From Acutalibacter sp. 1XD8-36 (lineage in GTDB: Bacteria; Bacillota; Clostridia; Oscillospirales; Acutalibacteraceae), in NCBI RefSeq assembly GCF_009917525.1, contig NZ_QZDU01000001.1:434001-498000 (forward strand): 64,000 bases of DNA, read 5' to 3'. A model generated the notes under the pieces. The model saw only the letters and a list, made by a program, of their open reading frames with translations, was not told the DNA's origin and ran no database searches. Positions within the stretch are counted from its first letter, which is position 1, and every line of letters starts with the position of its first letter. The position numbers were made by a program, and so were the translations under genes. This document shows, piece after piece, positions 1 to 64,000 of this stretch.

Positions 1-763
1 GGCAGAAATTGTGGTCGAATCCGCCGCAGAGGTTTATGAGATGGTCCTGGCTGAACATATCGTCCCCCAGCTTTTTGGGGCTCCGGAAGTCCAGCGGCCC
101 GCCGCTGACCGGCAGCAGCTCCCCGGTGGGTATCAGGTCGTCGCTCACGGCAGTATATCTGGTGGCGTTTATAGTGAGATATGTTCCGAGCACGTCCTTC
201 TCCGGGTCGCCTGAAAGGTTGAAGAAGCTGTGGTTTGTGGGGTTAAAGAGGGTAAGCTTATCGGTCTGGGCTCTATAAGTGATGTGCAGGATATCCTCCG
301 CGCTCAGCTGGTAGCTGACCTCCACCTTAATATTCCCAGGGAAACCCTCCTCTCCGTCTGGGCTCTCCAGGGTAAATACTATCTCCGGCTCGTCGCCGTC
401 CTTTACCTCGGCCTGCCAGAGGGCTTGATGAAAGCCACCCGGGCCGCCGTGCAGGGAGTTCTCTCCGTCGTTCTTTGCTAGATGATATTCCTTACCCTCC
501 AGGCTAAAGCCCGCGCCGCCAATGCGGTTGCCAACCCTGCCTATCATGGCACCCTGGAAATTCTTCCCAAGATACCCTTCCAGGGTGTTATGCCCCAGCA
601 GCATATCTCCGGGCACACCGTCACGGCCTGGGGCCATCAGGTGTAGTATGCGGCAGCCGTAATCGCTGGCAGTCAGCTCCAATTTTCCCTTGCCCCTGAG
701 GATATAGGCGTGGACCGCTCTGCCGTCAGGCAGGGTACCAAAGTCCTTAATCTCTACCGCCAT
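1..763 (-). CDS. galM: Aldose 1-epimerase (galactose mutarotase), 3' end cut by window
   Basis: Interconverts alpha and beta anomers of aldohexoses in the cytoplasm. I translated this reading frame by hand from the ATG complement at 761-763; it stays open to the window edge, so about 254 N-terminal residues are present and the C-terminus is missing. Family hallmarks seen: GRVGNRIGGAGF near residue 75, NSLHGG near 105, and TNHSFFNLSG near 170, which carries the conserved active-site His of galactose mutarotases. It begins 4 bases after the glucokinase stop on the same strand, so the two genes are almost certainly co-transcribed: the epimerase supplies the anomer that the kinase uses. The family call is secure; the true substrate (glucose, galactose or another aldose) is inference. 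Confidence 0.9.
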   Translation of the reverse strand, partial: MAVEIKDFGTLPDGRAVHAYILRGKGKLELTASDYGCRILHLMAPGRDGVPGDMLLGHNTLEGYLGKNFQGAMIGRVGNRIGGAGFSLEGKEYHLAKNDGENSLHGGPGGFHQALWQAEVKDGDEPEIVFTLESPDGEEGFPGNIKVEVSYQLSAEDILHITYRAQTDKLTLFNPTNHSFFNLSGDPEKDVLGTYLTINATRYTAVSDDLIPTGELLPVSGGPLDFRSPKKLGDDMFSQDHLINLCGGFDHNFC

Positions 764-767
764 AGGC

Positions 768-1724
768 TCAGCCTTCCTTGCCCAGCATGGCTGCGCCGAT
801 TATACCGGCGTCATTGCCCAGCTGTGCCTTGCAGATTTTGGTAGCTGCGTCAGGATTATTGCCGTACTGCTCCTTCTCAACTATAGCGCGCACGGGTACC
901 AGCAGGTTCTCGCCCTCGTTGCCAACGCCGCCGCCAACACAGAGAATGCTGGGCTGGAAAATGTTTATCATATTGATAAGGCCTACACTCAGGTACTTTA
1001 CATACTCGTCCACTATCTTCTGACCGGTGGGGTCGCCCTGGCGCATGGCGTCAAAGGCTGTGCGTCCGTTGACCTTCTCGATATCGCCTTCGGCTATCTT
1101 CCACAGAGCAGAATCCTTGGGGGCCTCCTCCATGTGCATTTTTGTGCGCTTGATAAGGCCGGTCGCAGAGGCATAGGCCTCCCAGCAGCCCAGGCGCCCG
1201 CAGGTGCAGGGCCAGCCGTCCGCTACGATAACACAGTGGCCCAGTTCAGCCCCGGCGAAGTTGCTGCCGGAGAAGATTTTCCCGTCGATGATAACGCCGC
1301 CACCGACGCCTGTGCCCAGGGTTATAGCCATGGCGACCTTGGCGCCCTTAAGGGCACCCGCCATATACTCGCCAAAGGCCGCGGCGTTTGCGTCGTTCTC
1401 CATATACACCGGCTTACCGTCAAGGCGCTCGGAGAGCATCTTCTGCATGGGGGTGTTCCGGAAGGGCAGGTTATTTGCGTACTCAATAATGCCGGTTGCC
1501 TTGTTCACAGTGCCGGGTGAGCCAAGGCCAACCCAGGGCACATCGTTTAAAGTGATACCAGCCTTCTCAAGGGCCTGTCTTGCGGTAGCCGCCATAGCGT
1601 CGGCTATCTGCTCGGCGTTTTCAGTGGCGGTGGAGGAGTTGGCTTTCGCGACTATTTTGCAGTCCTCGTCCACAACTCCCACGGCGATATTTGTACCGCC
1701 CAGGTCAATTCCCAGATAATACAT
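768..1724 (-). CDS. glk: ROK-family glucokinase
   Basis: Phosphorylates glucose to glucose-6-phosphate with ATP in the cytoplasm. The 318-residue length is normal for the family. Seen: the N-terminal phosphate-binding motif DLGGTN at residues 7-12, the catalytic Asp in ENDAN (N110-D111), an ATP-binding LGTGVGGG near 136-143, the ROK signature around ELGH (160-163) and the zinc motif CTCGRLGC (C173, C175, C180, with H163 as the fourth ligand). It is the first gene of a two-gene unit with galM, which follows after 4 bases. The start follows an AAAGGAG site in the leader. A sigma-A type promoter lies at 1791-1819. The ROK assignment is firm; glucose as substrate is inferred from the galM pairing and the CTCGRxGC motif typical of ROK glucokinases. 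Confidence 0.93.
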   Translation of the reverse strand: MYYLGIDLGGTNIAVGVVDEDCKIVAKANSSTATENAEQIADAMAATARQALEKAGITLNDVPWVGLGSPGTVNKATGIIEYANNLPFRNTPMQKMLSERLDGKPVYMENDANAAAFGEYMAGALKGAKVAMAITLGTGVGGGVIIDGKIFSGSNFAGAELGHCVIVADGWPCTCGRLGCWEAYASATGLIKRTKMHMEEAPKDSALWKIAEGDIEKVNGRTAFDAMRQGDPTGQKIVDEYVKYLSVGLINMINIFQPSILCVGGGVGNEGENLLVPVRAIVEKEQYGNNPDAATKICKAQLGNDAGIIGAAMLGKEG

Positions 1725-1790
1725 AAGTAAATACTCCTTTACGATAATTGGGGCCGACCGACTTTCGGGGCAAGGCCCTCCTCTGTTAGT

Positions 1791-1819
1791 AGTATACTAT
1801 ATTTCCGGCGTGAAAGCAA
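1791..1819 (-). promoter_or_regulatory. Sigma-A promoter of glk-galM
   Basis: On the minus strand TTGCTT (1814-1819) and TATACT (1791-1796) are separated by 17 bases. The start of transcription would fall near 1784, leaving a leader of about 60 bases before glk. Confidence 0.6.
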
Positions 1820-1872
1820 ATATTTTCAAGAAGTTTTTCAAAAATTTTTTTAGCAAAAATCTCACACCGCTC

Positions 1873-1901
1873 TTGATTTTTCCATCCAGGCATGTTAAAA
1901 T
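1873..1901 (+). promoter_or_regulatory. Promoter of tRNA-Leu(UAA)
   Basis: TTGATT (1873-1878) and TAAAAT (1896-1901) with a 17-base spacer, ending 11 bases before the tRNA 5' end. The short distance to the mature tRNA fits a tRNA promoter. Confidence 0.6.
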
Positions 1902-1912
1902 ACCATAGATAA

Positions 1913-1998
1913 GCCGCTGTGGTGGAATGGCAGACACAAGGGACTTAAAATCCCTCGGTAGCGATACCGTACCGGTTCAAGTCCGGTCAGCGGCACCA
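1913..1998 (+). tRNA. tRNA-Leu, anticodon UAA
   Basis: A class II tRNA with a long variable arm. The acceptor strands GCCGCTG and CAGCGGC pair fully, the discriminator is A, and CCA is encoded. The T arm reads GGTTCAAGTCC-like, and the anticodon loop CTTAAAA gives UAA, which decodes UUA and UUG leucine codons. It stands alone, followed by two hairpins. Confidence 0.97.
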
Positions 1999-2060
1999 AA
2001 ATTTGGCCCCATAATGGGCCAAATTTAAAAGTTCCTGGAATCAAAGATTCCAGGAACTTT
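1998..2060 (+). terminator. Two hairpins after tRNA-Leu, shared with the MATE gene 3' end
   Basis: First hairpin: AAATTTGGCCC pairs with GGGCCAAATTT (about 1998-2025). Second hairpin: a perfect 15-bp stem at 2028-2042 and 2046-2060 with a 3-base loop. On the plus strand the T tract is weak; on the minus strand the second stem is followed by TTTTAAATTT. It probably ends the tRNA transcript and, from the other side, the MATE/RecQ transcript. Confidence 0.6.
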
Positions 2061-2102
2061 GGCTTTTGTGGTGCTTTTATAGTCTGTGTATGTGTGTATT
2101 TG

Positions 2103-3446
2103 CTATTTTAGTTTGTGTTCTTTTGGGAGTGGTTTCTTTACCCTTAGAAGATAGTATACAAGCCCAACTAGGTCTGCCAGAACCCATCCTATAGGCACAG
2201 CCCACCATATCCCTGTCACCCCTACCGGGCCCGCCAGGATATATGCCAGCGCAACTCGGGTGCCAAGAGACACCACTGTAAGTACCACGGACATCCCGGG
2301 CCTGCCAAGGCCGCGGTACAGGCCGTACAGCAGAAACAGGCAGCCTATGCCCCAGTAAAAAGCGCCCTCTATGCGCAGATATACCACGCCCTCAGCAATT
2401 ATGGCGCTCTCCCCTGCCTCCACAAATAGGCCCATTAATGGCCCGGCAAAGATGAATACTAGCGCTGACACAACTATACAGAAGGCAAAGGCGGATATTA
2501 CCGCGCCTCGGAGACCCTTTCTGATACGTGCCTCCTCTCCCGCGCCGTAGTTCTGGGCAATATATGTGGAGAAGGCGTTGCCGAAGTCCTGCACAGGCAT
2601 ATAGGCGAAGGCGTCCACCTTAACCGCCGCCGCGAAAGCCGCCATCACCGTGGGCCCGAAGCTGTTCACCAGCCCCTGCACCAGCAGGATACCTAAGTTC
2701 ATAACAGACTGCTGTACACAGGTTAGCACTGAAAACCCGGCTATCTGCCTCACGCTTCCTAGGCGCAGGCGCATGCCCTTCTTGGGCCTCAGCTGGGGGA
2801 ACTTAATCAAAGTGTATGCCATTATGCCAAGTCCCGACAGATACTGGGATATGACCGTCGCCTCCGCTGCCCCTGCCACTCCCCTGTTCAGCCCTATCAC
2901 AAACCATAAGTCCAGGACAATATTCAGTACCGCAGACACCGCCAAAAATCCCAGCGGCACTATAGAATTCCCAACTGCTCTTAAAAACGAGGCAAAGAAG
3001 TTATAGAGAAACACCGCAAATATGCCGATATATATCACGAACAGATACTCCCGCATCATCCCCCAAACCTCCCCGGGCACGCTGAGAAAGGCCCTAATGC
3101 CGTCTAGTGAGGCAAATGCGGCAGCTATGAGCACAGCCGTAAGTCCGGCTACCAGTGCGAATGCCGCCAGCACTCCCTCCTGCAGGCCTTTCTCATCCCG
3201 CTGGCCGAAGCGTATGGAGAACACGGTCCCGCTGCCCATACAGAGCCCCAAAAGTATTGAGGTAAGAAATGTCATCAGTGTAAACGATGACCCCACCGCA
3301 GCCAGGGCGTTTGGCCCAAGGCAGCGGCCCATTATCAGGGTATCGGCTATATTATAGCACTGCTGCAGCAAATCCCCCATTATCATCGGCACTGCAAAGC
3401 GCAGCAGCCCGCCCATTACCGGGCCCCTTGTAAGGTCCTGGTTCAT
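2103..3446 (-). CDS. MATE-family efflux transporter
   Basis: Predicted Na+- or H+-coupled multidrug/toxin exporter in the cytoplasmic membrane. The 447 residues are almost wholly hydrophobic, with two repeated halves of about six membrane segments each, the normal MATE layout. The N-terminus (DLTRGPVMGGLLRFAVPMI) and the following LLQQCYNIADTLIMGRCLG match the highly conserved start of Clostridial MATE proteins. Its ATG overlaps the recQ stop by 3 bases within ATGA, so it is translated by coupling from the recQ mRNA. The exported compound cannot be read from the sequence. No key truncation or frameshift is seen. Confidence 0.9.
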   Translation of the reverse strand: MNQDLTRGPVMGGLLRFAVPMIMGDLLQQCYNIADTLIMGRCLGPNALAAVGSSFTLMTFLTSILLGLCMGSGTVFSIRFGQRDEKGLQEGVLAAFALVAGLTAVLIAAAFASLDGIRAFLSVPGEVWGMMREYLFVIYIGIFAVFLYNFFASFLRAVGNSIVPLGFLAVSAVLNIVLDLWFVIGLNRGVAGAAEATVISQYLSGLGIMAYTLIKFPQLRPKKGMRLRLGSVRQIAGFSVLTCVQQSVMNLGILLVQGLVNSFGPTVMAAFAAAVKVDAFAYMPVQDFGNAFSTYIAQNYGAGEEARIRKGLRGAVISAFAFCIVVSALVFIFAGPLMGLFVEAGESAIIAEGVVYLRIEGAFYWGIGCLFLLYGLYRGLGRPGMSVVLTVVSLGTRVALAYILAGPVGVTGIWWAVPIGWVLADLVGLVYYLLRVKKPLPKEHKLK

Positions 3447-5293
3447 GCCGTCTGTCCCTCCTGTTCATTCTCTTCCCACTCCCGAAGCTTATCCAGGAAA
3501 GCCCTGCCGTACTTCCCAGCCTTTACCTCGCCTACTCCGGACACCTCCATAAAGCCCGCCATGTCCCCCGGCCTTCGCCGGGCCATATCCTCCAGGGTGG
3601 CGTTGCTGAATATCATATACGGCGGTATCCTTTCCTCCTGTGCAAGCTTCCGCCGCAGGGCCCTCAGCTCCTCAAACAGCGGCCCGCCGCTCTCCACAGC
3701 CCCGGCAGACCTGGCAGGCAAGCTCTCCGGCTTTTCGGTCTTTCTGTATAGATATGTAACCTTTTCCTCCCCTGACAGCACTCCCCTGGCATTTCCCGTC
3801 AGACGTACCACCGGGTATTCGTCCCCTTGGGTACAGAGGTATTCCTCCTGTATGAGAAAATCCATATAGTCCCGAATCAACTTTCGGTCCACGTCCTTCA
3901 TAATGCCATAGGTGGGCAGCTTGTCCAGCCCCAGCTGGGACACGCGGCGCTCTTTACTGCCGGACAGCATAAGTATAATGGAGTTCACACCCACGCCCCG
4001 CCGGTACTTGCGCTCGGCCCTCGCCACGGCTGAGAGTATCTTCTGCGCCTCCAATGTAATATCCCTGGACTCAAGGCCGCTTTTACAGTTGCCGCAGCTT
4101 CCGCAGCCCTCGGGATAGTCCTCACCAAAATACCGCACAAGATGCGCCCGCAGGCACTGGTGAGTCCTGCAGTAGGCTGCCATCTGGCTGAGCCTGTTCA
4201 GGTCCCGCCGGCGCACAAGCTCTTGCTCCTCCTCCGTCAGCGTCTCGTTGTCCTGGGAGTTGAGTATCAGGTATTTTGCGGTAGACACGTCCCCCGGCGC
4301 GAACAAAAGCACGCACTGGGCGGCTGAGCCGTCGCGTCCCGCCCGCCCGGCCTCCTGGTAGTAGCTCTCCATATCCTTTGGCATGTTGTAGTGCACCACA
4401 AAGCTCACGTTTGACTTGTCAATCCCCATCCCGAAAGCGTTAGTCGCAACCATCACCCGGGCGGTGTCGTTTACAAAGTCCTCCTGATTCTGTATGCGCT
4501 CCTCGTCGGGAAGCCCTGCGTGATACTTCACCGCCGGTATCCCCCGAATACTCAGCTCCTGAGAGACCGCCTCCACAAGCTTTCTTGTGGCACAGTACAC
4601 AATGCCGCTCTCCCCGGGCCTCTCCTCTAAAAATTTCAGCAGCCACGCGCTCTTATTCTTTGGCTTCTCCACCCGGAAAAACAGGTTTGGCCTGTCAAAG
4701 CCGGTGGTAATCTGCAGCGGGTCCTCCAGCAAAAGGAGCCGCGCTATGTCCTCCTTCACCTGCCGGGTAGCTGTGGCGGTAAAAGCTCCCAGCACAGGCC
4801 GCTTATCAAGCTGCCTGATAAACTCCGGTATCTGCAGATAGCTGGGCCTGAAATCCTGGCCCCACTGTGACACGCAGTGGGCCTCGTCCACTGCCAGCAT
4901 GGATATACGCATTTTCTTTGCAAGGTTTAAAAATCCGTCGGTCAGCAGGCGCTCCGGGGCTACATAGAGGAGCTTATAAGCCCCCCGGCGCACCCGGTCG
5001 ATTACATCAAAATACTCCTCCTGTGAGAGAGAGGAGTTGATATATGCCGCAGGCACCCCGGACTGCAGCAGGGCGCCCACCTGGTCCTTCATCAGCGAAA
5101 TAAGCGGCGACACTACCAATGTTACTCCCGGAAGCATCAGCGCCGGAAGCTGGTAGCAGACCGACTTCCCCGCCCCGGTAGGCATGACCCCAAGCACATC
5201 CCTCCCGGACAATATGGCGTCCACCATCGCCTCCTGTCCGGTCCGAAAGCCCTCATGCCCGAAAAACGTCTTGAGCAGGGATATCTTTTCCAT
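3443..5293 (-). CDS. recQ: ATP-dependent DNA helicase RecQ
   Basis: A 3'-5' superfamily 2 helicase for recombination and fork repair. From the chosen start the protein has 616 residues: helicase motif I MPTGAGKS (37-44), motif II DEAH (136-139), motif IV-VI region with GMGIDK (288-293) and QEAGRAGRDG (313-322), the RecQ zinc domain with C375/C380, C397, C400 and C403, a winged-helix region, and a C-terminal HRDC domain (about 540-612). I start it at 5293 (MEKISLL) because a GGAAAGAGGCGGAG ribosome site lies upstream and the promoter at 5332-5360 would place the upstream in-frame start (5341) outside the transcript. It is followed with overlap by the MATE gene. Confidence 0.95.
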   Translation of the reverse strand: MEKISLLKTFFGHEGFRTGQEAMVDAILSGRDVLGVMPTGAGKSVCYQLPALMLPGVTLVVSPLISLMKDQVGALLQSGVPAAYINSSLSQEEYFDVIDRVRRGAYKLLYVAPERLLTDGFLNLAKKMRISMLAVDEAHCVSQWGQDFRPSYLQIPEFIRQLDKRPVLGAFTATATRQVKEDIARLLLLEDPLQITTGFDRPNLFFRVEKPKNKSAWLLKFLEERPGESGIVYCATRKLVEAVSQELSIRGIPAVKYHAGLPDEERIQNQEDFVNDTARVMVATNAFGMGIDKSNVSFVVHYNMPKDMESYYQEAGRAGRDGSAAQCVLLFAPGDVSTAKYLILNSQDNETLTEEEQELVRRRDLNRLSQMAAYCRTHQCLRAHLVRYFGEDYPEGCGSCGNCKSGLESRDITLEAQKILSAVARAERKYRRGVGVNSIILMLSGSKERRVSQLGLDKLPTYGIMKDVDRKLIRDYMDFLIQEEYLCTQGDEYPVVRLTGNARGVLSGEEKVTYLYRKTEKPESLPARSAGAVESGGPLFEELRALRRKLAQEERIPPYMIFSNATLEDMARRRPGDMAGFMEVSGVGEVKAGKYGRAFLDKLREWEENEQEGQTA

Positions 5294-5331
5294 AATGCTC
5301 CGCCTCTTTCCAACAGAAATTTGCATGAGAT

Positions 5332-5360
5332 ATTTTATCATATTTATAATGGGATGGCAA
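5332..5360 (-). promoter_or_regulatory. Promoter of recQ-MATE operon
   Basis: Minus strand TTGCCA (5355-5360), 17-base spacer, TAAAAT (5332-5337). The predicted transcript begins near 5325, about 32 bases before the recQ ATG, supporting the shorter start. Confidence 0.6.
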
Positions 5361-5420
5361 GGTTTAGAAAGTAGAATCAGGACAAAATTTCAGCGTCTGA
5401 AGCTTCTGTATAATTATATA

Positions 5421-5448
5421 TTGACAACCCAAAACTCCATGGTATAAT
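5421..5448 (+). promoter_or_regulatory. Promoter of the phosphatase-like gene
   Basis: TTGACA (5421-5426), 16-base spacer, TATAAT (5443-5448): both hexamers are perfect consensus. It faces away from the recQ promoter, and gives a leader of about 75 bases. Confidence 0.75.
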
Positions 5449-5530
5449 AACACCATATAGTCAGCAGGGGCTTGGAGACAAACGGGAGATTATTTCCTCC
5501 CGTCCCTGTACAAACAGAGAGGTAAATCCA

Positions 5531-6310
5531 ATGGACAATAGGTGGCTCAACTTTGAAAGCATTGCCAACGCCCGCGACCTGGGTGGGTTGAAGACGTTGG
5601 AGGGGCACACAATAACTTCCGGGCTGCTTCTGCGTTCCGCAAATCTGGCAAATGCCTCAAGGGGTGATATGGAAACCCTGCGGCGGGAGTACCGGCTTTC
5701 TAAAGTCATAGACCTGAGGACGGCAGCCGAGCGTGAGGAGAGGCCGGATGCGTCCATTTCAGGCGTAGCCGTCCGGCATATCCCTGTTTTTTCTGAGCAG
5801 TTGGCGGGTATCTCCCATGAAAAGGGCACCGACGCCAGCCAGCTTCAAAAGCTTATACCAAAGCTTGACGGCCTGTACCGTCTGATGGTGACCAATGAAT
5901 CCTGCAGAAGAAGCCTTGGCCTGGCGGCGGCCTGTGTGATGGAGCATGACTTTACCAGCGGCAGCGTCCTCTGGCACTGCACCGAGGGCAAGGACCGCTG
6001 CGGGCTGCTTACTGTTATACTGCTGTCCGCCCTTTGTGTAGACCGTCAGCAGATACGCGAGGATTACCTTCTGACAAATGAGGTCAACAGGCCCAAAGCA
6101 GAGATGTACTATAAACAGGTGCTTGCAGCCGGCAGGCCTACTAATGAGGCGGAAATGGTGAGAGACGTCTTCCTTGCCAGAGAGTCATATTTAGATGCCG
6201 CCTTCTCTGCCATTGATGAGCACTATCCAGATATGGACAGCTTTTTGCGGGACGGACTGTATATACCTGAGGGAGCTATTGAAAAATTCCGCATAAGCGT
6301 ACTGCATTGA
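5531..6310 (+). CDS. Tyrosine-protein phosphatase-like (Tyr_phosphatase_3 family)
   Basis: Predicted Cys-dependent phosphatase of the bacterial family related to dual-specificity protein tyrosine and phosphoinositide phosphatases. The 259-residue protein has the N-terminal NARDLGGLKT (13-22) and GLLLRSANL (31-39) motifs, the IDLRTAAE motif (60-67), and the phosphate loop HCTEGKDRCG (149-158), a CX5R signature with C150 as nucleophile and R156. The family loop is usually HCTAGKDRTG, so E for A and C for T are mild departures. The start follows an AGAGAGGTAAA ribosome site. The following UroD-family gene starts 33 bases downstream on the same strand and may be co-transcribed. The physiological substrate is unknown. 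Confidence 0.85.
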   Translation: MDNRWLNFESIANARDLGGLKTLEGHTITSGLLLRSANLANASRGDMETLRREYRLSKVIDLRTAAEREERPDASISGVAVRHIPVFSEQLAGISHEKGTDASQLQKLIPKLDGLYRLMVTNESCRRSLGLAAACVMEHDFTSGSVLWHCTEGKDRCGLLTVILLSALCVDRQQIREDYLLTNEVNRPKAEMYYKQVLAAGRPTNEAEMVRDVFLARESYLDAAFSAIDEHYPDMDSFLRDGLYIPEGAIEKFRISVLH

Positions 6311-6342
6311 CAAAGAGATATTTTAAAACTAAAGGAGACCCT

Positions 6343-7403
6343 ATGACTACCAAAGAGCGTTTCGAGAGGATTTATCAGCACAAGGAGGCCGACCGGGTGC
6401 CGGTTTTTGACAGCCCCTGGGCCGGAACTATCGCCCGCTGGGAGCGGGAGGGGATGCCCAAGGGCGTCGATTGGCGGGGTATTTTGACGTGGACAAGGTG
6501 CAGACCATCGGCATTGACATAACCCCACAGTTTGATGAAAGGGTCCTGGAGGAGACGGACAGATATATTATACATACCACCGGCTGGGGCGTGACAATTA
6601 AGGAGTTCAAGGAGCTGGATTCAACCCCGGAGTTTCTGGATTTTAAGGTGACTACCCCTGAGGCCTGGCAGGAGGCCAAGGAGCGGATGACCGTTAGCCG
6701 GGACAGGATAGACTGGAAGAATCTCGAGGAGAACTACGGCAGGTGGGTACAGAACGGCGATTGGATAGAGGCTGGTTTCTGGTTTGGCTTTGACGTGACC
6801 CACTCCTGGATGGCCGGCACTGAGACTTTGCTTATAGCCATGATAGAGGAACCCGAGTGGGTAATGGACATGTTCGAGACCTATCTCGACCGCTGTATCG
6901 CCCATTTTGACATGATATGGGACGCCGGTTACCGGTTTGACTCCATCACCTGGCCTGACGATATGGGCTATAAGGGCACGACCTTTTTCTCTAACAGCAT
7001 GTACCGGGAGCTGCTCCAGAAGTACCATAAAAGAGCTGTGGACTGGGCCCACAGCAAGGGTATCTACGCCCGGCTGCACTCCTGCGGGGACATTATGCCC
7101 CTGATTCCCGATATCCTGGAGACCGGCATTGACGCTTTGAACCCCATTGAGATTAAGGCCGGTATGGATGTGTTCGGCCTGAAGAAACAGTATGGTGACC
7201 GGCTGGTGCTGCATGGCGGCATAAACGCGGTGCTCTGGGACGATAAGGAGGCCATCACCGAGGCCATCCGCCAGACTGTCCCTGTGCTGAAGGAGAACGG
7301 CGGCTATATCTTCGCCTCCGACCACTCCATCCCCAATGCCGTGAGCCTTGAGAATATGCGCAGTATTATCGAGACCGTGAAAGAGGTCGGGAGTTATAGT
7401 TAA
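6343..7403 (+). pseudogene. Uroporphyrinogen decarboxylase-family protein, interrupted by a -1 frameshift
   Basis: A UroD-superfamily protein of about 353 residues spread over two frames. Frame one starts at ATG 6343 after AAAGGAGA and reads MTTKERFERIYQHKEADRV to near 6478; the family match then continues one frame back as YFDVDKVQTIG to the stop at 7403. One missing base between about 6469 and 6480 explains it, for instance restoring DWAGYFDVD. The second part carries HSCGD near 7077-7091, the start of the zinc motif used by MtaA/CmuA-type members, but the distal Cys is replaced by a DHSIP stretch. It lies opposite the corrinoid operon. Alternatives: a true pseudogene or a sequencing error. 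I see no slippery heptamer that would suggest programmed shifting. Confidence 0.8.
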
Positions 7404-7410
7404 CGCAATG

Positions 7411-7451
7411 CCCCTTCGCCAATACAAAAGGCGAAGGGGCTTATTATTTTA
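7411..7451 (+). terminator. Bidirectional terminator between convergent UroD-family genes
   Basis: A perfect 11-bp GC-rich stem (7411-7421 with 7431-7441) with a 9-base loop, followed on the plus strand by TTATTATTTT. On the minus strand it lies just past the stop of the gene at 7449, so it serves both convergent transcripts. Confidence 0.85.
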
Positions 7452-8702
7452 CGGCTTCCAGTTATCTTCCAGAATCTCCCTTATAAGCTGTACATAGCGC
7501 TTGACTTTCTCCGGGGTGTTGTTGATATGGTACACATCCCGCTGGGCTATCTCCAGTTTGCAGCCTGACGCGGCCTTTGCCGTTCTGCAAAAGTGCTCAC
7601 GCACCGCGTCCTCCTCAAGCTCGCTGCCCACCCCCAGCAGGTTTGGGCTGGGCTTGCGCAGATAGACGGTCTTTCTGTCCTTTAGTATCTCACCCATTTT
7701 CTCCTCGTTGCACCAGGGCGAGATAGAGAGCTTGCGCAGATTCCTGGCCTTTGAGAGACACCTGTCCCAGAATGGGTCCACCGCTTCACAGCAGCCGTAG
7801 GAGTAGAGCCCAAATCTCTCCGATACCTTCTCATAATAGGGGAATACAAACTCCTCATACATTTCCGGGGAAATACCCGCGCTCTCCTGGGAGTCCATAT
7901 ACCCCCACACATCCCGGGTAGTCAGCGGCCCATCAGCTGACGCCGGGAGCTCGTCTGTGAAGCAGTAGCTGCCCTGGGCCAGGTGTTCCTCTGCCGTTGT
8001 TGGCAGCAGGATGTTTTCCCGCTCCATCAGGTCCATGAACGCAATATAATCAGTGCTGAGCATTTCCATCATCTTATGAAAAAGCTCTGGGTAATCGTAC
8101 ATGGCGAAGAACATGTCCTCCATGCTCATAATATGTACAATATCCTGGGTTGGGCAGAAGTACAGGGAGTGGCCCACCAGCCGGGCGGACAGGATATCCC
8201 CGAATAATTCCTCCAGCTCAGCCTGCCGCTTCCGCGCCTCCTCGGGGTATACACTGTAGACAGAGGGGCCAAGCTTGTGAAAGTCCTCCTCCAAGTCTGA
8301 AATCTGGGCGTTGAAATGGTGCCCAAGGTCCTCACCCTGGGTATCAATGGCATGCTCCGCTGTTACGGGCAGGCCGAATGGCACAAAGGAAGTCGGTATA
8401 GTAACCGGCATGTAGGCCGGTATCACCGAGTCATCCCCAAATAACTTATGGTTTACCATGCGCCCCAGAAGCTCCCACTCCAGCTTCCTGGCCTCCTCCC
8501 CCTGGCAGCGCATTAAGTCTGGGATAATATCTCCCGCGAAGGTGCCCAGCTCTATGGTAACCATGGGGCGGCTGCCGTTCTTAAATGAACCGTGGGCCCT
8601 CCAGTCCTCCCGGAGCCTGTCCATTTCCGGGCTCAGGGCCAGCTCCTTCTGCTGCTTTACCAGGTCCCGAAGTATCTCTAAATCTTTCCCGAATATATTC
8701 AT
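7449..8702 (-). CDS. UroD-superfamily protein, last gene of the corrinoid methyl-transfer operon
   Basis: A 417-residue cytoplasmic protein of the uroporphyrinogen-decarboxylase/methyltransferase superfamily. Seen: an N-terminal region of about 70 residues not typical of HemE, the superfamily barrel with VPFGLPVTAEHAID, and a C-terminal YGCCEAVDPFWDRC (near residues 305-318) in the place where MtaA/CmuA enzymes carry their His-X-Cys zinc ligands. It is not a heme-pathway HemE: the conserved N-terminal substrate Arg region of HemE is not seen and no heme genes are near. Being in one operon with a corrinoid protein and its activator, it may be the methyl-donor-specific methyltransferase. That role is inference; the superfamily assignment is sound. 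Confidence 0.75.
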   Translation of the reverse strand: MNIFGKDLEILRDLVKQQKELALSPEMDRLREDWRAHGSFKNGSRPMVTIELGTFAGDIIPDLMRCQGEEARKLEWELLGRMVNHKLFGDDSVIPAYMPVTIPTSFVPFGLPVTAEHAIDTQGEDLGHHFNAQISDLEEDFHKLGPSVYSVYPEEARKRQAELEELFGDILSARLVGHSLYFCPTQDIVHIMSMEDMFFAMYDYPELFHKMMEMLSTDYIAFMDLMERENILLPTTAEEHLAQGSYCFTDELPASADGPLTTRDVWGYMDSQESAGISPEMYEEFVFPYYEKVSERFGLYSYGCCEAVDPFWDRCLSKARNLRKLSISPWCNEEKMGEILKDRKTVYLRKPSPNLLGVGSELEEDAVREHFCRTAKAASGCKLEIAQRDVYHINNTPEKVKRYVQLIREILEDNWKP

Positions 8703-8754
8703 ATTGTCACGGCGTCCTGTACGGCCGCCCTCCTTCCCGAATAGTTCCAGCCTT

Positions 8755-10245
8755 TCAGAAGAGCATTCCTTCCGTATATGCCTCCATGAAAAATTTGTCA
8801 GTGGACAGGTCCACAGTTTCAGCCTGTGCCGCCAGGCTCTCGCTGTATTTGCGCAGGTCTCTGTTGAGCAGAAGCATGGAGGCCCCGCTAAGCGCTGCGT
8901 TGCCTATCACCCTCACCTTCTGCACCAGCTCCTCGGGCAGCAGCCCAAGCTTCCCGGCATTACCTACATCAAGGTAACTGCCGAAGCCCCCCGCAACCGC
9001 CAGCTCGTCTATCTCCCGGCAGGTTATACCGGCCCGGTGTATAAGCGTGCGAATGCCTGCCGAGACTGCGCTTTTTGCCAGCTGTACCATACGGATATCC
9101 TGCTGTGTCAGGCAAACCGGCGGCGCTATCATGAACGGGTCCTCCTCTAAAAAGCCGCTGTTGTCAAGAATTCCCAACTCCAGCAGGCAGGCCAATGCGT
9201 CCACCACGCCGCTGCCGCATATACCTATCGGCTCCCTCTCTCCAAGCACATGGGCGACAATACTGCCGTCCTTCACCCAGGCATGGTCCACAGCACCTTC
9301 CTTACCAGGCAGGCCCATGGATAGTCCAGCCCCTTCAAATGCAGGACCAGCTGCAGTGGAGCAGCAGGTCAGCCTGCCCTTATGCCAGAGGGCCATCTCC
9401 CCGTTTGTGCCCACGTCTGCAAGCAGCTTAGTCCCCGCACCATTGCAAATGCCGCTGTACACCAGGGCGGTGGTTATATCACCGCCCACAAAGGCAGAGA
9501 TACATCTGGGAAGATACACCGTCCCATGTATACACGGCAGGCTGAGCTCAGCCGCAGCGAGCTCCTCTCCAAAGAGCCTGTCTGCCATAAATGGTGCTCG
9601 GGCAAGGCTGTCCGGGCCTGTTCCAGTCAGTAGGTACAGCATAACCGTGTTCCCGGTTATCACCACCTGGTCTATAAGCTCCGGCCCGATTCCCGCTTTA
9701 TGGGAAAGCTCGCACAAGAGCTCACCTATGCCCTCTCTAACGGACCTTGCCAGTGCCGGCCCCTCCCCTTTCAGAGCGGCCTCCACCCGGGAGATAACAT
9801 CCGCACCCCAGCTACGCTGGGGATTTGGCCCCCCTGCCTGGGCAAGCCTCTCGCCGTCCGCTCCATAGAGGCAGGCGGCAAGGGTTGTCGTACCCACATC
9901 CACCGCTGCACCATAGCGGGTAAAGGCCGGGTGCAGTTCAAGCTCCGGCAACTCGTTATCCATCTTTATCCAGCTCTCACCGGCAGCTTTCAGGGTTACA
10001 GCACAGTCGCCCTCAATCCGGGTGCAGCAGGCCAGGCGCAGACCTTCCGACAGCTCCTGGGCTGTGAGGCACGCCAGTTCCTCCAGAGAGGGCTTGCTCA
10101 GCATACCATAGGCTATGACCCGGCATTTGCCGCAACTGCCACGACCACCGCATGGGGTCTCAATAGAGTTTTCAGGCAGAATATCACTTAGTAAACTGCC
10201 GGCCGGAGCCTCTATGGGCTTTCCGTTCACCTTTACAACTGCCAA
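8755..10245 (-). CDS. Corrinoid-activation ferredoxin/ATPase (RamA/RACo-like, DUF4445)
   Basis: Predicted reductive activator that uses ATP to restore inactive Co(II) corrinoid protein to Co(I). The N-terminal [2Fe-2S] domain has C32, C38, C41 (CGGRGSCGKC) and C73; it is followed by a linker and an ASKHA-fold ATPase region with VDVGTTTLAACLYG, DVGTNGEMALW and GICGSGVVDALA. This order matches RACo of acetogens. I start it at the TTG at 10245 because GGAGGGG lies 6-7 bases upstream; an earlier in-frame TTG at 10260 lacks a ribosome site. It sits between a DUF2284 gene and a UroD-like gene in the corrinoid operon. Which of the operon's proteins it activates is inferred from context (the corrinoid protein at 11852). 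Confidence 0.88.
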   Translation of the reverse strand: MAVVKVNGKPIEAPAGSLLSDILPENSIETPCGGRGSCGKCRVIAYGMLSKPSLEELACLTAQELSEGLRLACCTRIEGDCAVTLKAAGESWIKMDNELPELELHPAFTRYGAAVDVGTTTLAACLYGADGERLAQAGGPNPQRSWGADVISRVEAALKGEGPALARSVREGIGELLCELSHKAGIGPELIDQVVITGNTVMLYLLTGTGPDSLARAPFMADRLFGEELAAAELSLPCIHGTVYLPRCISAFVGGDITTALVYSGICNGAGTKLLADVGTNGEMALWHKGRLTCCSTAAGPAFEGAGLSMGLPGKEGAVDHAWVKDGSIVAHVLGEREPIGICGSGVVDALACLLELGILDNSGFLEEDPFMIAPPVCLTQQDIRMVQLAKSAVSAGIRTLIHRAGITCREIDELAVAGGFGSYLDVGNAGKLGLLPEELVQKVRVIGNAALSGASMLLLNRDLRKYSESLAAQAETVDLSTDKFFMEAYTEGMLF

Positions 10246-10268
10246 CGTCTTCCCCTCCAAAAGGCCCG

Positions 10269-10808
10269 CTAAAACAATAGCGCTCCAAAATAAGTCACCG
10301 TGTCCTGACCGTTTATGTACTTCATGCCGCTGGCCTCAGCCAGCTTTGATACATCCACCCCATATGTCTCCAGTGACCTCAGTGCCAGTTTAGGGTGGCG
10401 GCAGGGCTCGTTTGTACGCTTCGCGCAGGTCTCACAAATGTGACAGCCGCCCGCGCCCAGCTGAAGCCAGCGGGAGAAGTCCTGCCCCGCCGCCCAGTCT
10501 GCAATTTTCTGGGCCAGCTTATTATGCAGCCTGCCCGCCTCCATCATGCCCTCAAAATCATAGCTGTCCTCAAGCTTATTAACTGTCTGGTATACCAGGC
10601 CCCAATTATAGGTCTTTGCCTCTGCAATCAGCTGGCTGATATCCCCCGCGTCCGGTGGGCATGTCCAGCAGAGGCCGTAATTTCCGCATAGATTTGCCTT
10701 GCACATCTCCCTAAAGGCCGGGTCGAAGGTAAAGTTTTCGAGGCCTATTACCTCCGCCTTAAAAGCCCCCATTTCAACCGCGTGCTCTGCCATTGCCCTA
10801 TGGTCCAT
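10269..10808 (-). CDS. DUF2284 cysteine-rich metal-binding protein
   Basis: A 179-residue predicted Fe-S or zinc protein. Eight cysteines lie in two clusters: C36, C41, C47, C50 (CxxxxCxxxxxCxxC) and C122, C125, C128, C136 (CHICETC followed by EPC). This spacing is that of DUF2284, a family often coded near corrinoid methyltransferases. Its job is unknown; electron delivery to the activator is a reasonable guess from the clusters and the neighbours. It follows the MtaA-like gene by 17 bases, with GGGAGG just after that gene's stop, and precedes the activator. Confidence 0.8.
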   Translation of the reverse strand: MDHRAMAEHAVEMGAFKAEVIGLENFTFDPAFREMCKANLCGNYGLCWTCPPDAGDISQLIAEAKTYNWGLVYQTVNKLEDSYDFEGMMEAGRLHNKLAQKIADWAAGQDFSRWLQLGAGGCHICETCAKRTNEPCRHPKLALRSLETYGVDVSKLAEASGMKYINGQDTVTYFGALLF

Positions 10809-10825
10809 ATTCCGATATAACCTCC

Positions 10826-11851
10826 CTATCCGGCGTAAAATTCCCGGACCGCCTTAAAGAAGGCATCAATATTCTCCCATGGAGAGAGGGGCGGAATGTC
10901 GCAGCCGGAGGATATAACAAAATTTTTATGCCCGCAGCAGCTCTCCATAACCTTCAGTGTAGCCTCCCGCACAGATTCCGGCGTGCCGTTGCGAAACTCT
11001 CCCGCCGGGTCTACATTGCCCATTACCACTATGTCCTCAGGAATATGGGAGAGCATCTCAGCCATGTCAATAGCATTGCCGAAGTGGTACGCGGCGCTGC
11101 CGGTATCAAGTATCGAGTCAATCATAGAAATAGTGCTGCCGCCGCAGTTATGGTAAATCACAAGGAATGTGTCGTCCTGCACGGCCTCAACTATCCTTTT
11201 TACATATGGCGCAGAGAACTCCTCAGCTAAAGCCGGGGACAAAAGGCCTGTCACAGGCTCAGCCATCATAACGCCGTCTGCCCCCGCCTCCTTATATGCT
11301 TTGCAATAGTCTATAATGAAGCTTACAGCCTTCTCCAGCACAGTGTGCACCATGTCCGGCTCCTCATAGCAGTCAATCATTATCTCTGTCACATCCAGCA
11401 GGCGCGCCGCCAGTGAAAACGGGCCGATTACGCCGGCAAATACCGGACGGTCCGTAATATGTTCGGCGGCATATTTAATGGCGTCTATGTAGAGCCCTGT
11501 GCGGCATGAGCCCACAGCCGGTATCTCCAGAGCCCGGGCCTCCTCCTCTGTGGAGACAATGCTCCCCACTACAGTGGGCACCTCGCCGTCGGTCACACGG
11601 ATAGCGGAGCCGAAGCACTCGGCCTCAACAGACAAGTCCATAAGGCTGACGCTTGCCGCCGCATCTGTGCGCTCCGCCACCAGCTCCATAGCCTTTGCCT
11701 GAAGCCCGCTGTCTGAAATCAGCTCCCTTACGGTAACCCCCATAGGCTGGATGGCAGGGAAGGACAGAATGGGCATGGCCTTTTTTACCGGGGCCTCAAG
11801 CAGGTCCTTCAGCCAGATTCTCATATCCCGCTTCATATAGTCACCACCCAT
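10826..11851 (-). CDS. MtaA/CmuA-like corrinoid methyltransferase (UroD family)
   Basis: A 341-residue UroD-superfamily methyltransferase. It shows the zinc motif of MtaA, MtbA and CmuA: His-X-Cys in YHNCGG and a distal Cys about 80 residues on in SSGCD. These enzymes move a methyl group between a corrinoid protein and a thiol or other acceptor. The N-terminus (DMRIWLKDLLEAPVKK) and IGPFSLAARLLDV match this group. The ATG at 11849-11851 abuts the corrinoid-protein stop (TGAATG), suggesting translational coupling; an ATG five codons later follows GGTGG and is an alternative start. The acceptor is unknown: bacteria lack methanogen coenzyme M, so transfer to or from another carrier is inference. 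Confidence 0.85.
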   Translation of the reverse strand: MGGDYMKRDMRIWLKDLLEAPVKKAMPILSFPAIQPMGVTVRELISDSGLQAKAMELVAERTDAAASVSLMDLSVEAECFGSAIRVTDGEVPTVVGSIVSTEEEARALEIPAVGSCRTGLYIDAIKYAAEHITDRPVFAGVIGPFSLAARLLDVTEIMIDCYEEPDMVHTVLEKAVSFIIDYCKAYKEAGADGVMMAEPVTGLLSPALAEEFSAPYVKRIVEAVQDDTFLVIYHNCGGSTISMIDSILDTGSAAYHFGNAIDMAEMLSHIPEDIVVMGNVDPAGEFRNGTPESVREATLKVMESCCGHKNFVISSGCDIPPLSPWENIDAFFKAVREFYAG

Positions 11852-12487
11852 TCAGGCGCTACACAGCTCAACAGCGCAGTCAGCGGCGCTGGCAGCGTCT
11901 GAAGTATACCTGTCCGCCCCAATTTTCTGTGCAAAGGCCTCTGTGACCGGCGCACCGCCAACCATAATCTTCACATTATCGCGGATACCTGCCTCCACCG
12001 CCTTCTGCACGACCTCCTCCATAACGCCCATGGTAGTTGTCAGCAGAGCCGAGCAGCAGATTATCTGGCAGCCCTCATTTTTGGCGGTCTCCACAAAGGT
12101 CTCAGGCGCAACATCCGTGCCCAGGTCAATGACCTCAAGGCCCTTGCCCTCCATCATCATCTTCACAAGGTTCTTGCCGATGTCGTGCAGATCCCCCTTC
12201 ACGGTGCCAATGCACACCTTGCCCGTGGCCTTTACCCCGGCCTCTGCAAGCAGCGGCTTTAAAAGCTGAGTGCCCATATTCATGGCCCGCGCCGCCACCA
12301 GTACCTCCGGAACAAATACTTCGTTACGCTTAAACTTCTCACCGACAACGCCCATGCCGCTAAGCAGACCCTCATCCAATATCTGATGAACAGGTATACC
12401 CTCATCTATGGCCTGCTGCACCAGCTGCTTTACGATTTTTGCCTTGCCTTTTTGCAGGTTTTCTGAAATTTCCTTTAGAATACTCAT
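11852..12487 (-). CDS. Methyltransferase corrinoid protein (MtaC/MtbC/MttC type)
   Basis: A 211-residue cobalamin-binding shuttle protein. The N-terminal helical cap (1-85) is followed by a Rossmann-type B12 domain with the signature GDLHDIGKN: D99, H101 and G104 form DxHxxG, with H101 the lower cobalt ligand. Further motifs are CSALLTTTMG near 145 and VGGAPVT near 176. The start follows CCAGGAGAAAAT. It is the first gene of the operon and should be the carrier for the two UroD-type methyltransferases and the target of the RACo-like activator. No MtaB, MtbB or MttB gene is present in the window, so its methyl donor cannot be named. Confidence 0.93.
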   Translation of the reverse strand: MSILKEISENLQKGKAKIVKQLVQQAIDEGIPVHQILDEGLLSGMGVVGEKFKRNEVFVPEVLVAARAMNMGTQLLKPLLAEAGVKATGKVCIGTVKGDLHDIGKNLVKMMMEGKGLEVIDLGTDVAPETFVETAKNEGCQIICCSALLTTTMGVMEEVVQKAVEAGIRDNVKIMVGGAPVTEAFAQKIGADRYTSDAASAADCAVELCSA

Positions 12488-12537
12488 ATTTTCTCCTGGT
12501 TTATTTTTCTTAGATTTTGTGGATAATTTTTGTGCGC

Positions 12538-12581
12538 CCCTTGACTATCTACTATAGCGTATTTATTGGAAATGTCAAGGG
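12538..12581 (-). promoter_or_regulatory. Corrinoid operon promoter bracketed by an inverted repeat
   Basis: Minus strand TTGACA (12573-12578), 16-base spacer, TATAGT (12551-12556). CCCTTGAC at 12538-12545 and its exact complement GTCAAGGG at 12574-12581 form an 8-bp inverted repeat with a 28-base gap. One arm overlaps the -35 box and the other lies near the expected transcription start (about 12544), a layout suited to a repressor or activator dimer. Confidence 0.6.
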
Positions 12582-12599
12582 AAACCGGAGAAAAAGTTG

Positions 12600-12880
12600 G
12601 GGTAATAAATATCTTTTAGTCTCTGCCCTTTTTCATATATACCAATTCATCAATTCCGCTTTGCTTTGTGTGCTTTTGAGGTATACGCAGAATGTCGGAA
12701 AAGCTAAGCCTTTTTCATAGATTAACCGCAGTGAATAAGGCCGAGGTGCTTTCTAATATTTGCGCTTTTCAAGCCGGACACACCGCTGTCCTTTTGCAAC
12801 ATAGGCTGCTATCCCTTTACTCTGCCGTTTTCGGCAGCGGCAAAAACCAGATTAATTTCAGAAGGATACTTTTATTGCAA
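12600..12880. other. Gene-free stretch with one small hairpin
   Basis: No plausible ORF on either strand: the short open frames lack ribosome sites and family features. The only structure I see is CTGCCG tttt CGGCAG at 12822-12837. Base composition is AT-richer than the flanking genes. It separates the corrinoid promoter from the tRNA-Leu(CAA) terminator. Confidence 0.5.
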
Positions 12881-12919
12881 ATAAAAATTCGCGCATCCGC
12901 AAAAGCGGACACACGAATT
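12881..12919 (-). terminator. Terminator of tRNA-Leu(CAA)
   Basis: On the minus strand AATTCG and TCCGC pair with GCGGA and CGAATT around a TTTT loop and an internal bulge, followed by TTTTTATTT. It lies about 40 bases past the tRNA 3' end. A second small hairpin (about 12930-12952) lies between it and the tRNA. Confidence 0.7.
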
Positions 12920-12959
12920 GCTGGTACACGAGAGTTGGACTTACCAATTCTCTTTCTAC

Positions 12960-13046
12960 TGGTGCCGGAAGCGGGGGTCGAACCCGCACGGTGTCGCCAC
13001 CACTGGATTTTGAGTCCAGCACGTCTGCCAATTCCATCATTCCGGC
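12960..13046 (-). tRNA. tRNA-Leu, anticodon CAA
   Basis: Class II tRNA read on the minus strand, with acceptor GCCGGAA pairing TTCCGGC, encoded CCA at 12960-12962, a long variable arm (TGGCGACACC-like) and the anticodon loop CTCAAAA giving CAA, which decodes UUG. It is the second leucine tRNA in the window and overlaps no gene. Confidence 0.97.
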
Positions 13047-13082
13047 GTATACTCTTTTGTTATTGCCAAGTGTAGTTTTTAT

Positions 13083-13111
13083 ATTATACTACTTTTTTGT
13101 AAAAATTGCAA
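13083..13111 (-). promoter_or_regulatory. Promoter of tRNA-Leu(CAA)
   Basis: Minus strand TTGCAA (13106-13111), 17-base spacer, TATAAT (13083-13088). Confidence 0.7.
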
Positions 13112-13225
13112 GTGTTTTCGAAATAAAAAGTGTACCCATGGAGTGAAATCCAGGCGTACCGCAGGAAATTCCCAGACTTACCCTGTCGCATTTGGAGCCA
13201 GCTCACATATTTTGTCAATCACCCC

Positions 13226-13254
13226 TAGACAATATCCGCGTTATGTGCTATAAT
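13226..13254 (+). promoter_or_regulatory. Promoter of the chemoreceptor gene
   Basis: TAGACA (13226-13231), 17-base spacer, TATAAT (13249-13254). The leader to the start at 13297 is about 35 bases and holds GCGGAGGGGAG. It resembles a sigma-A rather than the flagellar sigma-D promoter. Confidence 0.65.
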
Positions 13255-13296
13255 ATTTATCAGCCTTTTTAAAACTATTTTCGCGGAGGGGAGTTC

Positions 13297-15324
13297 ATGA
13301 AGTTCCTTTCAAACAAAAAGCTTGCCGTGCGCATTGGCATCATGACGACAGTGCTTATCCTGGTGGGAATGCTCTTGCTGTGGCTTATCGTTTCTACAAA
13401 CGCGTCCGCTACGGTACAGGCGAATATTACCAACCAGCTGACCGACGCGGTGGAATCCCGTGCAGCTATCATCAACAGCTATGTGGCCTCAACTGAGGAG
13501 TATGTCCGGGCCTTTGCCCTTAGCGGTGAGGTGCGGGAGCTCCTGCAGGACCCTGATAACCCGGAGCTTGTGAAGGAAGCCCAGACATATACTGAGGACT
13601 TCGCCTCTGTCAAGGGTGTCTTCGAGGGGCTTTATATCGCCACTCCTGAAACCCACGTCCTTACCCACACATCGGCGGGGGCAATCGGCATGACTACCCG
13701 CTCCGGGGACTCCCTGAAGGAATTTCAGAACACCATCCTTGCCCAGCAGCAGCTCACAAATCTGGGGATAATGAAGTCCCCTGGTACCGGGAGCATGATA
13801 CTGTCTATGTATTACCCCGTCTTTGACGGGGAGCAGTGCATGGGCTATGTGGGGGCGGGTGTTTTTGCCAGCCACCTTATGGACGCGCTGTTAAACCTGG
13901 ATATCAAGGGTATGCCGGACAGCGAATATGCCTTTCTGAATGTGGAATCCGGTGTGTACCTGTACCATCAGGACGAGGAGCTCCTTAATACCGAGACCGA
14001 AGACACAGGCTATCAGGAGATTCTTCGCAGGATACGTGAGGAGGGGAGCACCCAGGCGGGCACCTATTCCTACCGTGACGGAAACGGACAGGAGCAGCTT
14101 GTGGTCTATAAATATCTGAAGGACCGCGGCTGGGCCTTTATGGTGCGGGAAAATGCCGCTAATGTCTTCCGGGCTGTGACCTCTATACGTATTATTGTGG
14201 GTGTTCTGTGTGCCATAGTTGCAGTTATAATTGTGCTTATCACCCTGCTGGTACTGCACCGCGAGGGCCGGGAGCTAATGGTGGTAGAGGGAGCCATCCG
14301 CCGCCTTGGAGACCTGAACCTTGCCGCCGATGAAAATCTGGAGGCCTTCCACGACCGTGAGGACGAGATAGGCAAAATAGCCAACACGGCCAGCCAAGTG
14401 TGCAACTGCCTGCGTGAGGCGATTGACGACGCAGGACGTATCCTGGAGGAGATGGCGGACGGCCGCCTGAACGTGGATTTGGAGAAAAACGAAAGCCTTT
14501 ACATAGGAGATTTCCGGGTGCTCTGGGAGAGCCTGCACTCAATCCGCGATAATCTGGCCCGGGTTATCCGGGATATCTCCCAGGTGGCGGGCCAGGTTAA
14601 TACCAGCGCAGGCCAGGTGTCCGGCGGCGCCCAGGCCCTGTCCCAGGGAGCTGCAGAGCAGGCGGCCTCCATTAATGAGCTGGTAGAAAATGTGGCGGCA
14701 ATTACCGCCCAGATTCAGACCAGCAGTATGCGGTGCGAGAGCGCCAGCCAGCAGGTAGACAAGGCCACCGGCTATGCCGCAGAAGCCGATATAAAGATGG
14801 AACAGCTTATGAAGGCCACCAAAAACATTGAGGAATCCTCCGCACACATCGTAACGGTAATCAAAACCATAGATGATATCGCCTTCCAGACAAATATCCT
14901 GGCGCTGAACGCCTCCGTTGAGGCGGCTCGGGCAGGCACAGCAGGTAAGGGCTTCTCGGTCGTTGCTGACGAGGTACGGAATTTGGCGTCCAAGTCCTCT
15001 GAGGCCGCCCAGAATACCAGCGGCTTGGTAAACCGCTCCATTCAGGACGTAAAGAATGGCGCGGAGTCCACAGATTCAGCAGTTTCCGCCATGCAGGTCA
15101 TTCACAGCTGTGTGCAGTCTATTAAAGGCCTTATGGATGAGATTGCCTCTGCAAGCGTACAGCAGTCTGAGATGATAGACCTGGTGGAGAGCGGAATCAA
15201 GGATATCTCCCAGGTGGTGCAGGAAAACGCCTCTGCCGCAGAGGAGAGCGCAGCCGTATCTCAGGAGCTGTCCGGGCAGGCCCGCACCTTGAATCAGCTT
15301 ATCAGCCGGTTTAGGGTTGAGTGA
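13297..15324 (+). CDS. Methyl-accepting chemotaxis protein with extracellular Cache domain
   Basis: A membrane chemoreceptor signalling to CheA/CheW. Order in the 675 residues: short cytoplasmic tail, membrane segment 9-31, an extracellular domain of about 250 residues of double-Cache type (35-285, with VFEGLYIATPETHVLTH), a second membrane segment (about 290-312), a HAMP-like linker (up to about 370) and the long coiled-coil signalling region. The highly conserved hairpin tip runs from about residue 526 (DDIAFQTNILALNASVEAAR). The ligand is not evident. No che genes are in the window, so it is an orphan receptor feeding a system coded elsewhere, which implies this organism is or was motile. 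Start chosen after a strong GGAGGGG site. Confidence 0.93.
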   Translation: MKFLSNKKLAVRIGIMTTVLILVGMLLLWLIVSTNASATVQANITNQLTDAVESRAAIINSYVASTEEYVRAFALSGEVRELLQDPDNPELVKEAQTYTEDFASVKGVFEGLYIATPETHVLTHTSAGAIGMTTRSGDSLKEFQNTILAQQQLTNLGIMKSPGTGSMILSMYYPVFDGEQCMGYVGAGVFASHLMDALLNLDIKGMPDSEYAFLNVESGVYLYHQDEELLNTETEDTGYQEILRRIREEGSTQAGTYSYRDGNGQEQLVVYKYLKDRGWAFMVRENAANVFRAVTSIRIIVGVLCAIVAVIIVLITLLVLHREGRELMVVEGAIRRLGDLNLAADENLEAFHDREDEIGKIANTASQVCNCLREAIDDAGRILEEMADGRLNVDLEKNESLYIGDFRVLWESLHSIRDNLARVIRDISQVAGQVNTSAGQVSGGAQALSQGAAEQAASINELVENVAAITAQIQTSSMRCESASQQVDKATGYAAEADIKMEQLMKATKNIEESSAHIVTVIKTIDDIAFQTNILALNASVEAARAGTAGKGFSVVADEVRNLASKSSEAAQNTSGLVNRSIQDVKNGAESTDSAVSAMQVIHSCVQSIKGLMDEIASASVQQSEMIDLVESGIKDISQVVQENASAAEESAAVSQELSGQARTLNQLISRFRVE

Positions 15325-15360
15325 TATATCCAAGCTACGCTGTTAGAAATGTGAATACAA

Positions 15361-15436
15361 GAAAGATAGGCCGCTGTGTTATGCAGCGGCCTATCTTTCT
15401 ATATGAAAAGAAGCTGTCCTCACGACAGCTTCTTTT
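15361..15436. terminator. Tandem bidirectional terminators between MCP and ftsK
   Basis: Hairpin one: 16-bp perfect stem at 15361-15376 and 15384-15399. Hairpin two: 13-bp perfect stem AAAAGAAGCTGTC (15406-15418) and its complement (15424-15436), loop of 5, with A and T tracts on the two sides, so it can end both the plus-strand MCP transcript and the minus-strand ftsK transcript. Confidence 0.85.
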
Positions 15437-15439
15437 GCA

Positions 15440-18148
15440 CTATTCTTCACTATCCTCAGGCTGGTCCGGCTTCTGCATATTCCGCTCCAGCCACTGGGTG
15501 TAGGTCATGAGCACCTGCCGGGGCTTAGACCCTTCGTGCGGGCCCACAATCCCCAGCTGTTCCATCTCGTCTATGAGCCGTCCTGCACGGGCGTAGCCCA
15601 GGCGCAGCCTCCGCTGCAGCAGTGAGGTACTGGCCTGTCCTGCCTCCACCACCACCTTTATGGCCTCGTCCATCATGGGGTCGGCGTCGCCAGTGCGCTC
15701 GCCGCCGTCGTCCTTGGCACTTTCGGTACTGGCGGCATTGCGCTCGATTTCCTCAATAACGTCGGCGTCATAGTCCATAGATTTGGTCTTCTTCACGAAC
15801 TCAACTATGGAGGAAATCTCCTCGTCGCTCACATAGCAGCCCTGGACGCGCACCGGCTTATTGCTGCCCACCGGGGCAAAGAGCATATCCCCCTGGCCCA
15901 GGAGCTTGTCTGCGCCAACGGTGTCTATAATGGTGCGGGAGTCCACTGCCGTTGAAACGGTGAGGGCTATGCGGCTGGGGATATTGGCCTTGATAAGGCC
16001 TGTCACAACGTCTACTGACGGGCGCTGAGTTGCAACCACCAAGTGCATTCCTGCGGCACGGGCAAGCTGGGCCAGACGGCAGATGGAATCCTCCACCTCC
16101 TTAGGGGTCGCCATCATAAGGTCCGCAAGCTCGTCAATTATTATGACTATCTGAGGCATGGCGGGCATGGGCTGACCGTTCTCGTCCTCGTAGTTCTGGG
16201 CCTCGGCAAGGTTATTATAGCCCTGGAGGTTTCTGACATTGTTCTCCGAGAAAATCTTGTAACGCTTCATCATCTCATTTACGGCCCAGCCCAAAGCACC
16301 GGCTGCCTTATGGGGGTCGGTGACCACCGGCACCAGCATATGCGGCAGGCCGTTATAGCCGGTGAGCTCCACGGCCTTGGGGTCTATCATCAAAAAGCGC
16401 ACCTCGTCGGGGCTGGCCTTATAGAGCATGCTGATTATCATTGAGTTTGTACACACAGACTTGCCTGAGCCGGTGGTGCCGGCTATAAGTATATGTGGCA
16501 TTCTGGCAAGGTCCGCCACTACAGGCTGTCCGGCTATGTCCCGGCCCAGGGCCACGGAGAGCTTGCTCTTTGAGGTCTGGAAGGCGTTGGACTGTATAAG
16601 GTCGCGCATACGCACAGAGCTTCGGGCGCGGTTGGGGACCTCAATACCCACCGCCGCCTTGCCTGGGATAGGTGCCTCTATCCTCACGCCTGTGGCTGCA
16701 AGGTTTAGGGCAAGGTCGTCGGCTAGGCTTGTTATCTTGCTTATCTTAACTCCCGCCGCAGGCTGTATCTCGTATCTTGTGACAGAGGGTCCACGGCAGA
16801 TGTCCATTATCTTGGTGCTGACCCCGAAGCTGTTCAAAGTGTCCACCAGTATCTTGCCGTTGGTCTGGAGCTCCTCAGTCTCCTTAGCCCTGTCCACCTG
16901 GGGGCTTGTCGCCAGCATGGTGACCGGAGGGAAACAGTAGGTGCCGGGAGTCTGAAGCTGGTCCATGGCCTGATAAAGGGCGTTCTCCTGTGGGGTGGCC
17001 TGACGCGGCTCAGGCTCCTGCATCCTTGGCTTTGGCATGGGGATATCCGGCGCAGGCTCAGATTTCTCCTCCGGTTCCTGAGAGCTCTCCTCTGGCTCTG
17101 AGGCTTCGGGCTCTCCCACCGCCTTAGATACCGGCTCGGGCTCCGGCTCTGCTATTGGAGCAGGCGGGTTTGGGGAGAATACCGGGGAGGGCGGGAGCTC
17201 GTCCTCCGGCTTCTCCTGTGGCTCCGGCTCTAGCTCAGGCTGGAGCTCCGGGCGGGGGGCCTCGATTCCGAAGACCCTCTCAAGCTTGTCCAGCTTCTCG
17301 CTGCGCCCCGGCTTCTTCCTGGGCTCTACCGGGGGAAACAGTGCCGAGGTCCTGCTGCTCACCGGGCCTGATGGCAGGTTTGGCTCAAGGGGCACGTCAA
17401 TCGCGGAGCGCTGCTCCCAGTCCTCCTGAAGGATGACCCTCTCCTCCTCCCGGCGCTGGCGGGCGGTCTGTATGCCCTCGTTTACCACTTCAACGGGCTT
17501 CTTGATGGTGTGGAACAGGCCGATTAAAGTGGTTCCGGTAAGTATCATCACGCTGACAAACAGCAATAATAGTATGATTATCTTGGCCCCTGTCTTCCCC
17601 GCCGCGCCTATCAGCAGCTGTCCCAGCAGCCCGCCCATTACGCCGCCTCCAACGCCGGCGTTTGTGCGGTACAGCGCGGTTATGTAGTCAAATACAGACA
17701 GGCCGTCTGATATCTTAGCCCCGCCGAAAATGAAGCCAGTAGCGCAGAAAAGCAGTATCACTACGGCTGTAAGCCAGACCTTCCCGCTGATGGAGCCCAT
17801 AGGCCGGTCCAGAGTGGTTATCACCGCCACATATATCATCAAAACAGGCCAGAGCATGGCCCAGCCCCCAAACAGGCCAAGGATGGCATTATGGGCCCAC
17901 TTCCAAAGGCTGTCACCCTGGAATATGGTCAGGCACCCGAAAAAGATGGCGCAGGCAAAGAGTACCACCGCCCGCACCTGATTTCTCTGGCGTATCTCCT
18001 CGGCGGTGGGCTTTGGCGGGGCGTGCCTTTTGGCCCCAGTCTTTTTTGTGGCTGCCGCCCTGCTCTGAGTGGTCTTTGCAGGCGCGCGCTTTTGGGTATT
18101 GCGTTTAGCCGGGGTGCTCCCGGCTGACGGTTTCTTTTGTTCGGCCAA
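15440..18148 (-). CDS. ftsK: DNA translocase FtsK/SpoIIIE
   Basis: A membrane-anchored, ATP-driven DNA pump that clears chromosomes from the division or sporulation septum. In the 902 residues: a Lys/Ala-rich basic N-terminus (1-55), four membrane segments (about 60-215), a Pro/Glu-rich acidic linker (about 270-400), then the motor with Walker A GTTGSGKS (about 555-563), Walker B IIIDELAD (about 667-674), and the C-terminal winged-helix gamma domain (about 830-895) that reads KOPS/SRS-type sequences. It stands downstream of tepA and uppP on the same strand. Either role (vegetative FtsK or sporulation SpoIIIE) fits; the nearness of tepA, as in Bacillus, and the spore genes favours SpoIIIE-like work, which is inference. 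Confidence 0.94.
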
Positions 18149-18207
18149 GTTTTCTTCCTCCCTATCCCTCGGTTTTTACGTCTTTTTCTTTTATCTATAA
18201 CTTTGGT

Positions 18208-19149
18208 CTAAAGGGGCTTGCCGGTAAACAGGTTTTGCCCTGTGCTCATCTCATAGATGGCGATACCTGTCACCGTCAGCCCGGCGATAAGTGTGTATAT
18301 GGCGAAAACACTGAGCTTATTGGTGGTAACTATCCATTTGAGCAGCTTTATTGCCAGAAAGCCCACAATAGCCGCGGTTATCACACCAACTATCAGAGTC
18401 GCCGTGCCGATAGCCTCCCCCTCGCTCCCGGCATCCTTTATGGACAGCAGGGCTGCCGCTGCTATTGAGGGTATGCCCAGCACAAAGGAGTAGTCGAGGG
18501 CCGTCTGCTGGTCTATTCCGCGCATAAGCCCTACGGACATGGTTGAGCCGGACCGAGAGAGCCCCGGGAACACAGCCGCCAGGCACTGGGTAACGCCGGT
18601 TATTATGGCGTCAGCCACAGTGTACTGGGTGCGCCCGGCCCTTGCCCCTCTGGCCCAGTGCTTCCCGGGGGCAAGGGCGGCTGCCGTGCGTCGGTTTGCC
18701 CATATGCCCAAGAACAGCAGCAGGCTTGTAGCCAGGAGAGCCAGGCCTTCGACTAAGATACTACTGTCGGAAGCCAGCTGCTCCGAGAGGTCCTTTACCT
18801 TCATATCCGTGCCCGGAATCGGCAGGAATAGCAGGAACAGCGGCAGAAGCCCGATAACGAGCATGAATATCAGCCGCCGGTCCTCGTTCATCGTGTTCCA
18901 TTTGAAACGTCCCCTGAACAGGTCGGCTACTAAAAGGCCGAACTCTTTAAGTAAGCGCCAGATAAGCTTTCTGTATACGAACACAACCGCTATCAGTGTG
19001 CCAAGATGGAGCATTACGTCGAATAATATCCCGGGCAGCTCTATACCGAAGATATGCTGGGATATGGACAGGTGCCCGGAGCTTGAGACCGGCAGGAATT
19101 CAGTCGCGCCCTGTATAACGCCCTGAAATATTGCGTCTAAAATTGTCAT
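18208..19149 (-). CDS. uppP: Undecaprenyl-diphosphatase (UppP/BacA)
   Basis: Integral membrane enzyme that dephosphorylates undecaprenyl pyrophosphate and so recycles the lipid carrier of cell-wall synthesis; overexpression in the family gives bacitracin resistance. The 313 residues are hydrophobic, with the two family boxes: GATEFLPVSSSGHL (14-27), which carries catalytic Glu and Ser/His, and FPGLSRSGSTM near 200, with the conserved Arg. Length is slightly above the usual 265-285 because of a loop rich in Ala/Arg near 155-175. It follows tepA by 37 bases and precedes ftsK by 59, so all three may share a transcript. Confidence 0.95.
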   Translation of the reverse strand: MTILDAIFQGVIQGATEFLPVSSSGHLSISQHIFGIELPGILFDVMLHLGTLIAVVFVYRKLIWRLLKEFGLLVADLFRGRFKWNTMNEDRRLIFMLVIGLLPLFLLFLPIPGTDMKVKDLSEQLASDSSILVEGLALLATSLLLFLGIWANRRTAAALAPGKHWARGARAGRTQYTVADAIITGVTQCLAAVFPGLSRSGSTMSVGLMRGIDQQTALDYSFVLGIPSIAAAALLSIKDAGSEGEAIGTATLIVGVITAAIVGFLAIKLLKWIVTTNKLSVFAIYTLIAGLTVTGIAIYEMSTGQNLFTGKPL

Positions 19150-19186
19150 AATCTCTCCTTATGTAAGGCGGGCCTGCCGCCTTTTC

Positions 19187-19963
19187 TCAGTCTGATTTCT
19201 TCTTTGGGCGGCCGGGGCCGCGCTTCTTTTTCCTCTTGTCTATCATGGAGCTCAGACAGTCCATGGCGTCTGAAAGGGAGCCCAGGGAATCTATAAGTCC
19301 CTCCTCAACAGCGTCCGGACCGTCTAAGACTGTGCCCACGTCCATCACCAGCTCCTGGGTGTTCATGGAGAGGGTGGTGAAGCGCTCCTTTGTGATGTTT
19401 GAGTTCTGGGTGACAAAGTTTGTGATTCGGTCCTGCATCCGCCGGAAATACTCAAGGGTCTGAGGTATGCCCAGCACAAGGCCGTTCATGCGCACAGGAT
19501 GAATAGTCATGGAGGCGGATTCGGCTATAAAAGACCTTTTCGCCGCCACAGCCAGGGGTACGCCGATAGAGTGGCCTCCTCCCAGCACCAGTGATACAGT
19601 GGGCTTCTTCATCCCAGCCACCAGCTCCGCAAGGGCCAGGCCAGCCTCCACGTCGCCGCCCACAGTGTTCAGCAGCATTAAAAGGCCGTCTATCTCCGGG
19701 TCCTCCTCAACAGCCACTATCTGAGGTATCACATGCTCATACTTGGTGGTCTTGTTCTGGGAGGGGGAGATATAATGGCCCTCTATCTGGCCGATGATAG
19801 TGAGGCAGTGGATGGTGTGCCCGTTACTATGGGTCACCACTGAGCCGCTCTCGTTTATCTGCTTCTGCTGGTCGCACCAGCCCTCCTGCTCCGGGGCCTC
19901 CATGCCCTCGTCGGAGTTTTTGGCGGACCTGACCTGTTCCTTCTTAGATACAGCTTTTTTCAT
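19187..19963 (-). CDS. tepA: ClpP-class serine protease TepA
   Basis: A 258-residue cytoplasmic protein of the ClpP/SppA fold, named for translocation enhancement in Bacillus. The ClpP-like core spans about 45-235: [20 protein letters not shown], the oxyanion region [19 protein letters not shown], the presumed nucleophile in GGGHSIG, and [13 protein letters not shown] with the His. The N-terminal and C-terminal tails are charged; the latter ends in [15 protein letters not shown] start it at 19963 (MKKAVSK) because AAAGGAGAG lies upstream; the open frame extends 42 codons further without support. Its position before ftsK/spoIIIE recalls the tepA-spoIIIE pair of Bacillus. Protease activity is assumed from the family. 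Confidence 0.85.
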
Positions 19964-19972
19964 AGCACAGCA

Positions 19973-19989
19973 CTCTCCTTTACGGAGAG
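19973..19989 (-). promoter_or_regulatory. Hairpin covering the tepA ribosome site
   Basis: On the minus strand CTCTCC (complement of 19984-19989) can pair with GGAGAG (complement of 19973-19978) around a 5-base loop GTAAA. The second arm is the tepA Shine-Dalgarno, so the site would be hidden when folded. Confidence 0.45.
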
Positions 19990-20018
19990 AGTCTGCCCGG
20001 ACTGCCGCCATGTTATGT

Positions 20019-20047
20019 ATTATACCACTTTTTTTCCCATTGGGCAA
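20019..20047 (-). promoter_or_regulatory. Promoter of tepA
   Basis: Minus strand TTGCCC (20042-20047), 17-base spacer, TATAAT (20019-20024), placed between the spoIIIA terminator and tepA, so tepA is transcribed on its own rather than from the spoIIIA operon. Confidence 0.65.
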
Positions 20048-20061
20048 GTCTGGAATTTGTA

Positions 20062-20086
20062 AGAAAAATGAGGGGCCGAAGCCCCC
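20062..20086 (-). terminator. Terminator of the spoIIIA operon
   Basis: Minus strand GGGGC TTCG GCCCC (20072-20085) followed by TCATTTTTCTT. The UUCG tetraloop makes it stable. It lies 7 bases past the spoIIIAH stop. Confidence 0.75.
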
Positions 20087-20092
20087 CATCTA

Positions 20093-20665
20093 TCATTTCC
20101 CGCCGCCGATGATGGTGATTTTGTCCGCTGTGAGCCCGGTCTGCTCCATAACCGCCTCCTGGATAATGAGCATGTCGGTGTCCTTAAGCTCCCCCGAGAC
20201 CAGGACGCTGCACTTCTCGGAGGCTATGTACGCCACGCACTCCTCAAAGCCCTTGGCCTTTAAAACGCCCTCCACGTTCGTCTCCTTCAAAATGCTCTGG
20301 GCCATGGCCGAGGCCTCCTCCACCGCCGCTTTCTTTGCGTCGCTGTCGGCGTTTACGTCTTCCAGCACCTTGTCCAGAAGCTCCAGTGCCTCGTCTCTTG
20401 AGGCCTGGCGGTCCATGCGCGCCTGGGCAAAGCTGTCGGCCTTGGTGTTCGCCTGCTCTGAGCCTGTGAGGTCGTCGGTGACGGTCTCAACATAAGCGTT
20501 GTTCACCAGCTGGGCGGCACCCAGCTGGCTGCTGACGCCGCTGGAGCTGTCGCCTACCGGCAGCTTGTTTGTTCCGGCAAACTGCCAGTTAAGGTATACC
20601 GCCGCGCCCAGCGCAAGCACCAGCGACGCCAATACTAACTGTTTTCTTCCTAGCTTCTTCATCAT
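20093..20665 (-). CDS. spoIIIAH: Stage III sporulation protein AH
   Basis: Mother-cell partner of forespore SpoIIQ in the channel that links the two cells. The 190-residue protein has one N-terminal membrane segment (about 6-22, after MMKKLGRKQ) and an exported domain related to the YscJ/FliF ring-building fold, here about 60-190 with coiled acidic helices (DEALELLDKVLEDVNAD) and a C-terminal region ending ITIIGGGK. I start it at ATG 20665, where AAAGGTGG lies 8 bases upstream, rather than at the GTG four codons before. Last gene of the spoIIIA operon, followed by a terminator. Confidence 0.9.
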   Translation of the reverse strand: MMKKLGRKQLVLASLVLALGAAVYLNWQFAGTNKLPVGDSSSGVSSQLGAAQLVNNAYVETVTDDLTGSEQANTKADSFAQARMDRQASRDEALELLDKVLEDVNADSDAKKAAVEEASAMAQSILKETNVEGVLKAKGFEECVAYIASEKCSVLVSGELKDTDMLIIQEAVMEQTGLTADKITIIGGGK

Positions 20666-20701
20666 TGAATGACCCACCTTTTTGCTTAAATTATAGCTTG
20701 C

Positions 20702-21250
20702 TTACCTGCCCTCCACCACGCATATGCGTCCGGCGGACACCCCCAGCACAGCCCGGGCGGTGTTCACCAGCTTCTCGCGGACAGCAAGGTCCCCCGCCCC
20801 CCGGCTGACTATCACCACCCCCAGCACCCGGGGCTGGCGCTGCTGAAGGGAAAGGCCGTGCTCCGAGCCGCCGCTGTCCTTCAGGACCACGTAGGAGCTG
20901 TCCCGCTCTTTTGAACCGCCGCCGGAGCTCTCGGCATAGTCCTGGGCGTATACCCCTGCCCCCGAGTCCTCAAGGGTTATCATTACCTGTGGGCTCTGGT
21001 CACCGGTGACAGCCCGGACTATCCTCGTAAGGTCCTCCTCAAGCTCCTGGCGGTACTGGGCTTCAGTGAGTCCGGCGCCGCTTTCTGTGGGCGCGGGGTC
21101 AGTCTCTTTCCCGGGGGAGAGACTGGAGAGCCATATGAGCACTATCCCCGCCATCCCCAGGATAACGGCTATCCGCGTGAGCTTGCGGTCCTTTGAGGCC
21201 TTTTGAAGCCAGCCTTTGAGCCTGCCAAGCCCAAGCTTATCAAGCTCCAT
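20702..21250 (-). CDS. spoIIIAG: Stage III sporulation protein AG
   Basis: A ring-forming membrane protein of the forespore feeding channel. The 182 residues hold a basic N-terminus, a membrane segment at about 27-45 (RIAVILGMAGIVLIWLSSL), a Pro/Glu-rich linker and the conserved C-terminal ring domain with TEAQYRQELEEDLTRIV, VMITLEDSG, RQPRVLGVVIVSRGAGD and the ending RICVVEGR. GGAGGTGACCGTGG precedes the start. It overlaps the spoIIIAF stop by 11 bases. Confidence 0.92.
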   Translation of the reverse strand: MELDKLGLGRLKGWLQKASKDRKLTRIAVILGMAGIVLIWLSSLSPGKETDPAPTESGAGLTEAQYRQELEEDLTRIVRAVTGDQSPQVMITLEDSGAGVYAQDYAESSGGGSKERDSSYVVLKDSGGSEHGLSLQQRQPRVLGVVIVSRGAGDLAVREKLVNTARAVLGVSAGRICVVEGR

Positions 21251-21704
21251 CCACGGTCACCTCCAGAGGTACGCCTTTCAGAGCGCCTGAGAGCACCGCC
21301 CGGGCCCTCCTTGCCTCACTCTCAAAGGCGAAGGTCAGGCTGGCCTTTGTACATGATATGCTGCCGTCCTCCGTTATATGGATATCCGCGCGTATTTTTT
21401 TCGCCTCTATCCCGGCGGCACCCAAAAGCCCCTTTATATATCCCTCCATGTCCTCCCGGGCGGCTTTGGCATACTGGTCCTCCATATACTCATTCAGCGC
21501 CTCATTATTCCCTATTTCGTCAGTGTCCAGCTGCCAGTCCCAGTCTGCAGATATTATGGAAGCGCAGAGTGAGGCTATAAGCATAAGGGCGACCAGGCCC
21601 CGGACGAAACCCAGCATTTTATCCCTTGGGCAGAGCTTTGAAAGGAGCTCTGAGGCAATCAGCACGCCGCAGACGGTCCCTGCCGCCTGTAAAGTTCCGG
21701 TCAT
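21240..21704 (-). CDS. spoIIIAF: Stage III sporulation protein AF
   Basis: A 154-residue membrane protein of the SpoIIIA complex. Two membrane segments lie in the N-terminal third (about 5-20 and 32-52), followed by a soluble domain with EYMEDQYAKAAREDMEGYIKGLLGAAGIEAKKI. The start at 21704 is set by AGGAGGTGCCTACAAA directly upstream; the same frame remains open another 150 codons, but that stretch overlaps spoIIIAE and is GC-driven. Function in the complex is poorly understood in the family. Confidence 0.9.
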   Translation of the reverse strand: MTGTLQAAGTVCGVLIASELLSKLCPRDKMLGFVRGLVALMLIASLCASIISADWDWQLDTDEIGNNEALNEYMEDQYAKAAREDMEGYIKGLLGAAGIEAKKIRADIHITEDGSISCTKASLTFAFESEARRARAVLSGALKGVPLEVTVDGA

Positions 21705-21724
21705 TTTGTAGGCACCTCCTTTTA

Positions 21725-22831
21725 TTATCCTCCGGCTAAGAGCACTGCCGCCGCGCTTGCAACGCACACTACACAAATGCTGCCCAGCAGCGCCAGCACC
21801 ATCTTTACCGCCGAGGCCGCCGCGTTCATAAGCCCGCCTATCTCCTTTACACCGAACAGGTCCCCAAGGCCCTTGCCTGCCATGCAGACCCCTGCCCAAA
21901 GTGCGCACTCCGCCATGGCAGGGGCGAAGATACACAGCGCCGCCAGCATTCCGAAGGCTCCCGCCCCGGACTTCACTATGCGCACGCTGTTCTGTATAGC
22001 CGTCACCGCGTCGCCCAGAGCCCCGCCCACTATAGGCAGGCCCGCCGAGAGAGCAAGCTTTGCGGCCTTGCCTGTTGCAGCGTCTACCTGGGCATTTACG
22101 GCAGTCTGCACGGAGAGTATTGCTGCAAATAATGTCACAAGGGTTGTAAGGGCCCATTTGCCAAGCCTGTACATGGCGTCGGCAAGGCCTCCAAGCTCTG
22201 TTCCCGAGACTGCCCCGGCTATGGATAGGCCCAGGTATATTTGCAGCATTGGAATGAATACCCCTGTTGAGAGGACAGGTATGGCTGTTCCCGCCAACAT
22301 GGTAATGAAGCTGTAGCCGCTGCCGGTGGCCAGGTTTCCCCCGGCTGTGAGCAGCCCGGCGTATACCGGCACCGCCGCAGTCAGGAAAACAGACGCCGCA
22401 CCCGAAACTCTGCGGCAGGTGGTGAGTATCCCCAAGAGTGGCGCGGAAAGTATCAGCCCGCAGGCCGCCGCACCCACCAGCGGTGATACCCCGCCGTCAT
22501 CTCCCATGCCTGCTGACAGCCTGCACAGCATCACCACTCCCAGCAGCGCTGCCATGGCCTTTAGGGGAGACGACAGCTTGTCCCGAAGAAGTGAGGAGAC
22601 CATCTCGAATATACCCTCTCCGGAGAGCCCGCCGGTCACGTTTGCTCCGTCCACCCCAAGCTCTCCCAGCAGGTTTTTGGTGTCGCCGTCCAGGCTGTCG
22701 TACAGTCCGGGGGCGCCGCTTTTTTCATATAGCTCGCCGGTCTGGGCCAAGGCCACCGGGGAACATATTACTGCAAAAGCAATAAGAATTATTATAATTA
22801 TAACTAACTTCCCCACTTTTTTCACTCTCAT
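21725..22831 (-). CDS. spoIIIAE: Stage III sporulation protein AE
   Basis: The largest membrane protein of the SpoIIIA complex, 368 residues. It begins with a signal-peptide-like segment (about 8-30, KLVIIIIILIAFAVICSPVALA) and then shows several hydrophobic segments; the middle carries the family's GLSGEGIFEMVSSLLRDKLSSPLKAM. It is thought to form part of the membrane channel. Its ATG overlaps the stop of the preceding spoIIIAD-like gene within ATGA. Length is close to the usual 390-400. Confidence 0.92.
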   Translation of the reverse strand: MRVKKVGKLVIIIIILIAFAVICSPVALAQTGELYEKSGAPGLYDSLDGDTKNLLGELGVDGANVTGGLSGEGIFEMVSSLLRDKLSSPLKAMAALLGVVMLCRLSAGMGDDGGVSPLVGAAACGLILSAPLLGILTTCRRVSGAASVFLTAAVPVYAGLLTAGGNLATGSGYSFITMLAGTAIPVLSTGVFIPMLQIYLGLSIAGAVSGTELGGLADAMYRLGKWALTTLVTLFAAILSVQTAVNAQVDAATGKAAKLALSAGLPIVGGALGDAVTAIQNSVRIVKSGAGAFGMLAALCIFAPAMAECALWAGVCMAGKGLGDLFGVKEIGGLMNAAASAVKMVLALLGSICVVCVASAAAVLLAGG

Positions 22832-23046
22832 ATGCTCATGATATCCCCCAGAAATTCAAAGAGCTTTGACATCAGCGGCATTGCCGCCCCCAGCACAGCT
22901 ATTTTTGACGCCAGCTCCACCCCATAGCTCAGGGCGCTCTCCCCCGCGTCCTTGCACAGGCGGGAGGCAAGCTGGCCCACTACTGTAAGGCCCACGGCCT
23001 TGAGCATAACCGTAACGCACAGCTCAAACAGCCCCTCCATGTTCAT
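22828..23046 (-). CDS. spoIIIAD: Half-length stage III sporulation protein AD
   Basis: A 72-residue membrane protein matching only the C-terminal half of SpoIIIAD, which is usually about 128-133 residues. Seen: KAVGLTVVGQLASRLCKDAGESALSYGVELASK, corresponding to the family's IAEFGAQLTKDAGQGAIASKIELAGK. The N-terminal half, itself homologous to SpoIIIAC, is missing. The start ATG overlaps the spoIIIAC stop within ATGA, so the two short proteins could together make up the parts of one AD. No frameshift remnant is visible between them. Two membrane segments remain, with a lysine/aspartate loop. Confidence 0.8.
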   Translation of the reverse strand: MNMEGLFELCVTVMLKAVGLTVVGQLASRLCKDAGESALSYGVELASKIAVLGAAMPLMSKLFEFLGDIMSI

Positions 23047-23237
23047 AGCTGAAATGTGGTCTTGATGGCCTCAAACAGGGCGTCTATCTCATTTATTATC
23101 ATCATCAGCACCACTATAAGCCCTGCTAAAGTCGTCATCAGCGCCTGCTCCTCCCTGCCCGAGCGGATAAGCAGCTGGTTTAAGACCGCCACTATGATAC
23201 CGATGGCGGCTATCTTAAAGATAAGCTCCACTTCCAT
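23043..23237 (-). CDS. spoIIIAC: Stage III sporulation protein AC
   Basis: A 64-residue membrane protein with two segments (about 7-25 and 33-52). The pattern IFKIAAIGIIVAVLNQLL and the end LFEAIKTTFQL match SpoIIIAC rather than the N-terminal half of SpoIIIAD. Normal length for AC is about 65-68. It is a small component of the mother-cell membrane part of the feeding channel. Confidence 0.85.
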   Translation of the reverse strand: MEVELIFKIAAIGIIVAVLNQLLIRSGREEQALMTTLAGLIVVLMMIINEIDALFEAIKTTFQL

Positions 23238-23258
23238 TGCTTTTTGGCCTCCCGTGTC

Positions 23259-23735
23259 TTATATTAGCAGCACCCACGCCCCCAACCCCAGCAGCGCCCC
23301 CAGCCCCGGATACAGCCTGGAGCGCTCCTTATATGTCCCCCTGGCCTCGGTTAAATGCTGGCGGGTGCGGGCGGCACAGAGCTCCAGGTGGTCGAGCTGC
23401 CCCTGGGTGTCGCTGGCCCCGAGGCCCGCCGCAAAGTCCCTTATAAGCTTTTGGTCCTTCTCGTCTCCCAGAAGGCTGGCCCCGGCTTTATACAGGGCTC
23501 CGCAGGGGTCCGAGGAAAACTCCGGCCTTCGGGCGGCTGCCCTGCAGAATGGGCTGTCCCCTGCCTGTATCAGCTCCGGCAGAGGGCGTGCAGAGTAGGC
23601 TATCTCGGTCTTGAGCCACTGGAGCAGCACCTCCAGCTGGGATAAATATGTCACCCTCTGCCTCAGCTCCCATGTGCGGCCCAGGCCCCATATCAGTCCC
23701 GCAAGCACTAGTAAAACAGAACCCAACGGCTTCAT
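23259..23735 (-). CDS. spoIIIAB: Stage III sporulation protein AB
   Basis: A 158-residue protein, one N-terminal membrane segment (about 3-20), a helical domain and a C-terminal hydrophobic end (LYPGLGALLGLGAWVLLI). The family box RVTYLSQLEVLLQWLKTEIAYSARPLPE near 27-55 is conserved. The fold is related to GspF-type secretion platform proteins. Its ATG overlaps the spoIIIAA stop by one base (TGATG). Confidence 0.9.
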   Translation of the reverse strand: MKPLGSVLLVLAGLIWGLGRTWELRQRVTYLSQLEVLLQWLKTEIAYSARPLPELIQAGDSPFCRAAARRPEFSSDPCGALYKAGASLLGDEKDQKLIRDFAAGLGASDTQGQLDHLELCAARTRQHLTEARGTYKERSRLYPGLGALLGLGAWVLLI

Positions 23736-24658
23736 CAGACTGCACAGCTTTCCCGGAACATGGAGCGTTCCCCCGGCCCCTCAATGAAAGCTGGCTCACA
23801 GGGATACTCCCTGCCCCGAAGGGCAACTAGGGTTTGAAACGCCCCAGTATTGAGCAGGTCCCGGCAGAAGGGGCGGCTGCGGGGGTCTGAGCCGCTGTGC
23901 ACGGTGGCTATTAGGCCCACGCCGGCCCGGGCCGCGCTCTCCACCGCCTCCGTATCCCCGGGGGCCAGCTCGTCGCAGAGGATTATCTCCGGGGAGAGGC
24001 TTCTAAGAGCCATCTCAAAGCCCGGCCCCTTGGGGCAGTTCCTCAGCACATCGGCACAGGGGCCAAGGCTGAAAGCCCCCAGCTCCCCCCGGCTATCCAG
24101 CACGGCTACACGCTTTCCCTGACCGAAGCGGCCCATTGAGAGGGAGCGGGCTATGTCCCGAAGCAGCGTGGTCTTGCCGCTGCCGGGCTCACCGGCTATG
24201 AGGGCACCTTTGGTGAAGTCTACCCCTGAGAGAAAAAGCCTGTCCCCGCAGCCGGGCATGTCCCGGGGGATTCTGAAGACAATGGAGGTGATGTCCCTTA
24301 GCCCCTTCACCCTGCCGCCTTCCAGCACCGCCGTGCCGCATATACCCGCCCGGCATAGGCTGTCCACCTGAATATAGCCCTGGCGTATCTCATCCTCGTG
24401 GCTGAATACTGAACGGCCGCAGATATACATGAAAAGCTCCTGTAATTTACCGGCGCTTACGGTAGGAAGCCCTGGGGCCAGGGCCCGAGTCACGCCTCTT
24501 GCCTTCAGAAAGAATACCCCCTCTCTGCCGCAGACGGCTATAGGCTCATCGGACTTAAAATGTATGTCCTGGGCCTGGAGCTTGACTTGGTCCGGCAGGG
24601 CAAGCAGCTCGTCCCGGAACAGGGGAATATGGCTGGCAATACGGTCAAAAGCTCTCAT
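23735..24658 (-). CDS. spoIIIAA: Stage III sporulation protein AA, ATPase
   Basis: Cytoplasmic ATPase of the SpoIIIA complex, related to secretion ATPases. The 307 residues hold an N-terminal domain with GVTRALAPGLPTVSAGKLQELF and the R-loop ICGRSVFSHEDEIRQGYI, then Walker A GEPGSGKTT (156-164), VAVLDSRGELG, Walker B-like EIILCDELAPGD and the sensor LIATVHSG. It is the first gene of the operon, preceded by a candidate sigma-E promoter. Length and motif order are complete. Confidence 0.94.
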   Translation of the reverse strand: MRAFDRIASHIPLFRDELLALPDQVKLQAQDIHFKSDEPIAVCGREGVFFLKARGVTRALAPGLPTVSAGKLQELFMYICGRSVFSHEDEIRQGYIQVDSLCRAGICGTAVLEGGRVKGLRDITSIVFRIPRDMPGCGDRLFLSGVDFTKGALIAGEPGSGKTTLLRDIARSLSMGRFGQGKRVAVLDSRGELGAFSLGPCADVLRNCPKGPGFEMALRSLSPEIILCDELAPGDTEAVESAARAGVGLIATVHSGSDPRSRPFCRDLLNTGAFQTLVALRGREYPCEPAFIEGPGERSMFRESCAV

Positions 24659-24694
24659 AGAGCAGCACCCGCTTTCTTGATTCGTAGACTAGTC

Positions 24695-24724
24695 CATATG
24701 TATGTGTTTTGAAGCAAAAATAGA
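24695..24724 (-). promoter_or_regulatory. Candidate sigma-E promoter of the spoIIIA operon
   Basis: Minus strand TCTATTT (24718-24724), 13-base spacer, CATACATATG (24695-24704). The -10 matches the sigma-E type CATAC-AT pattern; the -35 match is partial. Mother-cell sigma-E control is known for spoIIIA in Bacillus, which supports this reading by analogy. Confidence 0.5.
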
Positions 24725-24770
24725 ACAGACCCCGCCAAAAGACAGAGCCTGCCGCTTTACTCAAGCTATC

Positions 24771-24869
24771 TCACTTCCTGCGGCGGTACCAGCCGGCAAA
24801 GCCTGCCAGCACAGCGGACGCGCCCACTGATACCGCCACAAACCCCCAAAGCATGTAGAAAAAGCTCAC
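24771..24869 (-). CDS. Small single-span membrane peptide or detached C-terminal anchor
   Basis: A 32-residue frame starting at GTG 24869: a hydrophobic stretch (GFVAVSVGASAVLAGFAG) followed by WYRRRK and stop. This is the look of a cell-wall-sorting tail or a tail anchor. It lies 10 bases past the stop of the secreted protein at 24880 but in a different frame; read through, GDG precedes the hydrophobic part, as after LPXT in sortase substrates. Either it is translated by coupling as its own peptide (a GGGGGATGGG run lies upstream), or it is the former tail of the upstream protein cut off by an indel. Confidence 0.4.
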   Translation of the reverse strand: MSFFYMLWGFVAVSVGASAVLAGFAGWYRRRK

Positions 24870-24879
24870 CCCATCCCCC

Positions 24880-25440
24880 TTACGCCGGAGGTATGGCCTC
24901 CTGCCAGGGGCCCTCGCCCATGGGCTGGGCCTGAGCCAGCACATAGAGCTGCTGCTGTGGGCTTATATCCCTCAGGGCCGTCAGGGCTTCCGGGTCTATC
25001 TGGGCATTCAGTCGCACCGCCGTATATAATGGCGGGGTCTCCCGTCCCGGGGGCAGCAGGTCGTCTGTCCGGCTGTTTTTATAGTATAGATATGCACCCT
25101 TGGCTGTCCAGTATTCCCCGCCGCCGTCCTCTGCGCTGCCGGATTCCAAAAAGCCTTCCGAGCGTATATGTCCCGCCTCCAGCACCGGCTTACCGTCTAT
25201 CTGAGGCCCGCATACCCGCACCCGGAGCTTACAGCCTGTAAGCCCGTTATTTACAAAGCTCAGGCTCGAGTCCGTCGTATCCCCGGGCTGCAGTACCGGG
25301 GCGGACTCGCCGTCCTCTGAGCCAACCGCCACCACCTGTATCTCCGCCGGCTCCTCATGGGGGCCCAGAACGAAGCAGAGCCCCCATAGCCCGGCTAAAA
25401 GCGCCAGCACCAGGGCGGTCAGCAGCCTCCCGGCCCTCAT
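24880..25440 (-). CDS. Secreted protein with TasA/SipW-substrate-like features
   Basis: A 186-residue exported protein: N-terminal signal or anchor segment (about 6-27, LLTALVLALLAGLWGLCFVLG), then a beta-rich region with PGDTTDSSLSFVNNG and LRVRV, and later AYLYYKNSRTDDLLPPGRETPPL. The PGDT-N-G and tyrosine-rich then PG-TPPL order resembles TasA/BsaA-type matrix proteins of Firmicutes, but the match is by eye and weak. Its ATG overlaps the stop of the upstream gene (25437) within ATGA. No sipW or sortase gene is in the window. Confidence 0.5.
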   Translation of the reverse strand: MRAGRLLTALVLALLAGLWGLCFVLGPHEEPAEIQVVAVGSEDGESAPVLQPGDTTDSSLSFVNNGLTGCKLRVRVCGPQIDGKPVLEAGHIRSEGFLESGSAEDGGGEYWTAKGAYLYYKNSRTDDLLPPGRETPPLYTAVRLNAQIDPEALTALRDISPQQQLYVLAQAQPMGEGPWQEAIPPA

Positions 25441-26141
25441 TGCCCCGCCCCCAGTCTGAAGCTGCCCCCAAGGGCCACGTTTGTGGAGCCGCCAAGGGTG
25501 AAGCGTACCGTCTGGCTGCTGAGCTTAGGGTCCACCATATCGCTCTCCTCGCTTATCCCAAGGCTGCACAGCTCCTGCTCATCCTGGCCCACAGCGGTTA
25601 TAGTATAGGTGCCGAAGGGCAGGCCGGTAAATTCCGCTGTAAGGCCTGTCATGCCCCCCTGAGGGTCAGGGTCGGGCCGGGCCTCGGCATAGAGGCAGAG
25701 CCCCCGGCCCTCCAGCTCCAGCAGCACGGAGCCGGTCTGCACACATGGCCCCTCTGCCAGCACGCGTATGGAGCCGGACTCCACGTCTATGTGGTATATA
25801 AGGTCCCTCCATGCGTCGCCGCCGCTCTCTTTGTGCAGCACCGCCGAGATATGGTAATCCGTCCCCTTTCGCGGGCGCTCGCGGCCCAGGTCCTCCAAAT
25901 CTTTCTGGCCCTCCATACTCATCCACCAGCACTCCACCTCCCCGGGCTCGTCCCCAAAGGCCTTTGCAGCCTGGTCCTTTAGGTGTATGCCGTTTACCCT
26001 GAGCGGCACGGCCTCTCCCAGGAACAGGGTCTCCCGAAGCCACACCGCGTCCGCTGCGGAGCTGCCGGGGGATATGTATAGGAGCACCGCGCATACCGCC
26101 AGCGGCAACAGCCTCAGCAGCCGCTTAATCCTTGCGTACAT
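25437..26141 (-). CDS. Secreted protein with a Cna B-like segment
   Basis: A 234-residue exported protein I cannot name. It has a signal peptide (about 5-30, ending SSAADA), a beta-rich middle, and a segment TAEFTGLPFGTYTITAVG near residue 165-185 that resembles the last strands of Cna B-type or prealbumin-like domains of pili and adhesins. It is the first of a two- or three-gene cassette reading toward the spoIIIA operon; AAAGGAG precedes the start. A cell-surface role is likely, and any link to spores is only from position. Confidence 0.5.
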   Translation of the reverse strand: MYARIKRLLRLLPLAVCAVLLYISPGSSAADAVWLRETLFLGEAVPLRVNGIHLKDQAAKAFGDEPGEVECWWMSMEGQKDLEDLGRERPRKGTDYHISAVLHKESGGDAWRDLIYHIDVESGSIRVLAEGPCVQTGSVLLELEGRGLCLYAEARPDPDPQGGMTGLTAEFTGLPFGTYTITAVGQDEQELCSLGISEESDMVDPKLSSQTVRFTLGGSTNVALGGSFRLGAGQ

Positions 26142-26244
26142 ACTTTATTCTCCTTTCGTGGGATAGGGTTTACGATAAAATACCACGTTTCACATGAGAA
26201 AGCTGTCTAACTATGGGATACCTGCAAAAGGGGCTGGAAAAAGC

Positions 26245-26273
26245 TTGCAACCGGGACTGTTTTGGGCTATAAT
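26245..26273 (+). promoter_or_regulatory. Promoter of prfC
   Basis: TTGCAA (26245-26250), 17-base spacer, TATAAT (26268-26273). Leader of about 95 bases to the prfC start. Confidence 0.7.
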
Positions 26274-26374
26274 ATGTCAGATACTGTATACAAGAGGTGC
26301 TACCAATGTAGTTATTCCAGGTATTATATTATAAATTTGTACTAAACTTTAAGTTTCAGAATGGAGAGTATATT

Positions 26375-27979
26375 ATGCCAGATAATAGAGCCGAAATCGA
26401 AAAGCGCCGCACATTTGCAATAATCTCCCACCCCGACGCCGGCAAGACCACCCTTACAGAAAAGTTTCTGCTGTACGGCGGGGCAATCGCCCTGGCCGGA
26501 ATGGTCAAGGGCAAGCGCAACTCGAGGCACGCCGTATCCGACTGGATGGAGATAGAAAAGCAGAGGGGAATTTCTGTCACGTCCTCCGTAATGCAGTTCC
26601 AGTATGACGGCTACTGTATCAACATCCTGGACACCCCTGGGCACCAGGACTTTTCCGAGGACACCTACCGCACGCTGATGGCTGCTGACAGCGCGGTTAT
26701 GGTGATAGACGCCGGCAAGGGCGTTGAGGCCCAGACCCGGAAGCTCTTTAAGGTATGCGTCATGCGGGACATCCCAATCTTCACCTTCATAAACAAGATG
26801 GACAGGGACTCCCTGAGCCCATATGACTTGCTGGACGAGATAGAGAAGGAGCTGGGGATAGGCACCTACCCCATGAACTGGCCCATCGGGTCGGGGGTGG
26901 ATTTTAAGGGGGTCTATGACCGGGAGAAGGATAAGGTGCTCAGGTTTATCCCCGAGGAGAGCGGCGCCGGGCGCAGGGAGGTCCAGGAGCAGGACTTCAC
27001 CCTTGACGACCCGGGGCTGCCGGGGGCTATCGGCGAGTATCTGTACGGCACGCTGAAAGACGACGTGGAGCTGCTGGACGGTGCAGGGTATGAGTTTGAT
27101 TTAGAGCGGGTTCGGCACGGTAAGCTCTCGCCGGTGTTCTTTGGGTCGGCGCTGACGAACTTCGGTGTGGAGCCGTTTTTGGAGCAGTTCCTAAAGCTCA
27201 CCCCCCCACCGCTCTCACGCCAGGCTGAGGGCGCTACGGTGGACCCCTTCGACGATAACTTCTCCGCCTTCGTATTTAAGATACAGGCAAATATGAACAA
27301 GGCCCATAGGGATAGGATAGCTTTTATCCGCCTTTGCAGCGGCAAATTTGAGAAGGGCATGGAGGTTGAGCATGTGCAGGGTGGCAGGCGCATGAAGCTC
27401 AGCCAGCCCCAGCAGCTCATGGCCCAGAGCCGGGAGATTATTGAGGAGGCCTATGCCGGGGACATTATCGGCGTCTTCGACCCGGGGGTATTCTCCATCG
27501 GCGACACATTATGCGCGCCGGGGAAGAAACTGAGGTTTCAGGGCATACCCACCTTCGCGCCGGAGCTGTTCAGCCTTGTGCGGCAGAAGGACACAATGAA
27601 GCGCAAGCAGTTCGTTAAGGGCGCAAACCAGATTGCCCAGGAGGGCGCTATACAAATCTTCCAGGAGATAAGCTCCGGCATGGAGGAAATTATTGTGGGC
27701 GTGGTGGGCAGCCTGCAGTTCGACGTGTTCCAGTACCGCATGGAAAATGAGTATAATGTAGAGGTATATATGCAGACCCTCCCCTACTCCTTTATACGCT
27801 GGATAGATAACGATGGCATGGACGAGACGGCGCTCAGGAAGCTGAACCTCACCTCCGATACCAAGAAGGTGCAGGATTTAAAGGGGCGTTACCTGCTGCT
27901 GTTTTCAAATCAGTGGAGCATTAATTGGGCGCTGGAGAGAAACGATGGACTGCTGCTTTCAGAGTTCAGCGAGAACTAA
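26375..27979 (+). CDS. prfC: Peptide chain release factor 3
   Basis: A translational GTPase that removes RF1/RF2 from the ribosome after peptide release. The 534-residue length is normal. Seen: G1 SHPDAGKTT (18-26), switch I with RGISVTSSVMQF near 62-75, G3 DTPGHQDFSED near 87, G4 NKMDRDS near 141 and the RF3-specific C-terminal domains (GSLQFDVFQYRMENEYNVE near 450). The RGISV switch and ISHPDAGKTTLTEK separate RF3 from EF-G. It heads a group with two flavodoxin-like genes that follow at 38 bases. Confidence 0.95.
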   Translation: MPDNRAEIEKRRTFAIISHPDAGKTTLTEKFLLYGGAIALAGMVKGKRNSRHAVSDWMEIEKQRGISVTSSVMQFQYDGYCINILDTPGHQDFSEDTYRTLMAADSAVMVIDAGKGVEAQTRKLFKVCVMRDIPIFTFINKMDRDSLSPYDLLDEIEKELGIGTYPMNWPIGSGVDFKGVYDREKDKVLRFIPEESGAGRREVQEQDFTLDDPGLPGAIGEYLYGTLKDDVELLDGAGYEFDLERVRHGKLSPVFFGSALTNFGVEPFLEQFLKLTPPPLSRQAEGATVDPFDDNFSAFVFKIQANMNKAHRDRIAFIRLCSGKFEKGMEVEHVQGGRRMKLSQPQQLMAQSREIIEEAYAGDIIGVFDPGVFSIGDTLCAPGKKLRFQGIPTFAPELFSLVRQKDTMKRKQFVKGANQIAQEGAIQIFQEISSGMEEIIVGVVGSLQFDVFQYRMENEYNVEVYMQTLPYSFIRWIDNDGMDETALRKLNLTSDTKKVQDLKGRYLLLFSNQWSINWALERNDGLLLSEFSEN

Positions 27980-28017
27980 ATTCCTGTTCTGCTAAACTTA
28001 TCCGCCGAGGTGTATAT

Positions 28018-28506
28018 ATGAAACTTATAATAACCGACCTTGAGACCCTCCCCTGCCGCGTGGACGGTGAATACAAGCTCATCAGGCCCGGCAGGCCTTT
28101 CCGGCACTGTGTGGGCTGTTTCGGCTGCTGGATAAAGACGCCGGGGGTGTGCGTCATACATGACGGCTGCGAGATGACCGGTAGGGACCTGAGCAAATGC
28201 AGCGAGCTCATCCTTGTGAGCAGATGTGTGTACGGCTGCACCAGCCCCTTTGTCAAAAATGTGCTGGACCGGGCCATATCCTATATACACCCCTATTTTG
28301 CCGTGCGAGGCGGCGAAATGCACCATAGGCGCCGGTATGAAAACCGGCTGACGGTCTCGGCATATTTCTACGGCCCGGATATCACCGAGGCTGAGCGGGC
28401 CACAGCTGAGAGGATTGTACAGGCAAATGCGGTCAACTATGACGGCGGCGCGGGGCCGGTGAGGTTCTTTCAGGGCCCTGAGGAATTGGAGGGTGTTACA
28501 CTATGA
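28018..28506 (+). CDS. Flavodoxin-family protein (NADPH-dependent FMN reductase-like)
   Basis: A 162-residue flavodoxin-fold protein. It has CVGCFGCWIKTPGVCVIHDGC (about residues 30-50), the typical CxxCxxCxxxxPGxCxxxD segment of the Clostridial FMN-reductase group, and later a loop with SRCVYGCTSPFVKNVLDR, the second FMN-contact region. The usual N-terminal GS-R-G-S phosphate loop is absent, so the N-terminus is shorter than usual. I start at 28018, after GCCGAGGTG; the frame is open further back only within prfC. The stop overlaps the next start within ATGA. Confidence 0.75.
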   Translation: MKLIITDLETLPCRVDGEYKLIRPGRPFRHCVGCFGCWIKTPGVCVIHDGCEMTGRDLSKCSELILVSRCVYGCTSPFVKNVLDRAISYIHPYFAVRGGEMHHRRRYENRLTVSAYFYGPDITEAERATAERIVQANAVNYDGGAGPVRFFQGPEELEGVTL

Positions 28507-29117
28507 CTGTACTGATAAACGGCAGCCCCAAACACAGCGGCAGCGCCAGCGGAACTCTGCTGGATATCCTAAAGGGGCATATGAGAGCCGAGCCTGTCAT
28601 GACATGCCTGCACGGCCCAGAGCCCGGGACTGAAAGCCTAAAAACACTGGCAGAAGGGGATGTATGGGTATTTGCCTTCCCGCTATATGTAGACAGCGTG
28701 CCCTCACACCTGCTGGCGTGCCTGACAGAGCTTGAGCAGCTTGCCCGGGAGAAGCAGCCGAAGGTGTATGCGGTGGTGAACTGTGGATTTTACGAGGGGC
28801 GGCAGAACAGGCCCGCGCTGGAAATCATCGAGAATTTCTGTGCAAGGGCGGGCTGCCGGTGGTGCGGCGGCGTGGGCGCCGGAGGCGGCGGCGCGCTTTC
28901 CACGCTGGCGAAGCTGGGCAAGGGGCCTGCGGGCCCGGTGGACGCAGCCCTCCGGGAGCTGGCTGAAAATATAGGCTCCGGCTCCAGGCAGGAAAACAGG
29001 TATGTAACGCTGGGCATCCCGAGGCTTATGTATAAGCTGGCCGGGGAAATGGGCTGGCGAAAGATGATTAAGGCCAACGGCGGCAGGGCCAGGGACCTTG
29101 ACAAGCGAATAACCTAA
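28503..29117 (+). CDS. Flavodoxin-fold protein, partner of the upstream gene
   Basis: A 204-residue protein with the N-terminal FMN phosphate loop VLINGSPKHSGSASGTLL (3-20) that its upstream neighbour lacks, followed by VWVFAFPLYVDSVPSHLLACL (FMN isoalloxazine contact) and VNCGFYEGRQNRPALEI. The C-terminal 40 residues are basic. The overlap of 4 bases with the upstream flavodoxin-like gene makes coupled translation and a hetero-pair plausible. Redox substrate unknown. A terminator follows directly. Confidence 0.7.
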   Translation: MTVLINGSPKHSGSASGTLLDILKGHMRAEPVMTCLHGPEPGTESLKTLAEGDVWVFAFPLYVDSVPSHLLACLTELEQLAREKQPKVYAVVNCGFYEGRQNRPALEIIENFCARAGCRWCGGVGAGGGGALSTLAKLGKGPAGPVDAALRELAENIGSGSRQENRYVTLGIPRLMYKLAGEMGWRKMIKANGGRARDLDKRIT

Positions 29118-29120
29118 GGC

Positions 29121-29167
29121 AGAAGCACCCCCTCCGATTCATCACCGGAGGGGGTGCTTCTATTTTA
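29121..29167. terminator. Bidirectional terminator between flavodoxin pair and ABC operon
   Basis: A perfect 16-bp stem (29121-29136 and 29146-29161), 9-base loop, followed by ATTTT on the plus strand. It serves the plus-strand prfC group and probably the minus-strand ABC operon too. Confidence 0.88.
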
Positions 29168-29175
29168 GCTGTCCT

Positions 29176-31116
29176 TTAGCTGTACAGCGTCTCAAGATAT
29201 CCGTAAGTGGCTGGCATTTCCTTTGTCACCCGCAGGACGTTTGGCAGGAAAGTCGAATCGTTGTAGTCATACTCGTGCAGTTTCAGCTTCATGCCCTTTG
29301 CCGGTTTGTACTCCCCGTTGTCAATGGCAAGGCCGCCCCGGGCAGTGAACTCGCCGCCGTAGCCCAGCTGGTATATCTGGTAGTCGGCTTCCAACACACC
29401 GTCATAGGTGGTGAAGCGGCCGTTGCGGAAGTCCTCGCTCATAGCTTCCTCAAGGCGCGTCAGGAAATCCTTGGGCAGCTCGTCCAGCCCTTTATAGTCC
29501 TTAATAGCGGAGATATCCGACTCGGTGACGGTAAGTCCAGTATAGAACTCCCCTTTGGGCTTTAACCTGCTGACTGTCTTTACCGCGTCTATGGCGTTGA
29601 GGGGCATCTGGCTGTATACGAACTCGTCGCTTTTTATTATCTCCCGGCGCAGGTTCCTAATCTCCTCCAGGATGGGCTCGGTCTTAGAATTTACCGGGCC
29701 CCTGTAGCATACCGACACGTTCTTGTAGGAGGGCATGCCGTCCGGGTCATGATTTGTGACGTGATAGGATATAAATATTTCCTCCTGATTCCGATAAGCC
29801 AAGCGCCCGGGGAGATATGGGTACTGGGCGGCGCGCTCCAGTTCTATATACTTTTTATTGAGCTCGTGCACTTTGTCCAGCATCTCCGGGCTCCAGAGAC
29901 AATCCGTCAGACTAAACGGAGCCAGTTCATCTATTACCTCTCCTTCAGATATCTCAGTCCTGATTACGGGCCGGGGCTCAATAGGCTCCGCGCCCCAGTA
30001 TCCGTTCATGTCGATGACATTTACAGGATAATGAAAGTTCATGCTCACATTCTCTATCTCTGAGACCTCCGGGATATCCGTGTCAAGGCCCAGGCCTGTG
30101 GAAACCAGGATTATCCCCCCGAGCATCATTGCCCCGGAAATGCCGATGGATATGGCGTGGCTGAGAAGGGCTTTCAGCCTCCGGTGCCAGACCAGCTCCA
30201 GTATCAGGAACACCACCACCATTGCCAGGACCATGCCCCCAAGGGTAATGGGAATGCCAAGGCCGCCCACTCTCCAGTAATTTGAGCTGCCGGCTAATAT
30301 TGAGACCGTCAGCAGGCCTGCCCCAAGGGTCAGCTCTGTGCGCAGGACCCGCTCCAGCAGAACGCACTGCCCGAAGTGGCCTGCCCACTCGCTCTTGCGG
30401 CGCTTATAGAGATGATACCCCGCATAGCCGCAGAGGGCCCCGAGGATTGGCAGCCAGATGAATATGGCCGTCCTTGTGAAGCCGTCGGGGTGCTGAAACT
30501 CTACCCCCACCGGTGAGAATAGGATTTGAAAGAAATCCATGCTATTCCCATAGCTATACACCCTAGGTATGGTGTGGTCTACCAAGGCCATGCTGCTAAA
30601 AACTATGACCCGCCAGCAAATAAGATGTGCCGCCGACGCCATAATATAGCCATGATACGTCCCCGAGAGCGCCGCCATCATAAAGGAGAAGCCCACTAAG
30701 GCTATGGCTACCGTAGTCAGGCTTCTGATGTGGTAGCCGCCTAAACCATAGGATGACATCCAGGCTGTAAAGAGCCGGCAGGGTATGATAGGGAGAAGTA
30801 TCTGCCAGAGGCCGTTTAGTACGGATGCAAGATACAGCTCCCCCCGGGGGACCGGCAGGGCATTGATGTAGTCGGCCTGCCTGCGGGAGAAGCAGTCCCC
30901 CAGGCACATAATGGGCATGTAGAAGGCAAAGCCGGTAATAAATATCTCCATAAGATGGACATGGTCCTCAACCCCACGCCTTACGATAGAGTCCCAGAGG
31001 GTTACGCCTGCCATCAGCAGCCAGTATATTACGGCAGCGGGCAGGATGCGCCTTAGCTGCCATATGAACACGGATGTGAAGCCGCCGCGCTTATCCAAGG
31101 ATTTTGTCAATGTCAT
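29176..31116 (-). CDS. ABC-2-type transporter permease with large C-terminal domain
   Basis: A 646-residue membrane protein. The N-terminal part holds several membrane segments (from about 22 to 330), with the motif CFSRRQADYINALPVPRGELYLA typical of permeases of GntR-controlled ABC systems. The C-terminal 300 residues are mainly soluble and carry repeated YxxL-like and PEVSEIE stretches, likely outside the membrane. It starts inside the ATPase gene with a 26-base overlap, after a GGAGGCGGCAGG site. Together with the ATPase and the GntR regulator it forms a YtrABC-like unit, often induced by cell-wall stress; the substrate is not evident. Confidence 0.8.
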   Translation of the reverse strand: MTLTKSLDKRGGFTSVFIWQLRRILPAAVIYWLLMAGVTLWDSIVRRGVEDHVHLMEIFITGFAFYMPIMCLGDCFSRRQADYINALPVPRGELYLASVLNGLWQILLPIIPCRLFTAWMSSYGLGGYHIRSLTTVAIALVGFSFMMAALSGTYHGYIMASAAHLICWRVIVFSSMALVDHTIPRVYSYGNSMDFFQILFSPVGVEFQHPDGFTRTAIFIWLPILGALCGYAGYHLYKRRKSEWAGHFGQCVLLERVLRTELTLGAGLLTVSILAGSSNYWRVGGLGIPITLGGMVLAMVVVFLILELVWHRRLKALLSHAISIGISGAMMLGGIILVSTGLGLDTDIPEVSEIENVSMNFHYPVNVIDMNGYWGAEPIEPRPVIRTEISEGEVIDELAPFSLTDCLWSPEMLDKVHELNKKYIELERAAQYPYLPGRLAYRNQEEIFISYHVTNHDPDGMPSYKNVSVCYRGPVNSKTEPILEEIRNLRREIIKSDEFVYSQMPLNAIDAVKTVSRLKPKGEFYTGLTVTESDISAIKDYKGLDELPKDFLTRLEEAMSEDFRNGRFTTYDGVLEADYQIYQLGYGGEFTARGGLAIDNGEYKPAKGMKLKLHEYDYNDSTFLPNVLRVTKEMPATYGYLETLYS

Positions 31117-31993
31117 AACCTGCCGCCTCCATTTCGCTTATAAATACTTCCTCAAGGGACAGCGGTACTGTCTCCTTAAAGGTGGGGCCGAACTGTTCCA
31201 GAGCCGCCAGCACATCCTCCTTGGCGCCCCGGGCCACGAAGGTAATAAGTGAGCCGGTCTGTTCGTAGGTGGTAATGCAGAGCTTCTGCTTCAGGCTGTC
31301 GATAGGCGGCATTTTTTCAAACACTGCCTGGACGCGCTGGAGGTGCAGGGAGAGCTCGTCCAGCTCCTTCTCAAGGATGAGTCCGCCCTTGTGCAGAAGG
31401 GCCAGGGTATCGCAGAAGTCCTCCATTTCCCGAAGGTTATGGGACGCCAGCACCACGGTCATGCGCCGGTCGGCAACCTCCTGGGCGATAAGCTGCTTGA
31501 CAAGCCTGCGTATCACCGGGTCTATGCCGTCGAAGACCTCATCCAAAAGCAGTACCTCCGGGCGGCTGGCTAAGGCCAGTATAATCCCGGCCTGCCGCCG
31601 GTTGCCCTTGCTGAGCGCCTGGAAGCGGGACTTTTCGTTCACCGGGAAGCGCTGACACAATTCCGTAAACCATGCCTCGTCCCAGCTTGGGTAGAGCCTG
31701 GAGAGCTGCTTCCCCATGCCCAGCAGGTTACTCCCCGCCGGAAGCGCCAGCTCGTCGGGCACGAAGCGGAGCTTTGACTTGAGCGCCCTATTCTCAAAGA
31801 CAGACTGGCTGTTCACGGTCACCGTACCGCCGTCGGCACGGTACACCCCCGCAAGAATGCGCAGAAGTGTGGACTTTCCCGCTCCGTTGGAGCCCACCAG
31901 CCCGAAGATACTGCCGGTCTGAACAGACAGGTCCACCTGGTCCAGGGCAGTCAGCTCCCCGAAGCGCTTGGTAAGCTGTTTACATTTAATCAT
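31091..31993 (-). CDS. ABC transporter ATP-binding protein
   Basis: A 300-residue ATPase that powers the adjoining permease. Walker A GSNGAGKST (34-42), signature LSKGN (127-131, in place of LSGGQ), Walker B LLLDEVFDGIDP (148-159) and the switch His in LASHN near 183. The C-terminal 80 residues form an extra domain seen in exporters of this class. Its ATG overlaps the regulator stop within ATGA, and its end overlaps the permease start by 26 bases. Confidence 0.92.
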   Translation of the reverse strand: MIKCKQLTKRFGELTALDQVDLSVQTGSIFGLVGSNGAGKSTLLRILAGVYRADGGTVTVNSQSVFENRALKSKLRFVPDELALPAGSNLLGMGKQLSRLYPSWDEAWFTELCQRFPVNEKSRFQALSKGNRRQAGIILALASRPEVLLLDEVFDGIDPVIRRLVKQLIAQEVADRRMTVVLASHNLREMEDFCDTLALLHKGGLILEKELDELSLHLQRVQAVFEKMPPIDSLKQKLCITTYEQTGSLITFVARGAKEDVLAALEQFGPTFKETVPLSLEEVFISEMEAAGYDIDKILG

Positions 31994-32370
31994 GAGTTTC
32001 CCTCCTTTTCTGGGTCCGTCAGGCCGGAAAGCAGCTCTATGAGCTCATCCCGGGTTATGCCGCAGGATATGGCTTCCCTCATGGCATTAGCCGCCATATC
32101 CAGTGCGTCACGCCTGCGCTTATCCACCGCCGCCTGGGGCTTTGAGAGGAACGAGCCCTTCCCCGGCAGGGAGTGTATGAGGCCATCCCTCTCGAGCATG
32201 GAGTAGGCCTTCTGGACGGTGTTGGGATTGACCCCCAGTTCCTTTGCCACGGCCCGCACTGACGGCAGCTGTCCGTTATCCCCGAAAGCTCCGGCAGCCC
32301 CCAGGGTGATGACGCTGCGGTATATCTGCTCAAAAATCGGCAGGCCGCATTTGTAGTCGATGACAAACAT
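31990..32370 (-). CDS. GntR-family regulator, YtrA subfamily
   Basis: A 126-residue repressor of its own operon. The winged helix-turn-helix fills residues 8-78: PIFEQIYRSVITLGAAG, LPSVRAVAKELGVNPNTVQKAYSMLERDGLI. The small C-terminal part (about 45 residues) is too short for a ligand domain, which is the mark of YtrA-type regulators that precede ABC exporters. I start at 32370 after AGGTGCCAAG; the open frame before it lies inside the operator/promoter. The operator at 32385-32407 lies 15 bases upstream. Confidence 0.88.
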   Translation of the reverse strand: MFVIDYKCGLPIFEQIYRSVITLGAAGAFGDNGQLPSVRAVAKELGVNPNTVQKAYSMLERDGLIHSLPGKGSFLSKPQAAVDKRRRDALDMAANAMREAISCGITRDELIELLSGLTDPEKEGNS

Positions 32371-32384
32371 CTTGGCACCTCCAT

Positions 32385-32407
32385 CTGTACTAGTTCGATT
32401 AGTACAG
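32385..32407 (-). promoter_or_regulatory. Operator of the GntR-ABC operon
   Basis: A perfect inverted repeat CTGTACTA - 7 bases - TAGTACAG (32385-32392 and 32400-32407). It lies just downstream of the -10 box, covering the expected transcription start, the classical place for a repressor. YtrA-type GntR proteins bind such palindromes; binding here is inferred. Confidence 0.7.
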
Positions 32408-32411
32408 TTAA

Positions 32412-32440
32412 AGCATACACCCATACACAGGATTTGTCAA
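32412..32440 (-). promoter_or_regulatory. Promoter of the GntR-ABC operon
   Basis: Minus strand TTGACA (32435-32440), 17-base spacer, TATGCT (32412-32417), directly before the operator. Confidence 0.75.
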
Positions 32441-32450
32441 GGGGTAAATA

Positions 32451-32496
32451 TAAAAAAATTCCAGGCCCTGATTTGTGGTATCAGGAGCCTGGAATG
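32451..32496 (-). terminator. Terminator of the sulfatase gene
   Basis: On the minus strand a stem ATTCCAGGC/ATCAGG with a 7-base loop and one mismatch region, followed by a run of seven T. It lies 40 bases past the sulfatase stop and just before the GntR promoter. Confidence 0.8.
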
Positions 32497-32535
32497 TATC
32501 AGGTTATGTAAACTTAATATAGTTACGGTAAACTT

Positions 32536-33999
32536 TCAACCTTTGGGATACATCTCCCGAAGGAGCGGTATCTGTGAAGCTCTTGGCGTACCTTCAAGGC
32601 GCTTGATGTAGCTCTCAAGCATTCCCCTTGCGTGCTCGGGGCCGCCCTCGCGCATGACTGTCCACATGGGATCTATGTCAAATTCAGACTTTTTCATCTG
32701 TTCATCCACCCAGTTGAGAATAAGCCTCGCTCCCTTATCGCAGAGGTCCGGGCGCTCGTCGGCCAAATTGTGGAGCTGGTGCGGGTCGTTCACCACATCA
32801 AATAGCTGCTCCTTTGGGAACAGGTGGTAGCCGCCGTGGATTGTGCGCAGATAGAGGTAGTTGTCAAAACGCACACTTCGCTGGCAGACGTGGGCGCACT
32901 GGGTTAGCACCAGATGGTCCTTGCCGCAGTTCTTGCCCTGGGTGATGGTCTTGGCGTAGGACACGCCGTCATAGTCATATTCGCCCACGAATTTGGTGCC
33001 AAGCAGCTCTTGGATAGTGGGGGCCAAATCCACGTTGTCATGGAAGCCCGGGGCTGTTTCACCCTCCGGCCCGCCGGGCCACTTGATTATCATTGGGATA
33101 TGACAGGTGGGCTCATCGGCGGTGCCGTGCTCGGCGTATAACCCCAGCTCCCCAAGATTCTCGCCGTGGTCAGATGTAATGATTATTGCCGTATCCTCAT
33201 ATAGTCCCATCTCTTTTAGCTGTCCTATAACCTGTCCGATATTGTCGTCAGTATACCGCACTCCGCAGTCGTAGCTGTCCATAAAGTCCCGCATATCCTG
33301 CATTGTACGCACCGCGCCGGGATGGCGTGGGTACTGGTCGAAATGGGTGTCATCCCACATATTGATTTCATTGGCACCGTGAGGCCCAACATGCAGCAGG
33401 TGTTCGGCAAATATCTTGCCATCTATCCAGTTGTCCGGCAGAGGCACATCCTTAAACGGGTTGCCGAATTCCTCCGGGGCCCGGTAGGGTGTGTGAGGGT
33501 CCCAGTAGTGCACGTGCATAAACCAGTTGTCATTGTCCCCTTTCCGCTTCAGCCAGTCCAGCACATGGGGAGTTACCTCTCCAGCCAGCTCATTGCCACA
33601 TTTACCTACGTTGAAGCACTCATTGAATCCGGCGTTAAACCACCAGGAGGAGTGCCGCTCGGCGAAGGTGGAAAAGCTTACCGTGTGCATACCGGCACGG
33701 CGGAACTGCATAAATAGGCCGTTATCACTGACGCTGTCCCGGAAATGCCGGGTAGTCCCCTGCAGGCGCATGTCGGCGGCAGTGCCTCCATGTCCCACAA
33801 CTCCGGTGCGGATGCCATAGCGACCGGAGATAAGGGACGCACGGCTGGGCAGGCAGGGGGCGTTTGGGCAGTAGTAGTTGTCAAAACGCAAACCATCGGC
33901 GGCAATACTGTCAATCACCGGGGAGGTGTCCCTGGCATAGCCGTAGCAGCCCAGATGGTCCGGACGCAGGGTGTCGATGTCGAACATGATGATACGCAT
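32536..33999 (-). CDS. Sulfatase, Cys-type (formylglycine-dependent)
   Basis: Predicted sulfate-ester hydrolase of 487 residues in the alkaline-phosphatase superfamily. The N-terminal metal site FDIDTLRPDHLG (6-17) is followed by the modification motif CLPSRASLISGR with C49 as the residue converted to formylglycine (consensus C/S-X-P-X-R). Later ITSDHGENLGELGLYAEHG gives the second metal site. No signal peptide is seen, so it is cytoplasmic. I start at 33999 after AAGGAGCG. It is divergent from the maturase gene, 114 bases away. Substrate cannot be read; host mucin or plant-polymer sulfate is a guess. Confidence 0.9.
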   Translation of the reverse strand: MRIIMFDIDTLRPDHLGCYGYARDTSPVIDSIAADGLRFDNYYCPNAPCLPSRASLISGRYGIRTGVVGHGGTAADMRLQGTTRHFRDSVSDNGLFMQFRRAGMHTVSFSTFAERHSSWWFNAGFNECFNVGKCGNELAGEVTPHVLDWLKRKGDNDNWFMHVHYWDPHTPYRAPEEFGNPFKDVPLPDNWIDGKIFAEHLLHVGPHGANEINMWDDTHFDQYPRHPGAVRTMQDMRDFMDSYDCGVRYTDDNIGQVIGQLKEMGLYEDTAIIITSDHGENLGELGLYAEHGTADEPTCHIPMIIKWPGGPEGETAPGFHDNVDLAPTIQELLGTKFVGEYDYDGVSYAKTITQGKNCGKDHLVLTQCAHVCQRSVRFDNYLYLRTIHGGYHLFPKEQLFDVVNDPHQLHNLADERPDLCDKGARLILNWVDEQMKKSEFDIDPMWTVMREGGPEHARGMLESYIKRLEGTPRASQIPLLREMYPKG

Positions 34000-34113
34000 A
34001 AGCGCACGCTCCTTTTGGGGATTCCCCACTTATTTCTCTGTAAGTATAGCATATTTTTTTATAAAATGCTATAATAACTGGAGAAATTTTTCAAAATGAA
34101 AGGAGCACCAGAC

Positions 34114-35220
34114 ATGCCCCCTCTTTCACTGCTTATTAAGCCAGCCTCAGGCGGCTGCAATATGCGCTGCGCCTACTGTTTCTACCATGACGAGGCCCAA
34201 AACCGCGCCGTGGCCTCCTATGGGCATATGTCCCTTTCTACCCTGGAGGTACTTATAAAGAAGTCACTCGACTATGCCGACGGTCAGTGCACCTTCGGCT
34301 TCCAGGGCGGAGAGCCCACTCTGCGGGGGCTGGAGTTCTTTCAGCAGGCCGTTGAGTTTCAGCGCAGGTATAATGTTAAGAATGTGAAAATAATTAACGC
34401 TCTGCAAACTAACGGGCTTACTCTCGACAACTCCTGGGCCAGGTTCTTTAAGGAAAATAATTTTCTCATTGGCCTCTCTCTGGACGGTCCCAAGGCCATC
34501 CATGACGGCAGCCGCAAAGATACTAACGGACGCGGCACCTTTAGCCGCACCATGCGTGCCGCCCGGCTGCTCCGAAGCCACAGCGTGGATTTTAATATAC
34601 TTACAGTGGTTACCCGGCAGGTGGCGGAAAGTATCACACAGATATACCGCTTTTTCCGGCGTGAGGAGCTGCTGTACCAGCAGTATATCCCCTGCCTGGA
34701 CCCCATCTGTGAGCCTCGTGGCGGCTCTCCATACTCCCTGACGCCTGAGCTGTTTACCGGATTTTTAAAGAAGCTTTTTGATTTGTGGTATCAGGACGTT
34801 ATTGCCGGACGCTTTATATATGTGCGGTACTTTGAAAACCTGCTTGGTGTGCTTCTTGGTCGCCCGCCGGAACACTGTGGCTTGTCTGGCCGCTGTGCTC
34901 CTCAGCATGTGATAGAGGCGGACGGCTCGGTGTACCCCTGCGATTTCTACTGCCTAGACCAGTGGCGGCTGGGGAATATTTTGCAGGACAGCTACCCTGA
35001 GCTGGACAAGGCCGCGGGGCAGTTTTTGAAGGATTCCCTATCCCACCCTGCAGAGTGCGGAGACTGTGAATATTTCTTTATCTGCCGGGGCGGCTGCCGC
35101 CGGGACAGGGAGCCTCTCTCTACTCAGGGAGAAAACTATTTCTGCCCGGCTTACAGGGACTTTTTCGCCTATGCCCTGCCGAGGCTCCGGGAATTAGCTG
35201 GCTTTTCCCCAAGAGGTTAA
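34114..35220 (+). CDS. Anaerobic sulfatase-maturating enzyme (radical SAM, SPASM)
   Basis: Radical SAM enzyme that oxidises the sulfatase active-site Cys or Ser to formylglycine without oxygen. In 368 residues: the CX3CX2C cluster at C15, C19, C22 (GGCNMRCAYC), the GGEPT box near 75, and the SPASM/anSME C-terminal cysteines (CGLSGRCAP, YPCDFYC, CGDCEYFFICRGGC, CPAY) for two more [4Fe-4S] clusters. I start at 34114 after AAAGGAG rather than six codons before. Its neighbour on the other strand is its obvious client, the sulfatase. The stop overlaps the convergent FemAB-type gene by 4 bases. Confidence 0.93.
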   Translation: MPPLSLLIKPASGGCNMRCAYCFYHDEAQNRAVASYGHMSLSTLEVLIKKSLDYADGQCTFGFQGGEPTLRGLEFFQQAVEFQRRYNVKNVKIINALQTNGLTLDNSWARFFKENNFLIGLSLDGPKAIHDGSRKDTNGRGTFSRTMRAARLLRSHSVDFNILTVVTRQVAESITQIYRFFRREELLYQQYIPCLDPICEPRGGSPYSLTPELFTGFLKKLFDLWYQDVIAGRFIYVRYFENLLGVLLGRPPEHCGLSGRCAPQHVIEADGSVYPCDFYCLDQWRLGNILQDSYPELDKAAGQFLKDSLSHPAECGDCEYFFICRGGCRRDREPLSTQGENYFCPAYRDFFAYALPRLRELAGFSPRG

Positions 35221-36254
35221 AGCAGCTTGTGATAGCCTGCCCATACCAGGGCGCGGTCCACAGCGGCCTTATACTTGTGGGCATACACCTGGGTAAACTC
35301 TCCGGCGTATACCTCCAGCCTGCCGTTGAAGCCAGTCTTAAATCTATAGACGCCGTTATTGGGGTGGTCCGGGTCGTACCAGTGGGGAACACCGCCGAAG
35401 TCATAGGTATGACAGCCGCTCTCTACCGCCCAGCGCATCATCTCCCACTGCATTAGATAGTTTGGCATTACCTCTCTGTGGGCTGCGGTAGAGGCTCCAT
35501 ACAGATAGGTGGTCCTGCCGCCATACTGAACGCATATGGCCCCTGACAGCGCCTGCCCCTGGTACTCACAGAGATATAGCCGGCAGTGTTCCCCCAGTGA
35601 GTCCAGCATACGGGCAAAATAGGACTCGCTGCGCATGTCGAAGCCGTCACGGTCCTTGGTCTCCTCCATCAGCCGCTGGAAGTCGGCAAGGCGCTCCTTG
35701 CCGTACACTTTGCAGGTAACCCCTTTGCGCTGTGCCAGTCTGATATTATAGCGGCACTTGCTCTTAAAAGAGGCCAGCAGCTCCTCCTCCGAGCGCCCGC
35801 CTATGTCCAGCACGTAGTTATTGCGGCACTGTATTGTCAGGTCGTCCGGCTGCCAGGCGGTAAACCTCAGGCCGGCATTACGCAGTGCGTACACGGCCCG
35901 GCTGTCCGTCTCGTCTATGGGCGGGTCCAGCTTGCATGAGTAGGCGTGATATCTGCCGGCAAGCTCCTCTAGTCCCTGAAGGATATCCTTCAGGGACTCT
36001 TGGTCTGTGACGTCACAGACCGGCCCCCTCGGACAGTATAGAAACGGCTTGAAGGGGGGAGGAAACCGTTTTACCAGCACCAGCGCCGAAGCCCGGATGC
36101 TTCCGTGGCTGTCCCTGGATATTATGACCTCATGCCTCCAGCGGTGCTTTACCCCGGCCCATAGGGTAGACTGTAAAAAATGAGCGCTCCTGCTGCTTAA
36201 AAAGGCCTCATATTCCTCTATGGCGGCTCTATTGTTAAAATCAAGGTATTCCAT
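35217..36254 (-). CDS. FemAB-family aminoacyltransferase (peptidoglycan bridge)
   Basis: Predicted non-ribosomal peptidyltransferase adding amino acids from aminoacyl-tRNA to the peptidoglycan stem Lys or DAP (FemX/MurM type). The 345 residues show the paired GNAT-like folds: FLQSTLWAGVKHRWRHEV (about 27-44), PPPFKPFLYCPRGPVCD, the substrate region FKSKCRYNIRLAQRKGV, and the C-terminal YDFGGVPHWYDPDHPNNGVYRFKTGFNG, a strong family signature. Start ATG 36254 after AAAGGAG. The gene stands alone on the minus strand between the maturase (convergent) and the glgA terminator. Which residue is added is unknown. Confidence 0.9.
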   Translation of the reverse strand: MEYLDFNNRAAIEEYEAFLSSRSAHFLQSTLWAGVKHRWRHEVIISRDSHGSIRASALVLVKRFPPPFKPFLYCPRGPVCDVTDQESLKDILQGLEELAGRYHAYSCKLDPPIDETDSRAVYALRNAGLRFTAWQPDDLTIQCRNNYVLDIGGRSEEELLASFKSKCRYNIRLAQRKGVTCKVYGKERLADFQRLMEETKDRDGFDMRSESYFARMLDSLGEHCRLYLCEYQGQALSGAICVQYGGRTTYLYGASTAAHREVMPNYLMQWEMMRWAVESGCHTYDFGGVPHWYDPDHPNNGVYRFKTGFNGRLEVYAGEFTQVYAHKYKAAVDRALVWAGYHKLL

Positions 36255-36351
36255 CACTTTCCACTCCTTTCACCTATTAGACGACCCGGTTACTTGGAAG
36301 GTAAGGAGCATTTTGTAATAAAGTTGTAATACTTATATGTTCGTAATGTAA

Positions 36352-36383
36352 ACGAAAAGAGCCCGGGCAAAGCGCCCAGGCTC
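36352..36383 (-). terminator. Terminator of the glycogen operon
   Basis: Minus strand GAGCCTGGGC - GCTTT - GCCCGGGCTC (36359-36383, one mismatch) followed by TTTTCGTTT, 29 bases past the glgA stop. Confidence 0.8.
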
Positions 36384-36411
36384 CTATTTATTACTGCTTA
36401 TCTTTCAGTCT

Positions 36412-37839
36412 TTAGCTCTCCATTATCTGTTTGTACAGCTTGATATACTCGCCCGCCGAGCGGCCCCAGCTGTTGTCACAGTTCATAGCCCGGTCTACCA
36501 GCACGCCCCAGCCCTTTTTGTCGGAGTTATAGGCGTAGATGGCACGGTGCAGGCTGTGTAGCATATCGCCCGCGTTATAGGTCATGAACGTGAAGCCGTT
36601 GCCCTCGCCGTCGCCACTGTCTGTGATGGAGTCCTTTAGGCCGCCGGTCTCACGGACCACCGGTATAGTTCCATAGCGCAGGGCTATCATCTGAGACAGG
36701 CCGCAGGGCTCGGACTTGCTGGGCATGAGGAAGATGTCGGCTCCGGCGTATATCTTCCTTGAAAGCTCAGGCACAAAGCCCAGGCAGAGCACGAAGCGTC
36801 CTGGGTACTTCTCCTGCATCCACTTGAAGTAGTTCTCATACTCCAGGTCCCCGCTGCCTAGAATAACTATCTGTGCGTTGGAGTATTCCATAACATTGTC
36901 CACAGCATCCTTCACTAGGTCAAGGCCCTTATGGGACACAAGGCGGGTGACCATGCCTATCAGCGGCACCTCAGGGTCTACCTCAATGCACAGGCGCTCC
37001 TGCAGCTTCTTCTTGTTTACCGCCTTATTCGCCTTGTCCTCTTTGCTGTAGTTTGCGAAAAGGTCTTTGTCGGTCTCGGGGTCGTAGCCCACTGTATCTA
37101 TACCGTTTAATATGCCGGACAGCTTCCAGGAGCGCTCCTTGAGGATGGGGTCCAGCTTATGGGAGAACCATGGGTCCAGAATCTCCTGGGCGTATGTTGG
37201 GCTGACAGTCGATACCCAGTTGGCGCACTCGATAGCACCCTTCATCAGGTTTACATCCTTATTGAACTCCAGGAGCTGGCTCTCGTAGGCCGGAATGCCG
37301 AAGACATCCTCAAGGATATCCTTGCCGTACTGCCCCTGATACTGGATGTTGTGGATGGTAAATAGTGTCTTAATGCCGGAGTACCAGTCGTTATTGGCAT
37401 AGAAGAGCCTGTAATACACAGGCACCAGTGCGCACTGCCAATCGTTGGCATGTATCACGTCGGGCTTATAGTCGATATAGGGCAGCATCTCCAAAACGGC
37501 CCTTGAGAAGAAGGCAAAGCGCTCCGCGTCGTCAAAGTGGCCGTAGAGACTGCCGCGCTTGAAGTAATACTGGTTATCTATGAGATAATAGGTCACAGCG
37601 CCTATTTTGGCCTCAAAAATGCCGCAATACTGCCGCCGCCAGGCCACGGGCACGGAAATGCTCGTGACGAACTTCATCTTGTCCCGCAGCTCCTGGGATA
37701 CGTTATCATACAGCGGCACCACCACCCGGCAGCCCACCATCCTGGCCCGCAAAGCCTGGGGCAGCGAGCCGGACACGTCCGCCAGTCCTCCTGTTGCGGA
37801 GAATGGCAGGGCCTCACTTGCACAATACAAAATCTTCAT
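36412..37839 (-). CDS. glgA: Glycogen synthase
   Basis: GT5 retaining glucosyltransferase that extends alpha-1,4-glucan from ADP-glucose. The 475 residues show the N-terminal ASEALPFSATGGLADVSGSLP (7-27); the usual Lys of KTGGL is replaced by Ala here, as in some Clostridia. Later: VIHANDW near 136, FTIHNIQYQGQYG near 170 and the C-terminal donor site DIFLMPSKSEPCGLSQMIALRYGTIPVVRETGGLKD (about 362-397) with E and C contacts. Last gene of glgBCDA; 40 bases after glgD. AAAGGAAC precedes the start. Confidence 0.95.
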   Translation of the reverse strand: MKILYCASEALPFSATGGLADVSGSLPQALRARMVGCRVVVPLYDNVSQELRDKMKFVTSISVPVAWRRQYCGIFEAKIGAVTYYLIDNQYYFKRGSLYGHFDDAERFAFFSRAVLEMLPYIDYKPDVIHANDWQCALVPVYYRLFYANNDWYSGIKTLFTIHNIQYQGQYGKDILEDVFGIPAYESQLLEFNKDVNLMKGAIECANWVSTVSPTYAQEILDPWFSHKLDPILKERSWKLSGILNGIDTVGYDPETDKDLFANYSKEDKANKAVNKKKLQERLCIEVDPEVPLIGMVTRLVSHKGLDLVKDAVDNVMEYSNAQIVILGSGDLEYENYFKWMQEKYPGRFVLCLGFVPELSRKIYAGADIFLMPSKSEPCGLSQMIALRYGTIPVVRETGGLKDSITDSGDGEGNGFTFMTYNAGDMLHSLHRAIYAYNSDKKGWGVLVDRAMNCDNSWGRSAGEYIKLYKQIMES

Positions 37840-37879
37840 AATTGGTAGTTCCTTTCTGCCTCAAGTTTTTTCCGCGGAC

Positions 37880-38995
37880 TCAGACCCTGCTCCCCTTTGC
37901 CACATAGACCGGGTAGCTGGAGGAGCCGGACATGTTGCGGTTCATATCGAACTCTACGTTCTTGTCTGCCACAACATATTCAAGCTTAGTGCCCTCGCCA
38001 ATGACACAGTCCTGCATAATGACGCAGTTGCGGAGCTTTGCACCCTTCTTTACCCGCACTCCTCTAAAGAGCACGCAGTTCTCAACCTCGCCGTCTATAA
38101 CACAGCCGTCGGCTACAATGGAGTTCTCCACCGAGGAGCCAAGGCCGTACTTTGCGGGCATATCGTCCCTCACCTTAGTGTAGATGGGGTGCTCCGCCGG
38201 GAACAGCTGGGTGCGGACCTTCGGGTCCATCAGGGCCATATTGGCCTCGAAATAGTCCTTGAAGGAGCTGATTGTGTAGGCCGCGCCGGTGTACTCATAG
38301 CCGTAAATCTTCATATCCTTCAGGTTGCGCTGCATAATGTCCCTGTCGAAATCATACAGGTTGCGGCTCATGCAGTCGTCCACCAGGTCAATCAGCTTCT
38401 GGCGGCGTATAATACATTTGCCAATGCCGTAATTGCAGTTCTGGTCGCTTCCGCGCTTTATAAGTATATCCAGCACGTAGCCCTCTGGGTCCACTGTGTA
38501 GACCACGTTCTTATCCGTATCAGGGGATGTGCCGTGGCGGTAGATAACCGTGATGTCCGCGTTCTTCTCGGAGTGGAAGCGGAACACGTCCCTATAGTCT
38601 ATGTTGGAGACTGTGTCACAGTTGGAAATGAGCACGTACTCCTCCTTGGAGTTCTTTAAAAAGCGGTGGATAGAGGCAAGGCTTGATACCAGGCCGTCGG
38701 TACGGCTAATCTCCGCCCCAAACGGCGGCAGTAGGAACAGGCCCTCCCTCTTGCGGGACAGGTTCCAGGTCTTGCCTGAGCCCAGGTGGTCCATAAGGGA
38801 CTGGTAGTTCTGCTCGGTGATAACGCCTACCTTGTTTACCCCAGAGTTCACCAGGTTTGAGAGGGCGAAATCCACCAGCCTGTAGCGGCCGCCGTAGGGT
38901 ATGGAGGCCATCACCCGGTTCTCCGTCAGTTCTCTTACACGCTCCTCGTGCACATATGCAAAGAGGATGCCGATAACTTCATTGCCGCGCATCAT
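37880..38995 (-). CDS. glgD: ADP-glucose pyrophosphorylase subunit GlgD
   Basis: Regulatory-type partner of GlgC found in Firmicutes. The 371-residue protein has the nucleotidyltransferase fold but lacks the GlgC active-site GGxGTRL loop: its N-terminus reads IGILFAYVHEERVRELTENR where GlgC has [10 protein letters not shown]. It keeps IPYGGRYRLVDFALSNLVNSGV and the left-handed beta-helix end (residues about 270-355). I start at ATG 38995, 9 bases after GGGAG, rather than at the ATG three codons earlier. It follows glgC by 46 bases. Confidence 0.94.
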   Translation of the reverse strand: MMRGNEVIGILFAYVHEERVRELTENRVMASIPYGGRYRLVDFALSNLVNSGVNKVGVITEQNYQSLMDHLGSGKTWNLSRKREGLFLLPPFGAEISRTDGLVSSLASIHRFLKNSKEEYVLISNCDTVSNIDYRDVFRFHSEKNADITVIYRHGTSPDTDKNVVYTVDPEGYVLDILIKRGSDQNCNYGIGKCIIRRQKLIDLVDDCMSRNLYDFDRDIMQRNLKDMKIYGYEYTGAAYTISSFKDYFEANMALMDPKVRTQLFPAEHPIYTKVRDDMPAKYGLGSSVENSIVADGCVIDGEVENCVLFRGVRVKKGAKLRNCVIMQDCVIGEGTKLEYVVADKNVEFDMNRNMSGSSSYPVYVAKGSRV

Positions 38996-39041
38996 ATGGA
39001 CCATCTCCCTTTCGTTTCAGTCATATTATTCAGCAGTTTAC

Positions 39042-40253
39042 TCATTTGCCGGCCTCCTCAGCGTCCAGCATCTCCTTGGGCGCTACGCTGCCGCCGGGTG
39101 GCACCTTGCAGCCGGGGCCGACTACCGCCACGCCCCACTCGTCTTTGTTCTCAACATCCTCCGGCTTCTGGCCCACCACAGCCCCCGCGCCAACTACGGC
39201 GTTCTCGGCAACTATAGCGTACTGTACCCTGGCTCCCTCCTCAATGCGGGCGCCGGGCATAATTATAGAGGAGTACACCTCTGCGCCGGGTGCTACATAT
39301 ACCCCAGCGAAGAGCACGGAGAACTCAAGGTTTCCGTATACATTGCAGCCCTCGGCAACAGTAGAGTTCTGCACATGGGCTCCCTTGGCGATATAGTGCG
39401 GCGGCATTACAGGGTTGCGGCTGTAAATGCGCCAGTCGGGGTCGCTAAGGTCCAGGGGCACATTGGGGTCCAGGATATCCATATTGGACTCCCAAAGGCT
39501 GTCGATGGTGCCCACATCCTTCCAGTAGCCGTTGAAGCGGTAGGCGTACATGCGCTCGCCGGCATTCAGCATGGCGGGCAGCACGTTCTTGCCGAAGTCG
39601 TTGGAGCTCTTGGGGTCCTCCTCGTCAGCTAAGAGGAACTTCCTGAGCTTATCCCAGCTGAATACGTAAATGCCCATATTTGCAAGGTCGTTCTTGGGCT
39701 TCGCGGGCTTCTCGTCAAACTCATAGATGGAGTCGTCCTCGTTGGTATTCAGGATTCCGAAGCGGCTGGCCTCGGCCATAGGCACCTGCTGCACAGCTAT
39801 AGTTACAGCGGCCTCCTTCTCCTTGTGGAAGGCTATCATCTTGGAGTAGTCCATCTTATAGATATGGTCGCCGGAGAGGACCAGCACATAGTCGGGGTTA
39901 TATCTGTCAATGAAAGGGATATTCTGTGTGATGGCGTTAGCCGTACCCTTATACCAGTCGGTATTCTTGCGCTTCTCATAGGGAGAGAGCACATGCACGC
40001 CACCGTTCATGCTGTCCAAATCCCAGGGCTGGCCGGAGCCGATGTACTCGTTGAGCTCCAGGGGCTGGTACTGGGTAAGCACGCCTACAGTCTCAACGCC
40101 GGAATTGACGCAGTTGGAGAGGGGGAAGTCTATAATGCGGTACTTTCCCCCGAAGGGCACGGCGGGCTTGGCGATGTCCTTTGTAAGCACACCCAGCCTG
40201 CTGCCCTGGCCGCCCGCAAGCAGCATGGCTACGACCTCTTGTTTGGGTAACAT
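39042..40253 (-). CDS. glgC: Glucose-1-phosphate adenylyltransferase
   Basis: Makes ADP-glucose from ATP and glucose-1-phosphate, the committed step to glycogen. The 403 residues show [19 protein letters not shown] (7-25) with the catalytic loop, [21 protein letters not shown], the Glc1P site [12 protein letters not shown] and the beta-helix tail. A GGAGGACGAACA site precedes the start. Works with GlgD as a heteromer in Firmicutes. It follows glgB by 81 bases. Confidence 0.96.
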
Positions 40254-40334
40254 TGTTCGTCCTCCTGTATTCTCGTTTTTATATATTACGAAAAGCCTCC
40301 GCGATGGGAAACGGTGCTTTCTTGCCTGGAAGTT

Positions 40335-42365
40335 TTACGCGCTGGCCGTAGCCGCGTGCCTGCCTGCATCGGTAACTATGGCCGGCTCAGGCTTCTCCTT
40401 CTTGACCGCCTTGGGCTTTGGCTTCACGCCGGGCTTTGTGCACTCAAGGAAGAACACGGTGTTTGCCGGCAGCGTCAGCTCTATGCACTGCTCGCAGCCG
40501 TGCATAGGCTCGTCGATGGTCATTATGCTCTTACCGTTGGTGACACCGCCGCCGCCGAAGGCGCTGTCGTCAGAGGTGAACACCTCGCTCCAGGTGCCCC
40601 ACTGGGGAATGCCAATTTTATAGTTTTCCCGCTGGACGGGAACAAAGTTGCAGACACACACAAGCTCCTTGCCTTCCTTGGATTTGCGCCTGAAGGCAAT
40701 AACGCTCTGGGTATAGTCGTCGTTACTTATCCACTCGAAGCCCTCCCAGGAGAAGTCCACCTCCCAAAGCTCGGGACGGCTAAGGTAGAAGTGGTTTACG
40801 GCCTTGAAGAAGTCATGGGCGTCCTTATGCTCCTTATACTGTAGGAGATACCACTCAAGCTCCCTTTCGTAGTTCCACTCGTCCTTTTGGGCAAACTCAG
40901 TGCCCATAAACTGTAGCTTCTTGCCGGGATGGCCCATCATATAGGTTACAAAGCACCTCATGCCCGCAGCCTTCTGCTCGTCGGTGCCAGGCATTTTATT
41001 TATCAGAGAGCCCTTGCCGTACACCACCTCATCGTGGGAGATTGGTAGGATAAAGTTCTCGGAGAAGGCGTAGAAGAATGAGAATGTCAGGCTGTTATGG
41101 TTGCCGCTTCTAAATAGCGGGTCCATGGACATATATCTGAGCATATCGTTCATCCAGCCCATATTCCACTTGTAGTTGAATCCCAGGCCACCCATGAAGG
41201 TAGGCTTTGAGACCATAGGCCAGGAGGTGCTCTCCTCGGCTATCATCATCGGGTCCAACACCTCAGCGAAGGCCGCCTCATTGAGCGCCTGTAGGAAAGC
41301 GACCGCCTCCAGGTTCTCCTTGCCGCCGTCCTTATTGGGAATCCACTCGCCGTCCCGGCGGTTATAGTCCAGATACAGCATTGAGGCCACCGCGTCAACA
41401 CGCAGGCCGTCCACGTGGTACTCCTTGAGCCAGAACACGGCGCTGGACATCAAGAAGCTTATGACCTCGGGCTTGCCGTAGTCAAACACCAGCGTGCCCC
41501 ACTCCTTATGCTCGCCCTTCCTGGGGTCCTCGTACTCATAGCAGGGAGTGCCGTCGAATTTGGCAAGACCAGCCGCGTCTCTTGGGAAGTGGGCCGGTAC
41601 CCAGTCCATTATCACGCCTATCCCCGCCTGATGGCAGCGGTCTACAAACCTCATTAAATCCTTTGGCTGACCGTAGCGGGAGGTGGGTGCGAAATAACCC
41701 ATCACCTGATATCCCCATGAGCCGTCGTAGGGGTATTCCGTCAGAGGCATGAACTCAATATGGGTGAAGCCCATCTCCTTAACATATGGTATGAGCTCAT
41801 CCCCCAGCTTATCATAGGAAAACACTGAGCCGTCCGCGTATTTACGCCAGGAGCCCGCGTGCATTTCATATATGTTCACCGGCTGGGAGTAGTGCTTGTC
41901 CGTCTCCTTTTTCTTCTGCCACTGGGAGTCTCCCCAGCCGTATCCCTCCAGCTCGTACCACCGTGAGGCTGTGCCAGGCCTGGTCTCCGTGTGCCAGGCA
42001 AAGGGGTCCGCCTTATAGGTGTCCTCGCCAGAGGCGGTCTTAATATAAAACTTATACATCTCATAGGGCTCAAACTCGAAGTCCGTATAGCATTCCCAGA
42101 CGCTGTCGTCCACCTTTTTCATGGGGTACTTGGCGCTATCCCAGTTGCAGAAATTGCCCACAAGGGACACTGCCCGGGCCTTTGGAGCCCAAACCCTTGC
42201 CACCATACACCTTTTCCCATTACGGGTGGTCTTGTGCACACCCATATACTCATATAGGCGCCGGTTTTTGCCGCTGTGAAACAGGAATAATGGCACCTGC
42301 TCCGGGTCATCCTTTGCCTGCGCGCCAGCAGGGACCTTCTTTTCACCGGTCAGTTCAGTATTCAT
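40335..42365 (-). CDS. glgB: 1,4-alpha-glucan branching enzyme
   Basis: GH13 enzyme that forms alpha-1,6 branches. The 676-residue protein has an N-terminal carbohydrate-binding-like beta domain (about 40-130, VWAPKARAVSLVGNFCNWD), the catalytic barrel with nucleophile Asp in DGLRVDAVA (about residue 323), acid Glu in IAEESTSWP (about 376) and the downstream ISHDEV, and an all-beta C-terminus. The last 35 residues are rich in Lys, Pro and Ala, unusual for GlgB. I start at ATG 42365 after AAAGGAACG; the frame is open 25 codons more, but without a ribosome site. First gene of glgBCDA. Confidence 0.95.
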   Translation of the reverse strand: MNTELTGEKKVPAGAQAKDDPEQVPLFLFHSGKNRRLYEYMGVHKTTRNGKRCMVARVWAPKARAVSLVGNFCNWDSAKYPMKKVDDSVWECYTDFEFEPYEMYKFYIKTASGEDTYKADPFAWHTETRPGTASRWYELEGYGWGDSQWQKKKETDKHYSQPVNIYEMHAGSWRKYADGSVFSYDKLGDELIPYVKEMGFTHIEFMPLTEYPYDGSWGYQVMGYFAPTSRYGQPKDLMRFVDRCHQAGIGVIMDWVPAHFPRDAAGLAKFDGTPCYEYEDPRKGEHKEWGTLVFDYGKPEVISFLMSSAVFWLKEYHVDGLRVDAVASMLYLDYNRRDGEWIPNKDGGKENLEAVAFLQALNEAAFAEVLDPMMIAEESTSWPMVSKPTFMGGLGFNYKWNMGWMNDMLRYMSMDPLFRSGNHNSLTFSFFYAFSENFILPISHDEVVYGKGSLINKMPGTDEQKAAGMRCFVTYMMGHPGKKLQFMGTEFAQKDEWNYERELEWYLLQYKEHKDAHDFFKAVNHFYLSRPELWEVDFSWEGFEWISNDDYTQSVIAFRRKSKEGKELVCVCNFVPVQRENYKIGIPQWGTWSEVFTSDDSAFGGGGVTNGKSIMTIDEPMHGCEQCIELTLPANTVFFLECTKPGVKPKPKAVKKEKPEPAIVTDAGRHAATASA

Positions 42366-42466
42366 AGCTGCAGTCACGTTCCTTTCTTTTGACCGGCCTT
42401 TTAGTCCTGCGGGCAAATGCGCCGCTTTACAGCCAGCCATACTAGGAGGGAGATTTCCCTGCTCTT

Positions 42467-42494
42467 ATAATACCATATCTGAAAAAAATTTCAA
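42467..42494 (-). promoter_or_regulatory. Promoter of the glgBCDA operon
   Basis: Minus strand TTGAAA (42489-42494), 16-base spacer, TATTAT (42467-42472). The leader of about 95 bases contains a small inverted repeat GGGA/TCCC. Confidence 0.55.
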
Positions 42495-42599
42495 GTGGTT
42501 TTTAGTTATTTTTTGGAAAGATTGCGTAACAGACACCTTAACTTTGTAAAAATTCACAAAATTCGACCAAGTTCTATGTGTAACTGTTCCCGCGGCACG

Positions 42600-42627
42600 A
42601 AAAAGCGCCACCCAAATGAGCGGCGCC
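42600..42627 (-). terminator. Terminator of the nucleotidyltransferase/LCP operon
   Basis: Minus strand GGCGCC - loop - GGCGC followed by TTTTTCG. It is 20 bases past the stop of the gene at 42647. Confidence 0.7.
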
Positions 42628-42646
42628 TGCGGACTATATTATAGGC

Positions 42647-43579
42647 TTATCCCCAAAGCGGCGTGGGGTATTCCCCCTTGTCGGTGAGCTCCTGCAGGGC
42701 ATCCACCACAGACTGACGGTCCACCCTGTAGGTCACGCCGTACCACTTGCCCCCGGTCTCAAGCACCCTAACCGTTGCCCTGCCCTGCTGGAGCATGGCG
42801 TTTACGGCAAACGGCAGGAAGAACTCGCCCTTTAAGGGATTTTTCGGAAGGTCTTCGCTAAAGAAGCGGGCATACTCCTCCTCAAGGGATTTGGTGAAGC
42901 CGGGAGTAAAGCCCCAGAACTGCATGGACACCGGGGTTTCGGGGGAGATATGCACCCAGGTCTCGCCGTCGTCCTCACTGTAGCCGATATTTCCATCGGG
43001 AGTGCGGCCTATCTTGGTGCGCTCCACCACCTGGGCAAGCATACCGTCCTCAGTGGCACAGACTCCCCGGGCCACATAGCCGTTTTCGGAGATGGTGTTT
43101 TTCACCTGATAGCCCACCATACACAAATCCTGTACCGGGCCCTCAAGATTGGCGGACTTCAGGAAATTATAGAGCTTCTCATAGGCCTCCCGCCCATAAA
43201 AATCGTCGGCGTTTATCACCGCATATGGCGCGTCCCCGCAGAGCCTGGCCCCGCAAAGAGCGGCGTGGCCTGTGCCCCAGGGATTCTCCCGGCCCTCGGG
43301 GATTTCGCAGCCCTCGGGTATGTCGGTGAGCTCCTGGAAGGCGTAATCTATCTGCATGTACTTCTCAATGGGGGCGGCTATCTCCTTCTTGAAATCCTCC
43401 AGCATGTCTCGCTTTATAACGCAGACCACCTTGCGGAATCCGGCCTTATAAGCGTCGTACATGGAGAAGTCAATTATCCTCTCCCCGCAGGGACCCACCG
43501 GGTCCACTTGCTTGAGACCTCCCCCACCGTAGCGGCTTCCAAGGCCCGCAGCCATAATGACCAGTACAGGTTCACTCAT
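42647..43579 (-). CDS. Sugar nucleotidyltransferase-like protein
   Basis: A 310-residue nucleotidyltransferase of the GT-A fold, related to UTP-glucose-1-phosphate enzymes. The nucleotide loop is VLVIMAAGLGSRYGG (5-19), with IINADDFYGREAYE near 128. The C-terminal half does not match GalU closely. It is the last gene after two LCP genes and a GtrA gene, so it may prepare an activated sugar for a wall polymer; that is inference. AAAGGAGGACAAC precedes the start. Confidence 0.75.
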   Translation of the reverse strand: MSEPVLVIMAAGLGSRYGGGGLKQVDPVGPCGERIIDFSMYDAYKAGFRKVVCVIKRDMLEDFKKEIAAPIEKYMQIDYAFQELTDIPEGCEIPEGRENPWGTGHAALCGARLCGDAPYAVINADDFYGREAYEKLYNFLKSANLEGPVQDLCMVGYQVKNTISENGYVARGVCATEDGMLAQVVERTKIGRTPDGNIGYSEDDGETWVHISPETPVSMQFWGFTPGFTKSLEEEYARFFSEDLPKNPLKGEFFLPFAVNAMLQQGRATVRVLETGGKWYGVTYRVDRQSVVDALQELTDKGEYPTPLWG

Positions 43580-43593
43580 ATGTTGTCCTCCTT

Positions 43594-44817
43594 TTATTTG
43601 TCACCGTAAATAAACCGGTGCAGGTTCTCCCTCATAAGCTCCTCATCGAAGCCCATAACATACTGACCGTTCTCGTTATTAGCGTCATATGCCCCCTCTG
43701 CCGCGCCGGGGAAGGTGGCGCTCTCCATTTTAATATGCCCGAAGGCAAATGGCACCTGCTTCACCATATCCATAAAGTCCATGGAGGTCTCACAGTGGGG
43801 CACAACACCATGGACTATAGAGGGCCAGCTAAACACAGTGCGCTGCTTGGCCCGCTGCAGCAGCCCCTTCAGGACCTCATGCTGGCGGCTGGTACGCTCG
43901 CCGTCGCCGCCGATGTAGCGGATACGGGAGTATGCCACAGCCTGAGCGCCGTTGAGGAGGTACTTGCCGCCGATAAACTCTCCGTCTATCATATTATGCG
44001 TGCCGTCGGTGGCGGTGAAGTAGTCGTCGTGCCTGATAGGAGCCTTTGAGCCCTCGTTCTCGGCCTCGCGGCTGAGGTTGAATAGGTTGCGGTTTACCTC
44101 CAGCATCTCCTCCCCGGTAAGCTCCAGCTCCACGCCCCCGAAGGCGTCAACTATCTCCGTCATGTCGTAGAAATTCACGGTAATATAGTCTGTTATGTCA
44201 AGCCTGAAGTTCTGGTTTATGGTGCGCACCGCAAGCTCCGGCCCGCCATAGGCATAGGCATGGGTGAGCTTATCGTAGCCGTAGCCTTCGATATACACGT
44301 TGCTGTCCCGCATAAACGAGGACATTTTTAAAGTATGGCTCCGGCTGTCTATGCTCAGCACCATCACAGCGTCCGAACGACCCACGTTCTCTCCGTCCCT
44401 GCTGTCCACGCCGAACATCGCTATATTTTTTACCCCGGCCTGTCCCGCCGCCACAGCCAGGTCGCCGCCCAGGTCAGTGACCTTCAAGCCTGAGAACATG
44501 TATATAAACAGCCCCACCCCGCCTATCACCAGCAGGAACACCATCCATGCTATAAGCGCCCCGGCATTTATCCGGCGCTTTGGTTTGGGGGCGGGCCTCC
44601 CCCTGCGCGCAGGTTCCTGCCTTTTGGGAGCCCTCTTTGCCCGCTTCACGGCTGCCCGGTCCAGCTGCCGGCGGGATTCGGAGGAGTAGCTGGACACGTC
44701 CTCAAACTGCCTGTCCTCATAGTAATAATTGTCCTTTAGGGTCTCGCGCCGGGGCCTTTCCCGGCCTGTCGGCGCTGCGTGGCGGCCTGCCGCCCTGTTA
44801 TCTCTTTTCTGTCCCAT
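43594..44817 (-). CDS. LytR-CpsA-Psr (LCP) family ligase 1
   Basis: Predicted transferase that moves a polymer from its undecaprenyl carrier to peptidoglycan on the outside of the membrane. Layout in 407 residues: a long basic cytoplasmic tail (1-84), one membrane segment (85-108) and the LCP domain with IAMFGVDSRDGENVGRSDAV, MSSFMRDSNVYI and YGGPELAVRTINQNF. Arg residues of the pyrophosphate site (SDAVMV, RD) are present. The tail holds FEDVSSYS (38-45), which recurs in the neighbouring LCP protein. It follows that gene by 38 bases. Confidence 0.92.
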   Translation of the reverse strand: MGQKRDNRAAGRHAAPTGRERPRRETLKDNYYYEDRQFEDVSSYSSESRRQLDRAAVKRAKRAPKRQEPARRGRPAPKPKRRINAGALIAWMVFLLVIGGVGLFIYMFSGLKVTDLGGDLAVAAGQAGVKNIAMFGVDSRDGENVGRSDAVMVLSIDSRSHTLKMSSFMRDSNVYIEGYGYDKLTHAYAYGGPELAVRTINQNFRLDITDYITVNFYDMTEIVDAFGGVELELTGEEMLEVNRNLFNLSREAENEGSKAPIRHDDYFTATDGTHNMIDGEFIGGKYLLNGAQAVAYSRIRYIGGDGERTSRQHEVLKGLLQRAKQRTVFSWPSIVHGVVPHCETSMDFMDMVKQVPFAFGHIKMESATFPGAAEGAYDANNENGQYVMGFDEELMRENLHRFIYGDK

Positions 44818-44855
44818 TCACCAATTCCCTATAATATTCTCTTTTTTATCCTAAA

Positions 44856-46031
44856 CTACTTTTTGGAGGCCTCAACTATGTCCTTATATTCCTCCCAGTA
44901 CGGTGAGCCCTCCTCGAACATGAAGGCGCTCATACGCTTCGCCGCGTTCTCCAAATTATACACCAGGTCGTACTCAATATCCTGTAGGTCCGTCTCTGCG
45001 TCGGGGTCCGGCACGGATATGCGCTCCACAGAAAGGTCAGTGGCGAGTATGGGGAGCATTCCTATTATATCATTAATAGAGAGGCTCGTATCCACATATG
45101 GGGCCAGCTTCTTTACCAGATTCGGGTACTCGGCCATGCCGAAGTTCTTCACCCGGCTTATCAAAGCGGTGAGCACCTTCTGCTGGCGTTCAACCCGCCC
45201 AAAGTCGCTTCCTATATTTCTTATGCGCCCATAGGACACCGCCTGGTTGCCGTTTAAGAGATAGGTATCTACGTCACCGGTGGCGTACATAAAGTCGCTG
45301 TCTACCACCTGGGGGTAGTTTGTATTTTCAATTCCGTTATAGTAGTCCTGGTTTTTCTGGTCTTCAACCTCCCAGATAAGGTTGCGGAGATTCAGGTTTA
45401 TCTCGTCTATCTCGTCGGCAGTTACCTCCATCTCCACGCCCCCGAAGGCGTCGACGATAGCCGCCATATTCACAAAGTTTATGGTCACATAGTCCTCAAT
45501 GCGCAGGCCGAAGTTCTGATTTAAGGTACGTATGGCAAGCTCCGGGCCTCCCCAGGAGTAGGCAGCGTTCATCTTGGTATTGGTATTATAGTATGCTCCG
45601 CCGTAGCCATCGCCCTCAATATAGACCAGGCTGTCCCTGAGAATAGAGGTCATCTTTACAGTATCGTGCTTATTGTCAACGGTGAGTATCATGGTGACGT
45701 CTGAGAGCCCCCTGAACTCGCTGTTTCTGGAGTCCACGCCGAACATGGCGATATTTACAATGCTGTCATCCTGGGCATAGTCTACCACCGGGTTATCGTT
45801 GATACCCAGAAGGGCCGGGTCCTTGGTGATGGTGGTGGTGCTCAGCTCGCTGATAACATCCATCGATATGTATATCAGCGCCGAGCCGAACAGTATCATT
45901 ATAACGCACAGCAAACACGCCACGCACTGGAGCGCAATCCTCACCCTGCGGCCCTTGCGCCGCTTCTTGCCTTCACCGTTTGAATAGCTGGAAACATCCT
46001 GAAAGGCCTGTTCATTTCTTCTCTTTGCCAT
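44856..46031 (-). CDS. LytR-CpsA-Psr (LCP) family ligase 2
   Basis: A second LCP ligase, 391 residues from the start chosen at 46031 (GGGGAGGACCCTA upstream). Short basic tail with FQDVSSYS (10-17), membrane segment 32-57, then the LCP domain with IAMFGVDSRNSEFRGLSDVT, MTSILRDSLVYI and WGGPELAIRTLNQNFGL. The two LCP genes are tandem paralogs with clearly shared motif order. Its start overlaps the gtrA end by 20 bases. Confidence 0.92.
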   Translation of the reverse strand: MAKRRNEQAFQDVSSYSNGEGKKRRKGRRVRIALQCVACLLCVIMILFGSALIYISMDVISELSTTTITKDPALLGINDNPVVDYAQDDSIVNIAMFGVDSRNSEFRGLSDVTMILTVDNKHDTVKMTSILRDSLVYIEGDGYGGAYYNTNTKMNAAYSWGGPELAIRTLNQNFGLRIEDYVTINFVNMAAIVDAFGGVEMEVTADEIDEINLNLRNLIWEVEDQKNQDYYNGIENTNYPQVVDSDFMYATGDVDTYLLNGNQAVSYGRIRNIGSDFGRVERQQKVLTALISRVKNFGMAEYPNLVKKLAPYVDTSLSINDIIGMLPILATDLSVERISVPDPDAETDLQDIEYDLVYNLENAAKRMSAFMFEEGSPYWEEYKDIVEASKK

Positions 46032-46461
46032 TAGGGTCCTCCCCGCCGCCCTCATGCCCCGAGCTGCGGAACACAAAGAGCTTGCTGAAAATGTAGTTTG
46101 CGATGATTACCAGCACGCTGGCTATCACCTTTATAAGCTTGTCGTTCACATGCAACAGGTCCACTCCCACGAACATCACAAGCATGTTCAGCAGCAGCGA
46201 CGCTCCTCTGGCCCCGAAAAACTTAGCCATTTCCAGGGCCACCGCCCCGGCCCCCCGCACCCTGCTCTCAAAGACAAAGCGCCGGTTAGTCACGTAGGCG
46301 AAGAGTATTGACAGCACCTGGGATAAAAACGCCGCCGTCATGTAGGGCACGTGCATAAGGTCCGTCATGAGCCAGTAGCTCACCCAGTCCACCAGTGTGG
46401 TGAGCCCGCCGAAGAACACGTAAAGTATTAGCTCGCGGTACTTTTTAAAGAGTGTTCGCAC
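46012..46461 (-). CDS. GtrA-family membrane protein
   Basis: A 149-residue protein with four membrane segments and a basic N-terminus (KKYRELILYVFFGGLTTLVDW), the typical GtrA start. GtrA proteins take part in cell-surface glycosylation, thought to help flip or present lipid-linked sugars. A second box is FLSQVLSILFAYVTNRRFVF. The C-terminus is Gly/Glu-rich and overlaps the start of the LCP gene. First gene of an operon with two LCP genes and the nucleotidyltransferase. Confidence 0.9.
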   Translation of the reverse strand: MRTLFKKYRELILYVFFGGLTTLVDWVSYWLMTDLMHVPYMTAAFLSQVLSILFAYVTNRRFVFESRVRGAGAVALEMAKFFGARGASLLLNMLVMFVGVDLLHVNDKLIKVIASVLVIIANYIFSKLFVFRSSGHEGGGEDPNGKEKK

Positions 46462-46563
46462 CTTTGCCGCCTCCTTAGGAAATAACCCCTGGCAGATATA
46501 GCTTGCCCGGAATCTGAGAGAAAAAACGCCCCGGAGCCTGTCCCTGCATGATATAACCGGTAT

Positions 46564-46592
46564 ATTATAACTCTTTTTCCCAAAAAATGCAA
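46564..46592 (-). promoter_or_regulatory. Promoter of the gtrA-LCP operon
   Basis: Minus strand TTGCAT (46587-46592), 17-base spacer, TATAAT (46564-46569), leaving a leader of about 95 bases. Confidence 0.65.
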
Positions 46593-46642
46593 GTGCTGTG
46601 ATTTGGATGGGGCCGGCCTTTTCCTTAAGAACAGTCGAGAAA

Positions 46643-46670
46643 CAAAAAACCGCCCGGAAAACCGGACGGC
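46643..46670 (-). terminator. Terminator of the HD-domain gene
   Basis: Minus strand CCGTCCGG - TTTT - CCGGGCGG followed by TTTTTTG (stem 46650-46657 and 46662-46669, one mismatch). Confidence 0.8.
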
Positions 46671-46679
46671 AAAATCCAT

Positions 46680-47162
46680 CTATACCCTCCCCGCAAGCTT
46701 TGGGTAGGGCCGCTTTCTCTTGAAGAACTCATACACCGAGCAGCCCTTATCCACCAGTGTGACTACCGCGCCCTCACGATACTTTGGGGGACGGGGTGTC
46801 AGTGGAAACATGTGGGTACGTATTATGTCCGCCTCAATGCCTGTGAGCTCCAGCTCCTTCGAGGCGTTGCGCCAGGCTATGTCAGGGTGGCGGGACCAGT
46901 GCTTTTTATGGGCAGGGTCGCCGTCCTGGGCGTCATAGAAGAAGTAGTCGTGAAAAAGGGCTCCCCTTGTCATATCCCGCATATGGAACCTTCCGCCCAG
47001 CAGTGCCGCCAGACGGCAGCTATAATATGCAACAGCCACGCTGTGCAGCAGCCGGCAGGTATTCCCATGCTGAGGGTATCCAGCCATGCTCCCCAAATTG
47101 GAGCCGCTGATAAGGTCGGTGTAGTGACGCCAGAAAGCGTCGGAGTCCCAGTGTTTTGCCAT
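46680..47162 (-). CDS. HD-domain protein
   Basis: A 160-residue cytoplasmic protein of the HD metal-dependent phosphohydrolase superfamily. The metal motif HD is in RGALFHDYFFYD (H71-D72 region), with an upstream His in LLHSVAVAYYSC and later HPD and DIIRTHMFPL. The substrate is unknown. It is monocistronic, with its own promoter and terminator. Confidence 0.75.
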   Translation of the reverse strand: MAKHWDSDAFWRHYTDLISGSNLGSMAGYPQHGNTCRLLHSVAVAYYSCRLAALLGGRFHMRDMTRGALFHDYFFYDAQDGDPAHKKHWSRHPDIAWRNASKELELTGIEADIIRTHMFPLTPRPPKYREGAVVTLVDKGCSVYEFFKRKRPYPKLAGRV

Positions 47163-47196
47163 TCAGATGCCTCCTGAAATATGGTATATATTTTAT

Positions 47197-47225
47197 ATTA
47201 TACAGCATATCCAGCGGAAATTCAA
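47197..47225 (-). promoter_or_regulatory. Promoter of the HD-domain gene
   Basis: Minus strand TTGAAT (47220-47225), 17-base spacer, TATAAT (47197-47202). It lies only 35 bases beyond the hairpin that ends the RNA locus upstream. Confidence 0.7.
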
Positions 47226-47259
47226 GGTGAACTTTCTGGAAAACGGATAAAAATGCAAA

Positions 47260-47837
47260 TGAGAAAGGTCCCCGGTAGCGACCCGGGGACCTCTTATTTA
47301 TCGATGAAGTTTAACACTTTCTGTGAACTTTTCAAAGAACACTCAACAGCCCATTGGTATATCTTCCTTTTCCGGCATATCTGTACTAATCCATCCGCCC
47401 GCATTTTTATTTTTGATTCGCTTTGTTAAGCTATGTAATTTGCGGAACCCGATTAGGTCTATGCCTGCTGGTCATTGCGGGACTTTAATATGTCCAACTA
47501 TATATTGACCTGCCTTTCTTATGTTCTGTTGTTTGGGGCTTCATCTATATTCATTTGCGGGCCACGAGCCCGCCGTGCTGTGATTCGATACTGTTGTCCA
47601 TTGGACTCGCCCGCCTTTCCGTCAATGATTTTGCCGCCTTACTGGCTGCCGCCTGCATCCGGCCTTATCTTTCACTCCATCCTGGAGCTACCTGCCGGTC
47701 TTTTCTTTTGCCCTGCGGCTGATTTCCTCTCCCCACCGTTTTCACTGAGCTTTTGGGCTTTACCATTTACAGCTCGCTACTTCCGATCCATCCGGCCTGC
47801 AACTGACTTGAAGATTTTGTATATCTTCTTTTGTTGT
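47260..47837 (-). ncRNA. Candidate large structured RNA of about 570 nt, family unknown
   Basis: A gene-free locus with a perfect promoter (47844-47872) and a strong hairpin at its end (47266-47292). The minus strand is rich in A-loops and short GC stems, as in structured RNA. Stems I can place: 47810-47815 with 47823-47828; 47675-47679 with 47683-47687; 47596-47599 with 47603-47606; 47557-47562 with 47568-47573; 47470-47474 with 47506-47510, enclosing 47480-47483 with 47492-47495. The longest open frames are on the wrong strand and have no ribosome site. It is not RNase P RNA, tmRNA or SRP RNA: their conserved cores are absent. The length is that of ornate large RNAs such as ROOL or OLE, but I cannot confirm a match. 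Confidence 0.6.
47266..47292 (-). terminator. Terminator hairpin of the large RNA
   Basis: A 10-bp stem AGGTCCCCGG (complement of 47283-47292) with CCGGGGACCT (complement of 47266-47275), loop of 7, followed on the minus strand by TTTCTCATTTGC. The U tract is imperfect. Confidence 0.65.
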
Positions 47838-47843
47838 GGCTTA

Positions 47844-47872
47844 ATTATACACCGTCCTCACGGATTTGTCAA
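47844..47872 (-). promoter_or_regulatory. Perfect consensus promoter of the large RNA
   Basis: Minus strand TTGACA (47867-47872), 17-base spacer, TATAAT (47844-47849). Both hexamers and the spacing are ideal, the strongest promoter in the window; no coding sequence lies downstream for 675 bases. Confidence 0.85.
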
Positions 47873-47983
47873 TAGCTTTTTTAAAATATTTTGAAAAATT
47901 TCTGCCAGATATTACAAAGCTCTCAGGACACGGCTATTTTGCAGGGAATTTGGGCAAATTATCTCACGGCGGCAAAATTCAGC

Positions 47984-48012
47984 TTGACTTTCCGGAGGTT
48001 TTTATGTACAAT
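47984..48012 (+). promoter_or_regulatory. Promoter of the DUF1292 gene
   Basis: TTGACT (47984-47989), 17-base spacer, TACAAT (48007-48012), about 20 bases before the ribosome site. Confidence 0.65.
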
Positions 48013-48038
48013 AGGCGTATCGGAAAGGAGCTGTTACT

Positions 48039-48338
48039 TTGGATACTGGATTTGAAGCAGACCTCATCACCCTCATAGACGACGAGGGCCAGGAGCATGA
48101 GTTTGAAATTATTGACGAGTTGGAGACTGACGACGGCCACTTTATGGCTCTGGTCCCCACCCGGCAGGACCCTGAGGATATGGCCTCGGACGCCGAGACC
48201 TACTATATCTTCGAGGTCATAGAGGAGGACGGCGAAGAGCAGCTCCAGGAGCTTGAGGACGACGAGCTTTTGGATAGGCTGGCTGAAATCTTCGAGACCC
48301 GCTTCAACGAGGCCTATTACGACGAGCCTGAGGAGTAA
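48039..48338 (+). CDS. DUF1292 acidic small protein
   Basis: A 99-residue very acidic protein of the DUF1292 family, common in Firmicutes and of unknown function. It has the family order: LITLIDDEGQEHEFEIIDELE, then YYIFEVIEEDGEEQLQELEDDELLDRLAEIFETRF. It starts at TTG 48039, 8 bases after GGAAAGGAG. In many Firmicutes this gene lies near ruvX, which is not seen here. It is followed by a candidate 6S RNA on the same strand. Confidence 0.85.
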   Translation: MDTGFEADLITLIDDEGQEHEFEIIDELETDDGHFMALVPTRQDPEDMASDAETYYIFEVIEEDGEEQLQELEDDELLDRLAEIFETRFNEAYYDEPEE

Positions 48339-48396
48339 AGGCAAGCTCCTCACATCAACCTGCTTGATGCGCGAATTGTGCACATATAACCCTACA

Positions 48397-48603
48397 CTCA
48401 TCAATTAGGGAGCCCCCCTCCGCCTGCGGATTGCAGACCTCCCGGCCCGGCTTTGACCGCGGCTGGAAGAAGGGAGCGTGAACCATGCGGGAGGGCACCC
48501 ACCTGTTTCCTTTGTAGGCAGGTTATTGAGACGCACATTACGGTCAAGCGGGTTTTCTTGCAAACTAAAGCCCACCGTTCTCAGCTGAACGGCGGGCCTT
48601 TTT
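48397..48603 (+). ncRNA. ssrS: Candidate 6S RNA (SsrS)
   Basis: An untranslated stretch of about 205 bases with its own possible promoter (TTGATG 48364-48369, TATAAC 48385-48390, short 15-base spacer) and a good terminator. Paired elements: CTGC/GCAG at 48424-48436; CCTCCCG (48438-48444) with CGGGAGG (48488-48494), enclosing the bulged region; ACCTG (48501-48505) with CAGGT (48519-48523). The GTGAACCATGCGGGAGGGCA and CACCCACCTG stretches recall 6S RNAs of Clostridia, which bind RNA polymerase and mimic an open promoter. The assignment is from memory of that pattern, so moderate. The gene upstream is DUF1292; the minus-strand nucleoside hydrolase follows. Confidence 0.55.
48570..48603. terminator. 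Bidirectional terminator after the candidate 6S RNA
   Basis: GCCCACCGTTC (48570-48580) pairs with GAACGGCGGGC (48587-48597), one mismatch, then CTTTTT on the plus strand. From the minus strand it lies 16 bases past the nucleoside hydrolase stop and is followed by TTTAGTTT. Confidence 0.85.
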
Positions 48604-48618
48604 GTGTGGTTTTTAAGC

Positions 48619-49524
48619 TCAGTCCGTGAGCTTTTTAAACAGGTCCGTGAGCAGGGCGTCCCGGTTGATATGGTAGACGTACCGCATAAGGTGCGCCGTG
48701 GGGCAGCGCTCGTACTGTCCGTCATAAGCAGGCAGGCTCACCGGCTGCAGGCGCGAGAGCATGAAACGGTCATCCCGGTTTAAGAGCCAGGCCACCGCCG
48801 TCACGTCCCAGATAACACGGCTCCAGGCTGTACCGGAGGCGTAGCTCTCTGCGGCCTCTATGGTGTTGCGGCAGAGGTAGTCGGCAAGGGGATTTTTGCC
48901 CTTGAGCCAATACTCAAGCTCCGGGCGGCTGGTGGAGAAAGATGTCACCACGCCGTAGCAGGGGAGCTGTATAAAGGGCACCCCGCTGCCCATTACCACC
49001 CTGGCGGCGGCAACATCCTGTATTAGGTTGAACTCCTTAGTGTCATGGAAGTCCATGCCGTGACCCCCCAGCCAGGACACAACTATGCGGTCCTTTATAC
49101 TTGGGTCCATAAGCAGGGCTGAGGCTATATTTGTAATTGCGCCTATAGCTACAACGTAGAGTGGCCGCTCCGGGCTATACTCCTTTGCCCTGCGGCAGAG
49201 GTCCTTGGCGGCGGGGGATTTTACCGGCGTGCCCTCGTCGGGCAGATACTCCGGCGAGCCCTTATAGACCTCGGCCCTCTCCCCTAGCAGCTCCAGCACC
49301 TTGAATATCTCATCGTAGCTCTTGAGCATACCGTCCTCGGGGCCGGAGGAGTTCTCATTAAAGAATGGGGCGGCGTAAATGGCCTTAGTGCGCAGCTCCG
49401 GTGAGCGCATCATGTAGGCGATGGCGAACTGGTCGTCTATTTCGTTATAGGTGTCAGTGTCAAGCACCACATCTACAGGCCCCTCGGGTACGCCCAGCGC
49501 CCTAATAAGCTCACTCGAATTCAA
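48619..49524 (-). CDS. Inosine/uridine-preferring nucleoside hydrolase
   Basis: Hydrolyses the N-glycosidic bond of ribonucleosides to base and ribose. The 301 residues have the calcium-binding DTDTYNEIDDQ motif (22-32; usual DTDxGxDDA, so an extended variant) and the downstream GAITNIASALL and GGHGMDFHDTKEFNLIQDVAAA. The DxDxYNEIDDQ variant is common in a subgroup whose substrate is uncertain. It overlaps the oxidoreductase stop/start region by 14 bases and is second in that operon. Confidence 0.88.
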   Translation of the reverse strand: MNSSELIRALGVPEGPVDVVLDTDTYNEIDDQFAIAYMMRSPELRTKAIYAAPFFNENSSGPEDGMLKSYDEIFKVLELLGERAEVYKGSPEYLPDEGTPVKSPAAKDLCRRAKEYSPERPLYVVAIGAITNIASALLMDPSIKDRIVVSWLGGHGMDFHDTKEFNLIQDVAAARVVMGSGVPFIQLPCYGVVTSFSTSRPELEYWLKGKNPLADYLCRNTIEAAESYASGTAWSRVIWDVTAVAWLLNRDDRFMLSRLQPVSLPAYDGQYERCPTAHLMRYVYHINRDALLTDLFKKLTD

Positions 49525-50632
49525 CGGATGTACCTCTCCTGTCGGACTCCAGCGCGGCCTCCATCAGCTTCAGTATACGCAGGGCCTCCTCATTCTTCAC
49601 TATCTGTTCGCCCTGTCCCAGCACAACGTCGCAGACATTGGAATAGAGCTCGTTGCGGTCATAGGTAAAGTCCGGCAGAGGCATATCGTCCATGGTGTCG
49701 CTGCTGCGGGGGGCCATGGTCTTGGAGAGGCCCTCGCCCATGAGGATTGGGGTGGCGTCCTTGTCCTCCCAGCTGCGCAGGAGCACCATATGGCCCTTGT
49801 CCTGGAAATCCTGGATGATAGCGGTGCCCTTGGTGCCGGTCATGTACCAGTGGGGCAGGCCGATGAAGTTGCAGGTGCCAACTTCCACTGTGGCGGTAAT
49901 GCCGCTCTCGAAGGTCATATTCATAATGAAGCCGTCGTCGACCTCGTCGTTGGTGACATGGGTCATACGGGCATAGACAGTCTTTATCTTCCCGGGAATC
50001 ATCATCACCATGCGGTCCAGCAGGTGCACGCCCCAGTCGAACATCATGCCGCCGCCCTTTTCCTTAATGCCGCGCCAGTCGCCGGGTATGCCGCGGCTGC
50101 CGTGGTAGCGGGACTCTATATGGAACACCTCGCCCAGGGTCTTCTCCTCAAAAAGCTTCTTCATAGTGAGGTAGTCCTTGTCCCAGCGGCGGTTCTGCCG
50201 GGGATAGAACACCTTGCCGGTCTCCTTTGCAACCTCAAGCACATCCTCAAAGTCCTTGCTGTTCATCATAACCGGCTTCTCACAGAGCACATGCTTGCCG
50301 GCCCTCATAGCCCTTATACTCAAATCCTTGTGGCTGTCGTTGGGCGTAGCTACCAGCACCACGTCCACCTGGGGGTCCTCAAGTATCTCCTCGAAGCTGT
50401 TATAGGTGTTAAAGCCCTGCCTGCGGGCCCATTCCTGGCGCTCCTCCTTCACATCAAAGGTGCCGGAGAGGGCCATCTTCGTCTTTAAATCGGTATCGCC
50501 GGGGGCAAGCTCGCGGCCCTTTGAGCCGTCGGTCATCCAGAGGGCCTGGCCGCTGCCTGTAGCAATGGCTACGGCGTGGCCGCCGCCCATGCCGCCGCAG
50601 CCCACGATAGCCACATTAACTATCTTTGACAT
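49511..50632 (-). CDS. Gfo/Idh/MocA-family oxidoreductase
   Basis: An NAD(P)-dependent sugar or inositol dehydrogenase-like protein, 373 residues. The Rossmann loop is VAIVGCGGMGGGHAVAI (6-22); LVATPNDSHKDLSIRAMRAGKHVLCEKP (about 90-118) carries the catalytic Lys of the EKP motif. The C-terminal domain has WGVHLLDRMVMMIPG. GGAGGAATGTACT precedes the chosen start at 50632. Next to a nucleoside hydrolase, it may handle the released sugar; inference only. Confidence 0.9.
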   Translation of the reverse strand: MSKIVNVAIVGCGGMGGGHAVAIATGSGQALWMTDGSKGRELAPGDTDLKTKMALSGTFDVKEERQEWARRQGFNTYNSFEEILEDPQVDVVLVATPNDSHKDLSIRAMRAGKHVLCEKPVMMNSKDFEDVLEVAKETGKVFYPRQNRRWDKDYLTMKKLFEEKTLGEVFHIESRYHGSRGIPGDWRGIKEKGGGMMFDWGVHLLDRMVMMIPGKIKTVYARMTHVTNDEVDDGFIMNMTFESGITATVEVGTCNFIGLPHWYMTGTKGTAIIQDFQDKGHMVLLRSWEDKDATPILMGEGLSKTMAPRSSDTMDDMPLPDFTYDRNELYSNVCDVVLGQGEQIVKNEEALRILKLMEAALESDRRGTSVEFE

Positions 50633-50667
50633 AGTACATTCCTCCATAATTTGTTTTTATTATAATA

Positions 50668-50693
50668 ATACCGGCCGGAAATTTGGCCGGTAT
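50668..50693 (-). promoter_or_regulatory. Hairpin in the leader of the oxidoreductase operon
   Basis: A perfect 9-bp stem ATACCGGCC (50668-50676) with GGCCGGTAT (50685-50693), loop 8. It lies after the mgtE stop, so it could end mgtE transcripts, but it also falls inside the transcript from the promoter at 50709-50737, and no clear U run follows (TATTATAATAA). Confidence 0.6.
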
Positions 50694-50708
50694 TTGGTGC
50701 TCGTTTTA

Positions 50709-50737
50709 ATTATATCATGGAAAAAAATATTGTGCAA
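50709..50737 (-). promoter_or_regulatory. Promoter of the oxidoreductase-nucleoside hydrolase operon
   Basis: Minus strand TTGCAC (50732-50737), 17-base spacer, TATAAT (50709-50714), between mgtE and the hairpin. Confidence 0.65.
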
Positions 50738-50749
50738 GAGGTAAAAGCC

Positions 50750-52108
50750 TTAAATTCCCAGAACTGCCTTGGCAACATTAAAGTAAATCATCAGCACAAC
50801 CGCGTCCACAATAGTGGTGATAAGCGGGCTTGCGGTAACAGTCGGGTCCAGCCCCAGGCGCTTTGCCAATATGGGCAGGCTGCTGCCCACCAGGTTTGCC
50901 ACCAGTATGGCTGCTACAAGGGTGACGCACACCACCGCCGCCACCGTAAGGGATACCCTGTCAATCACCAGCAGCTTCACAAAGTTAGCAAGGGCCAGCG
51001 TCCCGCCGCAGAGCATAGCCACGCTGCACTCCTTCAGCAGCACCTTCGGCACGTCCCTGTACTGTATCTCCCCTAAAGACAGCCCGCGGATTATGGTAGC
51101 CGAGCTCTGGCCCCCGGAGTTGCCGCCGGTGTCCATTAGCATGGGTATGAAGTTTGTGAGCACCATGCTGGCAGCCAGCGCCCCTTCAAAGGAGGCCAGT
51201 ATGCCGCTTGTAAATGTGGCGGATATCATAAGGAACAGAAGCCAGGGCACGCGCTTTCGCCAAGTGGCGAACACGCCGGTTTTCATATACGGCCTGTCTG
51301 ACGGGGCAATAGCCGCCATCTTCTCGATATCCTCGGTGGCCTCCTCCTGGATAACGTCAATGGCGTCGTCAACGGTGACTATGCCCACCAGCCGCCCCTC
51401 AGCGTCCACAACCGGCAGGGCCAGGAAGTCGTACTTGCTCAGAGCCCTTGCGGCCTCCTCCTGGTCGGTGTGGGTGCTGACGTACTTTATATTGGTCTCC
51501 ATTATATTGCGGATGACCTCGTCTTTTTTTGCCAGCAGCAAATCTTTTACTGTAACTATACCCAGGAGCTTCCTCCTGCTGTCGGTGACATAGCAGGTAT
51601 AGATGGTCTCCTTCTCCACCCCCGTACGGCGTATGCGCTCGAAGGCCTGCTCTACGGTCATACCCCGCTTTAAATCCACGTACTCCATGGTCATGATACT
51701 CCCGGCGCTGTCCCTTGGGTAGTTCAGCACCTGGTTTATCATCCGGCGGGTCTCGCTGTCCACGTGGCGCAGTATCTTCTTTACCACGTTGGCGGGCATT
51801 TCCTCTATCATGTCTACCGTGTCGTCCAAGAACAGCTGCTCCATCACCTCGTCCAGCTCCCGGTCGCTGAAGCCCCGCACCAGGACCTCCTGGCTCTCCG
51901 GGGACATATAGGCGAAGGTATCAGCCGCCAGCTCCTTTGGCAGCAGCCGGAACATAAGGGGCATTTTCTGCTCTTGAAGCTCGTCCAGAAACACGGCGGC
52001 ATCGGCAGGGTTCATATCCTTCACCATAGCCCCCGCCTCACTGAATTTCCTCTCCTCCAGCAGCCCTTCAAGCCGCCGGAGCTGTTCTGTCATCCTATCG
52101 TTTTCCAT
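50750..52108 (-). CDS. mgtE: Magnesium transporter MgtE
   Basis: Mg2+-gated Mg2+ channel in the membrane, 452 residues. Order: N-terminal helical superhelix domain (about 1-130, MNPADAAVFLDELQEQK), two CBS domains (about 135-255) with GIVTVKDLLLA and VGIVTVDDAIDVIQEE, a plug helix (EEATEDIEKMA), and five membrane segments (from about 283), with the family box NFIPMLMDTGGNSGGQSS near 320. Start after GGAGGTACACACCG. A long leader precedes it on the minus strand (see 52200-52400). It is followed by the hairpin at 50668. Confidence 0.95.
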   Translation of the reverse strand: MENDRMTEQLRRLEGLLEERKFSEAGAMVKDMNPADAAVFLDELQEQKMPLMFRLLPKELAADTFAYMSPESQEVLVRGFSDRELDEVMEQLFLDDTVDMIEEMPANVVKKILRHVDSETRRMINQVLNYPRDSAGSIMTMEYVDLKRGMTVEQAFERIRRTGVEKETIYTCYVTDSRRKLLGIVTVKDLLLAKKDEVIRNIMETNIKYVSTHTDQEEAARALSKYDFLALPVVDAEGRLVGIVTVDDAIDVIQEEATEDIEKMAAIAPSDRPYMKTGVFATWRKRVPWLLFLMISATFTSGILASFEGALAASMVLTNFIPMLMDTGGNSGGQSSATIIRGLSLGEIQYRDVPKVLLKECSVAMLCGGTLALANFVKLLVIDRVSLTVAAVVCVTLVAAILVANLVGSSLPILAKRLGLDPTVTASPLITTIVDAVVLMIYFNVAKAVLGI

Positions 52109-52199
52109 CGGTGTGTACCTCCTTCATTTTTTAGAGTAAAATGAGAAGCATACAGCACCGGCCCCGCAGGAGCCATTAAGCCGCGCCCGCGAATCAGCA

Positions 52200-52400
52200 C
52201 GTTTTTACTAGATATATGTTGACAAGCGAGCCGCTGGAAGGTTCTCGGGGTTCAGCGCTGTCATTACTTCGTGGACCGTTCACCTGGCTCACCTCTGCTT
52301 TATCTGGATTTGGGGCCGCGCCCCATACATATTATAGATTACCCGGTTTTCGGGAAAAAGTCAAGCATCATATTTGGGGCGCCAGTATTTTCCTTGAGGC
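52200..52400 (-). promoter_or_regulatory. Possible structured leader of mgtE
   Basis: A GC-rich stretch between mgtE and mgtC with several inverted repeats: GGGGC-CGC-GCCCC (about 52312-52325), CCCG-GTTTT-CGGG (about 52351-52363) and, on the minus strand, GAGCC ... GGCTC enclosing AGGT ... ACCTT (about 52226-52294). The mgtC promoter (52446) lies outside it, so it belongs to mgtE if transcribed. It does not fit the M-box consensus I know. A TTGACT at about 52365-52370 could be its -35 box. Confidence 0.35.
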
Positions 52401-52445
52401 TGTAATAAGAGGAACAAATTGATACCCGGCTTTAGAATATGCTAC

Positions 52446-52474
52446 TTGAAATACGACGTGAATATGTGTACAAT
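52446..52474 (+). promoter_or_regulatory. Promoter of the mgtC-like gene
   Basis: TTGAAA (52446-52451), 17-base spacer, TACAAT (52469-52474), then a short leader with AAGGAG. Confidence 0.7.
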
Positions 52475-52504
52475 AATGGGAAATACCCTCAAGGAGCGTT
52501 TATC

Positions 52505-53179
52505 ATGAGCGAATACATACTTACACAGGCGGACTACCTTCTGCGCATATTTATAGCTGCCCTCTGCGGCCTGGTAATAGGCTATGAACGCGAGGCCAGG
52601 CTGAAGATGGCGGGCATACGCACCCATACCATTATAGCAATGGCAGCGTCCCTGATGGTGGTGGTGTCGAAATACGGCTTTTTTGACGTGATAAAAATTG
52701 ACGGCGTCTCTGTTGACGCCTCCCGCATTGCCGCCAGCGTCGTCACCGGGATAGGCTTTCTCGGCGCGGGGATAATCCTAAACCATAAGCGCAGTATCAG
52801 CGGCGTCACCACCTCGGCGGGCATTTGGGCAACCCTTGGTATCGGCATGGCGATAGGCGCGGGGATGTGGGCCCTTGGCATTGGGAGCACGCTGCTGCTT
52901 TTGGGCATACAGTTTTTCTTCCACAAAAACTGGCGTATACTTAATGGCAGCAATGCGGGCAAAATCCTCCTGCACATGAAAAAGGGCGACGATACCCGGG
53001 AGAGGATAGTCAGCGCCCTTACAAATATGAATATACAGGTGATTTCAACCCATCTCAATATTTTTGACAACTCCTTCATTGAGGTGAGCCTCTCCGTAGT
53101 TTTCCCAAAGGATTTCAGCGCGGAGAACACCATGACCCTCATGGCCAACTATCCCGAGATTGCGTCTATTGACCTTTGA
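52505..53179 (+). CDS. MgtC/SapB-family membrane protein
   Basis: A 224-residue membrane protein. The N-terminal MgtC domain has four to five membrane segments (9-150) with GLVIGYEREARLKMAGIRTHTIIAMAASLMVVVSKYG and VVTGIGFLGAGIIL, close to the family consensus; the C-terminal 80 residues form an ACT-like soluble domain. MgtC proteins are linked to Mg2+-poor growth and to F-ATPase or phosphate control in pathogens; many commensals carry them. Divergent from mgtE, 396 bases apart, suggesting a shared Mg2+ theme. Start at ATG 52505 after AAGGAG. Its end overlaps the convergent acyltransferase gene by 14 bases. Confidence 0.9.
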   Translation: MSEYILTQADYLLRIFIAALCGLVIGYEREARLKMAGIRTHTIIAMAASLMVVVSKYGFFDVIKIDGVSVDASRIAASVVTGIGFLGAGIILNHKRSISGVTTSAGIWATLGIGMAIGAGMWALGIGSTLLLLGIQFFFHKNWRILNGSNAGKILLHMKKGDDTRERIVSALTNMNIQVISTHLNIFDNSFIEVSLSVVFPKDFSAENTMTLMANYPEIASIDL

Positions 53180-54224
53180 CCCCCAGCACCAGCCAGCGTA
53201 TCAACGGCACCCGCCTTATCAGCCAGTACAGCGCAGGGGTAATGATAAACCCTGCCAGCATGGTGAGCAGGTAGTTCAGCGCCGCCGGAAGCTGAAGGTA
53301 TGTACATAGAAGATACCCTGTTGTGAGCAGCACCGGGTAGTGCAGGATATAAATGCCGTAGCTTGATGGGACAATCAGCTTTGTGAACCTAGTCTCACGG
53401 TCCAGGAACTTCTTCCCACAGCCTATTATTGCCAGCACCGCAAGCCAGAGATAGATGTTGGTCACATGACTTTTGAGGCACTGGGGCTCTGTGAAGTTTT
53501 TGCCGTGAAAGAGTATCATATAGGCTATGCCGAACATAACAGCCGCACCCGCTAGGGGCATGCAGTTTTCCGACAGCTTCTCCTGGACGCTGTCGTGGGA
53601 CAGGATGAAGTAGCCTATTAAAAAGGCTATAAAGTATATACCGAAGCGGTACATAGTGAGCACCGGCATATTCAGCACCTGTGCCCCCAGGAATATGGGC
53701 AGCCATAGCAGTGCCATCGCCGTCATCCCGCACTTCTCCCCCAGCCGCCACAGCCTGTCCCCCTTGTCCAGCTTTCTTAAAAGCACCAGCAGGCAGGAGA
53801 AGACAAAGAGCATCTGTATAAACCATAGGGGCCCGGTGCCGCTGAGAGCGGAGATGGGATAGACCAGCGGCCCGGGGATGTACTCAAGCCCGCCGCCCAG
53901 CTTGATGTTCAGCCAGCCGGTTACCCAGTGGAGTGTTAAAAGCCCCAGCGTAGAGGGCACCAGCAGCTTTACGGCCCGCTCCCTGATAAACTGACCTGTC
54001 GTGCGCTTACTAAGTGCGTACCGGGCGCTTATGCCCGCTATGGTGAACAGCAGCATCATAAACCACGGATAGACAATACTTGCGGCGGCGTCCATAACGG
54101 GGATATTGGGCGAGCCCGGGATATTCCCCAGTATGCCCACGCCGTTATAAAGGTAGCACACATGGTACGCCACCACCAGCCAGACCGTACCCGCCCTAAG
54201 GTTGTCAATATAAGCTTTTCTCAT
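53166..54224 (-). CDS. Acyltransferase 3 (OafA/WecH-like) membrane protein
   Basis: A 352-residue integral membrane acyltransferase with ten or so segments. The N-terminus RKAYIDNLRAGTVWLVVAYHVCYLYN (2-27) has the conserved Arg and His of the family; the RFxxPSxLGL-like region KLLVPSTLGLLTLHW is near residue 86. Such proteins O-acetylate surface sugars or other small acceptors. The AbrB-type gene is 9 bases upstream on the same strand, so they are likely co-transcribed. Confidence 0.85.
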   Translation of the reverse strand: MRKAYIDNLRAGTVWLVVAYHVCYLYNGVGILGNIPGSPNIPVMDAAASIVYPWFMMLLFTIAGISARYALSKRTTGQFIRERAVKLLVPSTLGLLTLHWVTGWLNIKLGGGLEYIPGPLVYPISALSGTGPLWFIQMLFVFSCLLVLLRKLDKGDRLWRLGEKCGMTAMALLWLPIFLGAQVLNMPVLTMYRFGIYFIAFLIGYFILSHDSVQEKLSENCMPLAGAAVMFGIAYMILFHGKNFTEPQCLKSHVTNIYLWLAVLAIIGCGKKFLDRETRFTKLIVPSSYGIYILHYPVLLTTGYLLCTYLQLPAALNYLLTMLAGFIITPALYWLIRRVPLIRWLVLGVKGQ

Positions 54225-54233
54225 AATGCCGCC

Positions 54234-54452
54234 TCACTTTTCATCCTCAGCCTCAGTCTCAAAGACGGCTGAGATAAATTTTGTGAACTGGGCCTTGGGC
54301 GGTATGGCAAGCCCTCTATCCCTGTCCCCCAAGACTATCAGAGTGTCCCCCGGTTTTATACCGAAGACCTCCCTTGCCTGCTTTGGTATCACTATCTGGC
54401 CCTTCTCCCCCACGGTCACTGTCCAGGCGTACTTTCCCTCCGGTCTGCCCAT
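54234..54452 (-). CDS. AbrB/SpoVT-type transition-state regulator
   Basis: A 72-residue DNA-binding protein. The swapped-hairpin AbrB domain spans about 8-50: WTVTVGEKGQIVIPKQAREVFGIKPGDTLIVLGD, a canonical match. The C-terminus FTKFISAVFETEAEDEK is acidic. A perfect inverted repeat overlaps its promoter (54476-54500), suggesting self-control. It forms an operon with the acyltransferase. The first-residue choice follows GGAGGG upstream. Confidence 0.88.
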   Translation of the reverse strand: MGRPEGKYAWTVTVGEKGQIVIPKQAREVFGIKPGDTLIVLGDRDRGLAIPPKAQFTKFISAVFETEAEDEK

Positions 54453-54475
54453 AGCTGTGCCCTCCTATGCAAAAA

Positions 54476-54523
54476 GTATGATTTGTATAACTAATCATAC
54501 CACGCCCGCTGTATAAAAGTCAA
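54476..54523 (-). promoter_or_regulatory. Promoter and operator of the AbrB-type gene
   Basis: Minus strand TTGACT (54518-54523), 18-base spacer, TATGAT (54494-54499). GTATGATT (54476-54483) and AATCATAC (54493-54500) form a perfect 8-bp inverted repeat with a 9-base gap; one arm contains the -10 box, the other covers the start of transcription. Confidence 0.65.
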
Positions 54524-54553
54524 TGTGTACATAAAAAAACTACCGCTCTCCAC

Positions 54554-54582
54554 TTGACAACCGGGCCTCCCGGTACTATGAT
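54554..54582 (+). promoter_or_regulatory. Promoter of the GH5 gene with a palindrome in the spacer
   Basis: TTGACA (54554-54559), 17-base spacer, TATGAT (54577-54582). The spacer contains ACCGGG-CCT-CCCGGT (54560-54574), a perfect inverted repeat between the two boxes, where MerR-like activators or repressors may sit. Confidence 0.65.
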
Positions 54583-54615
54583 AGAAGCCGCAGTAAATTA
54601 AGGGGAGGCACGTTT

Positions 54616-56169
54616 ATGAGCGAAATACTTACAAAGGCCCTGAGCGCCGTAATGTCACTGGCGCTGGTGTTTATATCAGGGGTCCCGGCAAATGCCGGTA
54701 CACCTAATTTCCCCGACGTAAAGGCCGGGAGCTGGTATGAAAACGACGTGAAGGAGCTGGCAGCCAGGGGCCTTATAAGCGGCTGCGGCGACGGCAGGTT
54801 CCATCCCGGCGATACCATCACCGCCGCCCAGTTCGTAACTATCGTGGCCCGCTGCGCCGGTATAACCGGTGGCCCTTCAAGCTCCGGACACTGGGCCACG
54901 CCCTTTATGTCCGCAGGGCTCAGCCGCGGCTGGTACGACTGGGACGAGATACCGCCCACCGGGGAGAAATTTGAGAAGCCCATCACCCGGGAGCTCTCTG
55001 CAAAGATACTCATGCGCGCCCTGCTGCCCGACAAGCGCGGGGACTATAACACCGAGTCCGCAAAGATGACGGACTTCTCCCAGCTGAACGGCAGGTACTA
55101 CGAGAGCGTTTTAGCCGGGTACTCCTGCGGGATATTTGCCGGGGACGATAAAGGGCGCTTCAAGCCAAAGTCCGGCCTCACCCGGGCCGAGGCCTGCGCC
55201 ATAGTCATGCGGGCGCTGAAATATATGGACGGTCAGCCTGTGGGCCCGTCTGAGCCGGGGCCGGTTGAGACTATATCCGGTGGGGTCAGCGAAAACGGCT
55301 GGCTGCAGGTGAAGGGCACACAGCTCTGCAATGAAGACGGCGAGCCCGTTGCCTTGCACGGCATGAGTAGCCACGGCCTCCACTGGTTCGGGCAGTACAC
55401 CAGCGAGCAGTCCATCAGAAACACGGCAAAATATGGGGCTAATCTATTCAGGGTAGCCATGTACACCGGCGAGGGGGGATACCTCAGCCAGCCGGAAGTT
55501 GTGAAGCAGCAGGCAATCGGGGCTGTTGACAGGGCCATAAAGCAGGATATGTACGTGATTATAGACTGGCATATACTCTCCGACGGCAACCCTATGGACC
55601 ATCTCAATGAGTCTAAGGCCTTCTTTGACGAAATAGCTGAGCGCTATAAGGACGAGCCCGCCGTGCTCTATGAGATATGCAACGAGCCAAACGGCGGCGC
55701 GGACTGGGCCATGGATATTAAGCCCTATGCCGTGGAGCTGGTGAAGACTATCAGGAAGCACTCGGAAAAGGGCATAATCCTGATTGGCAGCAGCACCTGG
55801 AGCCAGGACGTGCACCTGGCGGCGGCTGACCCGGTCATTGGTGAAAACCTGATGTATACCCTTCACTTCTACGCCGGTACCCACGGACAGTGGCTCCGGG
55901 ACCGGGCCGACAGCGCTTTGAAGGCCGGGCTCCCCCTGTTCGTCAGCGAGTGGGGCACAAGCGCCGCGGACGGAAGCGGCGGGGTGTTTATAGAGGAGTC
56001 CCGGCAGTGGCTGGACTTCCTGGATAAGCGGGGCATAAGCTGGGCCAACTGGTCCCTCTGCGACAAGAACGAGACCTCCGCGGCCCTGAAACCCGGTACA
56101 AGCGGGGACAGAGAGTGGACCGGAAGCGACTTGAGCCAGTCGGGTAAATTTGTGTTTGACAGCTTTTAA
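54616..56169 (+). CDS. SLH-anchored GH5 endoglucanase
   Basis: A secreted cellulase-type enzyme of 517 residues. Signal peptide (1-27, ending GVPANA), then S-layer homology repeats: FPDVKAGSWYENDVKELAARGLISG (about 32-56), a second repeat with HWATPFMSAGLSRG and a third with YYESVLAGYSCGIFAGDDKGRFKPKSGLTRAEAC. A linker (about 205-225) leads to the GH5 domain: MSSHGLHWFGQY, acid/base Glu at about 357 (CNEPNG) and nucleophile Glu at about 445 (SEWGTS). The WxxWxLCDK near the end is usual for subfamily 2 endoglucanases. SLH anchoring to the wall polymer places it on the surface. AAGGGGAGG precedes the start. Confidence 0.94.
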   Translation: MSEILTKALSAVMSLALVFISGVPANAGTPNFPDVKAGSWYENDVKELAARGLISGCGDGRFHPGDTITAAQFVTIVARCAGITGGPSSSGHWATPFMSAGLSRGWYDWDEIPPTGEKFEKPITRELSAKILMRALLPDKRGDYNTESAKMTDFSQLNGRYYESVLAGYSCGIFAGDDKGRFKPKSGLTRAEACAIVMRALKYMDGQPVGPSEPGPVETISGGVSENGWLQVKGTQLCNEDGEPVALHGMSSHGLHWFGQYTSEQSIRNTAKYGANLFRVAMYTGEGGYLSQPEVVKQQAIGAVDRAIKQDMYVIIDWHILSDGNPMDHLNESKAFFDEIAERYKDEPAVLYEICNEPNGGADWAMDIKPYAVELVKTIRKHSEKGIILIGSSTWSQDVHLAAADPVIGENLMYTLHFYAGTHGQWLRDRADSALKAGLPLFVSEWGTSAADGSGGVFIEESRQWLDFLDKRGISWANWSLCDKNETSAALKPGTSGDREWTGSDLSQSGKFVFDSF

Positions 56170-56198
56170 TTTATATAATTTTCTACAGGAGGCAAAGT

Positions 56199-57455
56199 AT
56201 GACTAAAGAATACTATCGCGGAAACCGGGAGCGGCTCTATGCCGGCATGAAGGAGGGCTCCCTGCTGGTGCTCTTCTCCGGCTCACCGGTGCGCAAAATC
56301 AACGACGAGTTCTACCCATTTTTCACCAGCCGCAACTTTCTTTACCTCACAGGCCTGGACCAGCAGGAGCTGGCCTTTATCGCCTGCAAGGAGCAGGGGG
56401 GTGCGGTTACTGAAAAGGCCTACATACTCCCCCCGGACATGATGGCTGAGCGCTGGACCGGGGAGCGGATAAAGCCCGATGAAGCCGCCGGTATCTCCGG
56501 CATTGAGGACATAGCCTTTACCGAGAGCTTTGAGTCTGATTTGCACAGGCTCTGTACAAGCGGCAGGTATGAGCACATATACCTCGACCTGTTCCGGGTC
56601 TCCCCCTCTGACCGGGACGAGCCCGCCCATATGCTCCTTGGGCGCATGTCCAGAGACTACCCCTTTATGAAGCCGGAGAACGCCAACATACTTATAAGAA
56701 GGCTGCGCACCATAAAGCAGCCCTGTGAGCTGGAAGCCATGAGGAAGGCCGAGGAGATAACCTGCGCGGGGATAACCTCTATGATGAAGGCCTCCAAGCC
56801 CGGGATGTACGAGTACCAGTACAAGGCCGTATTCGACTATGCCATAGGCCAGTACGGTCCCCAGGGCCCGGGCTTCCCCTCAATTATCTCCGCTGGGAAG
56901 AACAATTTCTGCATACATTACTACTCCTACAAGGGCCAGGCTCTGGACGGCGACATGGTGCTCAACGACGTGGGCGCATGGTACGACCATATGATAACCG
57001 ACGTGTCAAGGGGCTGGCCCTGCAACGGCAGGTTTAACGAGCGCCAGAGGCAGCTCTATGAGATGGCCCTTGACACCTCCAACCACATGTTCAGCATTAT
57101 CAGGCCCGGGATGAAGATGGCCGAGGTGGACGGCGAGTCCCACAGGTACTGCGCTGAGCTTATGAAGGATGCTGGGCTTTTGGAGGATGTGAAGGATATC
57201 GGCAGGTATATGTGGCACGGCGGGGCCCATCATGTTGGCTATGACGTGCACGACGCCGTTGAGACCCCTGAGGTCATCGCTCCCAATATGGTGTTCTGTG
57301 TGGACATCGGCATATACCATGAGGAATTTGGTATCGGCTTCAGGCTTGAGGACAACTGCCTGGTGACAGAGACCGGCTGTGAAAATCTCTCTACCATGAC
57401 CCCCAGGACCATACCTGAGATTGAGGACATGATGAAGCAGTCTTTTGTGTTTTAA
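56199..57455 (+). CDS. Xaa-Pro aminopeptidase (M24B)
   Basis: A cytoplasmic metallopeptidase that removes N-terminal residues before proline. The 418 residues have an N-terminal creatinase-like domain (1-170, FSGSPVRKINDEFYPFFTSRNFLYLTGLDQQE) and a pita-bread catalytic domain. Metal-ligand motifs: D in LNDVGAWYDHMITDVSR (about 252-268), H in WHGGAHHVGYDVHD, E in IYHEEFGIGFRLEDNCLV. The start follows ACAGGAGGC, 29 bases after the GH5 stop; it may share that transcript. Confidence 0.93.
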   Translation: MTKEYYRGNRERLYAGMKEGSLLVLFSGSPVRKINDEFYPFFTSRNFLYLTGLDQQELAFIACKEQGGAVTEKAYILPPDMMAERWTGERIKPDEAAGISGIEDIAFTESFESDLHRLCTSGRYEHIYLDLFRVSPSDRDEPAHMLLGRMSRDYPFMKPENANILIRRLRTIKQPCELEAMRKAEEITCAGITSMMKASKPGMYEYQYKAVFDYAIGQYGPQGPGFPSIISAGKNNFCIHYYSYKGQALDGDMVLNDVGAWYDHMITDVSRGWPCNGRFNERQRQLYEMALDTSNHMFSIIRPGMKMAEVDGESHRYCAELMKDAGLLEDVKDIGRYMWHGGAHHVGYDVHDAVETPEVIAPNMVFCVDIGIYHEEFGIGFRLEDNCLVTETGCENLSTMTPRTIPEIEDMMKQSFVF

Positions 57456-57490
57456 TCAACTTTAAATTATCTCAAATTATCTTAAACTAT

Positions 57491-58582
57491 ATGAATGATA
57501 TACTGATGATTATAATGGCTGCCGGAGCCCTGCTGGGTGGCTTCGACAGGCTTAGGGGCAACAAATGGGGCTATGGGGACAAGTTCGAGACCGGCTTCAT
57601 GCTCCTTGGCTCTATGGGCCTCAGCATGGCGGGGATGATATGCCTGTCCCCTGTGCTGGCAAAGGCCCTTGGCGGGGTCATAGTGCCGCTCTACAGGCTG
57701 ATAGGCGTTGACCCGGCTATGTTCGGGAGCCTGCTGGCCATAGATATGGGCGGCTACCAGCTTGCAAAGGAGCTCTGTGAGGACCCGGCTATTGGCAGCT
57801 ACGCGGGCCTGGTGGTGTCGGCAATATTCGGCTGCACAGTGGTGTTTACCATACCTGTGGGCATGGGCATGATACCAAAGGACGACCGGGGGTATTTTGC
57901 CCGGGGGATAATGCTGGGCCTCTCCGCAATGCCGGTGGGCCTGGTTGCTGGAGGGCTGCTCTCCGGGATTCCCCTGCTCTCCTGTCTGCACCAGAATATC
58001 CCGGTCTTCCTCCTGGCCCTCCTGCTGCTCGTTGGGCTTAAAATATCCCCGGGAAAGATGATAAAGGGCTTCTGTATCTTAGCCGAGGGCATACGGTGGA
58101 TAGTCACCATCGGCCTTGCCCTGGCTGCTGTGGAGAGTATGACAGGCTTCGGGATACTTCCGGGGATGGCCCCAATTCAGGAGGCCATGTCCGTGGTGGC
58201 GTCCATAGGGGTAGTCATGCTGGGCAGCTTACCGGCGGCTGAGCTTTTAAGAAGGCTTTTAGTGCGTCCCTTCGCCTGGCTGGGAGAGCGCCTGGGGATG
58301 AAGCCCCAGAGCCTTACCGGGATGCTGGTGGGGCTGGTGAGCGCCATGCCCACCCTGTCCATGTACAAGGATATGGACAGCCGGGGCAAGGTTGCCGCCG
58401 GCGCCTTCCTTGTGAGCGGGACAAGCCTGCTTGCGGCACATATGGGATTTGTGATAAGCACGGAGCCAGGACTTTTGGGTGCACTTATAGCCGGGAAGCT
58501 CAGCGGGGCTGTGGCGGCGGTACTGCTGGCGCTCTGTGTGCAGAAGCCAGAGCTTGACAAAGCCTCCCCCTCTATGCTATAA
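57491..58582 (+). CDS. eutH: Ethanolamine transporter EutH-like
   Basis: A 363-residue integral membrane protein with about ten segments, matching EutH over its length: IIMAAGALLGGFDRLRGNKWGYGDKFETGF (about 7-36), GSLLAIDMGGYQLAK (about 79-93) and LGSLPAAELLRRL. EutH moves ethanolamine into cells that break it down in a Eut compartment; no other eut gene is in the window, so it is isolated. There is no good ribosome site before the ATG (TTAAACTAT), which suggests weak or coupled translation from the aminopeptidase. The 3' end contains a promoter for the next gene. Confidence 0.88.
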   Translation: MNDILMIIMAAGALLGGFDRLRGNKWGYGDKFETGFMLLGSMGLSMAGMICLSPVLAKALGGVIVPLYRLIGVDPAMFGSLLAIDMGGYQLAKELCEDPAIGSYAGLVVSAIFGCTVVFTIPVGMGMIPKDDRGYFARGIMLGLSAMPVGLVAGGLLSGIPLLSCLHQNIPVFLLALLLLVGLKISPGKMIKGFCILAEGIRWIVTIGLALAAVESMTGFGILPGMAPIQEAMSVVASIGVVMLGSLPAAELLRRLLVRPFAWLGERLGMKPQSLTGMLVGLVSAMPTLSMYKDMDSRGKVAAGAFLVSGTSLLAAHMGFVISTEPGLLGALIAGKLSGAVAAVLLALCVQKPELDKASPSML

Positions 58583-58583
58583 T
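58554..58583 (+). promoter_or_regulatory. Promoter inside the eutH 3' end, possibly giving a leaderless mRNA
   Basis: TTGACA (58554-58559), 18-base spacer, TATAAT (58578-58583). The expected start of transcription, 7 bases after the -10 box, is the A of the ATG at 58590; no Shine-Dalgarno precedes that ATG. Confidence 0.65.
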
Positions 58584-58589
58584 CTTTCC

Positions 58590-59702
58590 ATGAAAACCCA
58601 AAACTCTCATAATAATGATAATAAGAAAATAAGCCCTAAAGCCGAGCTCGCCGGTTTTTTATGCCTGCTGCTGGCCTTGGGGCTTTTTTGTGTTGGGGCG
58701 GCCCGCCTGCTCACGCCAAAGCGCCAGGACTACGGAGCTACCTGGGGGATGTACCTTAAAGAGGAGCCAAATACTGTGGACGTGCTGTTTATGGGCTCGT
58801 CCCTGGCATACTGTGACATCGTCCCCGGGGTGCTGTACGAGGAGTCCGGGGTCACCTCATATGTGATGGCCGGGCCCCGCCAGCCCATATCTGTCACATA
58901 TTATTACCTGCGCGAGTGCTGTAAAACGCAATCCCCGGTCACCGTTTTTATCGAGTGCACCGGTTTTATTTTTGAGAGCGACCCCACTACAAACACCGAT
59001 ATAAAGGCCAATCTCACTTTCATGCCCTGGACGGAAAACCGCCTGCGGCCCACCCTGGACTATACCGAGGGCGACACCCTCATGGGCCTACTCTGGCCCC
59101 TCTACGCCTATCACGGGCGCTGGACAGAGCTCGGCCCCGGTGACCTGAAGCCCCAGGAGGCCGACCCGCTCTGCGGGTACACCTACCTTGAGGAAATATG
59201 CCCGCTGGATGGCTTCACCGAGCGCGGCGTTTCAGAGGAGCTCGATAACGGAGTATATGAAGAAAACCTCCTGTTTGCGGGGAAAATACTGGAGTTCTGC
59301 CGGGAGCGGAACATTCGCCCGGTGTTCTATATCACCCCCTCTGTGGGCCGCCTGCCTGATAAATGGCGGGAAAGGATAGGAGGAGACCTCCAGGAGCTGG
59401 GAGCAGAGCTTGTGGACTTTAACGACAGCTTTGACTCCTATGGCTTTGACTTACAGACTGATTTTTTCGACAGCTTCCACCTGAACTGCCGGGGTGCTGA
59501 GAAGTTCAGCCGCTGGCTTGGGGGCCAGCTCACCCGGTGGGCCTCCCCCACCGCTCCCCATGACCCGGAGCTTTGGAGGAGCCGTGGAGAGCTCTTCAGC
59601 AGCCGCCTGGAGGGCACGCTAAAGGCTGAGCCCAAGTATAAGGACGACTCCACCGCCGCCAACGCCACAGCTGATAAAGACGATAAGGAGGGTAAAAATT
59701 GA
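58590..59702 (+). CDS. SGNH-type surface acetylation partner (AlgJ/AlgX/DltD-like)
   Basis: A 370-residue membrane-anchored protein. One membrane segment (about 20-42), then an SGNH-like domain: block I VLFMGSSLAYCDI (about 66-78, Gly-Ser-Ser) and block V FFDSFHLNCRGAEKFSRWL (about 287-305) with Asp-His. The C-terminus is Lys/Asp-rich. The next gene encodes an MBOAT acyltransferase that starts within the stop codon, and such pairs O-acetylate exopolysaccharide or wall polymer. The start at 58590 is the only likely one; its transcript may be leaderless. Confidence 0.8.
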   Translation: MKTQNSHNNDNKKISPKAELAGFLCLLLALGLFCVGAARLLTPKRQDYGATWGMYLKEEPNTVDVLFMGSSLAYCDIVPGVLYEESGVTSYVMAGPRQPISVTYYYLRECCKTQSPVTVFIECTGFIFESDPTTNTDIKANLTFMPWTENRLRPTLDYTEGDTLMGLLWPLYAYHGRWTELGPGDLKPQEADPLCGYTYLEEICPLDGFTERGVSEELDNGVYEENLLFAGKILEFCRERNIRPVFYITPSVGRLPDKWRERIGGDLQELGAELVDFNDSFDSYGFDLQTDFFDSFHLNCRGAEKFSRWLGGQLTRWASPTAPHDPELWRSRGELFSSRLEGTLKAEPKYKDDSTAANATADKDDKEGKN

Positions 59703-61177
59703 ATTTCAACTCCCTCCAGTATATACTGTTCCTGGCCCTTAATGTGCTGCTCTACTATATCCTGCCGCCCAAGTGCCGGAACTACCTGCTGCTGCTCTCC
59801 AGCTACTATTTCTATATGTGCTGGAACCCCAAGTACGCCCTTTTAATGCTGCTGTCCACGGTGATTACCTACGCCTGCGGGCTGCTTGTGTCGGGGAAAG
59901 CGCTTGGAAAGAGGAGGCTCTGGCTGGCTTTAAGCTTTGTCTCCAACCTCTCTATACTGTTCTTCTTCAAGTATTATAACTTCGCCTCAAGCCTGTTCAC
60001 CCGGCTCTCGGGAATGCTTGGGCTGGGGATATCCGCCCCGCTTTTAGACGTGCTGCTGCCGGTGGGCATATCCTTCTACACCTTCCAGGCCCTGGGGTAC
60101 ACAATGGACGTATACCGTGGAGATGTGCCCGCGGAAAGGAACTTCGCGGACTACGCCCTGTTCGTCTCCTTCTTCCCCCAGCTTGTGGCTGGGCCCATTG
60201 AGCGCTCGGGGAACATTCTCCACCAGCTAAAAGAGGTACACAATTTCTCCTTTGAAAATATCCGCGCCGGAGTTCTGCCGGTGCTCTGGGGGCTGTTCAA
60301 AAAAATGGTGCTGGCGGATAACCTTGCGGTCGCCGTCAACACCGTCTATAACTCCCCCGGCGAGCACACTGGCCCACAGCTTATACTGGCTACCGGGGCC
60401 TTCGCCATACAGATATTCTGCGACTTCTCGGCCTACTCGGACATTGCCCGGGGCTCAGCCAAAATGCTGGGCTTTGAGCTCATGGAAAATTTCCGCTGCC
60501 CCTATCTTGCCACCTCCATTCAGGACTTCTGGCGGCGCTGGCATATCTCCCTCTCCTCATGGTTTAAGGACTACCTCTACTTCCCCCTGGGCGGGAGCCG
60601 CTGCGGGCGCTGGCGGCGCATACTGAACCTGCTGATTGTCTTCGGGGTCAGCGGGCTCTGGCACGGGGCGGCGCTGACGTTTATAGCCTGGGGACTGCTA
60701 AACGGCCTGTATCAGGCGGTCTCGATACTCCTCAGGCCCCTCAGGGACAGGATGTTTAAGCTGCTCCACATGCCCCAAAAGGCTTGGTGGCTCACGGCAC
60801 TGAGGGTCGTTATCACCTTCTCCCTCACCTGCCTCGCCTGGGTGCTCTTCAGGGCCAACTCCCTTACGGACGCCATGGCTGTCTACTCCAGCATATTCGG
60901 CTGGATTGCCCGCCTGCCGGAGCTGGGGCTCTCGGGACTGCTCTCAGCCGGGGGCGGACTGGGCCTTGGGCTGCGGGCGCTGTGTATGCTGGAGGTGTTC
61001 TCGGTGGGAATGCTCTTTGCAGACTGGTTCATCTGTGAGAAGTCCCTTTGGGAAAGGCTTAACCGTGGGGTGGCCCTGCGGTACTGCGTCTACTTCTTCC
61101 TAATCTGCGCCATAATCATATTCGGCTCCTACGGCAGCGGGTATGACCCCCAGGACTTTGTTTACTTCCAGTTCTGA
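59699..61177 (+). CDS. MBOAT-family membrane O-acyltransferase
   Basis: A 492-residue membrane-bound O-acyltransferase of the AlgI/PatA/DltB type. It starts at TTG 59699, overlapping the preceding stop (TTGA) after AAGGAGGGTAAAAA. Seen: CRNYLLLLSSYYFYMCWNPKY near 25-45, FFKYYNF, ISFYTFQALGYTMDVYRG near 122-140, PQLVAGPIERSGNILHQL near 160, and the catalytic His in GLWHGAALTFIAWG (about residue 322). It passes acetyl groups across the membrane to the SGNH partner upstream. The polymer acetylated is unknown. Confidence 0.94.
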   Translation: MNFNSLQYILFLALNVLLYYILPPKCRNYLLLLSSYYFYMCWNPKYALLMLLSTVITYACGLLVSGKALGKRRLWLALSFVSNLSILFFFKYYNFASSLFTRLSGMLGLGISAPLLDVLLPVGISFYTFQALGYTMDVYRGDVPAERNFADYALFVSFFPQLVAGPIERSGNILHQLKEVHNFSFENIRAGVLPVLWGLFKKMVLADNLAVAVNTVYNSPGEHTGPQLILATGAFAIQIFCDFSAYSDIARGSAKMLGFELMENFRCPYLATSIQDFWRRWHISLSSWFKDYLYFPLGGSRCGRWRRILNLLIVFGVSGLWHGAALTFIAWGLLNGLYQAVSILLRPLRDRMFKLLHMPQKAWWLTALRVVITFSLTCLAWVLFRANSLTDAMAVYSSIFGWIARLPELGLSGLLSAGGGLGLGLRALCMLEVFSVGMLFADWFICEKSLWERLNRGVALRYCVYFFLICAIIIFGSYGSGYDPQDFVYFQF

Positions 61178-61179
61178 GC

Positions 61180-63150
61180 CTATCTATAGCACCGGAGTAT
61201 CCGCCAAAGCTGCATGACTGTAATCAGCGCCGCCGGGCTTATCATAGCGTAAAGGTACCTTCCCCTGTGGAAGGTGCTTTTTATTTGGGGCAGGCGCAGG
61301 ATATACAGCAGGGGGAACAGCACCGGCAGCAGCCAGCGCCCCTGGAAGCCGGATATCTTGCCCTCGTTTACCGGGGTAAGCACAAGGTAGGCGCAAAGTA
61401 TGAGCACCCCCACGGCAAAGCAGAGCCCTGCCAGCAGGCCAGCCTTTAGGGTGATACTGCCCCTTTCCGGCAGAGGCTCCTCCTCAGGCTCCGTGAGGGC
61501 GGTGATACCTAAGGCGGCCATGAACACCATCGCCCCGGGAGCGCTCACCACAAGGCTTGGGAAGCTGCCCATCTGCGTCAGGAAGCCGGAGGCGGGAAGG
61601 TCCCTTAATACGAACCTGGCAAGCATTTTTACTGTCCCCAAAGGGTTGGAGAGCAGGCCCGCAAGCTGGTCCCCAGCCGTCAGCGCCAGTCCCTTGCCCA
61701 TGGACACAGCCGGGGTCATGAACGCTGCCAGGACTATGGCGGCTATGAGCCCGGACTTTATGAGCATGGCGCGGGGACTCTTATCCCTCTCGGGCCGCCG
61801 GAACAGCAGGACCGTGCACAACATCGCCAGGGCCATCGCTATGCCCCCAGAACTGTAGGTAGAGGCCTGAAACAGCGCCGAGGGTATAAGGCCTGTGACG
61901 CAGAGCAGCACCCTCCCTCGCCGGGCCAGCTTTATGGCAAAGGATATAAGTATTGTATAGGCAATGAGGTTTATAAACCGTCCCAGTGCATAGCCCACCA
62001 CAAAGTGCATACCGAAGAAGCGGCCCAGCCATAGGCCCAGGGCACCGGGGATGTATAGGGGCGATGGAAAGCTCAATGGGCTCTCCTCCATTATGTACAG
62101 CGCGCCCTTCAGCACGTGGGCCCGCATATGCTGGAAGTATATCCCATTATATTCGTTGCTGGCATAGGCCGGGAAGTCGATAAGCCCCATCAGGCTGCGC
62201 TCGGCCTTGGTGATATAGGCCTCCCCGCCGTAGGAGAGGCTTAGGGCATGCCGGTAGTGTATGCCGCCGTCCCCAGGGATATAGGCCGTGAGTGGCGAGG
62301 CCGTGATAATCATAAGCCCGATTGTAAGGCTTAAAAGGGCAAAGACCCGCTGGGGGTACGTCTCCGCCTGGCCTCTCAACAGCCAGAGCCCCCAGGCCAT
62401 TGCCCCCAGCAGGAAGAAATAGGCTATATGCTGCCAGGTATAGGGTATCCCCCTGAAACGGCACACAGACCAGGCCAGCAGCCCGGCGGCAATACCTGCT
62501 GCCGCCAACTCCAGGAGCTTTAGGGAAAGCTGCTTTTTTCTTCCCCAAAGGGCCTGTAATCTGGGGGAGATACCGGGCCAAAACCTCAGTACCAGCTCCC
62601 CCAAAGCCAGAAGCACCAGGAAGGGCATTGCAAAATCCCTGGCCCTAAATGGTGGTATAACATGGGTAAGGGACTCGACGGGGCTTGGGGAGACCAGTAT
62701 CTCCTTCGGAATAAAGTCTGCGGGAATGCTCAGGCGCAGGAAGCTGTACTCCTTTAGAGGGAGCGTGAACAGGTACTCCAGCATACCCTCGTTGGACTCC
62801 TTCTCCTCCATCCTGTCAGGGCTCAGCTCCCCCGAGGCGTCGGGATAGTGGAGGGTTATGACAGTCCTTGGGGGAAGCTGGGAGCTCAGCCTTACAGACA
62901 CCGACTGTATCTCCCCTTCAAGGCCCTTCAGCAGTATGTATGGGCCGTCCTCTTCCACCATCAGGGCCTCCCCTTTTTCCCTGTAGTTATATAGCTGCCA
63001 CTGGCTTCTTGGCACAGGCTGTCCGTCCCCAGGGAAGCTCTCGGGATTCAGTTCCGGCGTGCGGGCCCAGTTTATCAGCCAGACCGACAGGGACATCACC
63101 AGCACCGCCGCCAGTAATATGCCCTGCCTGCGGAAGTCCACCTTTTTCAT
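61180..63150 (-). CDS. DUF2142 large membrane protein
   Basis: A 656-residue membrane protein. One segment at the N-terminus (about 12-30), then an extracytoplasmic beta-rich part of about 140 residues, then about twelve hydrophobic segments ending with GFQGRWLLPVLFPLLYI, a strong mark of DUF2142. The middle contains GDGGIHYRHALSLSYGG and the GIPYTWQ turn. The family is placed among GT-C-like membrane glycosyltransferases. I start at ATG 63150; a TTG three codons earlier is an alternative. It is convergent with the MBOAT gene (2-base gap) and divergent from the LTA-synthase-like gene. Confidence 0.8.
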   Translation of the reverse strand: MKKVDFRRQGILLAAVLVMSLSVWLINWARTPELNPESFPGDGQPVPRSQWQLYNYREKGEALMVEEDGPYILLKGLEGEIQSVSVRLSSQLPPRTVITLHYPDASGELSPDRMEEKESNEGMLEYLFTLPLKEYSFLRLSIPADFIPKEILVSPSPVESLTHVIPPFRARDFAMPFLVLLALGELVLRFWPGISPRLQALWGRKKQLSLKLLELAAAGIAAGLLAWSVCRFRGIPYTWQHIAYFFLLGAMAWGLWLLRGQAETYPQRVFALLSLTIGLMIITASPLTAYIPGDGGIHYRHALSLSYGGEAYITKAERSLMGLIDFPAYASNEYNGIYFQHMRAHVLKGALYIMEESPLSFPSPLYIPGALGLWLGRFFGMHFVVGYALGRFINLIAYTILISFAIKLARRGRVLLCVTGLIPSALFQASTYSSGGIAMALAMLCTVLLFRRPERDKSPRAMLIKSGLIAAIVLAAFMTPAVSMGKGLALTAGDQLAGLLSNPLGTVKMLARFVLRDLPASGFLTQMGSFPSLVVSAPGAMVFMAALGITALTEPEEEPLPERGSITLKAGLLAGLCFAVGVLILCAYLVLTPVNEGKISGFQGRWLLPVLFPLLYILRLPQIKSTFHRGRYLYAMISPAALITVMQLWRILRCYR

Positions 63151-63190
63151 CTTCTCCAACGCCCCTCATTCAAATAGTTTCCTCTGACAT

Positions 63191-63238
63191 ATTATAGCAT
63201 TACAGTTTGTTGACTGCAAGAGGAATATGTGGTATACT
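63191..63238. promoter_or_regulatory. Interlocked divergent promoters
   Basis: Plus: TTGACT (63210-63215), 17-base spacer, TATACT (63233-63238). Minus: TTGCAG (63214-63219), 17-base spacer, TATAAT (63191-63196). The two -35 boxes share two bases, so the promoters cannot be used at once. Confidence 0.7.
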
Positions 63239-63279
63239 TCCACTGATAAGGTATATTGAACGGGAGCGGTGAATGGGAA

Positions 63280-64000
63280 ATGGGACGTTTAAATATAGTC
63301 AGGAAGCAGTCCGGCGGGAATGGGCGCACCTGGCCCGGTACCCTTGGGCTTGCGCTTACAAGCCTGCTGTTCATATTGGGGGCCGTGCTGTATGCGGCGG
63401 TGGGCTGGATGGACAGAACCCTGCGCATACAGTTCGGGGAGCTGCTATATACCCTCACCACGCCCCTAAAGGGCTCGAACCTGGACATGGTGGCCCAGTG
63501 CATACACGCCAGCGGCACCCAGATAACATTACTGCTGCTGTACTTCTTTGCCCTTGCAACAGTGTTGTTTTTACAGCGCAGGTACACGGTGGTATACCGC
63601 TCAGATAAGCGCGGTGACATGGACATTATAAAGCTCTCCCGCAGAGTGCTCATGGCAGCGGGCGGGATTTTCTTACTTGCGGCGCTCCTTTTTACTGAGC
63701 ACACCTTTAAGGTGACAGAATACATACGGCTGCGCATGTCCCCCTCCCTGTTGTATGAGGAAAACTATGTGGACCCTTTGGCTGTGGACATAAAAGGGGA
63801 GGGTAAAAGCCTTATCTGCATATATCTTGAGAGCATGGAGACAGCCTACGCCGACACTGCCTCTGGCGGCGTCCAGCCGGACGTGAACTATATTCCCGGC
63901 CTTACAAGGCTGGCTGATGAAAACATAAGCTTCTCAGGCTCAGACAAATTGGGCGGCTTCCATGCTATAAACGGCACTACCTGGACCATGGGAGCCCTTC
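63280..64000 (+). CDS. LTA synthase-like phosphoglycerol transferase, 3' end beyond window
   Basis: The frame is open from ATG 63280 to the window edge: about 240 residues of a membrane sulfatase-fold enzyme that transfers phosphoglycerol. Seen by hand translation: membrane segments near 20-42, 75-100 and 123-142, then the start of the extracellular catalytic domain with LICIYLESMETAYAD (Glu metal ligand; family form YIxLESxE) near residue 184 and INGTTWTMG near 230, where the Thr is the catalytic nucleophile. The rest of the domain lies outside. Part of a local group of envelope genes. Confidence 0.8.
   Translation, partial: MGRLNIVRKQSGGNGRTWPGTLGLALTSLLFILGAVLYAAVGWMDRTLRIQFGELLYTLTTPLKGSNLDMVAQCIHASGTQITLLLLYFFALATVLFLQRRYTVVYRSDKRGDMDIIKLSRRVLMAAGGIFLLAALLFTEHTFKVTEYIRLRMSPSLLYEENYVDPLAVDIKGEGKSLICIYLESMETAYADTASGGVQPDVNYIPGLTRLADENISFSGSDKLGGFHAINGTTWTMGAL

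Follow-up and report, generated by a model that had tools for sequence, protein, structure and literature searches.

A conserved, structured RNA of Oscillospirales that looks to be built around ribosome-binding sites

In Acutalibacter sp. 1XD8-36, a gap separates an HD-domain-like gene on the minus strand from the divergent gene of a DUF1292 protein. What, if anything, is made from this gap? A preliminary description of the window (the whole 64-kb stretch of DNA analysed) had read it as an orphan, noncoding RNA with a perfect promoter, perhaps a divergent ROOL. Relatives, covariation and a search of Rfam agree in pointing to a discrete, conserved and structured RNA without an Rfam match, as had been supposed. 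The reading as an orphan noncoding RNA has to be given up: relatives occur within the order, and a short ORF and a micro-ORF are likely to be translated.

The locus and its predicted transcript

The promoter TTGACA-17-TATAAT on the minus strand is the sole exact match within the window, and none was found in 100 shuffles, which bears out the earlier claim of a perfect promoter. A promoter with TTGACA was present at the equivalent position in all 14 intergenic regions compared first. The features of the locus are collected in Table 1.

The strong closing hairpin proposed at the other end is real, with 10 pairs counted; its role is less clear, as a pattern scan calls it terminator-like on the plus strand only. 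The T-run that follows it on the minus strand of the window is poor (CCTTTCTCATTT). G017, the closest relative, has a T-run just as poor, and the other relatives mostly have TTTT or longer. Because of the poor T-run and the listing of the hairpin for the plus strand only, the 3' end of the transcript is a prediction. The HD-domain-like gene downstream has a promoter-like site of its own at 47225-47197.

Table 1. Features of the RNA locus and its neighbours (positions within the window)
Feature	Position	Strand	Basis or remark
Sigma-A-type promoter, TTGACA-17-TATAAT	47844..47872	-	Exact match; kept in relatives
Predicted transcript, ~575 nt	47260..47837	-	Both ends deduced from promoter and hairpin
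5' hairpin, GAAGAU...AUCUUC	47810..47828	-	MFE and centroid
Shine-Dalgarno module, GAAAGGCGGGCGAGTCCA	47602..47619	-	16S-tail duplex -11.6 kcal/mol; nearly invariant in genus
ORF1, ATG to TGA, 16 codons, putative product MDNSIESQHGGLVARK	47551..47601	-	Conserved; start, stop and motif signs
Hairpin at ORF1 3' end, GCGGGC/GCCCGC, stop codon just behind	47557..47573	-	Covariation, stop position
Helix P1, 5' strand GGCAU	47461..47465	-	Compensatory changes
Helix P2, 5' strand UCCGCA	47441..47446	-	Compensatory changes
Hairpin P3, GCUU-AACA-AAGC	47420..47431	-	In 18/18 rows of alignment, little variation
Helix P2, 3' strand UGCGGG	47398..47403	-	Compensatory changes
Helix P1, 3' strand AUGCC	47374..47378	-	Compensatory changes
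Second Shine-Dalgarno, GAAAAGGAAG	47363..47372	-	-6.2 kcal/mol, modest
Micro-ORF ATG GGC TGT TGA (MGC), three codons	47343..47354	-	Behind second Shine-Dalgarno
Terminator-like hairpin, 3' end of predicted RNA	47266..47292	-	Pattern scan; poor T-run in window
Downstream neighbour, HD-domain-like gene	46680..47162	-	20 bits (Pfam cut-off 22)
Divergent neighbour gene, DUF1292	48039..48338	+	Pfam PF06949, E 1.4e-15; also adjoins RNA in other genera

Rfam contains models of ROOL, OLE and GOLLD. A search of the RNA stretch with Rfam 15 gave no match at the gathering score. Up to E = 10 it gave weak hits only, which we take as chance and among which none of ROOL, GOLLD, OLE or the raiA motif was present; each of these four was rejected at both thresholds. 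RNase P RNA and tmRNA, had they been missed here, were likewise rejected, the standard gene of each being found elsewhere in the genome, over cut-off. No description of the RNA was found in the open-access literature searched. ROOL is described from phages and prophages, near tRNA islands (PMC12286853). In the window, tRNAs lie only at 1913 and 12960. BLAST against phage and plasmid collections returned nothing similar to the RNA, and the exact core motif had 0 matches in viral contigs. Together with the conserved chromosomal site described below, these results argue against a divergent ROOL, and the Rfam search argues equally against OLE and GOLLD.

Two repeats had also been pointed out. The decamer GAAGATATAC, placed near both ends, is present at 47819-47828, and its second copy is at 47357-47366, three bases from the place given for it. 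It is not a conserved repeat, because at least one copy is changed in each of the three nearest relatives; the window has a third copy at 36748-36757 on the minus strand. As claimed, the stretch has three copies of CGGATG; the total for the window, 18, is below the shuffle mean of 34.

Distribution and chromosomal site

With the stretch as BLAST query, 22 of 60 related genomes gave a match, the own genome among them; four matches are full-length (100, 92, 86 and 79% identity). Two kinds of weaker match were set aside: a second match in the own genome, on contig C54, arose by chance where another gene starts and is not a paralogue, and of the weak matches in six genomes outside the genus, the three inspected (G031, G052 and G057) covered only promoter-like sequence before tRNAs or ordinary genes.

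In the first 14 RNA-bearing loci, DUF1292 was present in 13, the HD gene in 11 and 6S RNA, by BLAST, in 13. In the window the 6S RNA gene (RF00013, 61.7 bits) is at 48354-48558 on the plus strand, on the far side of DUF1292, which is thus flanked by two RNA genes, 6S RNA and the new RNA. The DUF1292 protein is strikingly acidic, and the divergent place of its gene beside the RNA is kept across many genera.

Of 29 genomes of the genus, 21 gave one copy each at E <= 0.1 with a covariance model of the core (R1). The stretch beside DUF1292 was examined as a set chosen without regard to RNA similarity. A DUF1292 gene was found in 26 of the 29 genomes and the RNA core, by motif, in 22 of these 26. 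With G014, where the core was found by the RNA itself, it is present in 23 of 29, and the divergent DUF1292 gene adjoins the RNA in 22 of these 23. The DUF1292 site was not found in G003 and G015. In G024 the contig ends after the promoter and first block. Because G004, G009 and G016 keep the DUF1292 site without the core, the predicted RNA can apparently be lost.

In the GTDB species collection the exact core motif was found in 14 contigs, four of them titled as Acutalibacter, Neglectibacter or Neglecta, two as Ruminococcus (L051, from water-buffalo rumen, and L054) and eight without a specific name. The two Ruminococcus loci carry the RNA without the neighbour genes seen in the window.

Three models were run on larger sets, ten candidates being scored per genome and all resulting counts being lower bounds. 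R1 found at least five of 398 family genomes, all of the genus. R2, retrained with distant members, had matches in at least 70 of the 394 order genomes searched (E <= 0.01), three being genus members; chance alone would give ~4, as far as the rough E-values can be trusted. DUF1292 adjoins 12 of the 27 R2 loci examined outside the genus. Six of the 27 (L113-L115, L117, L118 and L121) were classed neither way, and L103 and L104 were rejected as family members, since they read as ordinary mRNA starts. In L104 (G540) the same Shine-Dalgarno (SD) start sequence precedes the gene of a short hydrophobic peptide, and the small genes that come next look, by eye, helix-turn-helix-like. R3, a sequence-only model, matched at least 43 of 398 family genomes at E <= 1e-4, in 21 of 135 genera, the own genus included. 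Against the class it matched at least 10 of 391 genomes: seven of this family, two elsewhere in the order and one, in another order (G1128), that is short and doubtful.

Checks were made on 25 family loci returned from outside the genus. All 25 have the SD-ATG-ORF1 core; R2 and R3 are built on ORF1, so that part of this similarity comes from the selection. Neither model includes DUF1292 or the promoter: DUF1292 is divergently upstream in 22 of the 25, and a TTGACA promoter-like site is present in 23. One locus, L149 (G098), has two ORF1 modules with MY micro-ORFs ~1.4 kb apart, as if the RNA had been duplicated in tandem, and paired model matches were also seen in G650, G708 and G735.

We conclude that a folded RNA of ~575 bases, conserved among relatives, is very probably made from the gene-free stretch. 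The predicted RNA is at a conserved chromosomal site, related bacteria of the order Oscillospirales carry predicted RNAs similar to it, and its status as a conserved gene is, by these sequence comparisons, well supported.

Helices, ORF1 and micro-ORFs

The MFE fold of the whole stretch has many local stems, in line with those counted earlier, and z = -3.20, with 0 of 100 shuffles as low. Without the 3' hairpin the energy is only moderately low (z = -2.01, 4 of 100 shuffles as low), and because of this drop folding energy alone is weak evidence. Covariation is the better structural evidence. Compensatory changes, for which the preliminary description had proposed a test on an alignment of homologues, were found when that test was run, and support three predicted helices.

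The covariation statistics that follow ignore kinship and, because related sequences are not independent, are not probabilities. Across 22 distinct sequences, double-sided changes fall on 8 of the 14 pairs formed by the ORF1-end hairpin and the SD-loop contact (6 of 10 and 2 of 4, respectively), with 22 double-changed cells against 7.4 in shuffles; 0 of 500 shuffles reached 22. In the 3' domain, 18 sequences show P1 as GGCAC/GUGCC, GGCAU/AUGCC, AGCAC/GUGCU and AGUAC/GUACU, together with two one-sided variants, and its score of 238 compares with a maximum of 225 in 1000 partner permutations. P2 takes many compensated forms in the same sequences. It was scored by the best local duplex that each of them can form, since the alignment loses register at this place, and its score of 247 exceeds the maximum of 500 permutations (244.5) by a small margin.

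RNAalifold chose a 12-bp helix that would hide the SD. This helix has 97.3% of its cells paired, a value reached by 115 of 500 shuffles, and 5 double-changed cells against 2.3 in shuffles (9 of 500 reach 5); in covariation it stands out little from shuffles. We prefer the local hairpin with a four-pair SD-loop contact as the probable structure. A general test of loop-to-SD pairing gave p < 0.05 in only 4 of 44 RNAs, and because of this failure sequestration of the SD is kept only as a possibility within the genus, where it is plausible but weak; outside the genus it has no support.

The statement that no credible gene lies here needs correction. A conserved ORF of 16 codons (ORF1), too short for ordinary gene calling, is present, and the most conserved block of the RNA, GAAAGGCGGGTGAGTCCAATGGA, consists of an SD and a start codon at proper spacing. 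The start is found at the same place in 25 RNAs (23 of the genus, L051 and L054), as ATG in 22, GTG in two and TTG in one, and opens ORFs of 16-24 codons; across the family ORF1 has 16-34 codons. Pairing of the SD with the 16S tail is worth -11.1 to -12.8 kcal/mol in all of the 25 but G002, where it is -8.5. Of the large ORFs of the window, 62 were compared at their best ATG, and seven equal or beat the value of ORF1.

The end of ORF1 is linked to the hairpin that overlaps it. Among the 23 RNAs in which this hairpin was recognised (all but G007 and G028), the frame in which it is read varies: 7 have it in frame 0, 15 in frame 1 and one in frame 2. A stop codon in the frame of the start follows 2-14 nt past the hairpin in 22 of the 23, and 26 nt past it in G006; in the other two frames a stop falls in this interval in 5 and 2 of 23. 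Near the N-terminus, an E-x(1-3)-Q motif is present in the coding frame of 44 of 59 ORFs (genus and order, 16-34 codons) and in the other frames of none, and its codons exchange synonymously (GAA/GAG, CAG/CAA). The C-terminal half of the peptide is not conserved. The interchange of start codons, the placement of stops in frame 0 and the E..Q motif make it likely that ORF1 is translated. G014, near-identical to G005, and G024, where the contig ends before the core, were left out of the ORF counts (module, E..Q and AUG-NNN-stop).

A second SD-start is found near the 3' end. At this site 16 of 23 genus RNAs, that of the window included, have an ORF of 2-4 codons, nine of them Met-Tyr; in five the second ORF has 8-21 codons, and two (G002 and G006) have none. 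L089 (G007) has four successive SD-ATG micro-ORFs of 2-3 codons (MD, MNQ, MN and MHN). The main module, GTGAGTCC-N-ATG with one mismatch allowed, occurs at 98 sites in 60 rows (L111 and L132 being one locus), against 0.019 per row in simple shuffles. Two to four sites are present in 24 of the 60 rows and in 0 of the 22 genus rows. Secondary sites number 39, or ~0.65 per RNA, and 27 of them open ORFs of 1-3 codons.

When the search was made independent of the module and asked for a start in C-N-ATG context with some SD, 24 of 57 RNAs gave a total of 31 AUG-NNN-stop sites; block shuffles gave 1.95 and the antisense strand 0. Met-Tyr-stop accounts for 17 of the 31; the Tyr codon is TAC in some and TAT in others, and each of the three stop codons is used. 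Because such sites give no product of any length, any use that they have would be expected in the binding of ribosomes and in initiation and termination themselves.

Interpretation and relation to known systems

The reading that we favour, with a probability of roughly one half, is a stand-alone, strongly promoted and structured dual-function RNA of Oscillospirales that works together with ribosomes. Ribosomes would initiate on ORF1, traverse the hairpin overlapping its 3' half, which translation would open, and stop directly behind it. On the micro-ORFs initiation would be followed almost at once by termination, and ribosomes would keep cycling on the RNA. Ribosome loading would hold the RNA open and protected from nucleases; ribosomes bound at the SD of a minigene are described as able to protect RNA (PMC8708949). 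Where initiation is scarce, the free RNA would fold. The RNA itself would have its function in trans and the ORF1 peptide would be a further product; DUF1292, as the conserved divergent neighbour, is the first candidate partner.

A wider proposal is put forward tentatively, as less likely than not: that these RNAs form a categorically new bacterial class in Oscillospirales, mostly beside DUF1292, whose functional units are ribosome-initiation modules and which serves as a sensor of translation initiation, a store for it or a brake on it. Each RNA would have at least one minimal ORF, often AUG-NNN-stop, besides a single hairpin-coupled ORF of 16-34 codons, and the minimal ORFs would keep ribosomes initiating and terminating on the folded scaffold.

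The competitor that survives best, unlikely as we judge it, is a plain small-protein mRNA, in which the ORF1 peptide is preceded by a long 5' leader and followed by a structured 3' part, and the RNA has no function in trans. The coding signs of ORF1 and an SD among the stronger ones of the window are what such an mRNA would have. A transcript of more than 500 nt for 16 codons, however, is hard to reconcile with it, as are compensatory helices outside ORF1, a poorly conserved C-terminus and ORFs of 1-4 codons that could hardly encode a notable product.

We give still less credence to a decoy, in which two-codon SD modules would sequester initiating ribosomes, or particular tRNAs through peptidyl-tRNA drop-off, and so brake translation. 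Minigenes are described as depleting tRNA, with toxicity stronger for strong SDs (PMC8708949), and the SDs with AUG-NNN-stop, the frequency of Tyr as last sense codon of the micro-ORFs and the four micro-ORFs of G007 would suit a decoy. Against this, secondary sites average only ~0.65 per RNA, and the window has a single micro-ORF behind a modest SD.

That the RNA is purely noncoding and ornate, of the ROOL, GOLLD or OLE kind, with SD-AUG as a structural motif that is never translated, is very improbable: it would account for the size, the strong promoter and the covariation, but not for stops that depend on frame, the exchange of ATG, GTG and TTG or an E..Q motif confined to frame 0, and Rfam gives no match to these families. 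A cis-regulatory leader of the HD gene, suggested by the position of that gene downstream on the same strand in the 11 loci mentioned, can hardly be correct, given the terminator-like hairpin in between, the promoter-like site of the HD gene and the different genes that, by eye, follow the RNA in L005 and L012. The least probable of all is a CsrB-like sponge for CsrA: CsrA has 3 matches in the genome of the window, and 16 of the 29 genus genomes have it, but ANGGA is not enriched in the RNAs of CsrA genomes (92 against 85.1 expected, 15 RNAs) or in those of genomes without a CsrA match (51 against 62.9, 8 RNAs), and eight genomes have the core and no CsrA match. Genus genomes with CsrA have up to five matches each.

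If the favoured reading of a dual-function RNA is right, gene callers and Rfam have until now missed a conserved RNA gene of animal-gut bacteria, gene callers because its ORF is too short and Rfam for want of a model. Minimal ORFs would be in use outside leader regions, in a free-standing RNA, a situation of which we know no description. The RNA would offer a compact, testable system for the mutual control of ribosome loading and RNA folding, and a link to DUF1292, a domain of unknown function in Pfam, would become testable.

The RNA looks like an undescribed family built around ribosome-binding sites, and it can be set beside several known systems. ROOL, GOLLD and OLE are, like it, large structured bacterial RNAs, and GOLLD reportedly binds ribosomes in pull-downs (PMC12286853). 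The new RNA differs from all three in matching none of their models, in occupying a conserved chromosomal site rather than a phage and in carrying an ORF with coding signs. The odc1 uORF motif shares with it an SD within RNA structure and a short conserved ORF; as described, odc1 sits directly before a main ORF that it is thought to control (PMC8632094), whereas the new RNA has no main ORF before the 3' hairpin. Extended SDs have been described in Staphylococcus aureus (PMC13009471).

Minigenes and two-codon mini-ORFs, such as those of axe-txe and LEE1 (PMC8708949), share AUG-NNN-stop behind an SD, and the sequence of the window likewise has an AUG, a few codons and a stop behind an SD. In that account the axe-txe and LEE1 minigenes are in the leaders of larger genes. 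The RNA of the window has no larger cistron before the 3' hairpin, and outside the genus its putative micro-ORFs, unlike the minigenes described there, can be repeated.

Dual-function RNAs are the nearest kind. In RNAIII/hld, a regulatory RNA and a short ORF are on one transcript. To our knowledge, micro-ORFs of 1-4 codons are not part of RNAIII/hld, SR1/SR1P or VcdRP/VcdP. The window RNA also differs from these RNAs in having no sequence relation to them by Rfam and no known base-pairing target. SR1/SR1P is described as a dual-function RNA (PMC8501984), as is VcdRP/VcdP, in which VcdP has 29 aa (PMC8672173). The likeness lies in the arrangement: as in these RNAs, a putative regulatory RNA and a short ORF, which has coding signatures and stands in a stand-alone RNA, would share one transcript.
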